Assembly: GCF_964019765.1 (NCBI RefSeq)
Contig: NZ_OZ026461.1
Coordinates: 62,001-126,000 of the forward strand
DNA length: 64,000 bases
Direction: 5' to 3'
DNA from: Spiroplasma endosymbiont of Panorpa germanica
GTDB lineage: Bacteria; Bacillota_I; Bacilli_A; Mycoplasmatales; Mycoplasmataceae
Part shown: positions 1 to 64,000 of the stretch, piece after piece
Numbering within the stretch: position 1 is the stretch's first letter
Layout: every line of letters starts with the position of its first letter
The notes under the pieces: model-generated
Told to the model about the DNA's origin: nothing
Seen by the model: only the letters and a program-made list of their open reading frames with translations
The model's database searches: none
Position numbers and translations under genes: made by a program

Positions 1-339
1 TTTGACACTTACATTGTTAACGCTATAAAAATTTTGGTGAGACAGAAATCTTTTATTTACTGTCGCGCTATTTTTAAAAAGTTAAGAAAGAATCTGTTAG
101 AGGAAAAACATATTTTATATGGAACAATTTGATCAACAATCGAACTAGAGGAAAATCAAATTAAAAAAATTGAAGAAAAAATTAGTAAAAAATTACAAGA
201 AAACGTAATTCTAATTAACAAGATTGATCCAAAATTAATTGGTGGTTTGCAAGTGATTGTTAAAGGTAATACTTTTGATGGTTCGTTGCGAGGAAAATTA
301 GAAGCGATCAAAAACTCTTCAATAAGCAATAGAGAGTAG
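1..339 (+). CDS. atpH: ATP synthase F1 subunit delta, C-terminal part
   Basis: The reading frame is open from the first base of the window to TAG at 337-339, giving 112 residues; the N-terminus lies upstream. Delta (OSCP) links the F1 head to the peripheral stalk of the membrane ATP synthase. The visible part has the delta C-terminal pattern: an amphipathic charged helix ([13 protein letters not shown]), then the conserved stretch around [12 protein letters not shown], then a short tail. One in-frame TGA is read as Trp. Its position directly before atpA matches the usual atpBEFHAGDC order and supports the call. The gene is cut only by the window edge. Confidence 0.9.
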
Positions 340-349
340 GGTGACGATT

Positions 350-1921
350 TTGGCTATAAACATTAAAGATATTTTCGAAGTAATCGAACAACAAATTAAA
401 AATTACGGTAAGGAAATAGTTCATACTGAAGACGGAACTGTTGTTACTGTTGGTGATGGAGTTGCCATGCTTTATGGTTTGGAAAACGCCATGATGGGAG
501 AATTATTAATTTTTCCCAATAACGTTTATGGAATGGTTTTAAATTTAGAAGAAGGTGCGATTGGAGCTGTGCTTATGGGTGATGATTCACTTGTTAAAGA
601 GGGTGACATTGTCAAACGTTCAGGCAAAGTTGTGGAAACTCCCGTTGGCGACGCCCTTTTAGGACGTGTTGTTAATGCAATCGGAGTTCCAATCGATGGA
701 AAAGGACCAATTGATTCTAAACAATTTCGACCAGTTGAGAAAATGGCCTCAGGAGTAATGGCTAGAAAGTCAGTTAACGAACCATTAGAGACTGGAATTT
801 TGGGGATAGATGCAATTATTCCCATTGGAAAAGGTCAACGAGAATTAATTATTGGAGACCGTCAAACCGGAAAAACAGCAATTGCCATTGATGCAATAAT
901 AAACCAAATTGGCAAAAATGTTAAATGTGTTTATGTTGCAATTGGTCAAAAAGAATCAACAGTGGTTCAAATTGTTGAAAAGTTAAAGCAAGCAGGAGCA
1001 ATGGAATTTACTACAGTAGTCTCGGCTTCAGCAAGTGAACTAGCTCCCTTGCAATATATTTCTCCATATACTGGAGTTACAATTGCAGAAGAGTGAATGA
1101 GTAAAGGCGATGATGTTTTGGTTGTCTATGATGACTTGTCAAAACATGCGGTAGCTTATAGAACGATGGCTCTATTATTACGTCGTGCCCCAGGTCGAGA
1201 AGCGTATCCAGGAGATGTTTTCTACTTACACTCAAGACTTCTAGAAAGAGCAGCCAAGGTTACAAGTGAATTTGGTGGAGGTAGTATAACTGCTTTGCCA
1301 ATTATTGAAACCCAAGCTGGAGATATATCTGCTTACATTCCGACGAATGTTATTTCGATTACAGACGGACAGATTTTTTTAAGCGAATCTTCATTTAAAT
1401 CAGGAGTTAGACCAGCAGTGGATACAGGACTATCAGTTTCTCGAGTTGGTTCTTCAGCACAAATTAAAGCAGTTCGTCAAATGGGGGGAACTTTAAAGTT
1501 AGAATTAGCCCAATATTATGAGTTAGCAGCTTTTGCTAAGTTTGGAAGTGATTTGGACGAAACCACACAACAAACATTAGAACACGGTAAGAGAATCATT
1601 GAAATTTTAAAACAACGTCAGTACCGCCCGATTTCGCAAATAGATCAAGCAATCATCTTGTTGGCAATAAAATCACGTTTAATAAAATGATTGCCAGTAG
1701 AGTTTATGAGTTATTTCAAAGACTCTCTAATTCACCACTTCAATAAATCTCCAGAAGGATTAAAACTTTGAAATCGTTTGGATAAAGCTAAGGCTTTTGA
1801 TGATAAATTAGAAAAAGACATTGAAGATGAAATTAAAATTATGTTAAAACGTGCAATTAAAATGATCGACAAATATGACCCAACTCAATATGGCAAAATT
1901 GAAGAATACAAAAAACTTTAG
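350..1921 (+). CDS. atpA: ATP synthase F1 subunit alpha
   Basis: Alpha is the non-catalytic nucleotide-binding subunit of the F1 head. The frame runs through three in-frame TGA (Trp) codons to TAG at 1919-1921, about 523 residues, normal for the family. The P-loop GDRQTGKT and the region around AIGQKEST are intact. The best start is TTG at 350 ([14 protein letters not shown]), 5 bases after an AGGGTGA Shine-Dalgarno-like sequence; a GTG at 341 in the same frame is possible but overlaps that sequence. It follows atpH by about 10 bases and precedes atpG by 6, in a continuous operon. Confidence 0.95.
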
Positions 1922-1927
1922 ACTGTT

Positions 1928-2782
1928 ATGCCAAATTTAAGTAATTTAAAAGCAGAAATTGCCAACGTTAAGGACATTGGTAAAATTACAAGTGCAATGG
2001 AACTTGTGGCAACTGCAAAACTAAAACGTGTTGCCAAACGAATTAGTGAAGTTAAGGTTTATGTCGCTGAGGTTTATCAAGTTTTTAACGAAATAATTTC
2101 TTCATCACAAAAATCGATTTATCTTGCAGAGGCTAACAAAAAATTTAACAAAACTTTGTGAGTTGTTATCAATTCAAACTTGGGTTTAGCAGGTGGTTAC
2201 AACTCGAACGTGAATAAAAAAGTTTTAAAACAGATGAAAGAAAAAGATGAAGTTCTAGCAATCGGACAAAAGGCTGTAAACTATTTTAAAGAACATAAAA
2301 AAATAATTCACGACCAAATTCTGGATGTTGATGTCAATTTCACAAACAATCGAGCACGAGAAATCAGTGCAGAAATATTGGCAAAATACAACAACGAATT
2401 ATTTGATGAAATTCAAATTTGTTACACAAAATTCATTAATAATGTGACATTTGAACCAACTCTTTTAAGATTATTTCCTATAGTTAAAAAAAATGATGAT
2501 CAATTGGTAAAAACAAAATCACTGACAACATTTGAACCAAGTGCAGATGAGGTGTTAGAAGCTTCGGTAATGATGTACATTAACACAATTGTGTTTGGGA
2601 CCATTATTGAATCACAAGTTTCTGAACAAGCCAGTCGTCGAACAGCTATGGAAAGCGCCACTAAAAATGGTGGTGAATTGCAAGAAGAATTAAGTATTTT
2701 ATATAATCGTAAGCGTCAAGATGCGATTACCCAAGAAATTACAGAAATCGTTGGGGGCGCTAATGCTCAAAATGAAAAGTAG
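1928..2782 (+). CDS. atpG: ATP synthase F1 subunit gamma
   Basis: Gamma is the central rotor shaft that couples proton flow to catalysis in the F1 head. The gene encodes 284 residues from ATG 1928 to TAG 2780-2782 with one TGA read as Trp. The N-terminal helix carries the family signature around KDIGKITSAMELVATAKL, and the C-terminal helix carries EQASRRTAMESATKNG, the conserved gamma motif. The middle Rossmann-like part begins with a GLAGGYNSNV stretch. It sits between atpA (6-base gap) and atpD (12-base gap). Confidence 0.95.
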
Positions 2783-4216
<1,434 letters not shown>

Positions 4217-4231
4217 TTTAAAGGTGATCTA

Positions 4232-4513
4232 ATGAAAACAAAGTTGAAAATTATAACTCCAGAAGGAATTTTTATTAACGATATCTTGGTTGATATTGTT
4301 AATGTTCAAACAACTGATGGAGAAATGGGATTCTTAGTAAATCATAGTCCGGTGGTGGCTACTTTAAAAATTGGTACCCTTAGTTATCGTCAAGATAATA
4401 AAAAAGTTTATGTTCATGTACATCGTGGAATTGTTAAAGTAGACAAGCAACAGGTTAAGGTAATAACTGAAAGAGTTTATTTAGTAGATCAAAACGGAAC
4501 TAGAATAAAGTAA
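4232..4513 (+). CDS. atpC: ATP synthase F1 subunit epsilon, short form
   Basis: Epsilon sits at the foot of the F1 rotor. The 93-residue product matches the N-terminal beta-sandwich domain (KLKIITPEGIF, then DGEMGFLVNHSPVVATLKIG), but the frame ends at TAA 4511-4513 just after that domain. Most bacterial epsilons are about 130-140 residues and carry a C-terminal two-helix hairpin that regulates ATP hydrolysis; it is absent here. A terminator hairpin begins 2 bases after the stop, so nothing of the missing domain lies downstream in another frame. This is the last gene of the operon. Confidence 0.93.
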   Translation: MKTKLKIITPEGIFINDILVDIVNVQTTDGEMGFLVNHSPVVATLKIGTLSYRQDNKKVYVHVHRGIVKVDKQQVKVITERVYLVDQNGTRIK

Positions 4514-4515
4514 TA

Positions 4516-4541
4516 AAAAAGCAGCCATTCGGCTGCTTTTT
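4516..4541 (+). terminator. Intrinsic terminator of the atp operon
   Basis: Eleven-bp perfect stem (AAAAAGCAGCC with GGCTGCTTTTT) around the loop ATTC, with T-runs on the 3' side. A-runs on the other side let it also end the convergent minus-strand exonuclease transcript. Confidence 0.85.
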
Positions 4542-4611
4542 AAATTTTTTAAAAGTTTAAAACTCTTTTATTTTTAATTAAATAAAAATTGATGACAACT
4601 AAACAATATGA

Positions 4612-5520
4612 CTAACTTTGATTATCATTAATTTTATTTTCAATGCGACTTACAAACGCCCACATACGTTCTCTTTTTAAAAAATAAACATAGCTTTTGT
4701 AATTAATTTTTAATGGTCTAAAATCAATTCGACCCAGCTTCAAATTCTTCTGGATGGTTGCAATTTTTTTGTTCAAAAAAATTTGTTCCTTATTGCGTAC
4801 CAACCTGTCGATTTGTCTTTCGTCAATTTCTTTAATATTTTTAAAAATATTTTCGATATTATTATAGCGGTTTAGTAATTCTATAGCAGTAGTATAGTGC
4901 ATCCCACGCACCCCTTTAATATTATCACTAGGGTCACCCATCAAACTTTTTAAATCAGGAATTTGTTGAGGGGTACAGCCAAATTTCTCTTGGACTGAGT
5001 TCTGATGAATCATTTGATCTTCCTCGTCTTTATTACCTTTAAGAATTACCGAAGTTTTATCATTGATTAACTGAAAAGTATCTCGATCATTTGATAGGAT
5101 ATGAACATCATAACCTAAGTTGTTTGAAATTTTTGTGATTGTCCCCATAACATCGTCGCCTTCGAAATTCTCTTTCTCATATCAAGGAATATTTATGAAA
5201 GTTAAAAACTCTCTGACTAGCTGCATTTGAGGAATTAGGTCTTCGGGGGTGTCTTTACGCTTGGCTTTATATTCAGGATATAATTCCTTACGTCAACAAC
5301 CTTTCCCCACATCAAATGTCACGATTATTGTATGATATTTTTTTGAGTTTATATAATCATTGATGTTCGCAACGAATGTATAAACCGCATTTATTAAAAC
5401 GCCTTCGCGGTTTCTTGGTAATTTGGTTCTTTTCAAAGAACCATAATAACCCTTATGAAGTAAATGATAACCATCTACTATGAGGATGGGGCTGCAATTT
5501 GCAACCGTTACCTTTTCCAT
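4612..5520 (-). CDS. 5'-3' exonuclease (stand-alone Pol I N-terminal domain type)
   Basis: The 302-residue product resembles the 5' nuclease domain of DNA polymerase I, which removes RNA primers and flaps during replication and repair. It starts at ATG 5518-5520 and ends at TAG 4612-4614, with in-frame TGA codons near 5292, 5181 and elsewhere read as Trp. Visible family features are IVDGYHLLHKG near the N-terminus, the acidic metal-site segments FEGDD and SNDRDTFQL, and the helix-hairpin-helix region GDPSDNIKGVRG. No polymerase domain follows, as in other Mollicutes where this nuclease is a separate gene. The HhH lysine usual in GIGPKTA-type loops is replaced (MHYTTA). Confidence 0.9.
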
Positions 5521-5552
5521 TTTAATGCACTTCCTTACAAATATATTCTACA

Positions 5553-6143
5553 CTAAACTTGACTGACAAATTTGTTTATAATATAGTTTATTTCTACAAA
5601 AGGATTCAATTCCTCTGTGATTTCTTTTTTTGTGGTGATGAAGGCATAATTTGCTCTTTCATCAAACTTTTTCTGTGCCACAATTTGATACTTTAATAAA
5701 ACGCTATCAACCAATCTTAAATTGGATAAACTAAAAGTTATGCTAATTTCATAACCAGGTTGAAGTTCTTCAATTATACAATTCTTGAGCAAATTGTTTG
5801 CGCTAGAATTATAGGCCCTCATTAAAGGACCAGCACCTAGTTTAATACCTCCAAAATACCTTGTTACTAAAATAATAGTGTTTGATAAATCGAGTTTTTT
5901 AATTAGATTTAATAGGGGTTCACCAGCAGTTCCGCTAGGCTCACCGTCGTTATGAAAACTTTCTGATCTCGGGTTATCATCAATTACAAAGGCGTAGCAA
6001 TTATGGCTAGCTTTTGGATCTGAATATTTTGACAAAAACCCGTCAACTTCTGCTTTACTATTAACTTGAGTAATTATTACTTTGAACTTTGACTTTTTTA
6101 CTTCATAATCGCCTTTAAAAACTTCATTTTTAACAGTTCTCAT
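5553..6143 (-). CDS. YigZ/IMPACT family protein (UPF0029)
   Basis: The 196-residue product has the UPF0029 signature: SHNCYAFVIDD, then FHNDGEPSGTAGEPLL, then VTRYFGGIKLGAGPLMRAY. The C-terminal ferredoxin-like half is the second domain of YigZ. The IMPACT family is thought to act around ribosomes or translation control, but no reaction is established, so I give no function. It lies 32 bases upstream of the exonuclease gene on the same strand and may be co-transcribed with it. It is divergent from the P-type ATPase gene. Confidence 0.9.
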   Translation of the reverse strand: MRTVKNEVFKGDYEVKKSKFKVIITQVNSKAEVDGFLSKYSDPKASHNCYAFVIDDNPRSESFHNDGEPSGTAGEPLLNLIKKLDLSNTIILVTRYFGGIKLGAGPLMRAYNSSANNLLKNCIIEELQPGYEISITFSLSNLRLVDSVLLKYQIVAQKKFDERANYAFITTKKEITEELNPFVEINYIINKFVSQV

Positions 6144-6229
6144 AAATACCTCTTAATTATTTTACTCTTTTTATACGGAAAAAATAATATTTTAACAACT
6201 TATAAACTAATAAAAATATAGGCATAATT

Positions 6230-6240
6230 TATAATATAAT
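6230..6240 (+). promoter_or_regulatory. Probable -10 region for the P-type ATPase gene
   Basis: Two overlapping TATAAT hexamers lie 46-56 bases before the ATG of the ATPase, in the divergent intergenic space. No convincing -35 box was found. Confidence 0.45.
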
Positions 6241-6285
6241 ATTCTTATGAAACAAATGATATAAATTATATGAAGGGGTAGAAAA

Positions 6286-9186
6286 ATGAAAGTAGCCAAA
6301 GCTAAAAACGATACAAAAAATAAAGAAGTTTCTATCCAAGAAAAAGGTTGATATCAAAAACCAATCAGCGAGATCGAAATTGAACTAAAAACCGAAACTA
6401 CAACCGGACTTTCAACTGATGAAGCAGAAGATCGTCTAAAAAAACTTGGTTTAAATAAACTACCTGAACCAAAGCAAGTTCCTTGATACTTGCTTTTCTT
6501 AAAAGGTCTTTTAGAACCGCTATCAATTGTATTATTAGTAACAGCAATAATTGTTGTTGTAGCCCCATACTTTGCAGGTGGGCATCCAGAATGAGTGGAA
6601 TTTGGGGTTATTCTTGGAATGATCTTCATTAACACTTTATTAGGAATGACCCAAGAGTTAAAGGCTCGAAGCTCAGTTAAGGCCTTACAAAGTTTATCAA
6701 ATCCAAATGCAACAGTAATTAGATCTGGTAGACAAATACAAATATCGGCGCATAATTTGGTACCTGGAGATATTGTTATCTTACAAACTGGTGAGTTTAT
6801 ACCTGCAGATATTAGATTAATATCATCCTCACATCTAACTGTTGATGAATCAGCACTAACCGGAGAATCAATGCCAGTAGTTAAAAATATTGATTTGCTA
6901 GATTCAAAGACTACCATTCTAGCTGAACAAAAAAACATGGTTTTCATGTCAACTTTTGTTCAATCAGGTAGAGCAACAGGAATAGTGGTGGCCCAAGCCC
7001 CATTATCAACAATGGGTAAAATTGCTTCTTCAATAGCGGAAACTAAAGCGCAAAAAACACCATTGCAGTTAAAATTAAATCGTCTAACAAAATGAGTTTC
7101 TGTAATTGCCACAATCACAGCACTTGTTTTATTTGGAGTGTTAATATTAATTGATGTTCTAAGAGCAGATCATAGCGGAATAGCTTGATCTGAAAATCTA
7201 TTACTATCAGTTTCTTCAGCAATTGCAATTATTCCAGCATCACTAACTGTTATTGTTTCCATAATCCTTTCGGTTTCAACAAACCAAATGAGCAAACAAA
7301 ATGTTATTGTAAAACAATTGCAAGCAGTAGAAACATTGGGTAAAGTTAATGTTATTTGTTCGGATAAAACTGGAACACTTACAATAAATAAAATGACAGT
7401 TACCAAGTATAACCAAGTCGGGGTTACTCGCGCGGCCTCAAGTTTTACTTACGTTTCAGATGATATTGGTGATATTCACTTTGTTAATGCCCTAACACTT
7501 TGCAACGACTCTATTGTTACTGAAAAAGACCGTATGGGATTACCAACAGAATTGGCTATGTATGATTGAATGACTAAAATGGGATTCGACCCATTAACAC
7601 TTCGTCATAAATATATGAGAATCGATGACTTGCCTTTTTCATCGGATAATAAATACATGGTTACCGTTAACCAAGTTGATGATAAAAAAGTTGTTTACAT
7701 TAAAGGTGCTATTGATAGAATTTTAGACAAGTGTACTCATACTGTCATTGATGGTCAAGTTGTTAAACTTTCTCCAAAAATGAAAGAACAAGTTTTAGCT
7801 AATGCTGAGAAAATGTCATCTGAAGCGTTGAGAGTTATTACAACAGCTTTTAAAGTATTAACAGACGATCAATACAAAAACAAAGACTATGTCTCTAATT
7901 TGGTTTTAACAGGAATAATTGGAATGATCGATCCTCCAAGAGAGGAAGCTATCTCAGCAATTAAAATAGCTCATAGAGCAGGAATCAGAGTAGTTATGAT
8001 TACAGGGGACCACTTAGCGACTGCTATGGCGATTGGAGAAAAATTAGGATTAGTTCGTGATGGATTTGTGGGAATGACTGGTGAGGAATTAGACTTAATC
8101 AGTGATGAGGACTTAACCAAAAAAATTGATCGTATCTCAGTTTTTGCCAGAGTTAATCCCGACCATAAAACAAGAATTGTGACAATTTTACAAGAAAAAG
8201 GTTTAATTGTTGCTATGACTGGGGATGGAATTAACGATGCTCCAAGTTTAAGAAAAGCCAATGTCGGTATTGCTATGGGTATGAATGGAACAGAAGCTGC
8301 TAAAGATGCGGCCAACGTTATTTTAGCAGATGATAACTTTAGCACCATTGTTTCAGGGGTAAGTGAAGGAAGAAATTCTTATCGTAAAATTAAAACATCA
8401 GTTGCCTTTGTTTTAGGAGCCAACCCCCAAATTATTGCGATGTTCTTAATTATTTTGATTACAGGAATATCACCACTTAACTCAATAAACATTTTATGAT
8501 TCAACTTAATTGTTGAAACTATTCTAGCCATCCCAATTGGAATGTCAAAATCTGACCCTAATGTAATGAACCTAAAACCTATTAAGAATAATGAGTCCAT
8601 ATTTAGCCGTATTTGGATGCTGATTATATTTACAATTACTTCAACTGCCATTGCTGTTATCTTGGCCTTCATTATGGGATTCTATGTATTCCCGGGACCA
8701 AACGCAGCATTAACAGGTCAAACAGCAGCATTTATAACTATCGCCTTTTCACCAATCTTTTTTGTATGAATGATGAAATTTAGAGGTGATAAGAATGAAC
8801 GCCATAAAAGTTTTAAAGATAAGGTAAAAGAAGCCAACTGAGCCCTTTTTGGAGCTATGATTGGAGCCTTCCTATTAAACGTAATTGTTGTCTTTACTCC
8901 AGGAGTTAAAGATGTCTTCAAAATAGCTGACTTAAATTGAGAATTATGATTGATGGTGGTTGTGTTAACAATTTCCCCAGCAATAGTTATATTTATTTCA
9001 ATTAACTTAGCGGGTAATAGAATTCGTCGTCACAGCGAACCCGGTTATGAACACAGACTTCGTAAGAGATTTAAAAAATATCGTCGTCCTAAAATTGCTA
9101 ACAATCATAAATTGCTAAGAGATGCAACAGTTGATATTAGACATAATAAACGTTCGAAAAAAAATAAACAAGCTAAAAACGCATAA
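6286..9186 (+). CDS. P2-type cation-transporting ATPase with non-canonical ion-site residues
   Basis: The 966-residue membrane pump follows a GGGG-containing leader and begins MKVAKAKND. Domains in order: cytosolic N-terminus, two membrane helices, actuator domain with LTGES (about 185-189), helices 3-4, phosphorylation motif DKTGT (Asp about 360), nucleotide domain with KGAIDRIL, hinge TGDGINDAP, and six C-terminal helices. It resembles Ca2+-ATPases, but the usual PEGLP of helix 4 reads IPASL (Ala318 for Glu) and the helix 6 N..TD site reads NLIVE (Val743, Glu744). The ion carried is therefore uncertain. Many TGA codons read as Trp. It has its own promoter region and terminator. Confidence 0.9.
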
Positions 9187-9189
9187 TAT

Positions 9190-9227
9190 AAAACCCTGAT
9201 TTGGTTATAAAACCAAATCAGGGTTTT
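9190..9227 (+). terminator. Terminator after the P-type ATPase
   Basis: Perfect 17-bp stem (9190-9206 with 9211-9227) with loop ATAA. The stem ends in TTTT and starts with AAAA, so it could work in either direction. Confidence 0.88.
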
Positions 9228-9279
9228 AAAATTTCAACTTTTGAATTATGATATATTTGACCTTAAGGAGGAAAATGGT

Positions 9280-9849
9280 ATGAAGACAATTTACAATGCC
9301 GGAAGTATGTTTAATGAAGCACAAATTCAACAAAGAAAGAAAGAAGGTAACAACTTAAGACAAAATTTTGCTGACTTTGAAATAGCTAACCCAATTGATT
9401 TTGATACTAATCTTGGAGTTTGTCCGACTCCATTAGAAATTTGAAATGCCGACTATGAGCTGTTAAAAAAAGCGGAATATGTGATTTTTGAATTGGACAG
9501 CCTTGATCACGGTATGATTGCTGAAATGGGAATAGCAATTGAAATGGCGAAATCAACGCAAGCAAACAAGTTTTTAGTTACGGTGATTTCAGATTTTCGC
9601 TACTATCAAAGATGTTCAAAATTTCAGATAAATGAGTTCTCGATCAATCACTTTGTTTTTGGGCAGTTATTTGATACCCAACTAAATCAAGAAAACCGCA
9701 TTTTACAAGTGAAGTCTCATGACCAAGCCATTTTGGCCATCAAGAATTGAGAAGCTTATTTAAACACAAAAGATGATAAATATCTAAAAATGAATGAAGA
9801 ATTAGACCAAAAATTCATTTATGAAGACGGAAAAATGTACGACCAATAA
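9280..9849 (+). CDS. Nucleoside 2-deoxyribosyltransferase family protein
   Basis: The 189-residue product starts at ATG 9280, 8 bases after AAGGAGG (9265-9271); a TTG further upstream in the same frame is unlikely. It has the pattern of the deoxyribosyltransferase fold: an N-terminal YNAGSMFNEAQ strand and turn, a central WNADYELLKKAEYVIFELD strand with an acidic pair, and DHGMIAEMGIAIEM, where the Glu of AEMG is expected to be the catalytic nucleophile. Such enzymes move deoxyribose between bases in purine and pyrimidine salvage, which fits a Mollicute. It stands alone between two terminators. Confidence 0.75.
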
Positions 9850-9868
9850 ATTTAAAAAAATCGCAGAT

Positions 9869-9891
9869 AAAGCAAGTTTTTGCTTTTTTTT
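9869..9891 (+). terminator. Terminator after the deoxyribosyltransferase gene
   Basis: Stem AAAGCAA/TTGCTTT followed by a run of T, about 45 bases upstream of secA. Confidence 0.7.
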
Positions 9892-9938
9892 TGTTAAAAT
9901 ATTACTATTGATTTTAATAAATAAGGCAGGGATAAAAC

Positions 9939-12863
9939 ATGGCAAGAGATAAGTCGATCATAAAAAAAATGGGATTAATCGCTGATCAAATCATCAGTTT
10001 GGAACCAGAATATGAAAAATTCACTGATGAAGAGTTATTAGCTAAAACCGCAGAATTCAAGGAAAGAATCCAAGTAAACGGCGAAGATGTCGATGACGTT
10101 TTAGTTGAAGCTTATGCGGTTGTTCGTGAGGCGGCTTGAAGAGTTTTGAAATTAAAAGCTTACAGAGTGCAATTAATCGGAAGTATCATCTTAAATAGTG
10201 GAGATATTGCGGAAATGAGAACTGGTGAGGGTAAAACTTTAACAGGTCTTTTCCCTGCTTACTTAAATGCCTTAACTGGTAAAGGTGTTCATATTGTTAC
10301 TGTTAACGAATATTTATCAAAACGTGATAGTGAAATTAATGGTCAGGTTTATGATTTTCTGGGGATTACAGTTGGTCTAAACGGAAGAAGTTTAACAAAA
10401 GATCAAAAAAGAAACGCTTACTCAAAAGATGTTACCTACACAACAAACTCAGAAATTGGTTTTGACTACCTAAGAGATAATATGGTTTATAACTACCAAA
10501 TGAAAGTTCAAAGACAGCTGAACTACGCAATCATTGATGAGGCTGACTCGGTTCTAATCGATGAAGCTAGAACGCCGCTTATTATTTCTGGGGGTAGTTC
10601 AAATCGAACTAATATGTACCAAGCAGCTGATCAATTTGCTAAAACTTTAAAACAAGATACTGATTTTGAAATTGATTTAGAAACTAAACAAGTATATTTA
10701 AATGACCAAGGAATTTCCAAAGCCAACGGCTTCTTTTCGGTTAAAAACTTATTTGACGTTAAAAATACTGAATTATTCCATTTAATTATGAATGCTTTGA
10801 AAGCTAACTTTACCTTCAAAGAAGGAGTGGAATATGCAGCTCAAAATAATGAAATTGTTTTAATTGACCAGTTTACAGGAAGAATAATGGAGGGTCGTTC
10901 ATATAGTGATGGTCTCCAACAAGCCCTACAAGCTAAAGAAGGAGTTTACATTGAAGAAGAAACTACCACTCTAGCTACAATTACTTATCAAAACTTCTAC
11001 CGACTATATAGTAAATTGTCAGGAATGACAGGAACTGCTAAAACTGAGGAAGAAGAATTTATCAAAATTTATAATACAAGAGTAATTGTGACCCCAACTA
11101 ATAAACCAGTAATTAGAAAAGACGAAATCGATTTAACATTTGCAACTAAAAATGCAGCCCTAAAAGCTATGATGGTTGATTTAAAAGAGCTGAACGAAAT
11201 TGGTCGTCCAGTTTTAATTGGAACCACTAGTGTGGAATCTTCTGAACAAATCGAGCGCTATATGGAAAAAGCGGGAATCAAATTTGAAATGATTAATGCC
11301 AAAAACCATGATCGTGAATCAGAAATTGTTGAAAAAGCCGGTCAAAAAGGTGCCATTACCTTGGCAACCAACATGGCTGGTCGTGGTACTGATATTAAAT
11401 TAACTGATGAAACCAAACAACTTGGGGGATTATTTGTTTTTGGAGTAGAACGAAATGAAGCTCGAAGAATTGATAACCAACTTCGTGGACGTAGTGGTCG
11501 TCAAGGAGATCCGGGTAATTCAAGATTCTATATTTCTATGGAAGATGAATTGATGGTTCGGTTTACAGCTCCCAAAGTGCGTCAAATGTTCTTGCGATTG
11601 GGTGATGAACCAATTAAATCAAAAATGTTTACAAGAGCCATTACTAATGCTCAAAAGAAACTTGAAGGATTGAACTTCGACCAACGTAAAAACGTTTTAG
11701 ATTATGATAATGTTCTAGCACAACATCGTGAAGCAATTTATTCTCAAAGAGATGAGATTTTAAAACAAGAAGATATCAAAGTTGTTTTAGGTCGTTTCCA
11801 ATATACCACAGCCTTTGAACTGGTTTTAAAAAATTCAGAATTAGTGAGAGGTGAAAGCACAATCAATGCTGAGCAGTTAATTGCTAGTGTCGAGGGAACT
11901 TATGTAAAAGAGGGTTCATTTAAGAAATCTGATTTTGCCCACCAAGATAAATATAAAGTTGCTAAAATGATAAGTGACGCTATGATGTTATTTTATATGG
12001 ACAGAATTAGTCATGTTCCAAATGAAGTTGCTCAAGAAATGGAACGTAGAACAGTTCTGCAATCTTTGGACAAATTCTGAACAAGACATATTAACTTAGC
12101 TAACAAGTTAAGATCGGGAATCTACTTGCAACAATATGCTCAAAATAATCCGCTTCATGAATATATTGAAGAAGCTGCAAAATTATTTAACAAAATGAAA
12201 ATTGATATTGCCGAGGAAGTTATTAATAATCTTTCGCAAGTGGTAATTAGAGAATCAGAACGAAATGTTGGAGCACCAAAAGTTAACAAGCCAGAACCAG
12301 AAGCAATTCAAATTAGTGAAAATGACATTGAACAGATTTTAAACGAAATTGGTTTGAAAAAAGAAGACTTTACTCGTGAAGGTGTTAAAAACCGTCTTAC
12401 TGAATTAAAAGCCCAAGCGAAAAAAGATGAAGATCTTGAAAAAATAAAAAAACTTGATTTCCAAGAAATGGTTTTAAAAGGTCTGATGGATGAAATTGAT
12501 AAAATCAAATCTGGAAAAGGATCTAACTCGGTTAATGTTAAACTGACCCAAGAAGATATGGAAGCCATTTTCAAAAAATTCGGATTTAAAATCGGTGATA
12601 AGATTGATGAAAAAAAAGTTATTGCCAAATTTGAAGAACTTTTAAATTCAGATGAAATCAAAGACATTCCCAATGAAATTCAAAAATTAAATTTCGAAAG
12701 AGAAGTGATTTTAAGAATCGGACCAAACTTGGTTAAAGATAAAAAAGAATTTATTGTGGAAGACAAAGCAGGAAAAGTTAAGAAGAAAATTAAGACCAGC
12801 GGAATTGATATTGATGATGTTGACGACAGTGAACAAGTTCAATCAAAAGTTAAGATTGGTTAA
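9939..12863 (+). CDS. secA: Protein translocase ATPase SecA with long acidic C-terminal tail
   Basis: SecA drives protein export through SecYEG. The 974-residue product contains Walker A (MRTGEGKTLTG), the DEAD-like motif (IIDEADSVLIDEA), the preprotein cross-linking region, the second helicase half with TNMAGRGTDIKL and the RGRSGRQGDPGNSRF segment, and the helical scaffold. After about residue 760 there is a charged Glu/Lys-rich, probably helical extension ending in a DIDDVDDSEQ cluster. The CxCx(n)CH zinc tail used for SecB binding is absent. Two TGA codons (near 10138 and 12078) read as Trp. Its terminator follows at 12878. Confidence 0.96.
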
Positions 12864-12877
12864 TAAAATAGTGTAGT

Positions 12878-12906
12878 AAAAACTAGAAGCAATTTCTAGT
12901 TTTTTT
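12878..12906 (+). terminator. Terminator after secA
   Basis: Stem AACTAGAA/TTCTAGTT around a short loop, with A-run before and T-run after. Confidence 0.8.
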
Positions 12907-12929
12907 CCACGTAGAACGGTAAAGGCAAA

Positions 12930-14912
12930 ATGAAAAAAGAAGATTTAAAATTTACATTAGTAACAGAGTATCAACCAGCTGGTGATCAACCCGAAGCTAT
13001 TAAAAAATTAATTAAAGGACTGGAAAATAATGAAAAACACCAAGTCCTTTTAGGGGCTACTGGAACTGGTAAAACTTTTACAATTGCTAACATTATTAAT
13101 CAGACCAACCGTCAAACATTAGTTTTAGCCCATAACAAAACTTTAGCAATGCAACTTTATATTGAATTAAAAGAATTTTTCCCCGAAAACCGTGTCGAAT
13201 ACTTTGTATCTAACTTTGATTTTTTCCAACCAGAAGCCTACTTACCTTCTAGGGATTTATATATTGACAAAGATGCTAAAATAAATCAAGAACTTGATAT
13301 GATGCGACTTAGTGCGATGAACGGATTGATGCTAAGAAAAGATACAATCGTTGTAGCATCAGTGGCAGCAATCTATGCTTCACAAAATCCTGAAGAGTAT
13401 GGAGCTGTGTTTTTTGAATTGAAAGTCGGAGAAGTTTTAAGCAAGAAAGAACTGCTAGGATTTTTAATCAAAACTGGTTATGTAAGAAATGAAATTGAAA
13501 CTGTCAGAGGAACTTTTTCAGCTAATGGAGATGTTATTAAAATTGTTCCCAGCTGAACTGACCAAATGATTTATCGAATTTCAATGTTTGGTAACGAAAT
13601 TGAATCTATTGAAACCCTAGAACCATACAATAATGTTGTGATGCAAAGAATGAGTCTGGCAACTATTTTCCCAGCCACTAGCTATGTAACCCCAGAAGAT
13701 AAAATGAAAACTGTTATTGAAAATATTCGTGAAGAATTGAAAAATCGTTTGACAGAATTGAGAACTGAAGGTAAAATGCTTGAAGCTCAAAGATTAGAAC
13801 AGCGAACTAATTATGACTTAGAATCGCTTTCAGAATTTGGAACAGTTAGTGGAATTGAAAACTATTCAGCCCATTTGGATTTTCGTCCCGCAGGTGTGCC
13901 ACCATATACTTTGCTAGATTATTTTGATAAAGATTTTTTAACAATTATTGATGAGTCACACATGATGATCCCTCAAACTCGTGGAATGTCAAATACTGAT
14001 TACAGTCGTAAAAAAAATCTGGTTGATTATGGATTTAGATTACCAAGTGCCATGGATAACCGACCGTTAAATTTTGAAGAATTTAGCAATAAACTAAACC
14101 AAGTTATTTATACCTCAGCAACTCCTGGGGATTATGAAATGGAGTTAGCAAATCACCAGTTTGTTCAACAAATCATTAGACCAACGGGACTTTTAGATCC
14201 AATTATTGAAGTGCGTCCAACTACTAATCAAATCGAAAATATCATCGAGGAGATTTTAAAGCGTCGTGAAAAAAATGAAAGAGTTTTTATTACCACTTTA
14301 ACAATTAGAATGTCAGAGGACCTAACCAGTTACTTACAAGAGAGAAATATAAAAGTAGCTTACTTACACTCGGAATTAAAAACTATTGAGAGAACCACAG
14401 TTTTAAATGATTTACGTAAAGGAGTTTATGAAGCTGTTGTCGGGGTTAACTTACTAAGAGAAGGTTTAGATTTACCCGAAGTGAGCTTGGTTTGTATATT
14501 GGATGCAGATAAACAAGGATTCTTAAGAAATACCAGAAGTTTAATTCAGACAACCGGGCGAGCCGCTCGTAACGCATCGGGTCTTGTAATATTTTATGCC
14601 GACCAGATATCTAAAGCGATGGAGGAAACTATTGAAGAGACCACTCGTCGTCGAGATATTCAAAGAGCCTACAACTTGGAGCACAACATTACTCCCAAAA
14701 CTATTTTGAAAAAGATTTCAGATTTTGGTATTGATGATGCTACTAGAAAACAGATTATTGATATCTCAAAAAGAAAAGCCAATGCTGCTAAGGATAAAAA
14801 AGATAAACTTATTAAACAATTAAGAGCTGACATGATTAGTGCCGCAAAGGAATTAAATTATGAAAAAGCAGCTCAAATTCGAGATGTAATTATAGAATTA
14901 GAAGGACAATAA
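12930..14912 (+). CDS. uvrB: Excinuclease ABC subunit B
   Basis: UvrB is the DNA damage-verifying helicase-like subunit of nucleotide excision repair. The 660-residue product has Walker A ([12 protein letters not shown]), the YYDYYQPEAY-like beta-hairpin region here read as [14 protein letters not shown], the DESH box, the motif around [14 protein letters not shown], and a C-terminal UVR motif ([13 protein letters not shown]) for UvrC contact. Two TGA codons (13554, 13560) read as Trp interrupt the frame only under the standard code. uvrA starts 1 base after its stop, so the pair is translationally coupled. Confidence 0.96.
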
Positions 14913-14913
14913 A

Positions 14914-17757
14914 ATGAACAAGGATATAATTAAAGTAAAAGGCGCGAGAGAACACAATTTAAAAAATGTTGAAATCGAAATACCAAAAAATAAGTTAGTT
15001 ATTTTTACAGGACTATCAGGAAGCGGTAAGTCTTCACTAGCTTTTAATACAATTTATGCTGAAGGTCGTCGAAGATATATCGAATCACTTTCAGCCTACG
15101 CTAGACAGTTTTTAGGCGGAAACGAAAAACCAGATGTAGATTCAATTGAAGGTTTGAGTCCTGCTATCTCTATAGATCAAAAAACAACTTCTCATAATCC
15201 TAGATCAACTGTTGGAACTGTCACAGAAGTTTATGATTACTTGAGATTGCTTTACGCTAGAGTGGGAACCCCATTTTGTGTTAACAATCACGGTGAGATT
15301 AAGGCGTCATCTATTAAAGAAGTTCTTGAGTCCATAAATAATGAAACTCAAATTGATGAGCAAGTTTTTATCTTAGCTCCGATTGTTGTTGACAAAAAAG
15401 GAAGTTTCAAGGATCGTTTGGATAAATTACGTGCAGAAGGTTTCATAAGAGTACAAATTGATGGTACAATAATTAACCTGGACGAGGAAATTGATTTAGA
15501 TAAAAATGTCCGTCACAACATTGATATTGTGGTTGATAGATTAATTTATCAACAAGATGAAGAAATCAAATCCAGAATTTATTCAGCTATCGAGGTTGGA
15601 TTAAAATATGCTAACGGACTTATCAAGGTACATTACCCCAACAAAAATAAATTAGAAAAATTGTTTTCAACTATTTATTCATGTAAGGTTTGTGGGTTTA
15701 GTATTGCTGATATGGAACCGCGACTATTTTCTTTTAACGCACCTCAAGGTGCTTGTCCTGATTGTACTGGATTAGGGATCAATCTAGAACCCGATCAAGA
15801 TTTAATTATCCCAGATAAATCGGTTTCAATTTCTGAGGGAGGAATCGTTTACTACAAAAACATTATAGCTAAAGATAATATTGAATGACAAAAATTTAAA
15901 ATATTGTGTGATCATTATTATGTTGACTTAACAGCTCCAATCAAACAACTAACAGAAAAACAAAAAGAAATGATTTTGTGAGGAAGTGATGAGCCCATTG
16001 AATATAAAATTAAATCATCAGGGGGAAATACTTTTGCTTCTTTTGATTACATTGAAGGTGTAGCTAGTCTAATCCAAAGAAGGTATATGGAAACTAAATC
16101 TGATGAAAGTCGTAAGTGATATGCTAAATTTATGGCTTCTAAAACTTGTAAAACTTGCAAAGGTGCTAGATTAAACAGTACGGCTTTAGCCATCAAAATA
16201 AATAATTTTTCAATTAATGACTTCACGAATTTAGCAATTGACGAAGCTTTAGATTTCTTACTAAACATTAAATTAAATGCCAATCAAGAAAAAATTGCTA
16301 ACTTAGTTTTGAAGGAAATAATTTCACGAATTAGTTTTTTAAATAAGGTTGGACTTAGTTATTTAAGTCTTTCAAGAACGGCTACAACTCTTTCTGGGGG
16401 AGAAGCCCAGAGAATTAGGTTGGCCAAACAAATTGGTTCACAGTTAACAGGGATTCTTTATGTTTTAGATGAACCCTCAATTGGATTACATCAAAGAGAT
16501 AACGATAAATTGATCGCCACATTGAAGCACTTAAGAGATTTGGGAAATACTTTAATCGTTGTAGAACATGATGAAGACACCATGTGAGCTAGTGATTGAA
16601 TTGTTGATATTGGACCAGGAGCTGGAATTCACGGAGGAGAAATAGTTTTTGAGGGAACTGTGCAAGATATCGTTAAAGACGAAAAATCTTTAACTGGTAG
16701 ATACTTGAGCGGTAAGGAATCTATTAGTGTTCCAAAAAATTACCGCGGAGGTAATGGTAAAAAAATTGAAATCATCGGAGCTAGCGAAAATAATTTACAA
16801 AATATTGACGTAACAATTCCGCTAAATAAATTTATAACAATCACTGGAGTTAGTGGAAGTGGTAAATCAACTTTAATGGAAGATATTATTTACAAGAGCT
16901 TGAAGAAAAATTTACACAACGAGCAAATTAAACCCGGAGCTCATAAATCAATTAAAGGATTAGAAAATATTGATAAAGTTATATACGTATCTCAAGAACC
17001 GATCGGTAAAACTCCGAGATCTAATCCAGCAACTTATACTTCGGTTTTTGACGATATTCGTGATTTATACACCGAAACTACTGAAGCTAAAATTCGTGGT
17101 TATAAAAAGGGACGTTTCAGTTTTAATGTTCCTGGGGGGCGTTGTGAAAATTGTCAAGGTGATGGAATCATTACTATCTCGATGCAATTTATGCCAAGTG
17201 TAGAAGTTGTTTGTGAAATTTGTGACGGTAAGCGTTATAATGAACAAACACTACAAGTACTTTTCAAAGGTAAAAATATTTATGATGTTTTAAATATGAG
17301 TGTTGAAGAGGCGGCGATATTTTTTGAAAATATTCCGCAGATTAAAAATAAACTTGATACAATTTTAGAAGTTGGTCTGGGATATATTAAGCTAGGGCAA
17401 AATGCTAAAACTCTTTCTGGAGGAGAAGCGCAAAGAATCAAACTATCAACTTATCTTTTAAAAAAACAAACAGGGAAAACTTTATTCCTTTTAGATGAAC
17501 CAACAACTGGATTGCATATTGATGATGTTAAAAGGTTATTAGCTGTTCTAAACCGTTTGGTTGACTTGGGTAACACCGTCTTAACAATTGAACATAATTT
17601 AGATTTCATTAAAGTATCAGATTACATTATTGATTTAGGACCTGGAGGAGGAACTGGGGGAGGTAGAGTTGTTGTGACTGGAACGCCTGAACAAGTAATT
17701 AAAAGCGACACTAGTTACACTGCTCAATATTTGAGAAAGTATTTAAAACGTGATTAG
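14914..17757 (+). CDS. uvrA: Excinuclease ABC subunit A
   Basis: UvrA recognises DNA damage and loads UvrB. The 947-residue protein has two ABC modules: Walker [11 protein letters not shown] near residue 33 and [10 protein letters not shown] near 650, each with its LSGGEAQRI signature and DEPSIGLH / DEPTTGLH Walker B region. Zinc modules show CxxC pairs (CKVC...CPDC; CKTC; CENC...CEIC). Five or more TGA codons read as Trp. Its last 8 bases overlap the start of folC, so expression is probably coupled through uvrB-uvrA-folC. Confidence 0.96.
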
Positions 17758-18856
17758 TGTTTATGAAAATCTCATTCCTAAATTTTCCCAGCCAAGTAAA
17801 AAAAATCTTCGAGAAATTTTAAATAAATATCAAAACTTTCAAGATAGTTATCAAGTAATTAATATTGTTGGTACTAATGGAAAAGGTTCAACAAGTTACT
17901 TTACATCTTTGGGTTTGAGAAAGTATTACTCAAAGGTTGGTTTGTTTATTTCCCCAGCATTCTTATATCAAAATGAGAGAATTCAGATTAATAATAACCA
18001 AATTAGTGATGAGGACTTTAAAAGAATTTTAAAAAAATTTGAAAAAGATATTTCTGAAAATAAACTTAATTTTTTTGAAGTCTATACCCTGATTGCAATG
18101 TGGTACTTCTTTGAAAATAAAATTGAAATAGCAGTTATTGAAGCTGGCATCGGAGGAATTCTGGACACGACAAATCTATTTAATAACCAGATTGGCACGG
18201 TTTTAACTTCAGTTAGCTTAGATCATGAAGAAATTTTGGGAAATAAAATCAAGCAAATTATCTTTCAAAAAGTTGGAATTGCTAAAAAGGGGTTTCTGAT
18301 ATCAAGTCATGATAATAAATGTTATCAAAGTTTTGTTAAAAATCAGCTTAAAAACGTGGGAGTAGATTTTTTTCAAGCTAACACATTTACTTTAAATAAA
18401 ACTTATCAAAAAAATAATATGGGACTAGTTCAAAAATTATTTGAAGTTCTGAATTTAGAATTTGATGAAGAAATATTTTTCACACAAGCACTAAATGGAA
18501 GAATGAGTGTTTTGAACAAAGATCCTAAGTTAATTATTGATGGGGCACATAATGTTGGGGCCATTAAGAAATTAATAAAATCTGTTAAAAAGGATTCAAA
18601 AGATTTTGAAGTTATCTTTGCCAGTTCTTTAAAAAAGAACTATCACAAAGAAATTAAAATTTTAAAAAAAAGTTTCACTAAGATATACTTCGCTGAATTT
18701 AATCCAGAAGACAATTGAAATTGAGAAAAAAAGTATCAAGTTATTGATTGAAAAGAAAAAATAAAAAATAATTTGAAAAATAACCAAAACACTTTAGTTT
18801 GCGGTAGTCTCTATTTTGTCCCATTGGTTTACCAATGATTTATTACGGAGGGATAA
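17750..18856 (+). CDS. folC: Folylpolyglutamate synthase/dihydrofolate synthase family
   Basis: The 368-residue product begins at GTG 17750, overlapping the uvrA stop by 8 bases. It has the Mur ligase-type ATP site (IVGTNGKGSTSYF, about residues 40-50), the FISPAFLYQNERIQ segment, EAGIGGILDTTN and the later DGAHNVGA motif. FolC adds glutamates to folate so that it is retained in the cell. It is somewhat shorter than typical FolC (about 420-440 residues), chiefly in the C-terminal domain. The next gene resembles a folate-type ECF substrate component, which supports a folate salvage role. Confidence 0.9.
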
Positions 18857-18857
18857 T

Positions 18858-19562
18858 TTGTTATATATTTTCACATCCCTGGGAGCGGTTTTAGGAATTT
18901 GTATATTTTTTACTTTAGCATTATTTATGGAGCGCTGAAGTTTTAAAAGACTTTCGATTAAAGTTGTCTCAGTATTAGCCTTGCTAACTTCCTTGTCGGT
19001 CGTACTGACAAACTTTTTTAGTTACAGTTTTCCTTTTTTTGGAGGAGTTATTATCTTAGCATTAGGTGACTGACTTATTTTCATTTCTGGAATGACATTT
19101 GGACCTTTAGCGGGTGTAATTGTTGGTATTTGTACAGATTTGACCGGATCAATGATAAGTCTTTTCGGACAATTTCATATCGGTTTTATGATGATCAAAG
19201 TGATGCTAGGATTTTCTGGTTCACTAGTTTTTCTTTTTAGAAAAAACAACTTTATTTATTTAAAAGTTTTACTTATGTATTCACTAACATATACTTTGAC
19301 TTCCTTAGTTTTCAATCCAATCTGACTTTATGCTATTGGTTGGGGCAATGCGGTGTTCGTGCATTTTTTGGCTCGATTAATTAAGTTACCTTTTGGAATT
19401 GCTGTTTATCCTACAATCGCGTACTTATCATTTTCAATAATCGTCAAAATTATTGGTAATTGAAGCGATGATAATCTTTGGTGTTTTCGTAGGGGAAATA
19501 TAGTATTTTTTGATAAAATAAAGTTAATAGTTAAAAAAGGTTCAAACAAAGGAGAAAAATTT
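18858..19562 (+). CDS. folT: FolT-like ECF transporter substrate component, open into hprK
   Basis: A very hydrophobic protein of about 235 residues with roughly six membrane segments. It starts at TTG 18858, 5 bases after GGAGGG. The central segment LGDWLIFISGMTFGPLAGVIVGICTD matches ECF S-components of the FolT type, and its place directly after folC supports folate as substrate. No T, A or A' components are in the window. No TAA or TAG occurs in this frame before hprK, so the reading frame runs directly into HprK at 19563. The last 30 residues before the junction (from about GNWSDDN) are not hydrophobic and do not look conserved. A one-base shift near 19440-19470 would instead give a stop at 19501-19503. 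Confidence 0.75.
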
Positions 19563-20495
19563 ATGACTAAATTAAGAATTAAAAATCTTGTAGATCACTT
19601 TGATTTAGAGGTAATTGCAGGAAGCGAACATTTAGACAATGTGATTGAGGTCTATGGGTTAAACCGTGCAGGCCTAGAACTTGCGGGTTATGTTGAAAAA
19701 GATCAACAAAAAAGAAGGGTGGTTTTATTTTCAAACAAGGAAAATAACTACATCCACGGATTTACCAATACTGAGAGAGAAAAAAAATACTTAGCCATGT
19801 TAAAAGATGGAATCCCTGCGGTAATAATAACTGAGAAATTTAATGATGAGATTTTAAATCAAGTAACTAAAAAACTAGAAATCCCTTTATTAAGAGTTAG
19901 TGGTCAAACTACAAGTGAGTTTACGCAACAAATTTTAGGATTTTATGATGACTATTTTGCACCAAGCGAAGAATTCCACGGATCATTGGTAAACATTTAT
20001 GGTAAAGGTGTTATGATTATGGGAAAATCTGGAATTGGTAAATCCGAGATCACAATTGAGTTGATTAAGAAAAACCACCTTTTTGTTGGTGATGATCGAA
20101 TTGTTGCCATCCGCAAATCTAGTAAAATTTATGGTAAAAGTCATGAAATTTTAAATAATTTAGTTGAAGTAAGAGGAATTGGAATAGTTGATATCGCTCA
20201 AACCAATGGATACCAAGTTATATTAGACGAGACGGAAATTGAATTAGTGATTGAACTAATTAAGTTTGGTGAAAACGGGGTGGATGACACTGACCGTTTA
20301 GGTAATGAATATGACACTCAAAACATTCTAGGAGTTAAAATCCCTCACATTCGTATTCCGGTATCATCGGGTCGTAATATTGCCAACATTATCGAAACAG
20401 CGGTAGCTCAATTGAAAATAAAACAAAGTGGAAACTGAGTAAGTCCAACCAAAATTATCGCGAAAAGAATTGAAAAAACCACAAATAATGATTAA
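19563..20495 (+). CDS. hprK: HPr kinase/phosphorylase
   Basis: HprK phosphorylates and dephosphorylates Ser46 of HPr and so tunes PTS sugar uptake. The 310-residue product starts at ATG 19563, 7 bases after AAAGGAG. Its N-terminus (LRIKNLVDHFDLEVIAG) matches the normal HprK start. The P-loop GKSGIGKS lies at 154-161, and the VEVRGIGIVDI-like signature appears as LVEVRGIGIVDI. One TGA (20436) reads as Trp. The upstream FolT-like frame is the same and has no stop. The lgt1 ATG overlaps the hprK stop (ATGATTAA). Its target HPr is encoded at 54925. Confidence 0.95.
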
Positions 20496-21951
20496 TCTTT
20501 TGAGTAATTTACCACAACCAGGAGATCCAATTGAGGATTGAATAGAACAAGGACGAAACGATCCCTTCCTATTTGGGTGAATGCCCATTTATCCGATTTT
20601 TATCTTTCTAGGGGTTGTCGGGGTCTTGGTGGCTTCAGTAATAAAATTTCGTATGCGAAAAATACCGCTTTATGATTTGGGAATAGCTATTTTCATAGTA
20701 ATTCCAGCAGGTATTCTGGGAGCTAGCGTTCTGGGTAAATTTAATATTCTGTACAATAACTGAAAAATATGAGAATTGTTTTATTTCTGGCAACCAGGAA
20801 TGGCTATCTTTGGTGGACTAATTTTTGGGGGAGCTGCAGGCTTTGCTTGATTTCATAAAAGAGCTCAATATTATCAAATTTCAACTTGAGTTTATGCTGA
20901 TTGTATTTTACCAAACGTTTTGATAGGACAAGCCATTGGTCGATGAGGTAACTTATTCAACCATGAAATTTTGGGAAGACCAACTAGTCTTGAGAGTTTG
21001 CAAAAATGACTACCCGATTGAATTGTTAATAAATTATGATACGTACAAAATCCTAATGTCGGCGCTTTAGAAACTGATCCCTGATTTATAGAGTATCGCG
21101 AACCGTTATTTTTATATGAATCTATTGCTAACATAGTTCTTTTTATTTTGATTACTTTCTTAATTGCAAACCTGGGGAGAATGTTTTCAAAAAAACCCTG
21201 AAAAATTTACCCAAGCGAGTTTCCAAATATTGTTAACAAGCAATATCGCTGAGTTGAAAAAGAGAAACTAAAAGTTTGAGAAACACAAAGACCAATTGTT
21301 TATAAAAAAAGAATTATCGAAGATCGTGAAGTATTAAAACTAAGCCTTTGAGAAAGCTGAAACAAAGCTTATTACCTTAAAACACTGGACAACAAGCAAA
21401 TAACATATTTTGGAGAATTAGAAATTAATTATGAAGGTAACTTGCAGCGTGATATTAAAAAGTTAGAAAAAGTTAAACAGCAACAGTTCAACGATATTAG
21501 TAAAACAAAAGAAAAATTCGCCAAATTAATCAAAAAAGAAAATCAAAAAAGTAAAATAAAAAACTACAAAAAGGATTTGAACAACGAGATTAAAGCAATT
21601 AAGGACTCTTTTAAATCAGAAATTCAAGAATTAAGAAAAGCAACAAACTGGTGAAGGGTCACCTGAAATCAAGATTCAAAAGAACTTTATAAAGCTAACA
21701 ATCCCGAAAATTACTTTGTAATTCATAGCGGAGTTGTTAGTGCATCGTATTTAATTGGTTATCTAACTGTTAGATGGGTGTTGGAAACCCGTAGAACGGA
21801 TGCTGAACTTGTTTTAAAACACTTATTCGTTTTAGATATGGTTTTATTCGCGTTATTTACGATTTTCGCACTGGGACTACTAATTTTTTCCCAATTTATT
21901 GCACCATATAAATGAAGAAAAGTTAATTGACTTTATGAAAAGTCTTATTAG
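20488..21951 (+). CDS. lgt: Prolipoprotein diacylglyceryl transferase paralogue 1 (catalytic His replaced)
   Basis: Lgt moves diacylglycerol from phosphatidylglycerol to the lipobox Cys of lipoproteins in the membrane. The 487-residue product has the Lgt signature IGRWGNLFNHEILGRPT. Where the second copy and other Lgt proteins have AIHGG or SFHGG, this copy has AIFGG (Phe108), removing a His known to be important in Escherichia coli Lgt. It also has a Lys/Glu-rich, probably coiled-coil insert of about 150 residues between membrane segments, making it longer than usual (270-330). It overlaps hprK by 8 bases. It may be inactive or specialised. Confidence 0.88.
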
Positions 21952-21994
21952 TGCTTGAAAATGTGCTAAAATTTTAAGTATGGAGGTTCTTTAG

Positions 21995-23365
21995 ATGGTA
22001 GATTGAGTATTTAATGAAAGAGAATGAGACATCTGAACTGATGGTTGAATCCAAGAAGTTTATGGAGGCTGATTTAGAGTTTATGCCTTTACTATGACTC
22101 TTGGGGTTATTGCTGCAATCGGATTTTCAGCATATAAATTCTGAAGAAAAGATTTACAATTAACCCAACTAGCGATCGGGGCAGTACCAATTGTGATTTG
22201 CTCACTCTTTGGAGCCAGTTTTTTTGGAAAACTTAATGCTGGTCATAAAACTGATTTTTCAGATGTTAGTGAGGTTTTGGGGCTATTTGCCTTTTGAAGT
22301 CCAGGGATGGCAATTCACGGTGGTGTTTTTGTTGGTTCCTTTGTTGGAATAATCATATTCTATATAATGGGTCGAAGAACAAAGGTTTCGGTTTGAACCT
22401 ACATGGACGCTATAATTCCAAATATTTTAATTGGACAAGGAATCGGTAGATGAGGTAACTTCTTTAATCATGAAATTACTGGACCACCAATTGGATTGGC
22501 TTCAGAAAATAAATTGTGATGGTTACCAAGTTTTATTACTAGAAATACACAAGCAACTTATATTGGTTTTGATAATAACCTAAATATTAATGGAATTAAT
22601 ATCGTACGAGGGGAAGTTTATCAACTAAATCCGATTTTCATTTATGAAGCATTCTGACTGATTTTCTTCTGAGCGATAATAACATTTGTATTGCCTCACT
22701 TCTTAAAATGAATTCAAAAAAGACCCGAAAATTTAGGTATGTCAAAAATGAATATTGAATTGAAAAATGAGTATTTTAACACTTTTGCTAATTCAATTGG
22801 TGAATTTGAATATACAAATTTTGGTGGATGAAAGTACGATCGTTTATTCTACTTTAATATTTCAAACTATGGAATGAAAAACTATGATGCTGTAACATCA
22901 GACTTAAATAGGTCGCGAAGTAATAAGGAAATTGGTTATTTATCTTATCGATGAAAAATGGGAAGAGCCTTAGAACAAGCTAATAATCCCTATCAAATAA
23001 AAGTTGTTCGATCAGGGGTTGAAGCTGGAGCTTATTTCTTCACTTGAAATTTAGTTCGATTTATTTTAGAGCTTCAACGTCCTTCAAACCACTTGTTTAT
23101 CCAAAATGATAAACCACTTTCTTTAACAATAATCGGAATTACAGGTTTAATTGGTTTAGCTATAATGGGAATTTGTCAATTCGTGGTTCCTTATTTATTT
23201 AGAAAACCTGGTTATTCATATGAAAAAAATTACTTTAAAGTGATTAATCTAGAAAATATCAACGATTCGAAAAATGATTTAGGTACAAAAGAAAATAACG
23301 TGCGCAAATCAAAAGAAATTAAAGCCCAAGAAAAATTGGAAAAATTAAAACAAAAAGCTAAGTAG
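21995..23365 (+). CDS. lgt: Prolipoprotein diacylglyceryl transferase paralogue 2
   Basis: The 456-residue product starts at ATG 21995, after a GGAGG at 21982-21986. It has IGRWGNFFNHEITGPP and keeps the important His (His108 in MAIHGG), so it is the better candidate for the working enzyme. There are about seven membrane segments, a long soluble insert (about residues 245-340) and a Lys-rich C-terminal tail. It lies 43 bases after the first copy. Substrates are likely to include the lipoproteins at 33459 and 34914, which have VVAC lipoboxes. Confidence 0.93.
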
Positions 23366-23373
23366 GTGATCAA

Positions 23374-24330
23374 ATGTCTTTCGCTCTCGACGTTAAAGAG
23401 GAAATTGTAAGCCATACGTTTACAGACGAACAGAAAAAGGCATTCCTATGTGGATTTATAAAATATAATGGCGAGATTTTGATTTCAGATAATCAGTCTC
23501 GACTAATTTTGTCAACTATCAGCAATAGAGTGGCCCGAACAATAATAAGTTTCATAAAAACCTTTTATAATGGGGAAATTTTAATATCAATCTTACAGTC
23601 TCAAAAACTCAAAAAAAACAAAGTATTTCAAGTAACTTTAGTAGAAGATATTTTTGAATTTTTATTTAATTTTAATATTTACAACACTAATAAAAGTGGT
23701 AAAATAATTGAGGTGGATTACAACCTGATTCAAAATACAAGCTTACTTAGAGCTTATATTTCTGGAGTATTCATCGCAATCGGAAGTGTTAATTCTCCAC
23801 AGACCAGTAACTATCATTTAGAGTTACAATTCGGAGATGAACTGTCCACAGAAGTTTTCAAGAATTTACTAGAGCCATTAGGTTTTGATTTTAAATCAAT
23901 TAAAAGAAAGACCAAGTATGTGAGTTACATAAAAAAATCAACAGCGGTTTCAGACTTTTTAAAACTTATTGATGCACCAAATTCGGTTATGAAATTTGAA
24001 AATAAAAGAATATCTCGGGATATGCAAAACAATATCAACCGCATGATAAATATTGATATTTCAAACCAAGCTAAAACATTGGATGCAGGTCAAAGACAGG
24101 TAACACAAATCCTTTATTTAAAGGAGAAAAACTACTTCGGGTTTTTATCTGATAAAGCTAGGTTTCTAGCCAACATCAGACTTGAAAGGCCTGAAGCCAC
24201 ATTTTCTGAGTTAGAGGAGATATTGAATAACAACAATATTTCAATTACAAAATCAGGGGTAAGTAATTTATTTAAAAATATAGAGAAAATATACAAGAAT
24301 AGTCAAGAGGGAAAGAATGAAAAAAGATAA
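23374..24330 (+). CDS. whiA: WhiA-type DNA-binding regulator
   Basis: The 318-residue product starts 8 bases after lgt2. WhiA proteins combine a LAGLIDADG homing endonuclease-like N-terminal domain without nuclease activity and a C-terminal helix-turn-helix; in Mollicutes they have been linked to control of ribosomal protein genes. Here the N-terminal half carries SFALDVKEEI and LRAYISGVFIAIGSVN, and the C-terminal half carries MINIDISNQAKTLDAGQRQ and the HTH region NIRLERPEATFSELEEIL. No TGA codons occur. It overlaps the next gene by 14 bases. Confidence 0.93.
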   Translation: MSFALDVKEEIVSHTFTDEQKKAFLCGFIKYNGEILISDNQSRLILSTISNRVARTIISFIKTFYNGEILISILQSQKLKKNKVFQVTLVEDIFEFLFNFNIYNTNKSGKIIEVDYNLIQNTSLLRAYISGVFIAIGSVNSPQTSNYHLELQFGDELSTEVFKNLLEPLGFDFKSIKRKTKYVSYIKKSTAVSDFLKLIDAPNSVMKFENKRISRDMQNNINRMINIDISNQAKTLDAGQRQVTQILYLKEKNYFGFLSDKARFLANIRLERPEATFSELEEILNNNNISITKSGVSNLFKNIEKIYKNSQEGKNEKR

Positions 24331-24541
24331 TGTTATTTCAATTTTGAGTCAAAACATGAAAGAGATTAGAACAAAAGCAAACTTAACACAAGAGGAATTG
24401 AGTTTTAGATCTGGATTACACAGAAACTATATTTCTGACACTGAAAGAGGAACTCGTAACATTTCAATCAAAGCGGTTGAAAAAATAGCTCAAGGGCTTG
24501 AGGTTCCGGTTGAAGATCTGTTCATCAACAAAAACAAGTAA
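24317..24541 (+). CDS. Xre-family helix-turn-helix regulator
   Basis: A 74-residue single-domain HTH_3 protein: NMKEIRTKANLTQEELSFRSGLHRNYISDTERGTRNIS gives the standard helix-turn-helix, followed by KIAQGLEVPVEDLF. It resembles small transcription regulators and controller proteins of restriction systems, but no restriction gene lies nearby. Its ATG is inside the end of whiA (14-base overlap, preceded by GAGGGAAAGA), so the two are translated together. The target is unknown. Confidence 0.88.
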   Translation: MKKDNVISILSQNMKEIRTKANLTQEELSFRSGLHRNYISDTERGTRNISIKAVEKIAQGLEVPVEDLFINKNK

Positions 24542-24554
24542 TATGAATAAAAAT

Positions 24555-24586
24555 AAAAAAATTATTTCTTAGGAAATAATTTTTTT
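24555..24586 (+). terminator. Bidirectional terminator between the Xre gene and the rhodanese-like gene
   Basis: AAAAAATTATTTC / GAAATAATTTTTTT inverted repeat around TTAG. It lies between converging genes and has A/T runs on both sides. Confidence 0.78.
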
Positions 24587-24980
24587 ATGCTGTTTTGTAA
24601 GTTGTGTATTTATCTAAAAAACTAGCCACTCTAACCTCTTTATATCCGCCCACCAGTATGTAGGTCTTAATACGACGTTTGTCTAAAGTTTGATAAATAT
24701 CTAAGTGACTTCGATAATCCTCGTTAACCAAAAGGATTTTTTTGCTTTTATCCAAATGCTTAAAATATCTTATTTTGAAGGTTAGAAAATCGATGTTGAT
24801 ACTATTAACTAAGTGACTTGTTTCAAAGCTGGCTTGTGGCCTGATATCAATAATTTGTCACTTGTCTGATTTTAAAATTTTTGGCAGTTTTTTGGTGCTT
24901 TTTACTCGATATTTACTTTTAAACGAGTTTCCAGTAAATATTCTTCCAAAAAAATTCAAAATTGCTTCAATAAATTGCAT
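24585..24980 (-). CDS. Rhodanese-like domain protein without the catalytic cysteine
   Basis: A 131-residue product, from ATG at 24978-24980 to TAA at 24585-24587, with one TGA as Trp. After a hydrophobic N-terminal stretch it has rhodanese-fold features: KWQIIDIRPQASFETSHLVNSINI (the usual DxR and HIxGAxNI region) and a strand ILLVNEDYRS where the active-site CxxGxR loop is expected. Asn stands in place of the catalytic Cys, so sulfur transfer is unlikely. Function unknown. It is monocistronic and convergent with the whiA-xre genes. Confidence 0.72.
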
Positions 24981-25051
24981 AAATATACCTCAAAATAATT
25001 ATACATAATTTAAAAATTTATAGTAAAATAATTAAAGGATTAGGTGATTAT

Positions 25052-25333
25052 ATGCAAGGTGCTGGAACACACGAATGACAGAATACATTAATAATGGTTT
25101 TCGAAATTTTTGCTATGATTGTAGCATTAATTATGATAGCTGTTGGTTTGATTCAAAATAAGAAATCTCAAACTGGACTTAGTGCTCTTAATGGGGGAAA
25201 TGATGAATTATTTTCAAACTCAAAAGAACGTGGTCTAGATAAAACAATGTCTATATGAATGTTTTCTTTGGGTATATCTCTGTTTGTAATAACCATTATT
25301 ATTTGTATACTAACAAACACTATTCTTAAATAA
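25052..25333 (+). CDS. secG: Preprotein translocase subunit SecG
   Basis: A 93-residue membrane protein with two hydrophobic helices (about residues 14-35 and 69-90) joined by the conserved GLIQNKKSQTGLSALNGG segment typical of SecG, an accessory subunit of SecYEG. It starts at ATG 25052 after AGGTGA, and two TGA codons read as Trp. The end of the gene forms one arm of a terminator hairpin. It sits upstream of rnr, smpB and ssrA, the secG-rnr-smpB order known from Firmicutes. Confidence 0.92.
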
Positions 25334-25345
25334 TAGTGTTTTTTA
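25315..25345 (+). terminator. Terminator overlapping the secG stop codon
   Basis: Perfect 10-bp stem AAACACTATT/AATAGTGTTT (25315-25324 with 25332-25341) followed by TTTTATT. The left arm is coding sequence and the loop carries the stop region, so ribosomes finishing secG would hinder its folding. It may attenuate transcription into rnr. Confidence 0.65.
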
Positions 25346-25366
25346 TTAGAAAAAGAGGATTTAAAA

Positions 25367-27475
25367 ATGATTGAAGCCATAGTAAAAAGTTTGAATGAAA
25401 AAAGCCCACAAAAAATTTCAGACTTAGCGAATAAGATAAAAGTTACTGATTTTGAGCAATTTCAATTTGTTGTGAGTCAATTAGAAGAAGAACATAAGGT
25501 TGCCACTACAATTGATAATCAAATTTATATTATTGGTCAAGAAATCAAAGTCGGAACAATCAAAATAAATGACAAGGGATTTGGGTTTGTTAAAGACTTC
25601 AATGATATGGAAAACGATTATTTTGTTCCAGCGATTTACTTAGGGGGTTCAATTACAAACGATGAAGTTATTTTTAAATTAGAAAAAGAAAATGACGGCC
25701 GTTTTAAGGGTATAGTTTTAGCTATTTCAAAAAGAACCAAAAAATTCTTAATCGGAGAAATTAACAAATCTTGAGATGGTAAATACCTAGATTTTATTCC
25801 TGCAGAAAATGGCTTCAAGAATTATCGTATTGTAATGGTTAACAAAGCTAGTTTTAAAATTGAGGTTGACCAATTAATTAAAGTTAAAATTTTAGAAGTT
25901 AAAGAGAAAAAACTATTTACTAAAATTGTGGAAGTAATTGGTAACTCTAATAAAGCAGTCGATAGAATTATTTCAATCGCTTATGAATTTGATGTTCCAA
26001 CTGACTTTAAAAAAGAAACTATCAGAAATGCAGAGTCGGTAGCTAGACCAATCGACTATAATGCAGACCAAGTTAAAAGACGTAAAAATTTAATCACTAA
26101 TAAAAACTTAGTTACAATTGATGGAGAAGATTCAAAAGATCTTGACGATGCAATTTATGTTGAAAAAATGCCAAACAATAATTATAAACTATTGGTTGCC
26201 ATTGCAGATGTAAGTTATTATGTTGAACCAAAATCAGCACTTGATTCAGAAGCCTTATACAGAGGTAATTCGGTTTACTTGGCAAACAAGGTTCTACCAA
26301 TGCTTCCAAAAACTTTATCGAATGGGGTTTGTTCGCTAAACCCAAACGAAGATAAACTTTGCTTAGTTTGTGAAATGGAATTTGATAATAACGGAAAAAT
26401 AATTAAAAAAGAAGTTTATGAATCAATCATGAATTCTAAGGCGCGACTTACTTATAAAGAAGTTAACCAATTTTATGAAACTCAAACAAGTGAACGCCCA
26501 AAAGAAATTAAGGATATGCTTTTAGTAGCAAGGGAGCTACATGAAATAATTGAAAAAGAACGTGATGTTAGGGGTTCGATTGACTTTGACGTTAAAGAAG
26601 CTAAAGTAATTTTAGATGATGATTCAAATGTAATAGATATCGTGGCTAGATCTGTGGGAGTTAGTGAAAAATTAATTGAAAACTTCATGGTTAGTGCTAA
26701 CGAAAGCGTGGCGGAAATCATTTTTAAAAGAGAATTACCCTTTATTTACCGAGACCATGGTAAACCAAAAGATGAAAACCTAATTGAATGATACGGAATG
26801 CTAACTAATTTTGGAATTAACCCAAAATTAACTGATGCAGAAAAACTGAATCCAAGAAACATTCGCCATACTCTACAAGAAATTTCTAAACAAATTCCTG
26901 ATCGCGATGAGAGAGAACTTATTAATATTACCTTACTTCGTTTTATGGAGAAGGCTGAGTATAATCTTGATAATATTGGGCATTTTGGTTTGGCTAGCGA
27001 ATGCTATACCCACTTCACTTCACCAATCCGTCGATACTCAGATTTAATAGTACACAGATATTTAAAACAATACTTAATCGACAAAAATACAGATCCAAAG
27101 TTACTAAAAAGAAATGAAAACTTTGTCAACCGCGCTTGCACAATTATTAATGATACTGAAAAAAAAGGAGTCAACACCGAAAGGGAAGTTAACAAAGTTT
27201 GTATGGCAGAGTACATGACAAAATATATTGGACAAGAATTTGACGGGATAATTTCTGCAGTTTTAAAATTTGGAATTTTTGTACAACTACCCAACTGTGT
27301 TGAGGGATTAATTCACATTAGCGAATTGGGTTCTGATTTTCACTATGATGAAAAAATGCAAACTATGGTTAGCAAACAAAACCAAGTTTTTAAATTGGGA
27401 CAAAAAGTTAAAATTTTAGTAAAAAATGCTGATGTTAAAAAAAGAATTATCGATTTTGCATTTGCTAAAAAATAA
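25367..27475 (+). CDS. rnr: Ribonuclease R
   Basis: RNase R is a 3'-5' exoribonuclease that degrades structured RNA and works with SmpB and tmRNA on stalled messages. The 702-residue product has an N-terminal winged-helix and cold-shock region, then the RNB catalytic domain with [12 protein letters not shown] (metal-binding Asp cluster), [10 protein letters not shown], and [17 protein letters not shown]-terminal S1 domain follows ([17 protein letters not shown]...GLIHISEL). Two TGA codons (25774, 26791) read as Trp. smpB begins 11 bases later. Confidence 0.95.
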
Positions 27476-27486
27476 GGAGCGTTCTT

Positions 27487-27933
27487 ATGGGAGAGCATTT
27501 AATAGTTAAAAATAAAAAAGCTTATTTTAATTATGAAATAATTGAGACTTTTGAGGCTGGGTTGGTTCTTAATGGCCCAGAAATTAAATCAATTAGATCT
27601 AAGGATGTTTCAATTAACGAGTCTTTTGTTTTGATTAGAAGAGGTCGAGCTGAAATTCTTAATATGAGTATTAAAAAATATGAATTCGCTACCAATATCA
27701 AATTGGAACCCGAAAGAAATCGTTTTTTACTGCTCCATAAAAAAGAGCAAGAAAAAATTTTAAAGAGAATTAAATTAGAAAACCTAACGTTAATCCCGCT
27801 AAGACTTTACTTGAAAGACAACCTAGCTAAAATTGAACTCGGTTTGGGAAAAGGTAAAAAAAATTACGATAAACGTGAAACAATAAAACAAAGAGATGTT
27901 GAAAGAAGAATAGCTAAAATAAATAAAAACTAG
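27487..27933 (+). CDS. smpB: SsrA-binding protein SmpB
   Basis: A 148-residue protein with the complete SmpB pattern: [27 protein letters not shown], the KLLLHK-like stretch [33 protein letters not shown], and the basic C-terminal tail [18 protein letters not shown]. SmpB brings tmRNA to stalled ribosomes. The tmRNA gene follows 67 bases downstream. Starts at ATG 27487 after AAGGAGCG. Confidence 0.97.
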
Positions 27934-27986
27934 TTTTTAAGTTTTGCTTAAAGTCCGAGGTGCTATCAAAACTGCTAATAAAAGTA

Positions 27987-27992
27987 TATAAT
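27987..27992 (+). promoter_or_regulatory. -10 box of the tmRNA gene
   Basis: TATAAT 8 bases before the predicted tmRNA 5' end at 28001. No clear -35 box is present at the usual distance. Confidence 0.6.
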
Positions 27993-28000
27993 GAAAATAT

Positions 28001-28409
28001 GGGGATGTCCCGGTTTCGACAGGATATCTCTGGTGAAAAGTCGCAGTGGTCTGGTAGACCATAATACTTCTAGGTTTGAAAAAATGCAAACAAAAAACGC
28101 GAAAGCGATAACTTCGAAATGCCAGCATTCATGATCAATAACGCATCAGCTGGAGTTGCATTAGCAGCTTAATAATTCTTAAGAATTATAGCACTTCCGC
28201 TAACTGGTAATTTGTACTTTACTAGTTTTGTGTAAGCCTTGTACAATAGATTTAATGATCGACAGTAAATTAAATCGAAATTCCACTGTCAACGTTGTGA
28301 CTAATTTTTGATAACTTCATTATTTATGACGTATTCAAAGTTATCTAAACTGTAGAAGCTTTTCATTGGACTATTTTGGACGCGGGTTCGATTCCCGCCA
28401 TCTCCACCA
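28001..28409 (+). ncRNA. ssrA: Transfer-messenger RNA (tmRNA)
   Basis: The 5' end GGGGATGTCCCGGTTTCGACAGG and the 3' end GCGGGTTCGATTCCCGCCATCTCCACCA form the tRNA-like half with the T arm and a CCA end encoded in the DNA. The tag reading frame starts at GCA 28086 and ends at a double stop TAATAA (28170-28175). It gives 28 residues beginning ANKKRESDNF, with EMPAFM in the middle, and ending AGVALAA. This resembles the Spiroplasma kunkelii tag as I recall it. tmRNA with SmpB rescues stalled ribosomes and tags the peptide for proteolysis. Confidence 0.97.
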
Positions 28410-28412
28410 TTT

Positions 28413-28470
28413 TTAAAATTTAAAAAAGACAATTAATTTTGATTTATTGATTTTCTTTTTTAAATTTTAA
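28413..28470 (+). terminator. Terminator of the tmRNA gene
   Basis: Perfect 17-bp inverted repeat (28413-28429 with 28454-28470) with a 24-base AT-rich loop. The right arm carries TTTTTT. It starts 4 bases after the encoded CCA. Confidence 0.7.
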
Positions 28471-28494
28471 TCCCCCTAAAAAGAGAGGTGCCCA

Positions 28495-30492
28495 ATGTCA
28501 GGAACAATATTAACGATAAATGCCATTTGTATGGGTTTCATAGGTCTTTTTAGTTTTGTCTACGCGCTAACTTTTGGTTTAACACGTCATTTATTTGAAA
28601 AAATAAAAATCTACTACTTGCTAATCTTGGGTCTTATATTTGGTGCGATTTCACTTTTAGTTGGAGTACTAATTAAATCCTTAGTTCCAGTTAGAGAAAT
28701 TGAATATTTTTCTTTATTCTTACCAGCCCTAGTTTATGGACTAACAATTATTTTTGTTGGATTTATTTCAGCTATTGGGGTGGCGGTTGTTGAGACAATG
28801 GCCATTTTGGTTCTACCATCACTAATGCCCTCTTTATTCCAAGGTGTGGAGAATAACTACTTATTAGCAATCTTGGTTATCAGTTATCTAGTAATTACAA
28901 TGATGGCTATTTTTAAGAAGTATTTTCAAAAGGTTAATAATTGATGGGTTTGATCGGTCTTTTCTCTATCAGTACTTTTGTCAGGACTTTTATTTATTTT
29001 TGTTGACAATTTTTCAGTTGAAAGAATAACTAGAATTTTAGTATTATCTTCTTGAATTCTAACTGGTTATTTATGTTTTGCGATTTTTAGTGTTATTGAA
29101 GCAGTTTATCGACACGCCTTGAAACTGCGTAACATTATCGCCTACGATCAAAATAGATATATTTTAGAATCTGGTGCCAACATGGCAGTGACTGAATACG
29201 TCACAAAAAACAGAATTAAATACGGTTTGTTTGTGAATTACTATATTGCAAATTTTGAAAAATTTGAAAAGAAATTAAACGGTCGTGTGAAAGAATACAT
29301 TATTCAAAATATTGCGGGCCAAGCCTATAAGAGTTTTCAAGAGTATAATCAAGATACAATCTTCTTTAAATCTTCATACAAGTTATTTGGAGCTTTCATT
29401 CCTTTAGAAGAAATTGATTTTCCTCAAGTACAAAAAGCTTATGAAAATAATAACAATTCAGTTAGAGATAAAAATGATATACTTAATGCTATTCAAATTA
29501 CTTTGAAAAAAATAAAAACCAAATTTAAAATTGATAATTACTTCATCTCGGTCAAACTTCTTAGTTCAGTTTCGATTTATGGAATTCATAGTAACGATGT
29601 GGATCAACTCCAAGCATTTAATAGGTATTCAGAAACAGAAAAAGTTAGAAGAAAAAATATAAACGAAATTGTGATGGTAAACCCCACAGATTTTTACTCG
29701 CAGTTAAATCAGAACAGAAAACTTTTAGCCCTAAATGAGATTGTTGATTTAAATCATATTGGAACTAGGTTTGAACCAATTTTTTCTTTGAGTAAGAATA
29801 AAATTGAAGGATTTTATTTGAACCCAACAGTTAATGGGTTAAAATTAAATGATTCGATTATGAAAAAATCTTTGAGCACAATCAGCGAATCCGGATTAGA
29901 ATCATTATTTAGAAGATTTGCAAGTTTAGAGAGTTTAAAAAGTGCGAAATTATTTGGTAAACAAATTTCTGACAAAAAAATATTTTTTAACTACGATCAA
30001 TGAGTTGTTTCTGGTGAGAATTTCTCTCTAAATGATTTATTTGATAAGTTAAAGAATCTAAACTTAGTGAAGCACAACCTATGTTTCTTATTTGATATTA
30101 CCCAAGATATTTCTTCGATTGAAATTTTAAAGAAAAATATAAGCGGTCTCAAAAAAGCGGGCATTAAAATCGGTTTAACTAATTTTGGTTCAAAAGATAC
30201 CGGTTATCACTTAATAGGTTCTTATCAACCAGATTATTTATTTTTAGATGAACAAATTATTAATAAACTTGGTAAAGTAAAAGAATATAATGAACTTGTT
30301 TTTAGATGCCAAGAAATAGCTAAAAAAATCGATGCTAAAATAATTTTTAAAGGAGTCGATAACTTTTTAACTTTTAAAAAATTGACAAAATATGAAAACG
30401 ACCTTATTGCTGGAAAATTGATTGGTTCAAGCAACGCTCCAAAAGCGCAATTGGGAGAAGAGACAATCTTTTTACTAAATAAAAAAGATTAA
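28495..30492 (+). CDS. Membrane protein with degenerate GGDEF/EAL-like domains
   Basis: A 665-residue protein. About residues 1-200 hold six or seven membrane helices; the remaining 460 are cytosolic. The C-terminal 260 residues align by pattern with an EAL domain: RFEPIFSLSKNKIEGF in place of the YQPIV...EAL start, LFDITQ for E-x-T-E, and KKAGIKIGLTNFGSKDTGY for the GxxIALDDFGTGYSS loop. Later come YQPDYLFLDEQII for DxIKID and IIFKGVDN for AEGVE. Every catalytic acid (EAL Glu, DDFG Asp pair, Lys, AEGVE Glu) is substituted. The region before it may be a decayed GGDEF. It probably binds rather than cuts a ligand, if anything. TGA is read as Trp at four or more sites. Confidence 0.6.
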
Positions 30493-30517
30493 TACAAAAT
30501 AGAATGGAATTAAAATA

Positions 30518-31960
30518 ATGGAAATGACAGAAGTAAAACAAATTGAAAAGCAGATAAATGATTTATCAAAGCAAGGGGACTTTAAGGCTCTAAAACAACT
30601 TTGTGAGTCTTATCCTTTGGTGGATGTGGCCGAGGCGTTAAAAGATGTTGAAAACGAAATAGTTTTAAAAATTATTCGCTTGCTGTCAATTGAAGATGCA
30701 TCGCATGTTTTTATTTATCTTTCAAGAAAAACTCAAGAATTTCTAGTAGAGAAATTGACTAACCTTGAATTAAAAGATATAATTTCAGATCTCTACATTG
30801 ATGATGTGATTGACACAATTGATGAACTTTCAACAGACAGCGTTAAGAAGATTTTAAAAGTAGCTTCAAAAGACGTGAGATTGAAGGTAAACCAAATTTT
30901 AGAATATGATGAAATGACTGCGGGAGCAATTATGTCGGTTGAATATATAAAATTATCTCAAGAGGACACAGTTTCAAAGGCTATTAAAAAAATCCGTGAG
31001 CTTCACGAAATTAATGAAGAAAATGAGGATTTTTTCATTGTCGACGAACTTGATAATTTAGTTGGCCACTTGCAACTAAAGGATTTGGTTTTCAATAAGG
31101 AAAACGCATTGATCAAAGACATTATGGAAAAGCGTTTGATTTATGCACAAACTACCACCGACCAAGAAGATGTTGCAGATATTTTCAAAAAATATGACAT
31201 TCAAACTTTGCCGGTTCTTGATTCAGAAAATAAGTTTGTAGGAATAATTACTGTGGATGATGTGATTGATGTAATTGAAGATGAAAACACGGAAGACATT
31301 CACAAAATGGGGGGAATGAAACCACTAGAAGATAGTTATTTTGAAACTGGGTTTTGAAAAATGATGTGATCACGAGCTGGTTGACTAACACTTTTGATGT
31401 TATCCGCAACCTTTATGCAGTTATCAATTATTGGCTTTATGGTTCTCTTCAAAGTTAATGAAAACGGAGTTTCTCTAACTAATAAAACCTTTGTATTAAC
31501 AATGATAATTTTACCGCTTCTGTTAGTCGTTATAACAACAGCAAGTAATGCCGCTAACCAATCCTCAACAATGATTGTCAGGGCTCTTGCTTTAAGAGAA
31601 ATAAAAAAAGGGGATTATTTAAAAGTTATTTGAAAGGAATTGCGAGTAGCTTCAATGGTTGGGGCCTTTGTGGTATTTTTCAACTTTATTAGAATGTTAA
31701 TTATTTTTGCAGTTCAATTTAATGGTAATATAAATCAAGAACAAATATGAACAGCTATTTTATTAACTTCTCTGGTAATGTTCATTTCAATTGTAACCTC
31801 AAAACTAATTGGGGCCACACTGCCAATGGTTGCCAAATATATCAAAGTGGATGCAGCAATTTTTGCCTCACCAATTATAACAACTATTGTAGACACTCTT
31901 ACAACAGTATTATTTATGGGCCTAGCTTTAGCTTTCTTCAACCCAATTATTGGAGTTTAG
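30518..31960 (+). CDS. mgtE: Magnesium transporter MgtE
   Basis: A 480-residue Mg2+ channel-type transporter. The N-terminal helical domain (about 1-130) is followed by a CBS pair with EMTAGAIMSVEYI, DNLVGHLQLKDLV and FVGIITVDDVIDVIEDE, then by five membrane helices with the family's conserved MVVTTASNAANQSSTMIVRALAL-like segment at about 350-373. CBS domains sense intracellular Mg2+. Five TGA codons read as Trp. The TAG stop lies 1 base before the trmB start, suggesting co-translation. Confidence 0.94.
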
Positions 31961-31961
31961 T

Positions 31962-32612
31962 ATGAGATTAAGAAATAAACCTTGAACAAACGATTTCCTA
32001 AAGGAAAATGATGATTGACTTTTGACACCTGAAAATGACCAACCATTTGAATTAACAAAAATATTTGCCAATAGCCATCCAGTTCATCTTGAAATTGGTT
32101 GTGGCAAAGGTGGTTTCATATCAAATTTGGCTTTTCAAAATAAACAAATTAACTTTGTGGCCATGGAAAAAGAAACCACAGTAGTTGGAGTGGCTGTTAA
32201 AAAAACTTTGGCTACCTATCAGGATTTAAAGAATTTAAAGTTTTTGAATTCTTATGCTGAGCAATTAGAAAAATTCTTTCAACCTAAAAGTATTGAAAGA
32301 ATTTATTTGAATTTTTCAGATCCCTGACCCAAGTCGCGTCATGCTAAAAAACGTCTAACATTTACTACTTTTCTAAATATCTACAAGAATATTTTGGTTG
32401 ATAATGGAGAGATACATATTAAGACAGATAATGATAATTTATACAATTTTTCTCTGGAAATGATTGAACTAAACAACTGAAAACTAATTAGTAACACCAA
32501 TGACCTTTACAACAATCACGAAATGTTAATTGATAATATTCCTACAGAATATGAAACCAAATTTCATAATTTAGGCAAAAATATAAATAAAATAATCATT
32601 CGAAAAAATTAG
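31962..32612 (+). CDS. trmB: tRNA (guanine-N7)-methyltransferase
   Basis: A 216-residue SAM-dependent enzyme that makes m7G46 in tRNA. Class I methyltransferase features are [16 protein letters not shown] (SAM loop), FVAMEKE, and the TrmB-specific [19 protein letters not shown] loop, followed by IHIKTDN. Four TGA codons read as Trp, including the one in the DPWPK motif. It begins 1 base after mgtE. Confidence 0.95.
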
Positions 32613-32683
32613 TCAGCAAAAAATGATCGTTTTTAATGTAACGTAATTAATCAATAAAATTGACAAATTTTGAAATAAAAAAA

Positions 32684-32716
32684 ACGCAACTTAACTAAAT
32701 TGTTTGAGTTGCATTT
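32684..32716 (+). terminator. Terminator between trmB and the minus-strand membrane gene
   Basis: Inverted repeat GCAACTTAA (32686-32694) / TTTGAGTTGC (32703-32712), one mismatch, flanked by A and T runs. Placed to serve both converging genes. Confidence 0.72.
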
Positions 32717-33307
32717 TTATTTGTCTTCTAAATCGGGTTCAGTTTCCAATTTTTTAGTTTCTCTTTGTTTTTTTTGGTCATGAAATTTGTTTCTTCATTC
32801 TAGTGAATTGCTGATAAGTGTTGAACTTTGGTTTATTAAGTAGATGGTTAAACTAAAGTTCAAATTCATTAGAGTAAAATTTATGATACTTAGTGTTAAA
32901 GCCAAAGGTCAGTGCCAAACAAAAGCATCTCCTCAACTAATTTTAGCTGCAAGTGCTGCACTTGAAATCAAAATGAAAAAAGTTACTATTGAAATAATCG
33001 AACTAATTCATCAACAATATCTAGATCTTTTATAAACCACACTAACTGCCTTATTGCTTTTTTCATCAATATCATAGTGACCCACATAAAGTAGGGCAAT
33101 TGATGTTTTACCAAAATTCATAATACCAATAGCAGAGTTAATAATTATCAAATCCAAAATGATCTGAGACACTAATATAATCTTAACTATCAAAGTTAGA
33201 GCCAATTGCGAGATTATTAGTAATGAAATAAGCAAAATAACAGTATTAATAGCTGCAATTCAAAGAACTGGTTTTTTAGTTACTTTACGAAAACGTGAAA
33301 CATCCAT
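32717..33307 (-). CDS. Hypothetical four-helix membrane protein
   Basis: A 196-residue product from ATG at 33305-33307 to TAA at 32717-32719. There are four hydrophobic segments (about residues 15-38, 40-65, 98-118, 128-150) and a charged C-terminal tail rich in Lys and Glu (QKKQRETKKLETEPDLEDK). Several TGA codons encode Trp in the membrane parts. A minus-strand GAGGTAAATAT precedes the ATG. I do not recognise the family. It is divergent from the nucleoside uptake locus. Confidence 0.7.
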
Positions 33308-33367
33308 ATATTTACCTCTTTTATTATTATAGCAACAAAACTAAGTTATTGGATAAAATGCCTTTTT

Positions 33368-33400
33368 TAAAACGATTTTAATACCATAAAACGATTTTAA
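33368..33400 (+). promoter_or_regulatory. Direct repeat upstream of the BMP lipoprotein genes, possible operator
   Basis: The 14-base sequence TAAAACGATTTTAA occurs twice exactly (33368-33381 and 33387-33400), 19 bases apart start to start, 59-91 bases before the lipoprotein ATG. Each copy is nearly its own inverse. It could be a repressor site; no direct proof. Confidence 0.35.
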
Positions 33401-33458
33401 AATCAAAGACTTTTTATTCTTAATATGGGATATTTAGATTGTAGGAGGAAAAGAAAAT

Positions 33459-34772
33459 ATGAAAAAATTATTATCAATAATAGGTGCGGGTTCACTAATC
33501 GCTACTTCAGCAACTAGTGTGGTTGCATGTGGTGTAACTAAATACACATCAATTTATTTGGTATCAGATGTAGGAAAAATTAACGATCGTTCTTTTAACG
33601 AATCTGCTTACAACGGATCAAACAAATTTTTAAAAGAACAGTTGAAAGTTGAAGACAGCGTAATCGCACACTTAACACCAAATAGCACTTCGGAAATACA
33701 AAAAAATTATGCAACTGCTAGAAAAAATGGAGCTCAAGCATTGGTATTACCAGGTTTTGCGCACCAAGAACACATTGAAGAAGCTTCTAAAGTAATGGGT
33801 GATTCATCTACTGGAAGCGTTATTTTCCTTGATGGTACAAGCGCTGGTAATGAAAATGTTATTGGAATACAATTCAAATCAGAAATGTCTGGATTTTATT
33901 CAGGGGTAGCTTCGATACTATATAAAATTAGTACAAGCAAAGATGAAATAACTAATGTAAAATTAAGTGCATTTGGAGGATTACATAATGCAACTGGAGT
34001 AACTAATTTTATTAGTGGATATATGGCATCAATTGATTTCGTGAATCAGCTAAAAAAAGATTCACCAGAAACGCTAACCAGTTTGATTAAAATTTTAAAC
34101 AAAGATAAAAGTGAGGCTAATTTTGGGAAAGCAGAAAGAATCGCTTCACAAAATAGTGCTCCAACAAGCGATACCGACAAAAACTGATTTTCAGGATCAT
34201 TTGCAGTTGGCGGGGGGAAACCTACAGCAGAAACTCAAGTTGAACAAGGTGCTGACATTATTTTCCCAGTTGCTGGACCACAAACCGAAGACACTTTAAA
34301 TACAATAAAAAGTAAGAAAAAAGCTGGAGAAGTATTTGTGGTTGGAGTTGATACAGATCAAGTGCAACTATACAGTAATTACAAAGATTACTTTGTTACT
34401 TCAGCAACAAAACGTCTTGAGGAATCAACACAAGCAGCACTGGCAAATAGTAAAGCATTTGCTGACAAACTATCAGATGAGGAAAAATCAAAGTTTGAAG
34501 GTAAAGATAAAGAAGGTAACGTTTTAACTGGGGCTTGAGATGGAAAAGACGTTTGATTTGATGGTGATTTTAGTAGTGGTGGAAACAATAAAATAACAGA
34601 TCAAAATCACAAAGAATTAATAGAAAAATTAAGCGCAGCTGGTGTTGCATTGAGTGCATACTACCATACTAATATAGGAACTAAAGAATCCGCAAAAGAT
34701 ATTTTAGATACAAAAGCGATTGCTAATATGGCTGATGCAGCAGTAAAAGCTATAAAAAAAGATAATATTTAG
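33459..34772 (+). CDS. BMP-family (nucleoside-binding) lipoprotein 1
   Basis: A 437-residue lipoprotein precursor. The signal peptide MKKLLSIIGAGSLIATSATS leads to the lipobox VVAC with Cys24 as lipid site. The mature part has the BMP/Med pattern: SIYLVSDVGKINDRSFNESAYNG, QALVLPGFAHQEHIEEA, VIFLDGTSAG, IGIQFKSEMSGFYSGVASILY and IIFPVAGPQTEDTL. BMP proteins deliver nucleosides or similar ligands to ABC importers; the matching transporter is downstream. TGA codons read as Trp near the C-terminus. Starts at ATG 33459 after AGGAGG. Confidence 0.9.
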
Positions 34773-34857
34773 AAAATACATTATTGGAAAAATCACCAGT
34801 GGAAATTTTTTGGAAAAAAATATCTCCGATTTTTTCAATAATTTTTTAAATATGATA

Positions 34858-34863
34858 TATAAT
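34858..34863 (+). promoter_or_regulatory. -10 box upstream of the second BMP lipoprotein
   Basis: TATAAT in an AT-rich 141-base gap between the two lipoprotein genes; suggests separate control of the second copy. Confidence 0.45.
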
Positions 34864-34913
34864 ATTTTTGAGGATTAATATGATTCTCTAAAATTTTAAT
34901 AATGGAGGTAAAT

Positions 34914-36230
34914 ATGAAAAAATTATTAAGTATTTTTGCCGCAACGGCGCTTACTACAACATCAACTTTGAGTGTTGTTGCTTGTGGTACCAAAAGGGAC
35001 CCGGATGTTTGAATTGTAACAGATACTGGTAAGGTTAATGATAAATCATTTAATCAATCAGCATTTAATTCAGCTAATACATTCCTACAAACTGATTTAA
35101 AAAGAGATGTGAAAGCTTCGGTTCAGGAACCCAAAACTCCTAGTGAACTTGAAAATGCTTACCTAACATCAAGAAAAAATGGTGGAAAAGCAGTACTGCT
35201 ACCTGGATACCAACATGCTACTCATATTGAAAAAGCATCAGAAACTTATGCTGAAGGTGATACACCAGGAACTGTTATTTTCCTTGATGGAAGTTCAAAA
35301 ACAGAAACAAAACAATTAGAAAATGTAGTTGGAGTTTTATTTAAAGCTGAAATATCAGGTTTCTATGCCGGAGTAGCTTCAATATTGTATAATTTTGAAA
35401 TCGGAAACTGAAATCCAGTTATTACAGGATATGGAGGAGGAGAACACTCGCCATTCGCAACATCAAATGCGCTTGCAGGTTACTTCGCTTCTGTTGTATT
35501 CATGAATGATTTAATTGCTGATGCACCTAATGATAACAAACTATTGACAGATTTACTTGCTATAATCGGAAAAGACAAAACAGAGTTACCTTCAAATGCT
35601 AAAGTAAAATTTGCTAAAAATCAACAACTTGATACTACCGCGACAATGAAAGATAGTGACTTCTTTACTAAAACTTTCGCAGTCGGTGATGGTACACCGC
35701 TTTCTACTTCTTTGGTAGTTGATAGTGGAGCTGATGTAGTCTTTCCATTTGCAGGACCTCAAACTGAGGATACTTTAAAAGTAATAAAAGATAGAAAATC
35801 TAAAGCTTTAGTTATTGGTGCAGACGTTGATCAAACTAATTTATATGGAAACTATAAAGATAAATTTATTACAAGTGCATTAAAAGATTTAGAAGGAGCT
35901 GGAAGAGCCGCATTGGTTCACAGTAAAGCATTCGAATCAGAAAAAGTCACAGTTGGAGAAGACGTTGTTAAAGGAACTAATCAACAAGGTGAAGAAATTA
36001 CAGGTAAATGAGACGGACAAGATGTTTGATTTGGTGGTAAAATCGCTACCGGGCAACACAATAAATTTAGTAAAGAAAAAGCGGAAAAATTAATGGATCT
36101 TCTTGAAAAACCAGGAGAAGAATTGAGTAAAGTATACCAAGCTGGTACTAGTTTAAAAGAATTCTCATACGTTTTCTCAAAAGACTTTATTCAAAGACTA
36201 GCAACGGCTGCTACAGGACTTTCAAAATAA
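34914..36230 (+). CDS. BMP-family (nucleoside-binding) lipoprotein 2
   Basis: A 438-residue paralogue of the gene just upstream, with the same architecture: signal peptide MKKLLSIFAATALTTTSTLS, lipobox VVAC (Cys24), VWIVTDTGKVNDKSFNQSAFNS, KAVLLPGYQHATHIEKA, VVGVLFKAEISGFYAGVASILY and VVFPFAGPQTEDTLKVI. The binding-site region differs from copy 1 (for example DTGKVNDKS against DVGKINDRS, and GYQHATH against GFAHQEH), so ligand ranges may differ. GGAGGT precedes the ATG. TGA is read as Trp at several sites. Confidence 0.9.
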
Positions 36231-36242
36231 TAAAAAATAACA

Positions 36243-36259
36243 TATAATTAAATTATAAT
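36243..36259 (+). promoter_or_regulatory. Probable promoter elements for the nucleoside ABC transporter
   Basis: Two TATAAT hexamers (36243-36248 and 36254-36259) in the 50-base gap before the ABC ATPase gene. Confidence 0.45.
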
Positions 36260-36280
36260 AGAATCAATGAGGACAGAATA

Positions 36281-37822
36281 ATGAAAAATGACAATCAATA
36301 TGCGGTTGAAATGGATTCTATTACTATGATTTTTAATAAAACCTTAATAGCAAATGATAAAATCGACTTTAAAGTAAAATCGGGTGAAATTCATGCCTTA
36401 GTTGGCGAGAACGGAGCGGGTAAATCAACTTTAATGTCGATTTTATTTGGTTTATACGAACCAACTCAGGGTGAAATTAAAATAAATGGTAAAATCGAAG
36501 CTATTACAAACCCAGTCAAGGCGAATCGTCTTGGAATTGGAATGGTTCATCAACACTTTAAACTAGTTGACATATATCCGGTTTGAATGAATATTGCGTT
36601 AGGTGATGAAATTACCAAAGGTAAATTGTTTATTGACAAAAATAAAATCAAGGCGAAAATTACAGAGATTATGCAAAAATATAGTTTGGAAGTAGACCTT
36701 GATGCTAAAGTCGAAAATATCACTGTTGGGATGCAACAACGTACTGAGATTTTAAAAATTTTATACAGAGATGCTGAAATTCTGGTTTTTGATGAACCAA
36801 CAGCGGTTCTAACACCAACAGAGATTGACGGACTTTTAAAAGTTATGAAGAAACTTCAAAAAGATGGAAAAACAATTATTTTCATTACACATAAAATGGC
36901 TGAGATCCAATCGGTTGCAAACTCAGCAACAGTAATTCGTCGCGGTAAAAAAATCGAAACGTTTGATATGAGCAAAACCACAGTTGAAAAATTGGCAGAA
37001 GCTATGGTAGGGAGAAAGTTGGTTGAAATCAAAAACAGTTACACTCCTTGTCAAGACAGAGTGGTTTTATCAGTTCAAGATTTAACAATGAAAAAAATAT
37101 CTAACCATAAGGTTATTGGTTTAGACAATTTCAACTTAGATATTAGAGCTGGGGAAATTGTTGCCATCGCTGGTGTTGAAGGTAATGGACAACAAGAATT
37201 AGTTGGGGCCATTTCGGGACTTGAAAAAGTTAATGCTGGTAAAATAATTATAAATGGTGAAGATATCACTAAGGCTTCAATTAAGAAGCGATATCGAAAA
37301 TATAAAATAAACCATATTCCCGAAGACCGCCATAAGCACGGATTGGTTTTGGAAAATGATGTAATTCAAAATATGGTTTTACAAAATATTGATGATGTTG
37401 AATTTAGTAGATGAGGTTTAATCAAACGTAACGCTATTCAAAGTTATGCTCAAAAAATAATTTCAAAATTTGATGTCAGAGGATCACAAAATGGTTTTGC
37501 AATCTCTAGACAACTTTCTGGGGGTAACCAACAAAAAGCAATTGTTGGACGTGAACTTACAAGAGATCATGACATGATTATAATTTTCCAACCAACTCGA
37601 GGTTTAGATGTTGGTTCAATTGAATTTATCCACAACGAAATCTTAAAAGAGAAGGAAAGTGGTAAAGCCGTCCTTCTAGTTAGTTATGAACTTGGAGAAG
37701 TAATGGCTCTGGCTGATAGGATTGTCATTTTAAACGGTGGTAAAAAAGTTGGGGAATTACCCGGTAAGGGAGCCAAGAGAGAAGAAATTGGTTTAATGAT
37801 GACAGGAAAGGGGGCCGACTAA
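36281..37822 (+). CDS. Nucleoside-type ABC importer ATPase with two nucleotide-binding domains
   Basis: A 513-residue double ABC protein of the sugar/nucleoside importer class. The first domain has Walker A GENGAGKST, Q-loop MVHQHFKLV and Walker B LVFDEPTAVLTP. The second has the degenerate Walker A GVEGNGQQE usual for this class, a LSGGNQQKAIVGRE signature and IIFQPTRGLDVGS. It powers the two permeases that follow directly (the next ATG comes immediately after its stop). With the BMP lipoproteins it should import nucleosides, which a Mollicute cannot make de novo. TGA (Trp) codons at 36584 and 37411. Confidence 0.93.
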
Positions 37823-39886
37823 ATGGATTTTAAACTTGATAGATGGCTGACAAGGGAAAAACTAAGAATTTCTTTAAAGTCAGATAAAACAAAATCTAAA
37901 TTAAAATATGTGAAGGCCTCAATTTTGGCTTTGCTTTTCGGAATAACATTGGGAATAATAATTATTTTTGCCAATGGTTATAACGGACTTGGATACTTTT
38001 TTGAATTATTTAAAGTATCATTTAGTACTTGAAAAGTTGGAAATGGACAATCAGACTTAGATCGTATGATGAATCACTTTTCATCTTATATTATCCTAGC
38101 ATTGGGTCTAGCAATGGCATTCAAACTAGGTTTATTCAATATTGGGGGATCTGGTCAAGCCGTATTGGGAGCGGGGCTATCAATTATCCTTGTAGCTCAA
38201 ATGGAAAAAGCAACAGGAATTTCATTTGAAACTGTTGGGGCTAGTTATATCTTTGCAATATTCTTAATCTTCGTACTTTCAGCCGCAACGACCTCAGCAT
38301 TAGCTGGACTTTTAAAAGTATTTTTTAATATTCATGAAGTTGTGACAACAGTTATGATGAACTGAACAATTTGATACTTTTTACGCTGAATTATATTAAA
38401 AAACCCAGTTGACTATATAAATGCAAACCAAGAGACAAAACCGTTTAATCATAATTGAATTTCAATTGGTGGAAATCAATGAATTCTTGGAATAATTTTA
38501 GCAATCGTTTGTTTGGGAATAGTATTCTTTGCCCTTACTTTCTTGACATTTGGCTATAAATATAATGTTGTTGGTAAACAACCAACAGCTGCTAAATATG
38601 CTGGAATAAACAATAAATCTTTTGTAATTATTGCTACAGCAATTTCGGGGGCCTTAATCGGAATTGCAGCATTCATTTACTATATCTCAATTGAAAAAAA
38701 ATTAGGCTACGGACAAAACGACCTACCAACATTTGGATTTGATGGTATTTCCATTGCACTAGTGGCCTTTAATAACATTTTCGGAATTATTCCAATATCA
38801 TTCCTATGAGCGGTTATAAAGAGTTCTGCCACAGCAGCAACAGGTAACCCAGCATACAATGGTCTTTCCAATGAAGCCGCTTCATTAATGTTTGGAGCAG
38901 TAATTTATGGAGCAGCAATTTATTCTGTTTTCTATAGATGAGAACCATGGAAAAAACTTCAGTTCCGATTATACAAAAAAATTGATTTCAAAACCAAAAT
39001 TGAGATTGATAAAAATATAGAAATCATCAAAGATTACAAAAAACAAATTGCCTCTATAAAAATGGAAAGAAAATTGGCAATAAAAAATTACAAAGCTCAA
39101 CCAGATGAAACAATTCAAAACTTAGCTAAAGAAAATGAATTGCTGGGATGAAGCGATATTGTTAAAAGACCTTACAATGATCAAATTTCTGTTTTGAAAT
39201 CAAAAATAAACTCGATGGAGGTTTTAAATAAAATCATTTGAGAAGAAGGACTTAAAAAATATCAAGAAAATGGTCTTAATGGAGTTTATGGATGAAGATC
39301 TAAAAACAATAACCTAATTTTAGGAACTACCCTAGATGAGCTGACAGAATATGTAATCAGTCGAGATCACAAAATTGCAGAAAGCAAAAAGGAATTTAAA
39401 AACTTCTTGAAAGTTTCAGAAAAAATGAACGATTCAAAAATTGATGACGTAATTTTAAAACAAAATGCTAAACAGAAATTTGGAATTGAAGACGCAGAGA
39501 AAGATTTAGTTGATAAAACTCGCTCAATCAACACTGATTACAAAGAGCTAATTCTAAGCGCTAAAGAGAAACGTGATTTAGAAATTAAGGAAGCTCGCAA
39601 ACAAGCAGCTTTAGCTGGGGAAAAATCTGTTTCAGACTACAATAAAGTAATCAAAGTTAATAATGAAAATTTCAAAAAAATTCTAGAAGTAGTAAAACAA
39701 CAGTATGTTCAAATTGAACAATGAGAAAAACAAGAGTTAGACTCATTGAAATCTCAATTTGAACCTAAGTTAATCGCTGCAAAAGACAATTTGGAAGAAT
39801 ATAAATTGATAAAAAAACAATATCAAGAAGCTATGGTTCAAATCAAAGCCTCAAGCTTCGATAAAAAAATGGAGGTGAAATATTAA
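37823..39886 (+). CDS. Nucleoside ABC importer permease with long coiled-coil extension
   Basis: A 687-residue product. The first 380 residues are a permease of the BPD_transp_2 type with about nine membrane helices and features such as KLGLFNIGGSGQAVLGAG and FNIHEVVTTVMMNW. The remaining 300 residues are soluble and rich in Lys, Glu and Ile/Leu heptads (for example NIEIIKDYKKQIASIKMERKL and later AKEKRDLEIKEARKQ), predicted as coiled coil. Ordinary permeases of this class are about 350 residues, so the tail is an addition. Starts with the base after the ATPase stop; the second permease follows with no gap. Confidence 0.9.
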
Positions 39887-40813
39887 ATGTTAGTTACAAT
39901 GATAGCATTTATTTCCGGTGTTTTCGCTATTTTCCTAATAGCCTCAATTTCTGGAGCACTTTCAGAAAGAGCTGGTGTGGTAAATATCTCCATTGAGGGT
40001 TTTATGACAATGGGGGCTCTATCGTTTGCCATTGCAGGAAGCTATATGAATGCACAAGATGATAGTAACTGAACTCAGATTATTGCCTTGTTAATAGCCA
40101 TGGTAGTTTCTGGAGTATTCGCTTTGCTACATGGTTATGCTTCAATTAGATTGAAATCAAATCAAGTGGTTGTTGGTACTGCAATAAATATTCTAGCACA
40201 AGGAATTGCGCTTTACTTGGCAACATCAGGAATTCTAGGTTCAGATGGTACAAGAATTCCAACTAATTACTCAGTAATTAGTTTTGATGACAACAAAAAT
40301 ATTTTCAACCTTTATTTAATTATTGCGGTTTTAATTGCTGCAACAGTTGGAGCATTTTTCACCTTTACAAAAATTGGTAAAAGATACGCCGCTGCTGGTG
40401 AAAATCCCAACGCTGTTGATGCGGCTGGAATTAATGTAATTAAATACCGTTACATCGCAATTGTGATTTCAGGAATGTTAGCTGGATTATCGGGTGCAAT
40501 GTTCGTAGTTATAAAAACTTCCGGTTCATTTAGAGGAAGCACCGATGGGTGAGGATTCTTAGCACTAGCAATTATGATTGTGGGTCAATGAAGAATTAAA
40601 TTTATTGCCCCAGCAGCGTTATTATTCTCGATTATGTTTGGACTCGGGGAATACCTATGATCTGTTGACGGTGTTCCAAACTCATTCAAGGATAATGCAG
40701 ATCTATTTAAAGTATTACCATTTATCGGTTCTCTACTTGTTATGATTATTTTCAGTAAGTGGTCCCAAGCGCCAAAAGCGTCAGGAATTCCTTTTGATAA
40801 ATCAAAAAGATAG
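39887..40813 (+). CDS. Nucleoside ABC importer permease, second subunit
   Basis: A 308-residue membrane protein of normal length. It has about nine hydrophobic helices and the family segments GALSERAGVVNISIEGFMTMGAL and AAAGENPNAVDAAGINVIKYRYIAI. It should pair with the preceding permease to form the channel of the importer. TGA codons in SNWTQ, GWGF, GQWRI and EYLWS read as Trp. Last gene of the unit; a strong terminator follows 11 bases after the stop. Confidence 0.93.
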
Positions 40814-40824
40814 AAAATCATTAA

Positions 40825-40855
40825 AAAAATCTCAGAGTTTCTGAGATTTTTTTAT
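40825..40855 (+). terminator. Terminator of the nucleoside transporter operon
   Basis: Perfect 12-bp stem AAAAATCTCAGA/TCTGAGATTTTT with loop GTT, then a T-run. Confidence 0.88.
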
Positions 40856-40896
40856 TTTAGTCACGTAGAAATTTGAAATCATTTTCAAGAGTTTAA

Positions 40897-40922
40897 AAAA
40901 ACCGACCCAACAGATCGGTTTT
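40897..40922 (-). terminator. Terminator of the minus-strand duplicated membrane gene
   Basis: AAAACCGA/TCGGTTTT inverted repeat. On the minus strand it is followed by a T-run, 7 bases downstream of the stop at 40929. Confidence 0.7.
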
Positions 40923-40928
40923 GATATT

Positions 40929-41564
40929 TTAAATATTAATTAAATTTAAGTCGGTTCTTAATTGCTTGGTTTTACCTTTACTTGGCAATTTTGTTAGAGT
41001 TAATATTGCGGCTACAAACATAACAACGCAACTAATAACCCCAATTCACCATCCTAAAATTATGAAAATATCAAAACCCCAAAATAAGAATGGTGATATT
41101 ATTGTCAGAAATATAATTCAAGGAATTATTGAAAATATTCCTACCCAAGCCCCGATTTTTTGTATTTTTTTACTTTCAGAAAATAATAGAGCAATTGCCA
41201 CAAGTGGTATACAAAACAATAAATAAGATGAAATTACAAACCCAACAAAACCCCAAAATAAGAATGGTGATATTATTGTCAGAAATATAATTCAAGGAAT
41301 TATTGAAAATATTCCTACCCAAGCCCCGATTTTTTGTATTTTTTTACTTTCAGAAAATAATAGAGCAATTGCCACAAGTGGTATACAAAACAATAAATAA
41401 GATGAAATTACAAACCCAACAAAACCTCAGAACTGGTCAAAATCTAAGTGCTTAATTGCGGTCAGTGCACGTCTTAAACCAGTCAAAGATGAGAGGAAAT
41501 TTAGCATAAAGTATGCTTGAGCTCCGGTGGCTCCCATCATGGCAATTCTTGTTCATTTTATAAT
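40929..41564 (-). CDS. Small membrane protein with internal 58-residue duplication
   Basis: About 211 residues ending at TAA 40929-40931. The start is uncertain. A GAGGTGGT sequence (minus strand, near 41570) favours an ATT codon at 41567 or 41564, and the first ATG is at 41538-41540. The protein contains two exact copies of a 58-residue unit that begins WGFVGFVISSYLLF, has two membrane helices with a SESKKIQK turn between them, and ends IISPFLF. It then has one more helix and a basic tail (KLPSKGKTKQLR). Without the repeat it would be about 153 residues with four helices. Family not recognised. Confidence 0.7.
41072..41426. repeat. Perfect 174-bp tandem duplication
   Basis: Copy 1 is 41072-41245 and copy 2 is 41246-41419; I compared them base by base and found no difference. 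The 7-base sequence CAAAACC occurs at the start of copy 1, at the junction and just after copy 2, as expected for slippage or unequal crossing over at a short homology. 174 is a multiple of three, so the coding frame is kept. Confidence 0.95.
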
Positions 41565-41715
41565 AATGACCACCTCATTTAGATTATTATATCTATTTAT
41601 ATAATACATTAAACTGGTTTTGCTTTCAATTTTAAATTATAAAAATCTATTTATTTAAGAAAAAAACTGTATTTTACGATAAAATTATTTTACCAAGATT
41701 GAAAGAGGAATAAAA

Positions 41716-44193
41716 ATGTATTCAAATAAATTAATTGAGTCTCTAAATAAAGACTTAGCAACTGAATTTAAAAATTTAAAGCAAATAAGTAAGGATTTTA
41801 GTAAAACCTTTGATGGTGTTTCTAGAATGGTTATGTTAGACCGATATGCACAAAAAGACTTATTATTAAAAACTCTGAAAGTCGGAGATTTAGTAGTCAC
41901 AACAATTAAAGACGATCCGGTTTTTCCTTCGCGTGGAATTGGAACAGTAATTAAAGTTTTAAATGATGGACGCTACGAAGTTGAAATCGAACAAGCTTAT
42001 GTGGGAATAATAGATCCAGAGTCAACTATTGAAAGCAAAAGAGAAAATGTCATATTCAAGAATAAAACTGAATTGGACAAACCCTTAGAACTTTTTTGAG
42101 AACAAATCGCTTATCGTGTTGGGCATGCTTTAGGTAAAATCGAAAAAACTGATCAAAAATTGATTAGTGAAAAATTCACTGAAGAACTAGAAAAATTAAA
42201 CGTTATTCCAGCGGGACGAGTTTTGTTTGGAGCAGGAAGTGATAGTGCTGTAACATTTTTTAACTGTTATGTAATGCCGTTCATTAAAGATGATCGTGTA
42301 GGCATCGCTGAACACCGTCAACAAGTGGCAGAAATTATGAGTCGTGGAGGAGGAGTCGGTACCAATGGTTCAACACTAAGACCTCGAGGTGCAATTGCCA
42401 AATCGGTTGGAGGAAAATCTTCAGGATCGGTTAGTTGGTTAAATGACTTATCAGGATTGACCCATTTAATTGAACAAGGAGGTTCAAGAAGAGGTGCTCA
42501 AATGATTATGATGTCAGATTGACACCCAGATATAATAGAGTTCATAATTTCTAAAATGCAAAACACAAACATCTTATTGTGATTGCGCGAACATTCTCAA
42601 TCTCATTTAATTCGTGAGCAAGCAAATAATAAATTAAGATTTAAAAACTTAGGCCCAAATGAAAGAAGAACTTATGAAGCTATTTTGGCTAATAAGAAAA
42701 ACATCGATAAGGAAACCGTCCAAGAAGCTCAGAAAAATTTAGATGCTGGGGGAACTTGAGTAGTTTCAAATCCAGACTTCCTTTCAGGAGCAAATATTTC
42801 AGTGACATTAACTGATAAATTTATGAGTGCAGTTGAAAGAGACTTGAACTGAGAATTAAAATTCCCAGACCTAGATTCATTTGATGCTAAACAAAAAAAC
42901 TTCTATGACACTAATTGAGATAAAATGGGAGATGTTTTTGAATGAGAAGCTCAGGGTTATCCAGTTAAAGTTTATGAAAAAATCCCTGCAAGAGATTTAT
43001 GGGATTTAATAAACTTCTGTGCAACTTATTCAGCAGAGCCAGGAATCTTCTTTATTGACAAAGCAAACAAAATGACAAACGCTCAAGGTTATGGAATGAA
43101 GGTTGTGGCAACTAACCCCTGTGGGGAACAGCCACTAGCACCTTATTCAGTTTGTAATTTAGCTGCGATTAATTTAGAGAACTTTGTTAATAAAAAAACT
43201 AAAGAAGTTTTATACAATGAATTAGCAGAGACAGTGGCCAATTGTGTCCAAATGCAAGATAATGTAATTGATGCAACCCCCTATTTTTTAGAAGCAAATA
43301 AAAAACAAGCTTTAGGTGAGCGAAGAGTTGGTCTCGGGGTTATGGGTCTACACGACATGTTAATTTGAGCAGGACTTCGTTATGGTTCACCAGAAGCTAA
43401 TAAAGTAGTTGATAAAGTATTTGAAACAATTTGTTTGAGTGCTTATCGTAAATCTATTGAATTGGGTAAAATCAAAGGTTCATTCCCATTCCTAACAGAT
43501 AAAAAGAAATTTATTAAATCAGGATTTATTCAATCATTACCAAAGGATATCCAAGAAGGGATTCTTAAAAATGGTTTAAGAAATTCTCACCTTCTAACTG
43601 TTGCTCCAACTGGATCTACAGGAACCATGGTTGGTGCTTCAACAGGGTTGGAACCTTATTTTGCCTTTTCATATTTTAGATCTGGACGACTAGGTAAATT
43701 TATGGAAGTAAAAGCTAGAATTGTAGAAGAATGATTAACTTATAATCCTGAATTTGTTGACAAGCCTTTGCCTGATATTTTTGTTTCAGCTATGGAGTTA
43801 TCACCAGAAGAGCATGCTGATGTTCAATGTATTATTCAAAGATGAGTTGACTCTTCTATTTCTAAAACAGTTAATGCACCAAAAGGTTATTCAGTTAAAC
43901 AAGTCGAACAAATTTACTCACGACTTTACAAAGGTGGAGCCAAAGGTGGAACAGTTTATGTTGATGGAAGTCGAGACACTCAAGTGTTATCATTAAATGA
44001 TGATGATCAAACTATTGATGATGGATTAGAAGTAATTAGCAACAATAAACTTGCTAAACCAATTGAGGGTGAACAAAAGATTGGAAACGAAATTGGTGAT
44101 TTATGTCCAGTTTGTTCAATTGGAACCTTAATCGATTCAGCTGGTTGTGTCACTTGTAATAACTGTGGGGCACAATTAAAATGTGGTCTATAA
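41716..44193 (+). CDS. nrdJ: Adenosylcobalamin-dependent class II ribonucleotide reductase
   Basis: An 825-residue enzyme that reduces ribonucleotides to deoxyribonucleotides using adenosylcobalamin as radical source. The key residues are present: active-site Cys184 (FFNCYV), the NPCGEQ motif with Asn467, radical Cys469 and Glu471, partner Cys480 (SVCNLAAINL), and the phosphate loop APTGSTGTM. The C-terminus carries a cysteine-rich module (CPVC...CVTCNNCG) expected to bind zinc and pass reducing equivalents. No small radical subunit is encoded nearby, as expected for class II. At least nine TGA codons read as Trp. The following gene codes for cobalamin adenosylation, which supports the cofactor assignment. 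Confidence 0.93.
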
Positions 44194-44215
44194 AATAGTT
44201 TAAAGGAAGTTTAAC

Positions 44216-45292
44216 ATGAACCAGAGAGTCCAACTATTATTTAAAATTGCAATTATACCAGTTTATGCTGCAATGGTAGTTGGGGCTAAGGAAGCTTTAG
44301 CGCTTGTTCCAAATATTGAATTAGTTTCATTCCTATTATCATTTGCTGCCTTAGTATTTCCTTTGACAATGGTATTTGGAATAATCACGGTATTTACATT
44401 TATTGAAGTATTTATATATTCATATGGAGTCGCTCAATGAATGTTGTTATATTTAGTGGCTTGACCTATTTTGGTTTTAATCACAGTTTTATTTCGACCA
44501 TTAATAAAAAGACACTGATGGATTTTTGTCATTATAAATGGTTTATTTGGATTAAGTTTTGGATTAATTGACGCTACCTTAAATTATTTTGTCTGATTTA
44601 ATTTTGACTTTCCCGTAACAATTGCTTACTATTTGCGAGGAGTTACTTTTGATGTAATTCACGGGGTTGGTAATTTTATGATAGCCATAATTTTATATCA
44701 TCCGGTAATGGCTCTATGAAATAGTCATTTAAAAAAATATTTAGGAGGTAGTGGTTTCGTGAAACAAGAAAAAGGATATATTCATTTAATAATGGGAGAA
44801 GGTAAAGGAAAAACCTCAGCTCTTAATGGTATGGGGTTGCGCGCTGCTGGAGCTGGTTGAACGGTTAAATACGTGAGATTTCTAAAAAACCGACCTACAA
44901 GTGAAAATAAGATGCTTAAAAAAGCCAAAATTAAGGTTGAAAACTTTTACCACTTTTCTAAGAAGTTTATTTGAGAGATGAATCCAGAAGAGATTCAAGA
45001 ATTTAAAATTGAGACCCAAAAAGGCTTTGATTACTTAAAAAAAGTCTTACAAGACTCAAATAATGACATGGTTTTAATAGATGAATTGTTGGGTGCTATT
45101 GAAAATAAATTAATTGATGAAGATGAATTAATATCTGTTTTAAAAAATCGTCGACCAGGAATTGAAGTAGTAATTTCTGGGAGGTATGCATCTGCTAATT
45201 TAATTAAATTAGCAGATTTAACAAGTAAAATTGAACCGGTCAAACATTATTTTGACCAAGGTGTTGAAGCTAGAAAAGGAATAGAATTTTAA
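44216..45292 (+). CDS. ECF substrate component fused in frame to cob(I)alamin adenosyltransferase
   Basis: One uninterrupted 358-residue frame from ATG 44216 to TAA 45290-45292. Residues 1-180 form a hydrophobic ECF S-component (VPNIELVSFLLSF, then YLVAWPILVLITVLFRP, then a GLFGLSFGLIDATLNYF helix and RGVTFDVIHGVGNF). Residues 182-358 are a CobO/BtuR-type adenosyltransferase with P-loop GEGKGKTS (194-201), VLIDELLGAIE, SGRYAS and a KHYFDQGVEARKGIEF end. It should bring cobalamin in and convert it to adenosylcobalamin for NrdJ, encoded 22 bases upstream. A strong AGGAGGT and GTG (44743-44761) lie at the junction, so a separate enzyme could also be made. Confidence 0.85.
44743..44761 (+). promoter_or_regulatory. 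Internal Shine-Dalgarno and in-frame GTG at the S-component/CobO junction
   Basis: AGGAGGT at 44743-44749, then 9 bases, then GTG 44759-44761 in the frame of the fusion. CobO proteins normally begin close to this point (KGYIHLIMGEGKGKTS follows), so internal initiation could give a free adenosyltransferase of about 177 residues besides the fused form. Confidence 0.65.
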
Positions 45293-45750
45293 TGAAATCG
45301 GGAGCAAAAATATGATTAGCAAGCTCGGCTGCAGCGATTGTGCTGGGAACTTCTATAATTTTAAATACTGTATTTATATCAAAATATCAAACTTTAAAAG
45401 ATGGTTTGAAGGAAGACGCAAGCTTAAGACTAACAGTTGAGGCTTACGATATTGATGGGGGTATGTTCCATCGAAATGAGTTTTCAAACCTAACCCCAGC
45501 AAGCCTTTATGAGATAACCAAAGAGGATCCTAAGTTTGAATACGAAAGCTCATCTTTTGGAATGTTTTTGAAAAATCTTGATAATAAGGTCAAAAACAAC
45601 CAATACATTTCAATTAATTCCCCAACCCATGAAAAATGTGCTGGTAAAAGTTTAGAAAATCCTAAGAGACCAAATAGTTGTCAGGTTGGTGCATCTGATT
45701 TGATCATAAGTCAACCAGAGTACTTCATTTTTCAAATTGAGCAACTATAG
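45292..45750 (+). CDS. Membrane-anchored extracellular protein with DUF4430-like domain
   Basis: A 152-residue product whose ATG overlaps the TAA of the preceding gene (TAATG), so it is translationally coupled. Residues 5-28 form one N-terminal membrane anchor or uncleaved signal without a lipobox Cys. The rest should be outside the cell. The pattern ASLYEITKEDPKFEYESSSFGMFLKNL, then NNQYISINSPTHEKC, GASDLIISQPEYFIFQIE resembles DUF4430, the fold related to the C-terminal domain of transcobalamin and intrinsic factor. Two Cys (KCAGK, SCQVG) could form a disulfide. With its neighbours it could be the cobalamin-capturing surface part. The domain call rests on pattern only. Confidence 0.6.
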
Positions 45751-45758
45751 CAAAATTT

Positions 45759-45790
45759 AACTTCTGAAATAAATTTCAGAAGTTTTTTTT
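45759..45790 (+). terminator. Terminator of the nrdJ operon
   Basis: AACTTCTGAAAT / ATTTCAGAAGTT inverted repeat followed by TTTTTT, 8 bases after the DUF4430-like gene. Confidence 0.88.
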
Positions 45791-45871
45791 AATTTCGGTA
45801 CTATTTTTATACAAAATATATACAATTAATATTTATTAATCTGTCGCAATAAAATCAACTCTTTATGTTAA

Positions 45872-45877
45872 TATAAT
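45872..45877 (+). promoter_or_regulatory. -10 box upstream of deoD
   Basis: TATAAT 23 bases before the deoD ATG; no clear -35 sequence. Confidence 0.5.
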
Positions 45878-45900
45878 TGTGTAAAGGCAGGTATAAAAAA

Positions 45901-46605
45901 ATGACACCACATATTGAAGCTAAAAAAGAAGAAATAGCAAAAGTAGTAATAATGCCAGGAGACCCACTAAGAGCTGAAGTTATTGCTAAGAAGTTTTTGA
46001 CTGACTACAAATTAGTTAACAAAGTTAGAAACATGTTTATGTTTACAGGATTTTATAAAGGAACTAAAGTTACCATTGCAGGAAGTGGAATGGGATGTGC
46101 TAGTATTGGAATTTACTCATATGAACTATATAAATTCTATGATGTTGACCACATTATTAGAGTAGGATCGGCTGGAGCATATACAGATAAACTTAAAGTT
46201 TATGATATTGTTAACACAAAAGAAGCTTTCGGAGAATCCCCATATCCAAAATTGGCAGCAGGAATTGATAGCAATTTAGTTCCTTCTTCAAAAGAGTTAT
46301 ATGAATTGATTAACAAAACTGCAGCAGAAAATAAAATTTCTGTTCATGAGGGAAAAGTTCACTCAAGTGATGTTTTTTACCGCAAAACTGATTCAATGGC
46401 ATTTGCTAAAGAAAATAAATTAGATTGTGTGGAAATGGAATCGCTTGCATTGTTTGCAAACGCCATTGAAACTAAAAAAAGTGCAGCTTGTTTGTTAACC
46501 ATTTCAGATAGCTTTGTAACCAAAGAGGTAACAACAGCTGAAGAGCGACAAAACAACTTTATGGATATGATTAAAATTGCTTTAGAAACAGCGACAAAAT
46601 TATAG
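45901..46605 (+). CDS. deoD: Purine-nucleoside phosphorylase
   Basis: A 234-residue enzyme that splits purine (deoxy)nucleosides into base and (deoxy)ribose-1-phosphate. The start is ATG 45901 (MTPHIEAKKEEIAKVVIMPGDPLRA); an upstream in-frame GTG is unlikely, since GGCAGGT lies just before the ATG. DeoD-type features are MPGDPLRAEVIA, GSGMGCASIGIY, RVGSAGAY, VEMESLALF and the catalytic Asp in TISDS. It uses nucleosides delivered by the importer at 36281-40813. tsaD starts 1 base after its stop. Confidence 0.95.
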   Translation: MTPHIEAKKEEIAKVVIMPGDPLRAEVIAKKFLTDYKLVNKVRNMFMFTGFYKGTKVTIAGSGMGCASIGIYSYELYKFYDVDHIIRVGSAGAYTDKLKVYDIVNTKEAFGESPYPKLAAGIDSNLVPSSKELYELINKTAAENKISVHEGKVHSSDVFYRKTDSMAFAKENKLDCVEMESLALFANAIETKKSAACLLTISDSFVTKEVTTAEERQNNFMDMIKIALETATKL

Positions 46606-46606
46606 A

Positions 46607-47569
46607 ATGATAATTTTGGCGATAGAATCTAGTTGTGATGAATTGAGCATTGCGATTTTAAATAATGGAAAAGTTTTAACTAACATTATTTCAAGCCAGA
46701 TTAAAGATCACCAGAAATTTGGTGGGGTTGTCCCAGAACTGGCAGCTCGACTACATTTAGAAAATATCGAATTTGTAATTAAATCAGCTTTGAAAGAAGC
46801 TGATTTATCTATTAATGAGATAGAAGCTGTTGGCTACACCCAAACCCCGGGATTAATAGGTAGCTTAATAGTTGGTAAAATCATTGCTCAAACAATTGCT
46901 AGATATTTAAATGTCCCCCTTTATCCTTGCCATCATATCCTTGGTCATATTTACGGAGCTAGTATAGAAAAAGAGTTTGTATATCCAGTTTTAGCTATGG
47001 TTGTAAGTGGTGGGCACACTCAGATTCAACTTTTGAATTCGGTAGAAGATTATGAAATCATTGGTCAAACACAAGATGACGCCATTGGTGAATGTTACGA
47101 CAAAGTTGCTAGATATTTGGGCTTAAATTATCCTGGAGGCCCAGAAATTGATAAACTAGCGAAATCAGGAAACCCCGATGCCTACAAACTACCAATTCCA
47201 AAAACTGAAAATGAGTTTGATTTTTCTTATTCTGGATTGAAAACTGCCTGCATAAACTTAATTAATAAAATGAAGCAAAATAATCAAAAAATTAATATAG
47301 CAGATTTTTCAGCCTCATTTCAAAAGATTGCGGTTGAAGCGATTGCTGAAAAATTTGAAAAAGCCGTTAAGAAATATCAACCCAAAACAATAACGGTGGC
47401 TGGAGGAGTTAGTGCTAACTCTTCAATTCGCCAAAAAATTATGGAAATTGGTGAAAACAATCAAATTAATAACATTATCATTCCTAAATTGGAATATTGT
47501 ACCGATAATGGTGCAATGATTGGAAAATTAACACAAGAAATGATAAATATTTCCAAAAAATTGATATAA
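46607..47569 (+). CDS. tsaD: tRNA threonylcarbamoyladenosine biosynthesis protein TsaD
   Basis: A 320-residue ASKHA-fold protein that completes t6A modification of ANN-decoding tRNAs. It has LAIESSCDELSIAI at the N-terminus, the metal-binding HHILGH motif, VSGGHTQI, and the late VAGGVSANSSIR segment. No TGA codon. Coupled to deoD (1-base gap). Confidence 0.96.
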   Translation: MIILAIESSCDELSIAILNNGKVLTNIISSQIKDHQKFGGVVPELAARLHLENIEFVIKSALKEADLSINEIEAVGYTQTPGLIGSLIVGKIIAQTIARYLNVPLYPCHHILGHIYGASIEKEFVYPVLAMVVSGGHTQIQLLNSVEDYEIIGQTQDDAIGECYDKVARYLGLNYPGGPEIDKLAKSGNPDAYKLPIPKTENEFDFSYSGLKTACINLINKMKQNNQKINIADFSASFQKIAVEAIAEKFEKAVKKYQPKTITVAGGVSANSSIRQKIMEIGENNQINNIIIPKLEYCTDNGAMIGKLTQEMINISKKLI

Positions 47570-47604
47570 TAAAAATATAAATATCTAGAAAAGGGGGTAA
47601 TTAT

Positions 47605-48399
47605 ATGAGATCATTTTTAGTAAAATTAGCAACAATAGATGAGAATATATTAACAAGTAGAGAAACTCAAATTGTGGAATATATCAAAGCAAACTTGCAT
47701 GAAATAGTAAATAGTAATATGAAAATCGAAAGGTTAGCTCAGGAAGTTGGAACCGGATATAGTGCAATTTATGGACTTTTAAATAAACTAAATATTAGAG
47801 GTTATCGTGATTTTTCAATTTCACTTTCAAATGATGCAGATTCACAAGAAATTGAAGTGGCAAAAAATGACGAAAATGTTGCAGCTAGCTACATTAATTT
47901 AATTAAGCAAAACTATTCTTTGATCGAGAAAAGAGCAATTTTTGAGTCATTAAAATTAATCAGAAAATCAACAAGAATTTTTATCTGTTACTGAGAGAAT
48001 TCTTTAATGGGGCCAGCTCAGGTTTTAGAAAACTTCTTGTACAAAGAAAAACTGAACTGTTATCTATTGGACAATGATTGAGATACTTTATTAGATAGAG
48101 TCGAAAACTTAAGAGAAGATGATTTATTTATTTTTTATACAAAATACGGTCAATCAAAACACTTAGAGAGAATTATGAATAGAATAAAAAACAAAAACGG
48201 AGATATAATTTATATCTCTGGAAGAGTTTCGAATCCAGAAATCGCCAGATTAGCAAATTCATCACATACATTAATAATCGAAAATTACGAATCTACTCAA
48301 TTTAATAGTTATGTTTCGCAATCAGTTCCCTTTCACTATTTTAATGATTTATTTATTTATCATTTTGTAAATACGTCAAACCAAGAAAGAGCTGAATAA
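47605..48399 (+). CDS. RpiR-family transcriptional regulator
   Basis: A 264-residue protein. The N-terminal helix-turn-helix (about residues 18-75, LTSRETQIVEYIKANLHEIVNSNMKIERLAQEVGTGYSAIYGLLNKL) is typical of RpiR regulators. The C-terminal half has a SIS-like Rossmann pattern (TRIFICYWENS, later DLFIFYTKYGQSKH and GDIIYISGR) that would bind a sugar phosphate. The glycine/serine-rich SIS loop is weaker than usual. It lies directly before manA, so it may control sugar-phosphate metabolism. TGA (Trp) codons at 47992 and near 48080. Confidence 0.82.
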
Positions 48400-48414
48400 G
48401 CTCTTTTTATTTTT
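48386..48414 (+). terminator. Terminator overlapping the end of the RpiR-family gene
   Basis: AAAGAGCT/AGCTCTTT stem across the stop codon, then T-runs. The left arm encodes the last residues. Confidence 0.7.
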
Positions 48415-48435
48415 TTAGAACAGGAAGTAAAAAAT

Positions 48436-49359
48436 ATGGAAATTTTGAAATTAGCACCATTCTTTAGTGAACGTCTTTGGGGCGGACAAAAACTAAAAGA
48501 AATGGGTTTTAAAACCCCAATTAATAAAAAAATTGGTGAAGCCTGAGTAATCTCTGCTCACGACAATGGAATGTCTTACGTGGACTCTCCAGGAGCATAT
48601 GAAGGAATCTCGTTAAAAGATTTATTTGCAAAACATCCCGAACTTTTTGGCAATACAGCCTATGAAGAATATCCTTTGTTAGTTAAAATAATAACTGCCA
48701 AAGACTATTTATCAGTTCAAGTTCATCCTGATGACGAATATGCACAAAAAAATCATAATTCTTTGGGTAAACCTGAAAGTTGATATGTTCTTGAAGCTCC
48801 AAAAGAAAGTAGCTTAATTTATGGACATAATGCTAAAAACCCAGAGGAATTCAAAAGTATGGTGGAAGATGGTTCTTGGGATAAGTTACTTAAAAAAGAA
48901 GCAATTGAAGAAGGTGACTTTCTATATGTTCCCCCAGGTAAAGTCCACGCAATTACACCTGAAGTTGTAATCTATGAGTTACAAAGATCAAGTGACATAA
49001 CATATCGTTTGTATGATTATGATCGTTTAGATGATCAAGGAAATGCAAGAGAGTTACACATTAAAGAATCTTTGGATAATACTAAAATTCCAGACACAGA
49101 CCACTTTGTTACCAAAAAAGCTAAAGGAAAAGTTTTTTCATCAGAGTTTTTTTCACTAGAAGTTGTTGAAGGGGCTTATCAAAAGGAGTATATTTGTCCT
49201 GAGTCTACCGATTGATTACAAATAACAGCCATTAAAGGTTCGGGAACAATCAATGGAATAAAATTTGCTAAAGCTCAATCAGCCATAACAATTAAGGGTA
49301 TTGAAAAAATGATAATAACAGGAAATTTGAAAATTCTTGTATCTTGAATTAAAAAATAA
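48436..49359 (+). CDS. manA: Mannose-6-phosphate isomerase, class I
   Basis: A 307-residue cupin-fold zinc enzyme interconverting mannose-6-phosphate and fructose-6-phosphate. Features: FSERLWGGQKLKE, EAWVISAHDNG, the zinc motif LSVQVHPDDEYAQ, YVPPGKVHAITPEV and the YRLYDYDR segment. The zinc-binding Gln, His and Glu positions appear intact. Four TGA codons read as Trp. It has its own terminator and is separated from the RpiR gene by a hairpin. Confidence 0.93.
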
Positions 49360-49376
49360 TAAAAAATTTAAAGCTT

Positions 49377-49415
49377 CCTCAAAACTGATTTGATAAAATC
49401 GGATTTGAGGTTTTT
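49377..49415 (+). terminator. Terminator after manA
   Basis: Inverted repeat 49377-49391 with 49396-49410 (CCTCAAA...TTTGAGG outer arms, two mismatches), followed by TTTTT. Confidence 0.8.
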
Positions 49416-49490
49416 ATTTTAGTCAAATCAGGTGGTGATTTCTAGGACTTAAAAAGTTATTTTGTTTAAATACAAAACTAAAATATATTG

Positions 49491-49496
49491 TATAAT
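49491..49496 (+). promoter_or_regulatory. -10 box upstream of asnS
   Basis: TATAAT preceded by TTG (extended -10-like), 25 bases before the ATG. Confidence 0.5.
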
Positions 49497-49521
49497 TGTT
49501 TTAACAAGAAAGAGGAAAAAA

Positions 49522-50886
49522 ATGGACTTAAAAAAACTACATGCTGATTTTAATCAATTAGAAAAAAAGGAGATATCTATAATTGCTAGAGTTAGAAGCA
49601 ATCGCCAAGGTAAGGTTGTTTCTTTCATGGTTGTTAATGATGGAACACATTTAAATGACCTACAAATAGTTTATAAAACAGATGTGGATGGTTTTGAAGA
49701 TGCTATTCAATCTAGAGTTAGTTCTATTGTTGAAGTTTCTGGAATCTTAATTATAACTCCGGGAAAACCACAACCTTTTGAACTACAAGCAAGTAAAATA
49801 GTTCTTCTAGATCAAGCCATTGAGGAATATCCTCTTCAAAAAAAAGAACACTCACCAGAATTTTTAAGAGAAATTGCACATCTGCGTGCACGAACAAAAA
49901 CTTATAATGCTGTTTTCAGAATTAGATCGAGTTTATCATTTGCAATTCACAAGTTCTTTCAAGAAAACGACTTTGTTTATGTTCAAACACCAATTATCAC
50001 AAGCAACGACGCTGAGGGAGCTGGAGAAGCCTTTACTGTAACCACTAGAAATGATGATAAGTATGAACAAGACTTTTTCGGGAAAAAGGCATCATTAACT
50101 GTTTCGGGTCAATTGAATGCAGAATCTTACGCTCAGGCATTCAAAAATGTTTATACATTTGGTCCAACTTTTAGAGCTGAGAATTCTTTCACTTCACGAC
50201 ATGCTTCAGAATTTTGAATGATGGAGCCAGAGCAAGCTTTCTCAGATTTAAATGGTAGCATAGAATTGATTGAAAGTATGCTAAAAAGTGTAATTAATTA
50301 CGTTTTTGAAAAAAATTTAGATGAGTTAAAATTTTTGGATGAAAATCAAGAAGAAGGACTAATAAATAAATTACAAGGGATTCGAAATTCAGAGTTTTCA
50401 ATAATGACTTACGAAGAAGCGCTTAAAGTTTTACAAAAAGCAATTAGAGATGGTCATGATTTTGAAGAAAAAGATATCAAATTTGGAATTGATTTAGGAA
50501 CAGAACACGAAAGATATATTTGTGAGACTCATAACAAAAAACCAACTTTTGTAATTAATTATCCCAAAGATATCAAGGCTTTTTATATGAAATTAAATAG
50601 TGATAATAAAACTGTGGCCGCTGTGGACTTGCTGGTTCCTGGAATTGGGGAGTTAATCGGGGGAAGCCAAAGAGAAGATGACTATGACAAACTTATGAAA
50701 AGGGTTAAAGAACTCGGAATGAGTGAGGAAGAAATTTCTTGATACACCGATTTAAGAAAATTTGGTTACTTTAAATCTTCTGGTTTTGGACTTGGATTTG
50801 AAAGACTTATAATGTATGTCACTGGAATGAGCAATATTCGCGATGTTATTGCTTTTCCAAGAACACCTAAAAACTTATTATTCTAA
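49522..50886 (+). CDS. asnS: Asparaginyl-tRNA synthetase
   Basis: A 454-residue class IIb synthetase. The start is ATG 49522 after AGAGGAAAAA; a TTG 60 bases upstream in frame is rejected because it lies before the -10 box. The N-terminal OB-fold carries [24 protein letters not shown], motif 2 is [25 protein letters not shown], and motif 3 is [12 protein letters not shown]. The FWMMEPE form favours AsnS over AspS. Two TGA (Trp) codons. Confidence 0.95.
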
Positions 50887-50912
50887 AAATGGTCATTTGA
50901 TCATTTTTTTGC
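50887..50912 (+). terminator. Terminator after asnS
   Basis: AAAATGGTCA/TGATCATTTT stem with one G-T pair and a two-base centre, then a T-run. Confidence 0.65.
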
Positions 50913-51041
50913 ATTTTTATTCAATTAGCAATAAAGGAATTGTTTAAAATTTTTTATAAATAAATCGTTTTAGCATTAAAACTTTTTAAGTCTTATAATC
51001 ATAAATAGTGTAAAATTATTATATGAAATGAAGGTGATTAC

Positions 51042-51989
51042 ATGCTAGTTTCAATCATTATTGCCACACAGGGCAAGAAAACTCGCCTAGTAGAGTCATT
51101 TTACAGTATCCAACAACAAGTTAACAAGAATTACGAAATAATTGTAATTAATGAGGGTAACGATGCAGAATGTGAACAATTATTGCGACAAGATTTTACG
51201 CGAAATCCTAATTTAAAAGTGGTTTTTAATACTAAAAATCAAGGAACCTCATATGCTTGAAATATTGGAATTGAGTTAGCAACAGGAGACTATTTTGTTT
51301 TCCTAAAAGAAGGAAATACCATTGATCCTAATTTTATTCAAAGAATTCACGATGTGGTTTCAAAAAATAAGGAAAAAATTGATTTGATTGAATTTTCTAT
51401 TCAATATACAAAACTTAGTGACTCACACTCAAGTTCTGTTTTAGAAAATGAAAAAGTTTATGACTTGAAAACAGAACACGAACCATTCGCTTATACTGAC
51501 CCAATAATCTACAATAAATTATTTAGAACTGCCTTTGTTAAAGATCACAATTTTTCATTCCGCAGATTCACTCGTTTTGATGCGCTTTTTATTTATAAAG
51601 TTTTAGGTCAGGCAAATAATTATATGTATATTTCTGATATTTTAATGAACCACCGTTTAAGCGTAATGAAATACTCAGCATTTGATTTAGTAAACCAATG
51701 ACCCCATGTTGTAAATTACTATCGCCGAGTTGGTAAGTTTAAAAACTTAAAAGAAGAAATTTACTATGCTTACTACAAAGATATAATTTACCGCTTCTTA
51801 TGAATGATTACTAAATTTGATAACAAAATTTTGGTGAAAAAAGGGGTTGCTTTCGTTGAACGTAAGGTTAGCAGTAAACTTGATGAAATCAAATTAAATG
51901 AAGTGTTTAAAAATAATTTAGAACCCGAATTTAATGATAAGGTTAATAATTTAAAAGAGTATTTTAAAAATATTCTAAAAAGCGGTTAA
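51042..51989 (+). CDS. Family 2 glycosyltransferase-like protein lacking the DxD motif
   Basis: A 315-residue product with a GT2 (GT-A fold) N-terminal half: VSIIIATQGKKTRLVESFYSIQQQ, YEIIVINEGN, NTKNQGTSYAWNIGIELATGDYFVFL. Where active enzymes have FLDSDD, this one has FLKEGN (residues 87-92), so the metal/sugar-nucleotide aspartates are missing. The C-terminal half is charged and helical. It might use another residue or be inactive. No membrane helix, so probably cytosolic. An RDD-family gene follows 5 bases later. TATAAT at 50994-50999 may be its -10 box. Confidence 0.78.
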
Positions 51990-51994
51990 TTGCC

Positions 51995-52669
51995 ATGACA
52001 GAAAAACCATTACTGACTTGGAAAATAGCTTCATTAACAAGGATTTCTATCACTCGAACATTTGACTTGCTAATTTCTGCACTGCCAATGATGTTAATGC
52101 AAATTTTTTTACCACTTAGTGGGTGAACCGGCATTTTAATTAATGCTTTTTTTGGTTTAACTATGTTGCTGATTTATTTTATTATCATACCTTTATTTAT
52201 GGGGGGTAACACCTTGGGTAAAAAATTATTTCAAATAACTTTAAAGAGCAAAGACAAAATCACATTTAAAAAAATTTTTACCAGAGAAGGGTTTTTTATT
52301 TTACTACCATGATTAATTTCTTTACTGCTTAAAGCAATGGCTTTGGGAATCTTTTACTTAGGGGACCACAATAACAATGACATGCAAACAAACGGTTTTT
52401 GAATAGCATTTGGAATATCTCGATTTGGGGACTTGTTTTATGTCGCTTGAGCAATATTTTTATTTGTGACAATTAAAATTCAAGAAAATTTTCAGTGTGG
52501 TGTTGATATAAAATATGGTATATTTGTAGTGAACAAAAAACCACTTCAAGATGAAAATTTAAGCGAAAGTAAAACTGATGAACCTGTGGGTAAACATATT
52601 CACTTAGATGATAACTTACCAGGAAATATTGAACAGAACTTAATTAATGAAATAGAAGAAATAGATTAG
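51995..52669 (+). CDS. RDD-family membrane protein
   Basis: A 224-residue protein with about four membrane helices and the RDD-family start RISITRTFDLLISALPMM (Arg and Asp at the usual places) and GGNTLGKKLFQITLKSKD, the conserved loop of the family. The last 50 residues are soluble and acidic (QDENLSESKTDE...NEIEEID). RDD proteins are membrane proteins of mostly unknown function, some linked to ion transport. It is 5 bases after the glycosyltransferase and 8 bases before pcrA. Confidence 0.82.
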
Positions 52670-52677
52670 GAGAAATT

Positions 52678-54858
52678 ATGAAACCAGAAATTATGAAGGG
52701 TTTAAATCCCGACCAACTCGAAGCAGTTCAAGTAATTGATGTGCCATTAAGAATTATCGCTGGAGCTGGTAGTGGAAAAACCAAGGTTATCACAACTAAA
52801 ATTGCCTATCTAATTGAGGAAAAGAATATCCAACCCTTTAGGATTTTAGCCGTGACATTTACAAATAAGGCAACTCGCGAAATGAAAAATCGGGTAGCCA
52901 ATTTAATTCAAGATGGTAGAGGAAAACCCTTTATCAGCACCTTTCATGCATTTTGTGTTAGGGTTTTAAGAGAAGAATATGTTAATGTTAATTTAGAGAA
53001 GAACTTTTTGATTATTGATAATGGTGATCAAAAAAATCTTATGAATAAAATCTTGAAAGCTATGAATGTTAGTTCTGATTCAATTCGCAAGTATGAAAAA
53101 ATTGCCTTGAGTAGAATATCAACTTGAAAGAACCAATTTCAAACACCTGAGGAAGTACTATCTTATGCCAGTTCAGAATTTGAGTTTTTGATGGCAAAAG
53201 CATATGGGGGTTATGTCAAGGAATTAAAGCGTTTAAATAGTGTTGATTTTGATGATTTAATTCTTATGACCCACCAACTTTTCAAAAAAAATATTGCAGT
53301 CCAGCAAAAATGACGCGATCGTTTTGACTATGTTTTAGTGGACGAATTTCAAGATACCAATGAAGTTCAATTTGACTTAATCAATTGACTAACACTTAAC
53401 AAAAAGAACCTAACTGTGGTTGGTGACCCAGATCAAACAATTTATTCTTGACGAGGAGCGAAGGTTAATATTATTTTAAACTTCAATAGAAACTACCCAG
53501 ATTCACGAACAGTGATACTTAAGGAAAATTATCGTTCAACACAGAATATTTTGAATTTAGCCAGCGACTTTATTACTCATAATAAAAATCGCGAAGCTAA
53601 ATCGGTATTCTCAAACAATCCCAAGGGAGAGAAAATTGCTTTAAAAGAAACCGCTTCAAAAGCCTTTGAGGCCAAATTTGTCACTAACAAAATTAGAGAA
53701 CTAGTAGAAAAAGACGGTTACAAATATTCAGATTTTTACATCCTTTATCGAATCAACGCTTGATCTGCGGAATTTGAAAAAAACCTGGGAATTGAAAAGA
53801 TTCCTTTCCAATTAGTTGGGGGTTTAAAATTTAGAGACCGTAAAGTTATTAAAGATATTTTGGCCTTATTAAAATTTGCAGCTTTTGGAGATGATTTATC
53901 AGCCAATCGAGTTTTAAATTTTATACCAAAAATTGGAGCTGTAACAATTGAAAAAATTGAACAAAAAGCTAAAGAACTTCAAGTTAGCATTTTTTATTTA
54001 CTAACCAAAAATATCCAAGAAGCACTTACGGTCTCAAAACACCTAGAGAACTTGTGCACCGCTTTGAATCAAGCAGCCGCTTTGCTTGAAGAAGAACCAC
54101 GAATCGATGAATTTTGTAAATTCTTACTTGACAAAACAGGATACGAAGAACGTTTGAGATTTTTAAACAAAGATGACGATGATTTACAAAATTTACAAGC
54201 ATTTTTAGATCAGGTTAAAAGTTATGATGATGGATTTGAGCCACAAGAAAACGACGAAAATAATCATGTTTTGGCTTTCTTGCAAAACGAAGCTTTAGAA
54301 ACCTCGGAGTTGGATAATTTCACTGCAAATAAGGTAACATTGTTAACGGTTCATGCTGCCAAGGGTTTGGAAAACAAAGTTGTATTCATAACTGGTTTAA
54401 ATAATGCTGTGTTTCCCCTAAAATCAGCTTTTACTTCAGTTGAAGCCTTAGAAGAAGAAAGAAGAGCTCTTTATGTTGCTATTACAAGAGCAGAAGAGCG
54501 TTTATTTATGTCCTATGTTGCTGGAGAAAGATCATATATATCAGATGGAGAGCTTTCAGCTAGTATGTTTATAAGAGAATTAAATCAAAACCTTTATGAT
54601 TTTGAAAAAAACATATTTTTCCATTCCGATGGCAATATGACCTCAAATCAGTATAATTCTATGAGCGAAAGTCTTGATAAAGTTATCAAAATCTCAACCG
54701 AATATAAAAAAGGTGTTTTGGTTGAACACGTAGCTTTTGGGAGGGGTATTATTACCAAGGTATTAGACCGTCAAGTGATGGTGGCTTTTGATAATCCTCA
54801 ATATGGAGCAATGGCCATAGCAATAAATTCTTCCGCTTTAAAGGCGATAAAACACTAA
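52678..54858 (+). CDS. pcrA: ATP-dependent DNA helicase PcrA/UvrD
   Basis: A 726-residue superfamily 1A 3'-5' helicase acting in excision repair and replication. Motifs in order: LNPDQLEAV (Q motif), AGAGSGKT (I), LAVTFTNKAT (Ia), VDEFQDTN (II), VVGDPDQTIYSWRGA (III), LKENYRSTQNI (IV), TVHAAKGLENKVVFI (V) and VAITRAEERL (VI). A C-terminal region (VEHVAFGRGIITKVL) resembles the Tudor-like domain of PcrA. TGA codons read as Trp, including the one in motif III. It starts 8 bases after the RDD gene. Confidence 0.95.
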
Positions 54859-54868
54859 TTTAAAAGTA

Positions 54869-54896
54869 TTTACAATTCCTATAAAATGTTTATAAT
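54869..54896 (+). promoter_or_regulatory. Promoter of ptsH
   Basis: TTTACA (54869-54874) and TATAAT (54891-54896) with 16-base spacing, in the 66-base gap after pcrA. Confidence 0.7.
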
Positions 54897-54924
54897 TATA
54901 AAGTAGCGATAGGAGGATTATAAA

Positions 54925-55188
54925 ATGGCACAATTTACTGCTAAAGTAATTGACAAAGTAGGTTTACACGCAAGACCTGCATCAGTTTTAGCTAAAGAAG
55001 CTTCAAAATTTCAATCAGATATTAAAATTAAATCTGATGGAAAAGAAGGTAATTTAAAATCAATCATGAACGTAATGGCATTAGCCATCAAATCAGGAGC
55101 TGAAATTACAATTGAAGCTAAAGGAGCAGATGAAGCTGACGCAATTGCTGCAATCGAAAAAGCAATGAAAGATAACGAAATTATCTAA
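54925..55188 (+). CDS. ptsH: Phosphocarrier protein HPr
   Basis: An 87-residue PTS carrier. His15 in GLHARPAS takes phosphate from enzyme I and passes it to EIIA proteins; Ser46 in KSIMNVM is the target of HPr kinase/phosphorylase (encoded at 19563). GGAGG precedes the ATG. It has its own promoter and terminator, so it is not in an operon with ptsI. Confidence 0.98.
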   Translation: MAQFTAKVIDKVGLHARPASVLAKEASKFQSDIKIKSDGKEGNLKSIMNVMALAIKSGAEITIEAKGADEADAIAAIEKAMKDNEII

Positions 55189-55190
55189 TA

Positions 55191-55217
55191 AAAAAAATCA
55201 CTGAGGTGATTTTTTTT
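55191..55217 (+). terminator. Terminator after ptsH
   Basis: AAAAATCAC/GTGATTTTT stem with loop TGAG, then a T-run. Confidence 0.85.
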
Positions 55218-55290
55218 ATTACTTTGGAAAATGTCTTTAAAATCTAATAATTTTTTCTATTAAAAAAAATTAGGTTTAGAAAAAATAATA

Positions 55291-55298
55291 TGTATAAT
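55291..55298 (+). promoter_or_regulatory. Extended -10 box of ptsI
   Basis: TGTATAAT, 29 bases before the ATG. Confidence 0.55.
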
Positions 55299-55326
55299 TA
55301 GTATTGAATACAAAAGGGAGATAAAT

Positions 55327-57051
55327 ATGAGTAAAAAATTAAACGGAATCGGAGCTAGTGATGGAATTGCTATTGCTAAAGCCTATCTTTTAGTGGAAGA
55401 CCACATAAAAGTTAATGATTCAAAAGCTAAGGACGTGCAAAAAGAGTTAAACCTAATTGCAACATCATTGGAAAAAGCTAAAAAGGATTTAAGTAATTTA
55501 CAAAAAATAGCATTAGAAAAACTAGGGCCAGAAAAGGCGGCTATTTTTGAGGCTCACGAACAAATTCTAGAAGATCCAGCAATGAGTGACGAATGAAACC
55601 AAATGGTTAAAAACGAAGGTTTAAATGCTGCTTTTGCGGTTAAATCTGTGGCTGATAAATATTCAGCAATGTTTTTAGCAATGGATGATGATTACTTTAA
55701 AGAACGTGCAGCTGATGTAAAAGATGTAACTGAAAGACTAATTCGCTATATCTTGGGAATGCCAGTATTAGACTTGGCAACCATTAATGAAGAAGTTATA
55801 ATTGTTGCAGATGATTTGACTCCAAGTCAAACTGCCCAATTAAATCCAAAATTTGTAAAAGGATTTGCAACTAACATTGGGGGAAGAACTAGTCACGCAG
55901 CTATTATGGCGCGTAGTTTAGAAATACCAGCAGTTTTAGGTCTTAAAAACATAACATCAACTGTTAAAAGTGGTGAAATGATCGCTATTGATGGAGAATC
56001 AGGGGAACTTGAAATAGCTCCAGCAAAAGTTGCTGAATGAAAAACTAAATCTGAGAATTTCTTGAAATTCAAAAAAGAATTAGAATCATACAAAAATAAA
56101 AAAACAGTTACCAAAGATGGTTATGATAAATTTATTCTTGAAGGTAACATCGGATCACCCAAAGACGTTGAAGGGGTTATAAATAATGGTGGAGAAGGAA
56201 TTGGATTATTCCGTTCAGAATTCTTATATATGGACAATGACCACTTCCCAACAGAAGAGGAACAATTTGTTGCTTATAAAAAAGTGGTTGAAGACATGAA
56301 AGGTCATGTAACAATTATTAGAACTCTAGATATTGGGGGAGACAAAAAACTTTCTTACTTCAAATTCCCAGAGGAAATGAATCCATTCTTGGGATATCGA
56401 GCAATTCGTTTTACACTAGATCGAAAAGATATTTTCAAAGATCAAATCAGAGCACTTTTAAGAGCTAGTGCTTTTGGACCATTAGGAATTATGTTCCCAA
56501 TGATTGCCACAATTGACGAATTTAAAGCAGCAAAAGAATTTACTCTTGATTGTAAAAAAGAACTAGAAAAAGAAGGGGTAAAAGTTGGTAAAGATTTACA
56601 AATTGGTATGATGGTTGAAATACCAGCAGCAGCAGTAAACGCTGAAAAATTTGCCAAACACGCAGACTTCTTCTCTGTTGGAACAAATGACTTAGTTCAA
56701 TATTCAATGGCTGCAGACCGAATGAGCGAAAATGTAACTTACCTATACCAACCATATAATCCATCAATTCTAAAATTGTTAAAAATGACAATCGATGGGG
56801 CTCACAAACAGGGAAAATGAGCTGGTATGTGTGGAGAAATGGCTGGAGAACCAAAAGCATTACCATTACTAATGGGATTAGGATTGGACGCATTTAGTAT
56901 GTCTGCAACAAGTATTCTAAGAGCTAGAAGTATTATGTCAAAATTAAACTTGAAAGATACTCAAGTTCTTGCTGAAAAAGCCTTGGATTGTGAAACAACT
57001 GATGATGTTTTAAAATTGGTTGATGACCTATTGAAAAAATCAAATATTTAA
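55327..57051 (+). CDS. ptsI: PTS enzyme I (phosphoenolpyruvate-protein phosphotransferase)
   Basis: A 574-residue enzyme that takes phosphate from phosphoenolpyruvate and gives it to HPr. The phosphorylated His lies at about residue 190 in [13 protein letters not shown]. The C-terminal PEP-binding barrel has [45 protein letters not shown] and the CGEMAGEP segment with the proton-donor Cys. Three TGA codons (55596, 56040, 56820) read as Trp. Separate promoter and terminator. Confidence 0.97.
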
Positions 57052-57060
57052 TAAATAACT

Positions 57061-57087
57061 AAAAAAGACCCCAAAAGGTCTTTTTGT
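57061..57087 (+). terminator. Terminator after ptsI
   Basis: AAAAAGACC/GGTCTTTTT stem with loop CCAAAA. Confidence 0.87.
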
Positions 57088-57169
57088 TATTTTCAAGCTC
57101 TGAAGGTTTGGTTCAATTTTATAAAGTAAGAGTAAAAATAATTTATAAAAACTCTTTCATAAATGGTAT

Positions 57170-57175
57170 TATAAT
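57170..57175 (+). promoter_or_regulatory. -10 box of crr
   Basis: TATAAT, 20 bases before the ATG at 57196. Confidence 0.5.
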
Positions 57176-57195
57176 AGAGTAATCGGAGGATGAAT

Positions 57196-57672
57196 ATGAG
57201 TTTATTTAGTAAAAACAAGGAAGTTCAAATATTTGCGCCATGTGATGGTGAAATCATTGGACTTGAAAAAGTTGAAGACGAAGTCTTTTCAGAAAAAATG
57301 CTAGGTGATGGTTTTGCCATCGAACCAGCAAACGGAGATTTTGTTGCACCAATGGAAGGTAAATTGGTTACTGTTTTCCCATCAGGACATGCCTATGGAA
57401 TTAAACACAAATCAGGTTTAGAAGCATTATTACATATTGGTTTAGATACTGTAAGTTTAGATGGTGAAGGATTTGACATTAAAGTTAAACAAGGAGAATC
57501 AGTAAAAGTTGGAACTCCTTTAGTAATGGTTGATTTAGAAGGAATTAGAAGTAAAGTTCCCTCACTAAAAACCCCATTGGTTTTCACTCAAGACTCTTTG
57601 GAAGGTAAAAACATTGAAGTTTTAGCTAAGGGTAAAGTTAAAAAAGGCGACTTAATCGCAGTTATAAAATAA
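57196..57672 (+). CDS. crr: PTS glucose-type EIIA component
   Basis: A 158-residue free-standing EIIA(Glc). The phosphorylated His is in LLHIGLDTV and its partner His in SGHAYGIKH; FAPCDGEIIGLEKV and DGFAIEPANGDFVAPMEG are also typical. It passes phosphate from HPr to a sugar-specific IIBC permease, not in this window. ATG 57196 is chosen over an in-frame ATG 6 bases earlier because GGAGGA (57185-57190) needs the spacing. In Mollicutes it serves transport; an adenylate cyclase-type role is not implied. Confidence 0.96.
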   Translation: MSLFSKNKEVQIFAPCDGEIIGLEKVEDEVFSEKMLGDGFAIEPANGDFVAPMEGKLVTVFPSGHAYGIKHKSGLEALLHIGLDTVSLDGEGFDIKVKQGESVKVGTPLVMVDLEGIRSKVPSLKTPLVFTQDSLEGKNIEVLAKGKVKKGDLIAVIK

Positions 57673-57698
57673 AAAAACGGAAATAACTTTCCGTTTTT
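57673..57698 (+). terminator. Terminator after crr (possibly bidirectional)
   Basis: AAAAACGGAAA/TTTCCGTTTTT stem with loop TAAC, between crr and the convergent SOD-like gene. Confidence 0.87.
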
Positions 57699-57726
57699 CG
57701 CTTATTATATAATTTCTTTTGATCTT

Positions 57727-58338
57727 TTATCTTAAAGCGTTTGCGTAAATTTCTTGAACATAATCTCAATCAATGATCGTAAGCAGGTTCTTAACATAAT
57801 TTTCTCGGTCATTTTTATAATCAAGAATATATGCGTGTTCTCAAAGGCATATTCCAATTAAAGGGGTCATACCCAAAAATCACGGATTATCCTGGTTGAA
57901 AGTGTTGTAAACTCGCATATTTTTATTTTTGTCTAAAACTAATCACGTTCATCCACTTCCAAAGATTGACATTGCATTTCTAACCATTTCTTTGCAAAAT
58001 TCATCTAAAGTCATAAAGTTTTTGAAGATGGCATCTTTTAAAATCCCATCTTTTAGGGTAACATCTTTTTTGAAGTTCTTAAAGTAGAAGTTTAGGTTAA
58101 TTAAACCTCCACCATATTGGCGAACTAGAATATGAAATTCTTTGGGTAGACTTAAGTAACTTTTTACTAAGTCATCTAGATTTTCTATATATCTAGGCAG
58201 GTTGAAAAATCCCAAGCCTTTATTTAGTTTATCTTCATATTCAAGGTGAAACCTGTTGTAGTGTAAATTGATTTGTTCTTTTGAAAGTACTGGTTCAAGG
58301 AATTCAATTCCTTGCTCTAGTTCTATTCTTTTAAACAT
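57727..58338 (-). CDS. Iron/manganese superoxide dismutase-fold protein with missing metal ligands
   Basis: A 203-residue product with the whole Fe/Mn SOD outline: N-terminal hairpin LSKEQINLHYNRFHLEYEDKLN (His26, His31, Tyr34 in SOD-like places), the segment QYGGGLINLNFYF where SODs have a WNH ligand (Leu82 instead of His), FGSGWTWLV, and LWEHAYILDYKNDRENYV near the end (His168 kept, but Cys164 where the ligand Asp of DVWEH belongs). Two of four metal ligands are changed, so normal dismutase activity is doubtful. Five in-frame TGA codons read as Trp in conserved places, so the frame itself is not decayed. Convergent with crr. Confidence 0.82.
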
Positions 58339-58437
58339 TTATTTCCTTCTTTCTATTTAACACATAAGATAATATTATATTAATAATTAAAAATTGCATT
58401 ATTAAAGTAAAATTAATTTATAGGGAGGTAATAATTT

Positions 58438-59469
58438 ATGCAAAAAGAAGAAGTAAAAATTGATTCTGAAGAAATTAAAGTTACAAAAATCAAAACTGAT
58501 AAGAAGGTCTGAGAAAAGGTTCAAATACCGAGTCGATGAGTCGATGGCAATTTCCCCTTTAACTTTTATACATATATGGATAAGCAAATCGGTATTATAT
58601 TTCTTATTACCGGGCTAGTTATCCCATTTTCAACAGCTTTATTAATAAAGCTACTATTCTCAATCAACTCGGATTTTTCAAATGATCTTAGTTTATTGAA
58701 TCTAGCGGTTGGTATAGTATCAAATGGAGTCGGGTTTTTCATAATTTGAGATAAGCGTCGATCATTAATGTTTAAAACAACTTTGTTTTTCTATTATGTT
58801 TATGCAGTTATGCCAATTGCAATTTCCTTACTACTATCACCAATTTCATTATTAAAAATTCCAGAATATTGAATAAGTTCAATTTTACTAATTTTTCAAT
58901 CAATAATTTTTCTAACTTTGGCTTACTGAGTATTTAATCGCGTTAGTGATTTACGTTCTAGATTTGCTAAGACTATTAAACAAAATTGAAAAATGGTCTT
59001 AATTGTGACTTTAATCGGGGCTGTAACTATATTTGCCCTTTCATTTCTTTATGGACTACTTAGTCAGGCTTTAAATTTAGGGCCTGGTAATTCAAATAAT
59101 CAAAACCAGTTAGCAGATCCATTGACAACTGGAGTTTTGGGTTCAAAAATTTTATATGCAATTTCATTATTTGTATTTACAGTAATTGCAGCTCCATTGA
59201 TCGAGGAAATTGTCTTTAGGGATGCCATTTTTGTGGGTACTTCAAATCGTTGAATGGGTTGAATCATGTCAACAATTTTATTTGGTTACATCCATATTTC
59301 ATCAACTGGTGACTTCGTTCACTTATTTCAATATCTAATTGCTGGATTTGTCTTAGCTACTGCATTTAATGTTTGTCGTGGAAATGTTACTTACACTTGA
59401 GCAATTCATGTTGGAAGTAATCTATTATCATTTATTATCCTTTTGGTGAGTTCTTATGCAGTTAATTAA
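58438..59469 (+). CDS. CPBP (CAAX/Abi-type) intramembrane protease-like protein
   Basis: A 343-residue membrane protein with about eight helices after a 50-residue charged cytosolic N-terminus. The C-terminal part has the CPBP motifs: EEIVFRD (EExxxR), FGYIHIS (second motif His) and IHVGSNLL (HxxxN). These make it a likely intramembrane metalloprotease; substrate unknown. GGAGGT precedes ATG 58438. Many TGA codons read as Trp. The next gene starts 14 bases before its stop. Confidence 0.85.
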
Positions 59470-60373
59470 AATACAAACAAATGATGTAGGTCAAAGCTTA
59501 TTTAAGTTTATTAAAAAGCGTTATTCAACAACTCCGCTTTCAGTAATTTATAAGTGATTTAGGACTGGTAAAATTAAAGTAAATGGTAAAAAAATTAAGG
59601 ACCAGAAATTCATTCTCTCTTTAAATGATGAAGTCTTGGTATTTGATACTAATAAAATTACAATTAGAGATACTTTCAAAGAAGCGGATTTTTCTGATTT
59701 AAAAATAGTTTATGAAGATGATAATATTTTGATTGCTGATAAACCTCATAATTTAGAAATTCACTCCCCAATTAACATTAGTCTTGATGACATTGTCAAA
59801 TCTTATTTAGTTTCCAAAAAAGAATATGCCCCAGATGATGAAAATAGTTTTGTGGTTAGTCATATTCATCGAATTGATAAGCTAACACGAGGTTTGGTAA
59901 TTTATGCTAAAAACCGCCAGGCAATGGAGAGTTTAAGTGAAGCTATCAATAACAAAAATAAAATCAAAAAATTATATTGAGCAAACTTGGACCGCAAAGT
60001 TAAAAACGACCTTGATGCTCAAGGTTACATCACCTACGATACTGAAATTCAAAAAGCTGTTTTTCAAGAAGAATCAGAAGAAGGATTCAAAGTGGCGCAC
60101 ACAACCTTTAAACCAATCGATAACTTATCGGGAAATTGAGTTGAGATTCTATTATTAACTGGTCGCAAGCACCAAATTAGAGCCACTCTAGAATATTTTG
60201 ATAATCCTGTTGTTAATGATTTTCGTTATGGTTCAAGCATGCGTACCAAGGATAAATCTATCATGCTTTACGCCATTGAAATCAGTTTTGCAGATCTGAA
60301 TGAACCTTTAAGTTACTTGAATAATAAAACTTTTGACATCAAAGACGAAATTAAAAATTTAAACAAAATTTAA
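59456..60373 (+). CDS. RluA-family pseudouridine synthase
   Basis: A 305-residue protein with an N-terminal S4-like RNA-binding part (SVIYKWFRTGKIKVNGKKIKDQKFIL) and a catalytic domain with IVYEDDNILIADKPHNLEIH and SHIHRIDKLTRGLVIYAK. HRIDKLTRG holds the catalytic Asp. Later comes LLTGRKHQIRATLE. It is likely to modify large-subunit rRNA (RluC/RluD type), but the exact site cannot be read from sequence. It overlaps the CPBP gene by 14 bases. Confidence 0.92.
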
Positions 60374-60437
60374 ACTATTAATATAATCAAATAACTGATA
60401 TGTTAAAATAATTTAATAAGGTCTAAGGTGATAATTT

Positions 60438-62348
60438 ATGGTTTCAACAAAATATGGAATTACAAGCACAATTGTTGGAACAATAATTTCACTTTTTGGA
60501 GCACTAATTCAGTTTTTAACCCTTTACTTTGTGTTGCAAAATTTTGGAGCAACATTTAACGGGTTTGTGAAAATCGCCACTGCCATTGGAGCTATTATTG
60601 GGACAGCAGATGGAGCTTTAGGAATTGCCACAACAATTTTGTTGGTCAAGCCGATTGCTCAAAGAGATTGAATTACAGCTAATGAAATTTTTTCAACATC
60701 TAAAAAGAATTATCGTCGTGGAGCAAAATTATCAGTTACCTTACTTATTTTATCAGCAGTATTTTATCCACTTTGAGTAATAATCAGTAGTTCAACAACT
60801 GACTTCTCTAACTTTTTCGATCACTTTGGGATTGTCTTAAACGGAAAGTCAGAAGTGGTGTTCGCCCCATACTGACAAATGCTATTAATTATATTATTAT
60901 TTGGTTTCAAAAATATGGGAGCTGGAATAATATTTGGAGTTTATGAAAATGTTATTGCTGCTGATAGTGAAAATACTGTTAGAAAAATAGTTATTCTTTT
61001 CACAGATGTGGTAGTTTACTCGCTATTCTTTTATCTTCTCACACTAAGGACTGTTGATCCATTAATTCCGTTTCTATCAATGCTTTTATATTCACCAATT
61101 CGGGGTTTCATGATTATGCTTTATGTAAGGCGGAATTATTTATGAATTAAATTTAATCCCGATTTAAATAGTTATCAATTAAAGACCTCAGCTAAGAAAA
61201 TTTCGCGTAGTAGCTTGGGTACAACAGTGTTAATGAATACAGATATACTAATTGCTGCGGTTTTATTGGGTCTGAATGCTTCATCAGTACTTTCGCTTTA
61301 TTTTGTAATTGCTGTTAACATCAGGCTTATTATGACTAATTTCATTACTTCATTTCGCGAGTTCTTTGTGGTTTTAGTAATGAAGAATGGTAGAATTTAT
61401 TGAAATAGCTACGCTAAGTACGAAATTTATACATATATTATTGCCGGCTTTACTTTTATTAATATGTCGATATTATCACCATACTTGGTAAGTGCTTTAT
61501 ACGGTAATCTAATGGAGAACCAGATTGCTAATCCCACTGTAGATAATATTTGAACAGCATCACAATTAATTTTATACCGCTATGTCTTTTATAATCCAAC
61601 TTTTTCTGTAATTTTTGCTGGGATCACTAGTTTATCAATTCTTTGTGAAGCGCAAATGAATATTATTCAGGCAAAAAGTCGTTATGCTGAAGTGACAAAA
61701 GTTCAAAACTATTTAGGATTTAGTTACATTGTAATTGCATTTGTTATAACAGGGATGATTACTTTTAGTAGGTTGGGAGCGGACTTATACTTAGTTTTCG
61801 CTTTAATGGCATTTATGATTTTGAAATTAATTTTCTTATTTATTCGATATTCGTATTTGTGGTTTTATGTTTATCGCTATGCCACTTACAATTCCAATAT
61901 TAAGAACGTATTTCAAAATGCCTTAATTTTGATGATTCCCACAGCAATCTCACCAATAATCCAATTCACAGTTATTGATAATTTGATTCCATTAAATATT
62001 GAAACCTTATCATTTGTACCACTTGTAGGATTATTTTTTACAACTATTTTTGCTTCCATTGGGGTAATATTTATCGTAGCTTTAATTCTTTCCCCAAATA
62101 TGGTTATGGGAATCATTAGGAGATTTCCCATTCTTGGGGAAAGGTATCGACGCAGAAAAGAAGCCGAACGCAAAGAACGTCTTCAAAAAAATAATATTTC
62201 TCTAACAGATTTAAACTCTAAAGGAAATATTATTGTGCAAGAATACATAAGTATCAATGAAGAAGAAATTTCTAAGACTCTTAGCGAGCAGGGTTCCCTA
62301 GAACCAGAAATTCTTGAGTATAAAAAAGTTTATAAATTGAAAGGTTAG
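60438..62348 (+). CDS. Flippase-like (MOP/MATE superfamily) membrane protein
   Basis: A 636-residue protein with about fourteen hydrophobic segments, the layout of polysaccharide flippases of the MOP superfamily. The N-terminal helix pair (ITSTIVGTIISLFGALIQFLTLYFVLQNFGATFNGFVKIATAIGAII) looks like the start of Wzx/MATE-type proteins. The last 80 residues are soluble, with a basic stretch (RYRRRKEAERKERLQK) and an acidic tail. Spiroplasma has no peptidoglycan, so lipid or glycolipid movement is a guess. TGA codons read as Trp. The next gene starts 3 bases downstream. Confidence 0.72.
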
Positions 62349-62351
62349 AAC

Positions 62352-63626
62352 ATGAAAAAACAAGAAGCAATCTCTGAAAATAAATTAAGCTTCGACACTG
62401 AAAATTTTATTCAAAAAAATCAGCGTACGGTCTTTGTGGGGATTTTAGTCGGTCTTTGTAGCGCAGTGATTTATTCATTAATGCCGCTATTAAGTAACAT
62501 TGAAACCGCTATTGAGAATCCAGTTTCAGGATTAGGTCGTTATGGGACCTATACAATATCAACCCTTTATGTAACATGACAGGAAATAGCTGCAGCTGTG
62601 ACTATGATTTTCATTTTTGGTCCAATGCGAGCTTTTAGATCATTTAAATTATTAAAAAACCGTAAAGCTTGATCAATAGTATTGCTTGGTTTCCTTGGGG
62701 GACCAATTGCAATGGTATTTATCACATTAGCAGCTCTATTTGTAATGACAGGGGCTGGTTTAAGTGATGGAACAATTGGGTCAATGCTTTTAAACCTGCA
62801 GCCAGTATTTTGTGCTATTGCTGCAATGGTTTTCTTAAAACAGAAACAATCAAATTATACAATCGGAGCCTTAATGGTTACAGCCATTTTAATGGTCGGA
62901 TTTGTAACAACTTTTAGTATTAAAGAAGAAATCCAAGTGCAATCAATTTTAGGAATTGTATTTGCGCTAATCGCTGCAGGGTTATATACTCTAGAAGCGA
63001 TTGGGATGGAAAAATTAATGAAATATTCAGAATTCAATTTCCCATTCCAAGAAACCACATTTATTAAAACAAGTTTTTCAGCGTTATTTATGATAATTTT
63101 AATGCCATTAGCAAGTTCAATCGATTTTTGAAGTTCTAGTGATATTACTTCTGAAAGCTATGGTCACGCCTTCTTGAATGGTTGAGCATCTTTTGAAATT
63201 ATGCAATCATGAGTTGTGGCTTTAAAATTTATTGGTTGTGGTATTTTATTAGCTTTTGGAAGAACTATGTATTATTATGCAATAAAAAATGCTAGTGGAA
63301 CTTATGCAGCTTCAACCCAACTTTTAATGTTGATTTGAACCCCAATTATTCAATACATTATGAATGGAATTGCTCGTGGAAGTAATTTAACAGCAATTCA
63401 AGACGGCTGGCTTGTTAGTGGTAATCCCAACTCAATCAATGATATTCGAATATTAACCTCAGAACCACAATCCTATTACTGATTCTTTGTGGTTCCCATA
63501 ATTCTTTGTCTATTTGTCATCACCTTTAATGAATTCTTTGTAGATTTACAAACTAAAGGTTGAAACGCTACTAAAGAAATTTGACTGGGTCGTAAAAATA
63601 AAGACGATGTAGTTGAAAAAAATTAA
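62352..63626 (+). CDS. EamA/DMT-superfamily transporter-like protein
   Basis: A 424-residue membrane protein with about ten helices and two EamA-like halves. The first half has VFVGILVGLCSAVIYSLMPLL and GTIGSMLLNLQPVFCAIAAMVFLKQKQ, the latter resembling the end of an EamA repeat. The second has GIVFALIAAGLYTLEAIGMEKLM and the late GTYAASTQLLMLIWTPIIQYIM. Transported substrate unknown. Starts 3 bases after the flippase-like gene, so the pair is one unit. Many TGA (Trp) codons. Confidence 0.75.
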
Positions 63627-63690
63627 GAAAATATTAAAACAAGTTCAAAAGAAAAAAAATAGCTTTTTTTCGTAATTACTCTTCTTTTTG

Positions 63691-63698
63691 TGTATAAT
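63691..63698 (+). promoter_or_regulatory. Extended -10 box of the last gene
   Basis: TGTATAAT, 30 bases before the ATG at 63729. Just upstream, GAAAAAAA TAGC TTTTTTTC (63650-63670) is a weak terminator candidate for the preceding gene. Confidence 0.5.
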
Positions 63699-63728
63699 TT
63701 AAAAGTAAAAAGGAAAGGTATTTATTTT

Positions 63729-64000
63729 ATGAAAAAAGCAAGTAAGATTGTAACACTTGTAGGTACAGGTATTACAGTTGGATTAACACTTTTATCAATG
63801 ATTTTATCAATAATTGCTGCATCAGTTGTTAGTGATGGAGTAGGAACTGCATCAGCTGTAATTGGTGTTGTTATCGTATTGGGAGTTATCGGAATGATAT
63901 TGCCATTATTAGCATTTATATTCGTTTTAATGAAAAATGAAAAATTAAACTTTGTTGGTTATATTTTAGCCATTATTGCAGGGGGATTCGCTGTATTTGC
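63729..64000 (+). CDS. Hypothetical membrane protein, N-terminal part
   Basis: The frame starts at ATG 63729 after AAGGAAAGGT and is still open at the window end (about 90 residues). Three hydrophobic segments are seen (about residues 9-33, 42-66, 76-90), with a short MKNEKLNFVG loop between the second and third. It resembles small multi-helix proteins of the DUF4064 type in Mollicutes, but I cannot confirm the family. Cut by the window edge. Confidence 0.7.
   Translation, partial: MKKASKIVTLVGTGITVGLTLLSMILSIIAASVVSDGVGTASAVIGVVIVLGVIGMILPLLAFIFVLMKNEKLNFVGYILAIIAGGFAVF

Follow-up and report, generated by a model that had tools for sequence, protein, structure and literature searches.

Does a reading frame that joins an ECF substrate component (S-component) to a cob(I)alamin adenosyltransferase encode a real fusion protein, and what would such a protein do? 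We addressed this for a frame in the Spiroplasma endosymbiont of Panorpa germanica (genome of 1.05 Mb, one contig), within a window of 64,000 nucleotides (positions 62,001 to 126,000 of contig NZ_OZ026461.1, forward strand) whose numbering is used below. With a probability of about 0.8, we take the frame to specify a membrane protein with two functions, a CbrT-type vitamin B12 S-component continued by a CobO domain, in which B12 would be adenosylated by the tethered CobO and supplied to the ribonucleotide reductase NrdJ.

The joined frame and its two domains

In code-4 translation, the frame opening at ATG 44216 has a single final TAA and no earlier stop, as the first-pass annotation had read it (Table 1). 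Its seven TGA codons are each read as tryptophan; under table 11 the frame is interrupted at them. TGA is taken as tryptophan in this genome because nrdJ and ecfT, which encode conserved full-length proteins, also hold in-frame TGAs. The start lies 22 bases past the nrdJ stop, with a Shine-Dalgarno of moderate strength, and the 3' end, TAATG, overlaps the ATG of the next gene.

Table 1 Features of the cbrT::cobO locus (window coordinates)
Feature	Position	Strand	Basis or remark
nrdJ, adenosylcobalamin-dependent (class II) ribonucleotide reductase, 825 aa	41716..44193	+	NF005991, TIGR02504
Shine-Dalgarno of the fusion, AAAGGAAG	44202..44209	+	Sequence; duplex -6.6 kcal/mol
Fused cbrT::cobO frame	44216..45292	+	358 aa (40.9 kDa), code 4; kept in G001 and G002
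S-component domain, residues 1-176, CbrT-like, hydrophobic	44216..44743	+	Profile versus 6FNP; single sequence; hydropathy
Internal Shine-Dalgarno AGGAGGT	44743..44749	+	In-frame part of Leu-Gly-Gly; duplex -11.6 kcal/mol
Linker residues 177-181, GGSGF	44744..44758	+	GGNYF and GGIET in sister species
Internal start codon GTG	44759..44761	+	GTG in G001, ATG in G002; in frame with both halves
Predicted CobO/BtuR corrinoid adenosyltransferase domain	44759..45292	+	PF02572; 177 aa (20.3 kDa) from the internal start
P-loop GEGKGKTS of the CobO domain	44795..44818	+	Residues 194-201
Putative CbrS-like partner, small, N-terminally anchored	45292..45750	+	DUF4430-related family; ATG overlaps the fusion stop
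Intrinsic-terminator-like hairpin with T run	45759..45784	+	End of gene cluster

The first-pass annotation had proposed searching related genomes for the same joined frame, and had named a junction stop in all close relatives as a danger to its reading. Both same-genus species compared (G001 and G002) carry the fusion with an unchanged length of 358 residues and with 85% and 80% identity to the one here; the stop is absent from both and present in the next relative. Synonymous divergence of the fused gene is saturated (dS 1.7-2.5) and dN is 0.10-0.16, similar in each domain (dN/dS about 0.06-0.07), which indicates that the S-component and CobO halves are both under purifying selection. Since the same 358-residue frame persists in the sisters at saturated dS and low dN, we do not regard it as an error. 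Deletion of a stop codon by faulty sequencing or assembly would have to recur in three separate, concordant genomes whose linker codons differ, and is vanishingly improbable.

The N-terminal half gave no Pfam match over cut-off. As a single sequence it matched chain A of 6fnp in a PDB search (E 1.4e-6), and a profile of 23 S-domain relatives matched 6FNP at E 1.1e-15, with profile positions 7-160 aligned to 6FNP residues 8-166. This structure is ECF-CbrT of Lactobacillus delbrueckii, an experimentally shown vitamin B12 transporter (PMC5997447). An identification of 6FNP as BtuM was rejected, BtuM being 6FFV. The window S-domain contains no cysteine, and none is conserved among the 23 relatives. 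Given homology that spans the whole membrane domain, an ECF module in the genome and gene linkage with both nrdJ and an adenosyltransferase, we infer a CbrT-type ECF S-component with vitamin B12 as its probable substrate; cobinamide may be taken up too, as it is by CbrT (PMC5997447). Were the substrate something else, for example an unrelated vitamin, the joining to CobO would be incidental. The want of a Pfam match would suit such a reading, but the CbrT homology, the adjacency of nrdJ and the repeated adenosyltransferase neighbours in Bacilli make it very unlikely.

The C-terminal half is matched by PF02572 over residues 185-358, covering the profile from end to end (1-172 of 172; E 2.7e-51; 174.6 bits against a gathering score of 25.7), and its nearest PDB structures are the adenosyltransferases 4hut and 1g5r (E 1e-22). 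The P-loop GEGKGKTS is identical in all three fused species. These matches bear out the earlier claim that an S-component and a complete CobO with an intact P-loop share one frame, and they predict a cob(I)alamin adenosyltransferase. Scores fell below the NCBIfam cut-offs for TIGR00708 (117.7 versus 167.75) and PRK05986 (146.6 versus 185), so that the domain is assigned to the same family but is no called equivalog.

Origin of the fusion and its internal start

Counted from code-4 frames computed for each locus, 3 of the 31 CobO loci compared within the order are fused, all three in this genus. The frame upstream of CobO spans only 2-74 residues in the 28 other relatives, and S-component matches in other CobO-bearing relatives, where present, are separate genes. 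Among the S-component frames listed class-wide, none outside the genus was long enough for both domains, although listed lengths may break at TGA; a scan of genome contigs gave one distant CobO only, a separate gene. The fused CobOs form one clade in the CobO tree (support 100/98), which is unrooted and by itself no proof of a split-to-fused direction.

In the closest split relative (G054), the S-component and CobO genes are adjacent and in the same frame, with one TAA and the cobO Shine-Dalgarno between them. The junction reads TTA GAA TAA GGA GAA ATA TAT ATG in G054 and TTA GGA GGT AGT GGT TTC GTG here; throughout the fused genus it consists of GGA GGT, three variable codons and then GTG or ATG. 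The simplest and most likely history is that a single stop codon between adjacent same-frame genes was lost, and the Gly-Gly of the linker is most likely the former cobO ribosome-binding site, now coding.

The first-pass annotation had also pointed to a good Shine-Dalgarno and GTG at the junction; the Shine-Dalgarno proved strong, and it is conserved together with a start codon. The internal start occupies the position at which the separate cobO gene of G054 begins. The motif lies 9 bases 5' of it in all three species (as GGGAGGT in G002), with equal pairing energy in each, computed against a 16S tail whose sequence we assumed. Of 740 internal in-frame start codons in 38 genes of the window, a single one has a stronger Shine-Dalgarno, and the junction motif equals or exceeds the own-start Shine-Dalgarno in 34 of the 38. 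An in-frame GTG at 17674, close to the 3' end of the gene at 14914-17757, has a stronger Shine-Dalgarno than that of the junction (-12.3 kcal/mol). After Gly-Gly the linker is free to vary (SGF, NYF and IET across the three species), and dN for residues 177-182 is 0.26-0.69 against the whole-gene values given above. Because the Shine-Dalgarno and a start codon (GTG, GTG and ATG) have been kept in all three species, free CobO is probably also made from the same mRNA. Free S-component is not expected, because the junction has no stop.

How should the two CobO products be weighed? The free enzyme could be the working one and tethered CobO a tolerated by-product of the lost stop, without any benefit from tethering. 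A strong Shine-Dalgarno and start codon retained while linker residues vary is what this would produce; so are Gly-Gly third positions unchanged in three species when 18 of 82 fourfold sites are invariant overall, two sites alone being weak evidence. Yet any ribosome that initiates at ATG 44216 has to produce the fusion, which holds for three diverged species, and a stop that is one substitution away at several junction codons has not been regained, a weak argument in that few codons are free to vary. We consider this reading possible but on the unlikely side. We give less credence again to the 41-kDa fusion as sole product, with the internal Shine-Dalgarno a relic or pause site. The counterpart of this motif in split relatives is the ribosome-binding site of cobO, so it might be left over, and RNA around the junction folded no better than shuffles, which provides no extra signal; but an unused motif should decay at saturated synonymous divergence, and here all three species have the same strength and spacing. 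The reading we prefer is a functional fusion accompanied by free CobO.

Neighbouring genes and the B12 inventory of the genome

The fusion stands between nrdJ and a gene for a DUF4430-like membrane-anchored protein. NrdJ scored 1249.6 against NF005991 (cut-off 854) and 558 against TIGR02504 (cut-off 400). The downstream partner gave no match to PF14478, to which 4 of 14 family members do match (best 1e-8); in one Bacilli locus, the gene directly before the S-component matches it at 1.4e-17. Relatives of the partner directly precede a separate S-component in nine Mollicute genomes and in 10 of 20 Bacilli loci; in the Bacilli, a PduO-looking protein follows the S-component at nine loci (four checked by Pfam) and nrdJ is also present at three. 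Since this order matches the nrdJ-cbrS-cbrT-pduO cluster of L. delbrueckii (PMC5997447), we tentatively read the small protein as CbrS-like. It may be a surface B12-capturing companion of the S-component. DUF4430 has been reported from animal transcobalamins as well, in their C-terminal region (PMC4350170).

The partner carries conserved S-x-T-H-x-x-C and C-x-V-G motifs. Two Bacilli loci (L147 and L137) have an S-component and a DUF4430-like gene beside a protein of ~610 aa, in place of nrdJ/pduO. No RNA family or cobalamin riboswitch was found at 40000-47000. Elsewhere in the window, a tmRNA gene lies at 28001-28409, with the tag ANKKRESDNFEMPAFMINNASAGVALAA.

A search for ECF A, A' and T components, also proposed earlier, located one module in the genome. 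The single EcfT (PF02361 over cut-off) has two ABC ATPase genes directly upstream, forming the only EcfA-EcfA'-EcfT cluster, away from the fusion locus. The fusion is the sole PF02572 protein of the genome, in which no PduO adenosyltransferase, no other B12-binding-domain protein and no class I ribonucleotide reductase small subunit was found; the only adenosyltransferase found is the CobO of the fusion, and the only B12 user found is NrdJ. The notion of NrdJ as sole ribonucleotide reductase was rejected, a second enzyme, class III NrdD, being present outside the window (G000:C1:656870-658909, L153). Class III ribonucleotide reductases are oxygen-sensitive, so NrdJ is presumably the one used in air.

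Among 320 genomes of the order, 42 had NrdJ together with CobO or the S-component, 6 had CobO or the S-component without NrdJ, and 2 had NrdJ alone, with NrdJ fragments counted as NrdJ. This co-occurrence (42 of the 50 genomes with either) gave a Fisher p of 1.6e-43, ignoring shared ancestry. At one locus (G036:C2:111000-120500, L095), nrdJ is split over several frames, cobO and the S-component contain stops, and the partner gene appears undamaged. In that genome the B12 route seems to be decaying together, and joint breakage of nrdJ, cobO and the S-component is as expected if they served one pathway.

Proposed function and comparison with known systems

In the mechanism we propose, the S-domain would capture B12 outside the cell, dock on the shared EcfA-EcfA'-EcfT module and let B12 go into the cytoplasm. 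The cytoplasmic C-terminus of the S-domain would run straight into CobO, and the tethered enzyme would turn imported B12 into adenosylcobalamin, trapping it in the cell and feeding NrdJ. Enzymes of this class act as dimers, and free CobO from the internal start could pair with a tethered copy. The two protein products, the mixing of dimers and local adenosylation are all inferred from the locus, and the fusion is known from three species only. The linker is very short and might leave too little room for EcfA and a CobO dimer; a one-sequence AlphaFold model of the fusion (pLDDT 49) was too poor to judge this. Attachment of CobO at the C-terminus is plausible because CbrT with a labelled C-terminus still transports (PMC12075633).

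The first-pass annotation had suggested a channelling device. The single frame holds, and the B12 role gains support from the CbrT family, the nrdJ neighbour and the ECF module. Strict channelling gains none; local trapping at the membrane needs no direct hand-over and is enough to fit the same facts. The free enzyme from the kept internal start might carry most of the work. More tentatively, and at less than even odds, the locus may encode an import-and-activate machine in which attached CobO adenosylates B12 before it can diffuse off and the second start tunes the balance between tethered and free CobO. We know of no other vitamin S-component covalently joined to the first enzyme that acts on its vitamin. 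A search of the open-access literature found no S-component/adenosyltransferase fusion, its limited scope making this absence weak evidence.

Among known systems, the ECF-CbrT cluster of L. delbrueckii (6FNP; PMC5997447) shares with this locus a homologous S-component, nrdJ, an adenosyltransferase, a small partner gene and an ECF module elsewhere in the genome. Here, however, the adenosyltransferase is of the CobO type instead of the PduO type, it is joined to the S-component in one frame, and the partner gene follows the fused gene. Thiobacillus denitrificans BtuM with btuR (PMC6072759) likewise sets a B12 S-component-like protein beside a CobO/BtuR-type adenosyltransferase, but as separate genes, whereas the two are joined here. 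BtuM has an invariant cysteine as cobalt ligand (Cys80 in T. denitrificans), in contrast to the cysteine-free S-domain of the window, and its hosts mostly lack an ECF module, with one exception known (PMC6072759), whereas the module is present here. With CobA/CobO/BtuR enzymes (1g5r, 4hut) the C-terminal half shares the full domain, the P-loop and the C-terminal motif; compared with Salmonella-type CobA, the first ~24 residues are absent and the S-component stands in their position.

As far as the open-access literature shows, what is new is the covalent joining of S-component and adenosyltransferase, restricted to one genus; the components and the gene cluster were already known. The fusion puts pressure on transport models in which the S-component topples and departs from the ECF module, since it would have to do so with a cytoplasmic enzyme of 20 kDa attached, one that is normally a dimer. 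It also makes a route from operon to fusion visible, in which one stop codon was probably lost and an old ribosome-binding site turned linker. For BtuM and BtuR, metabolic trapping by a neighbouring adenosyltransferase was proposed from gene neighbourhood (PMC6072759), and this natural fusion makes that idea testable in one polypeptide.
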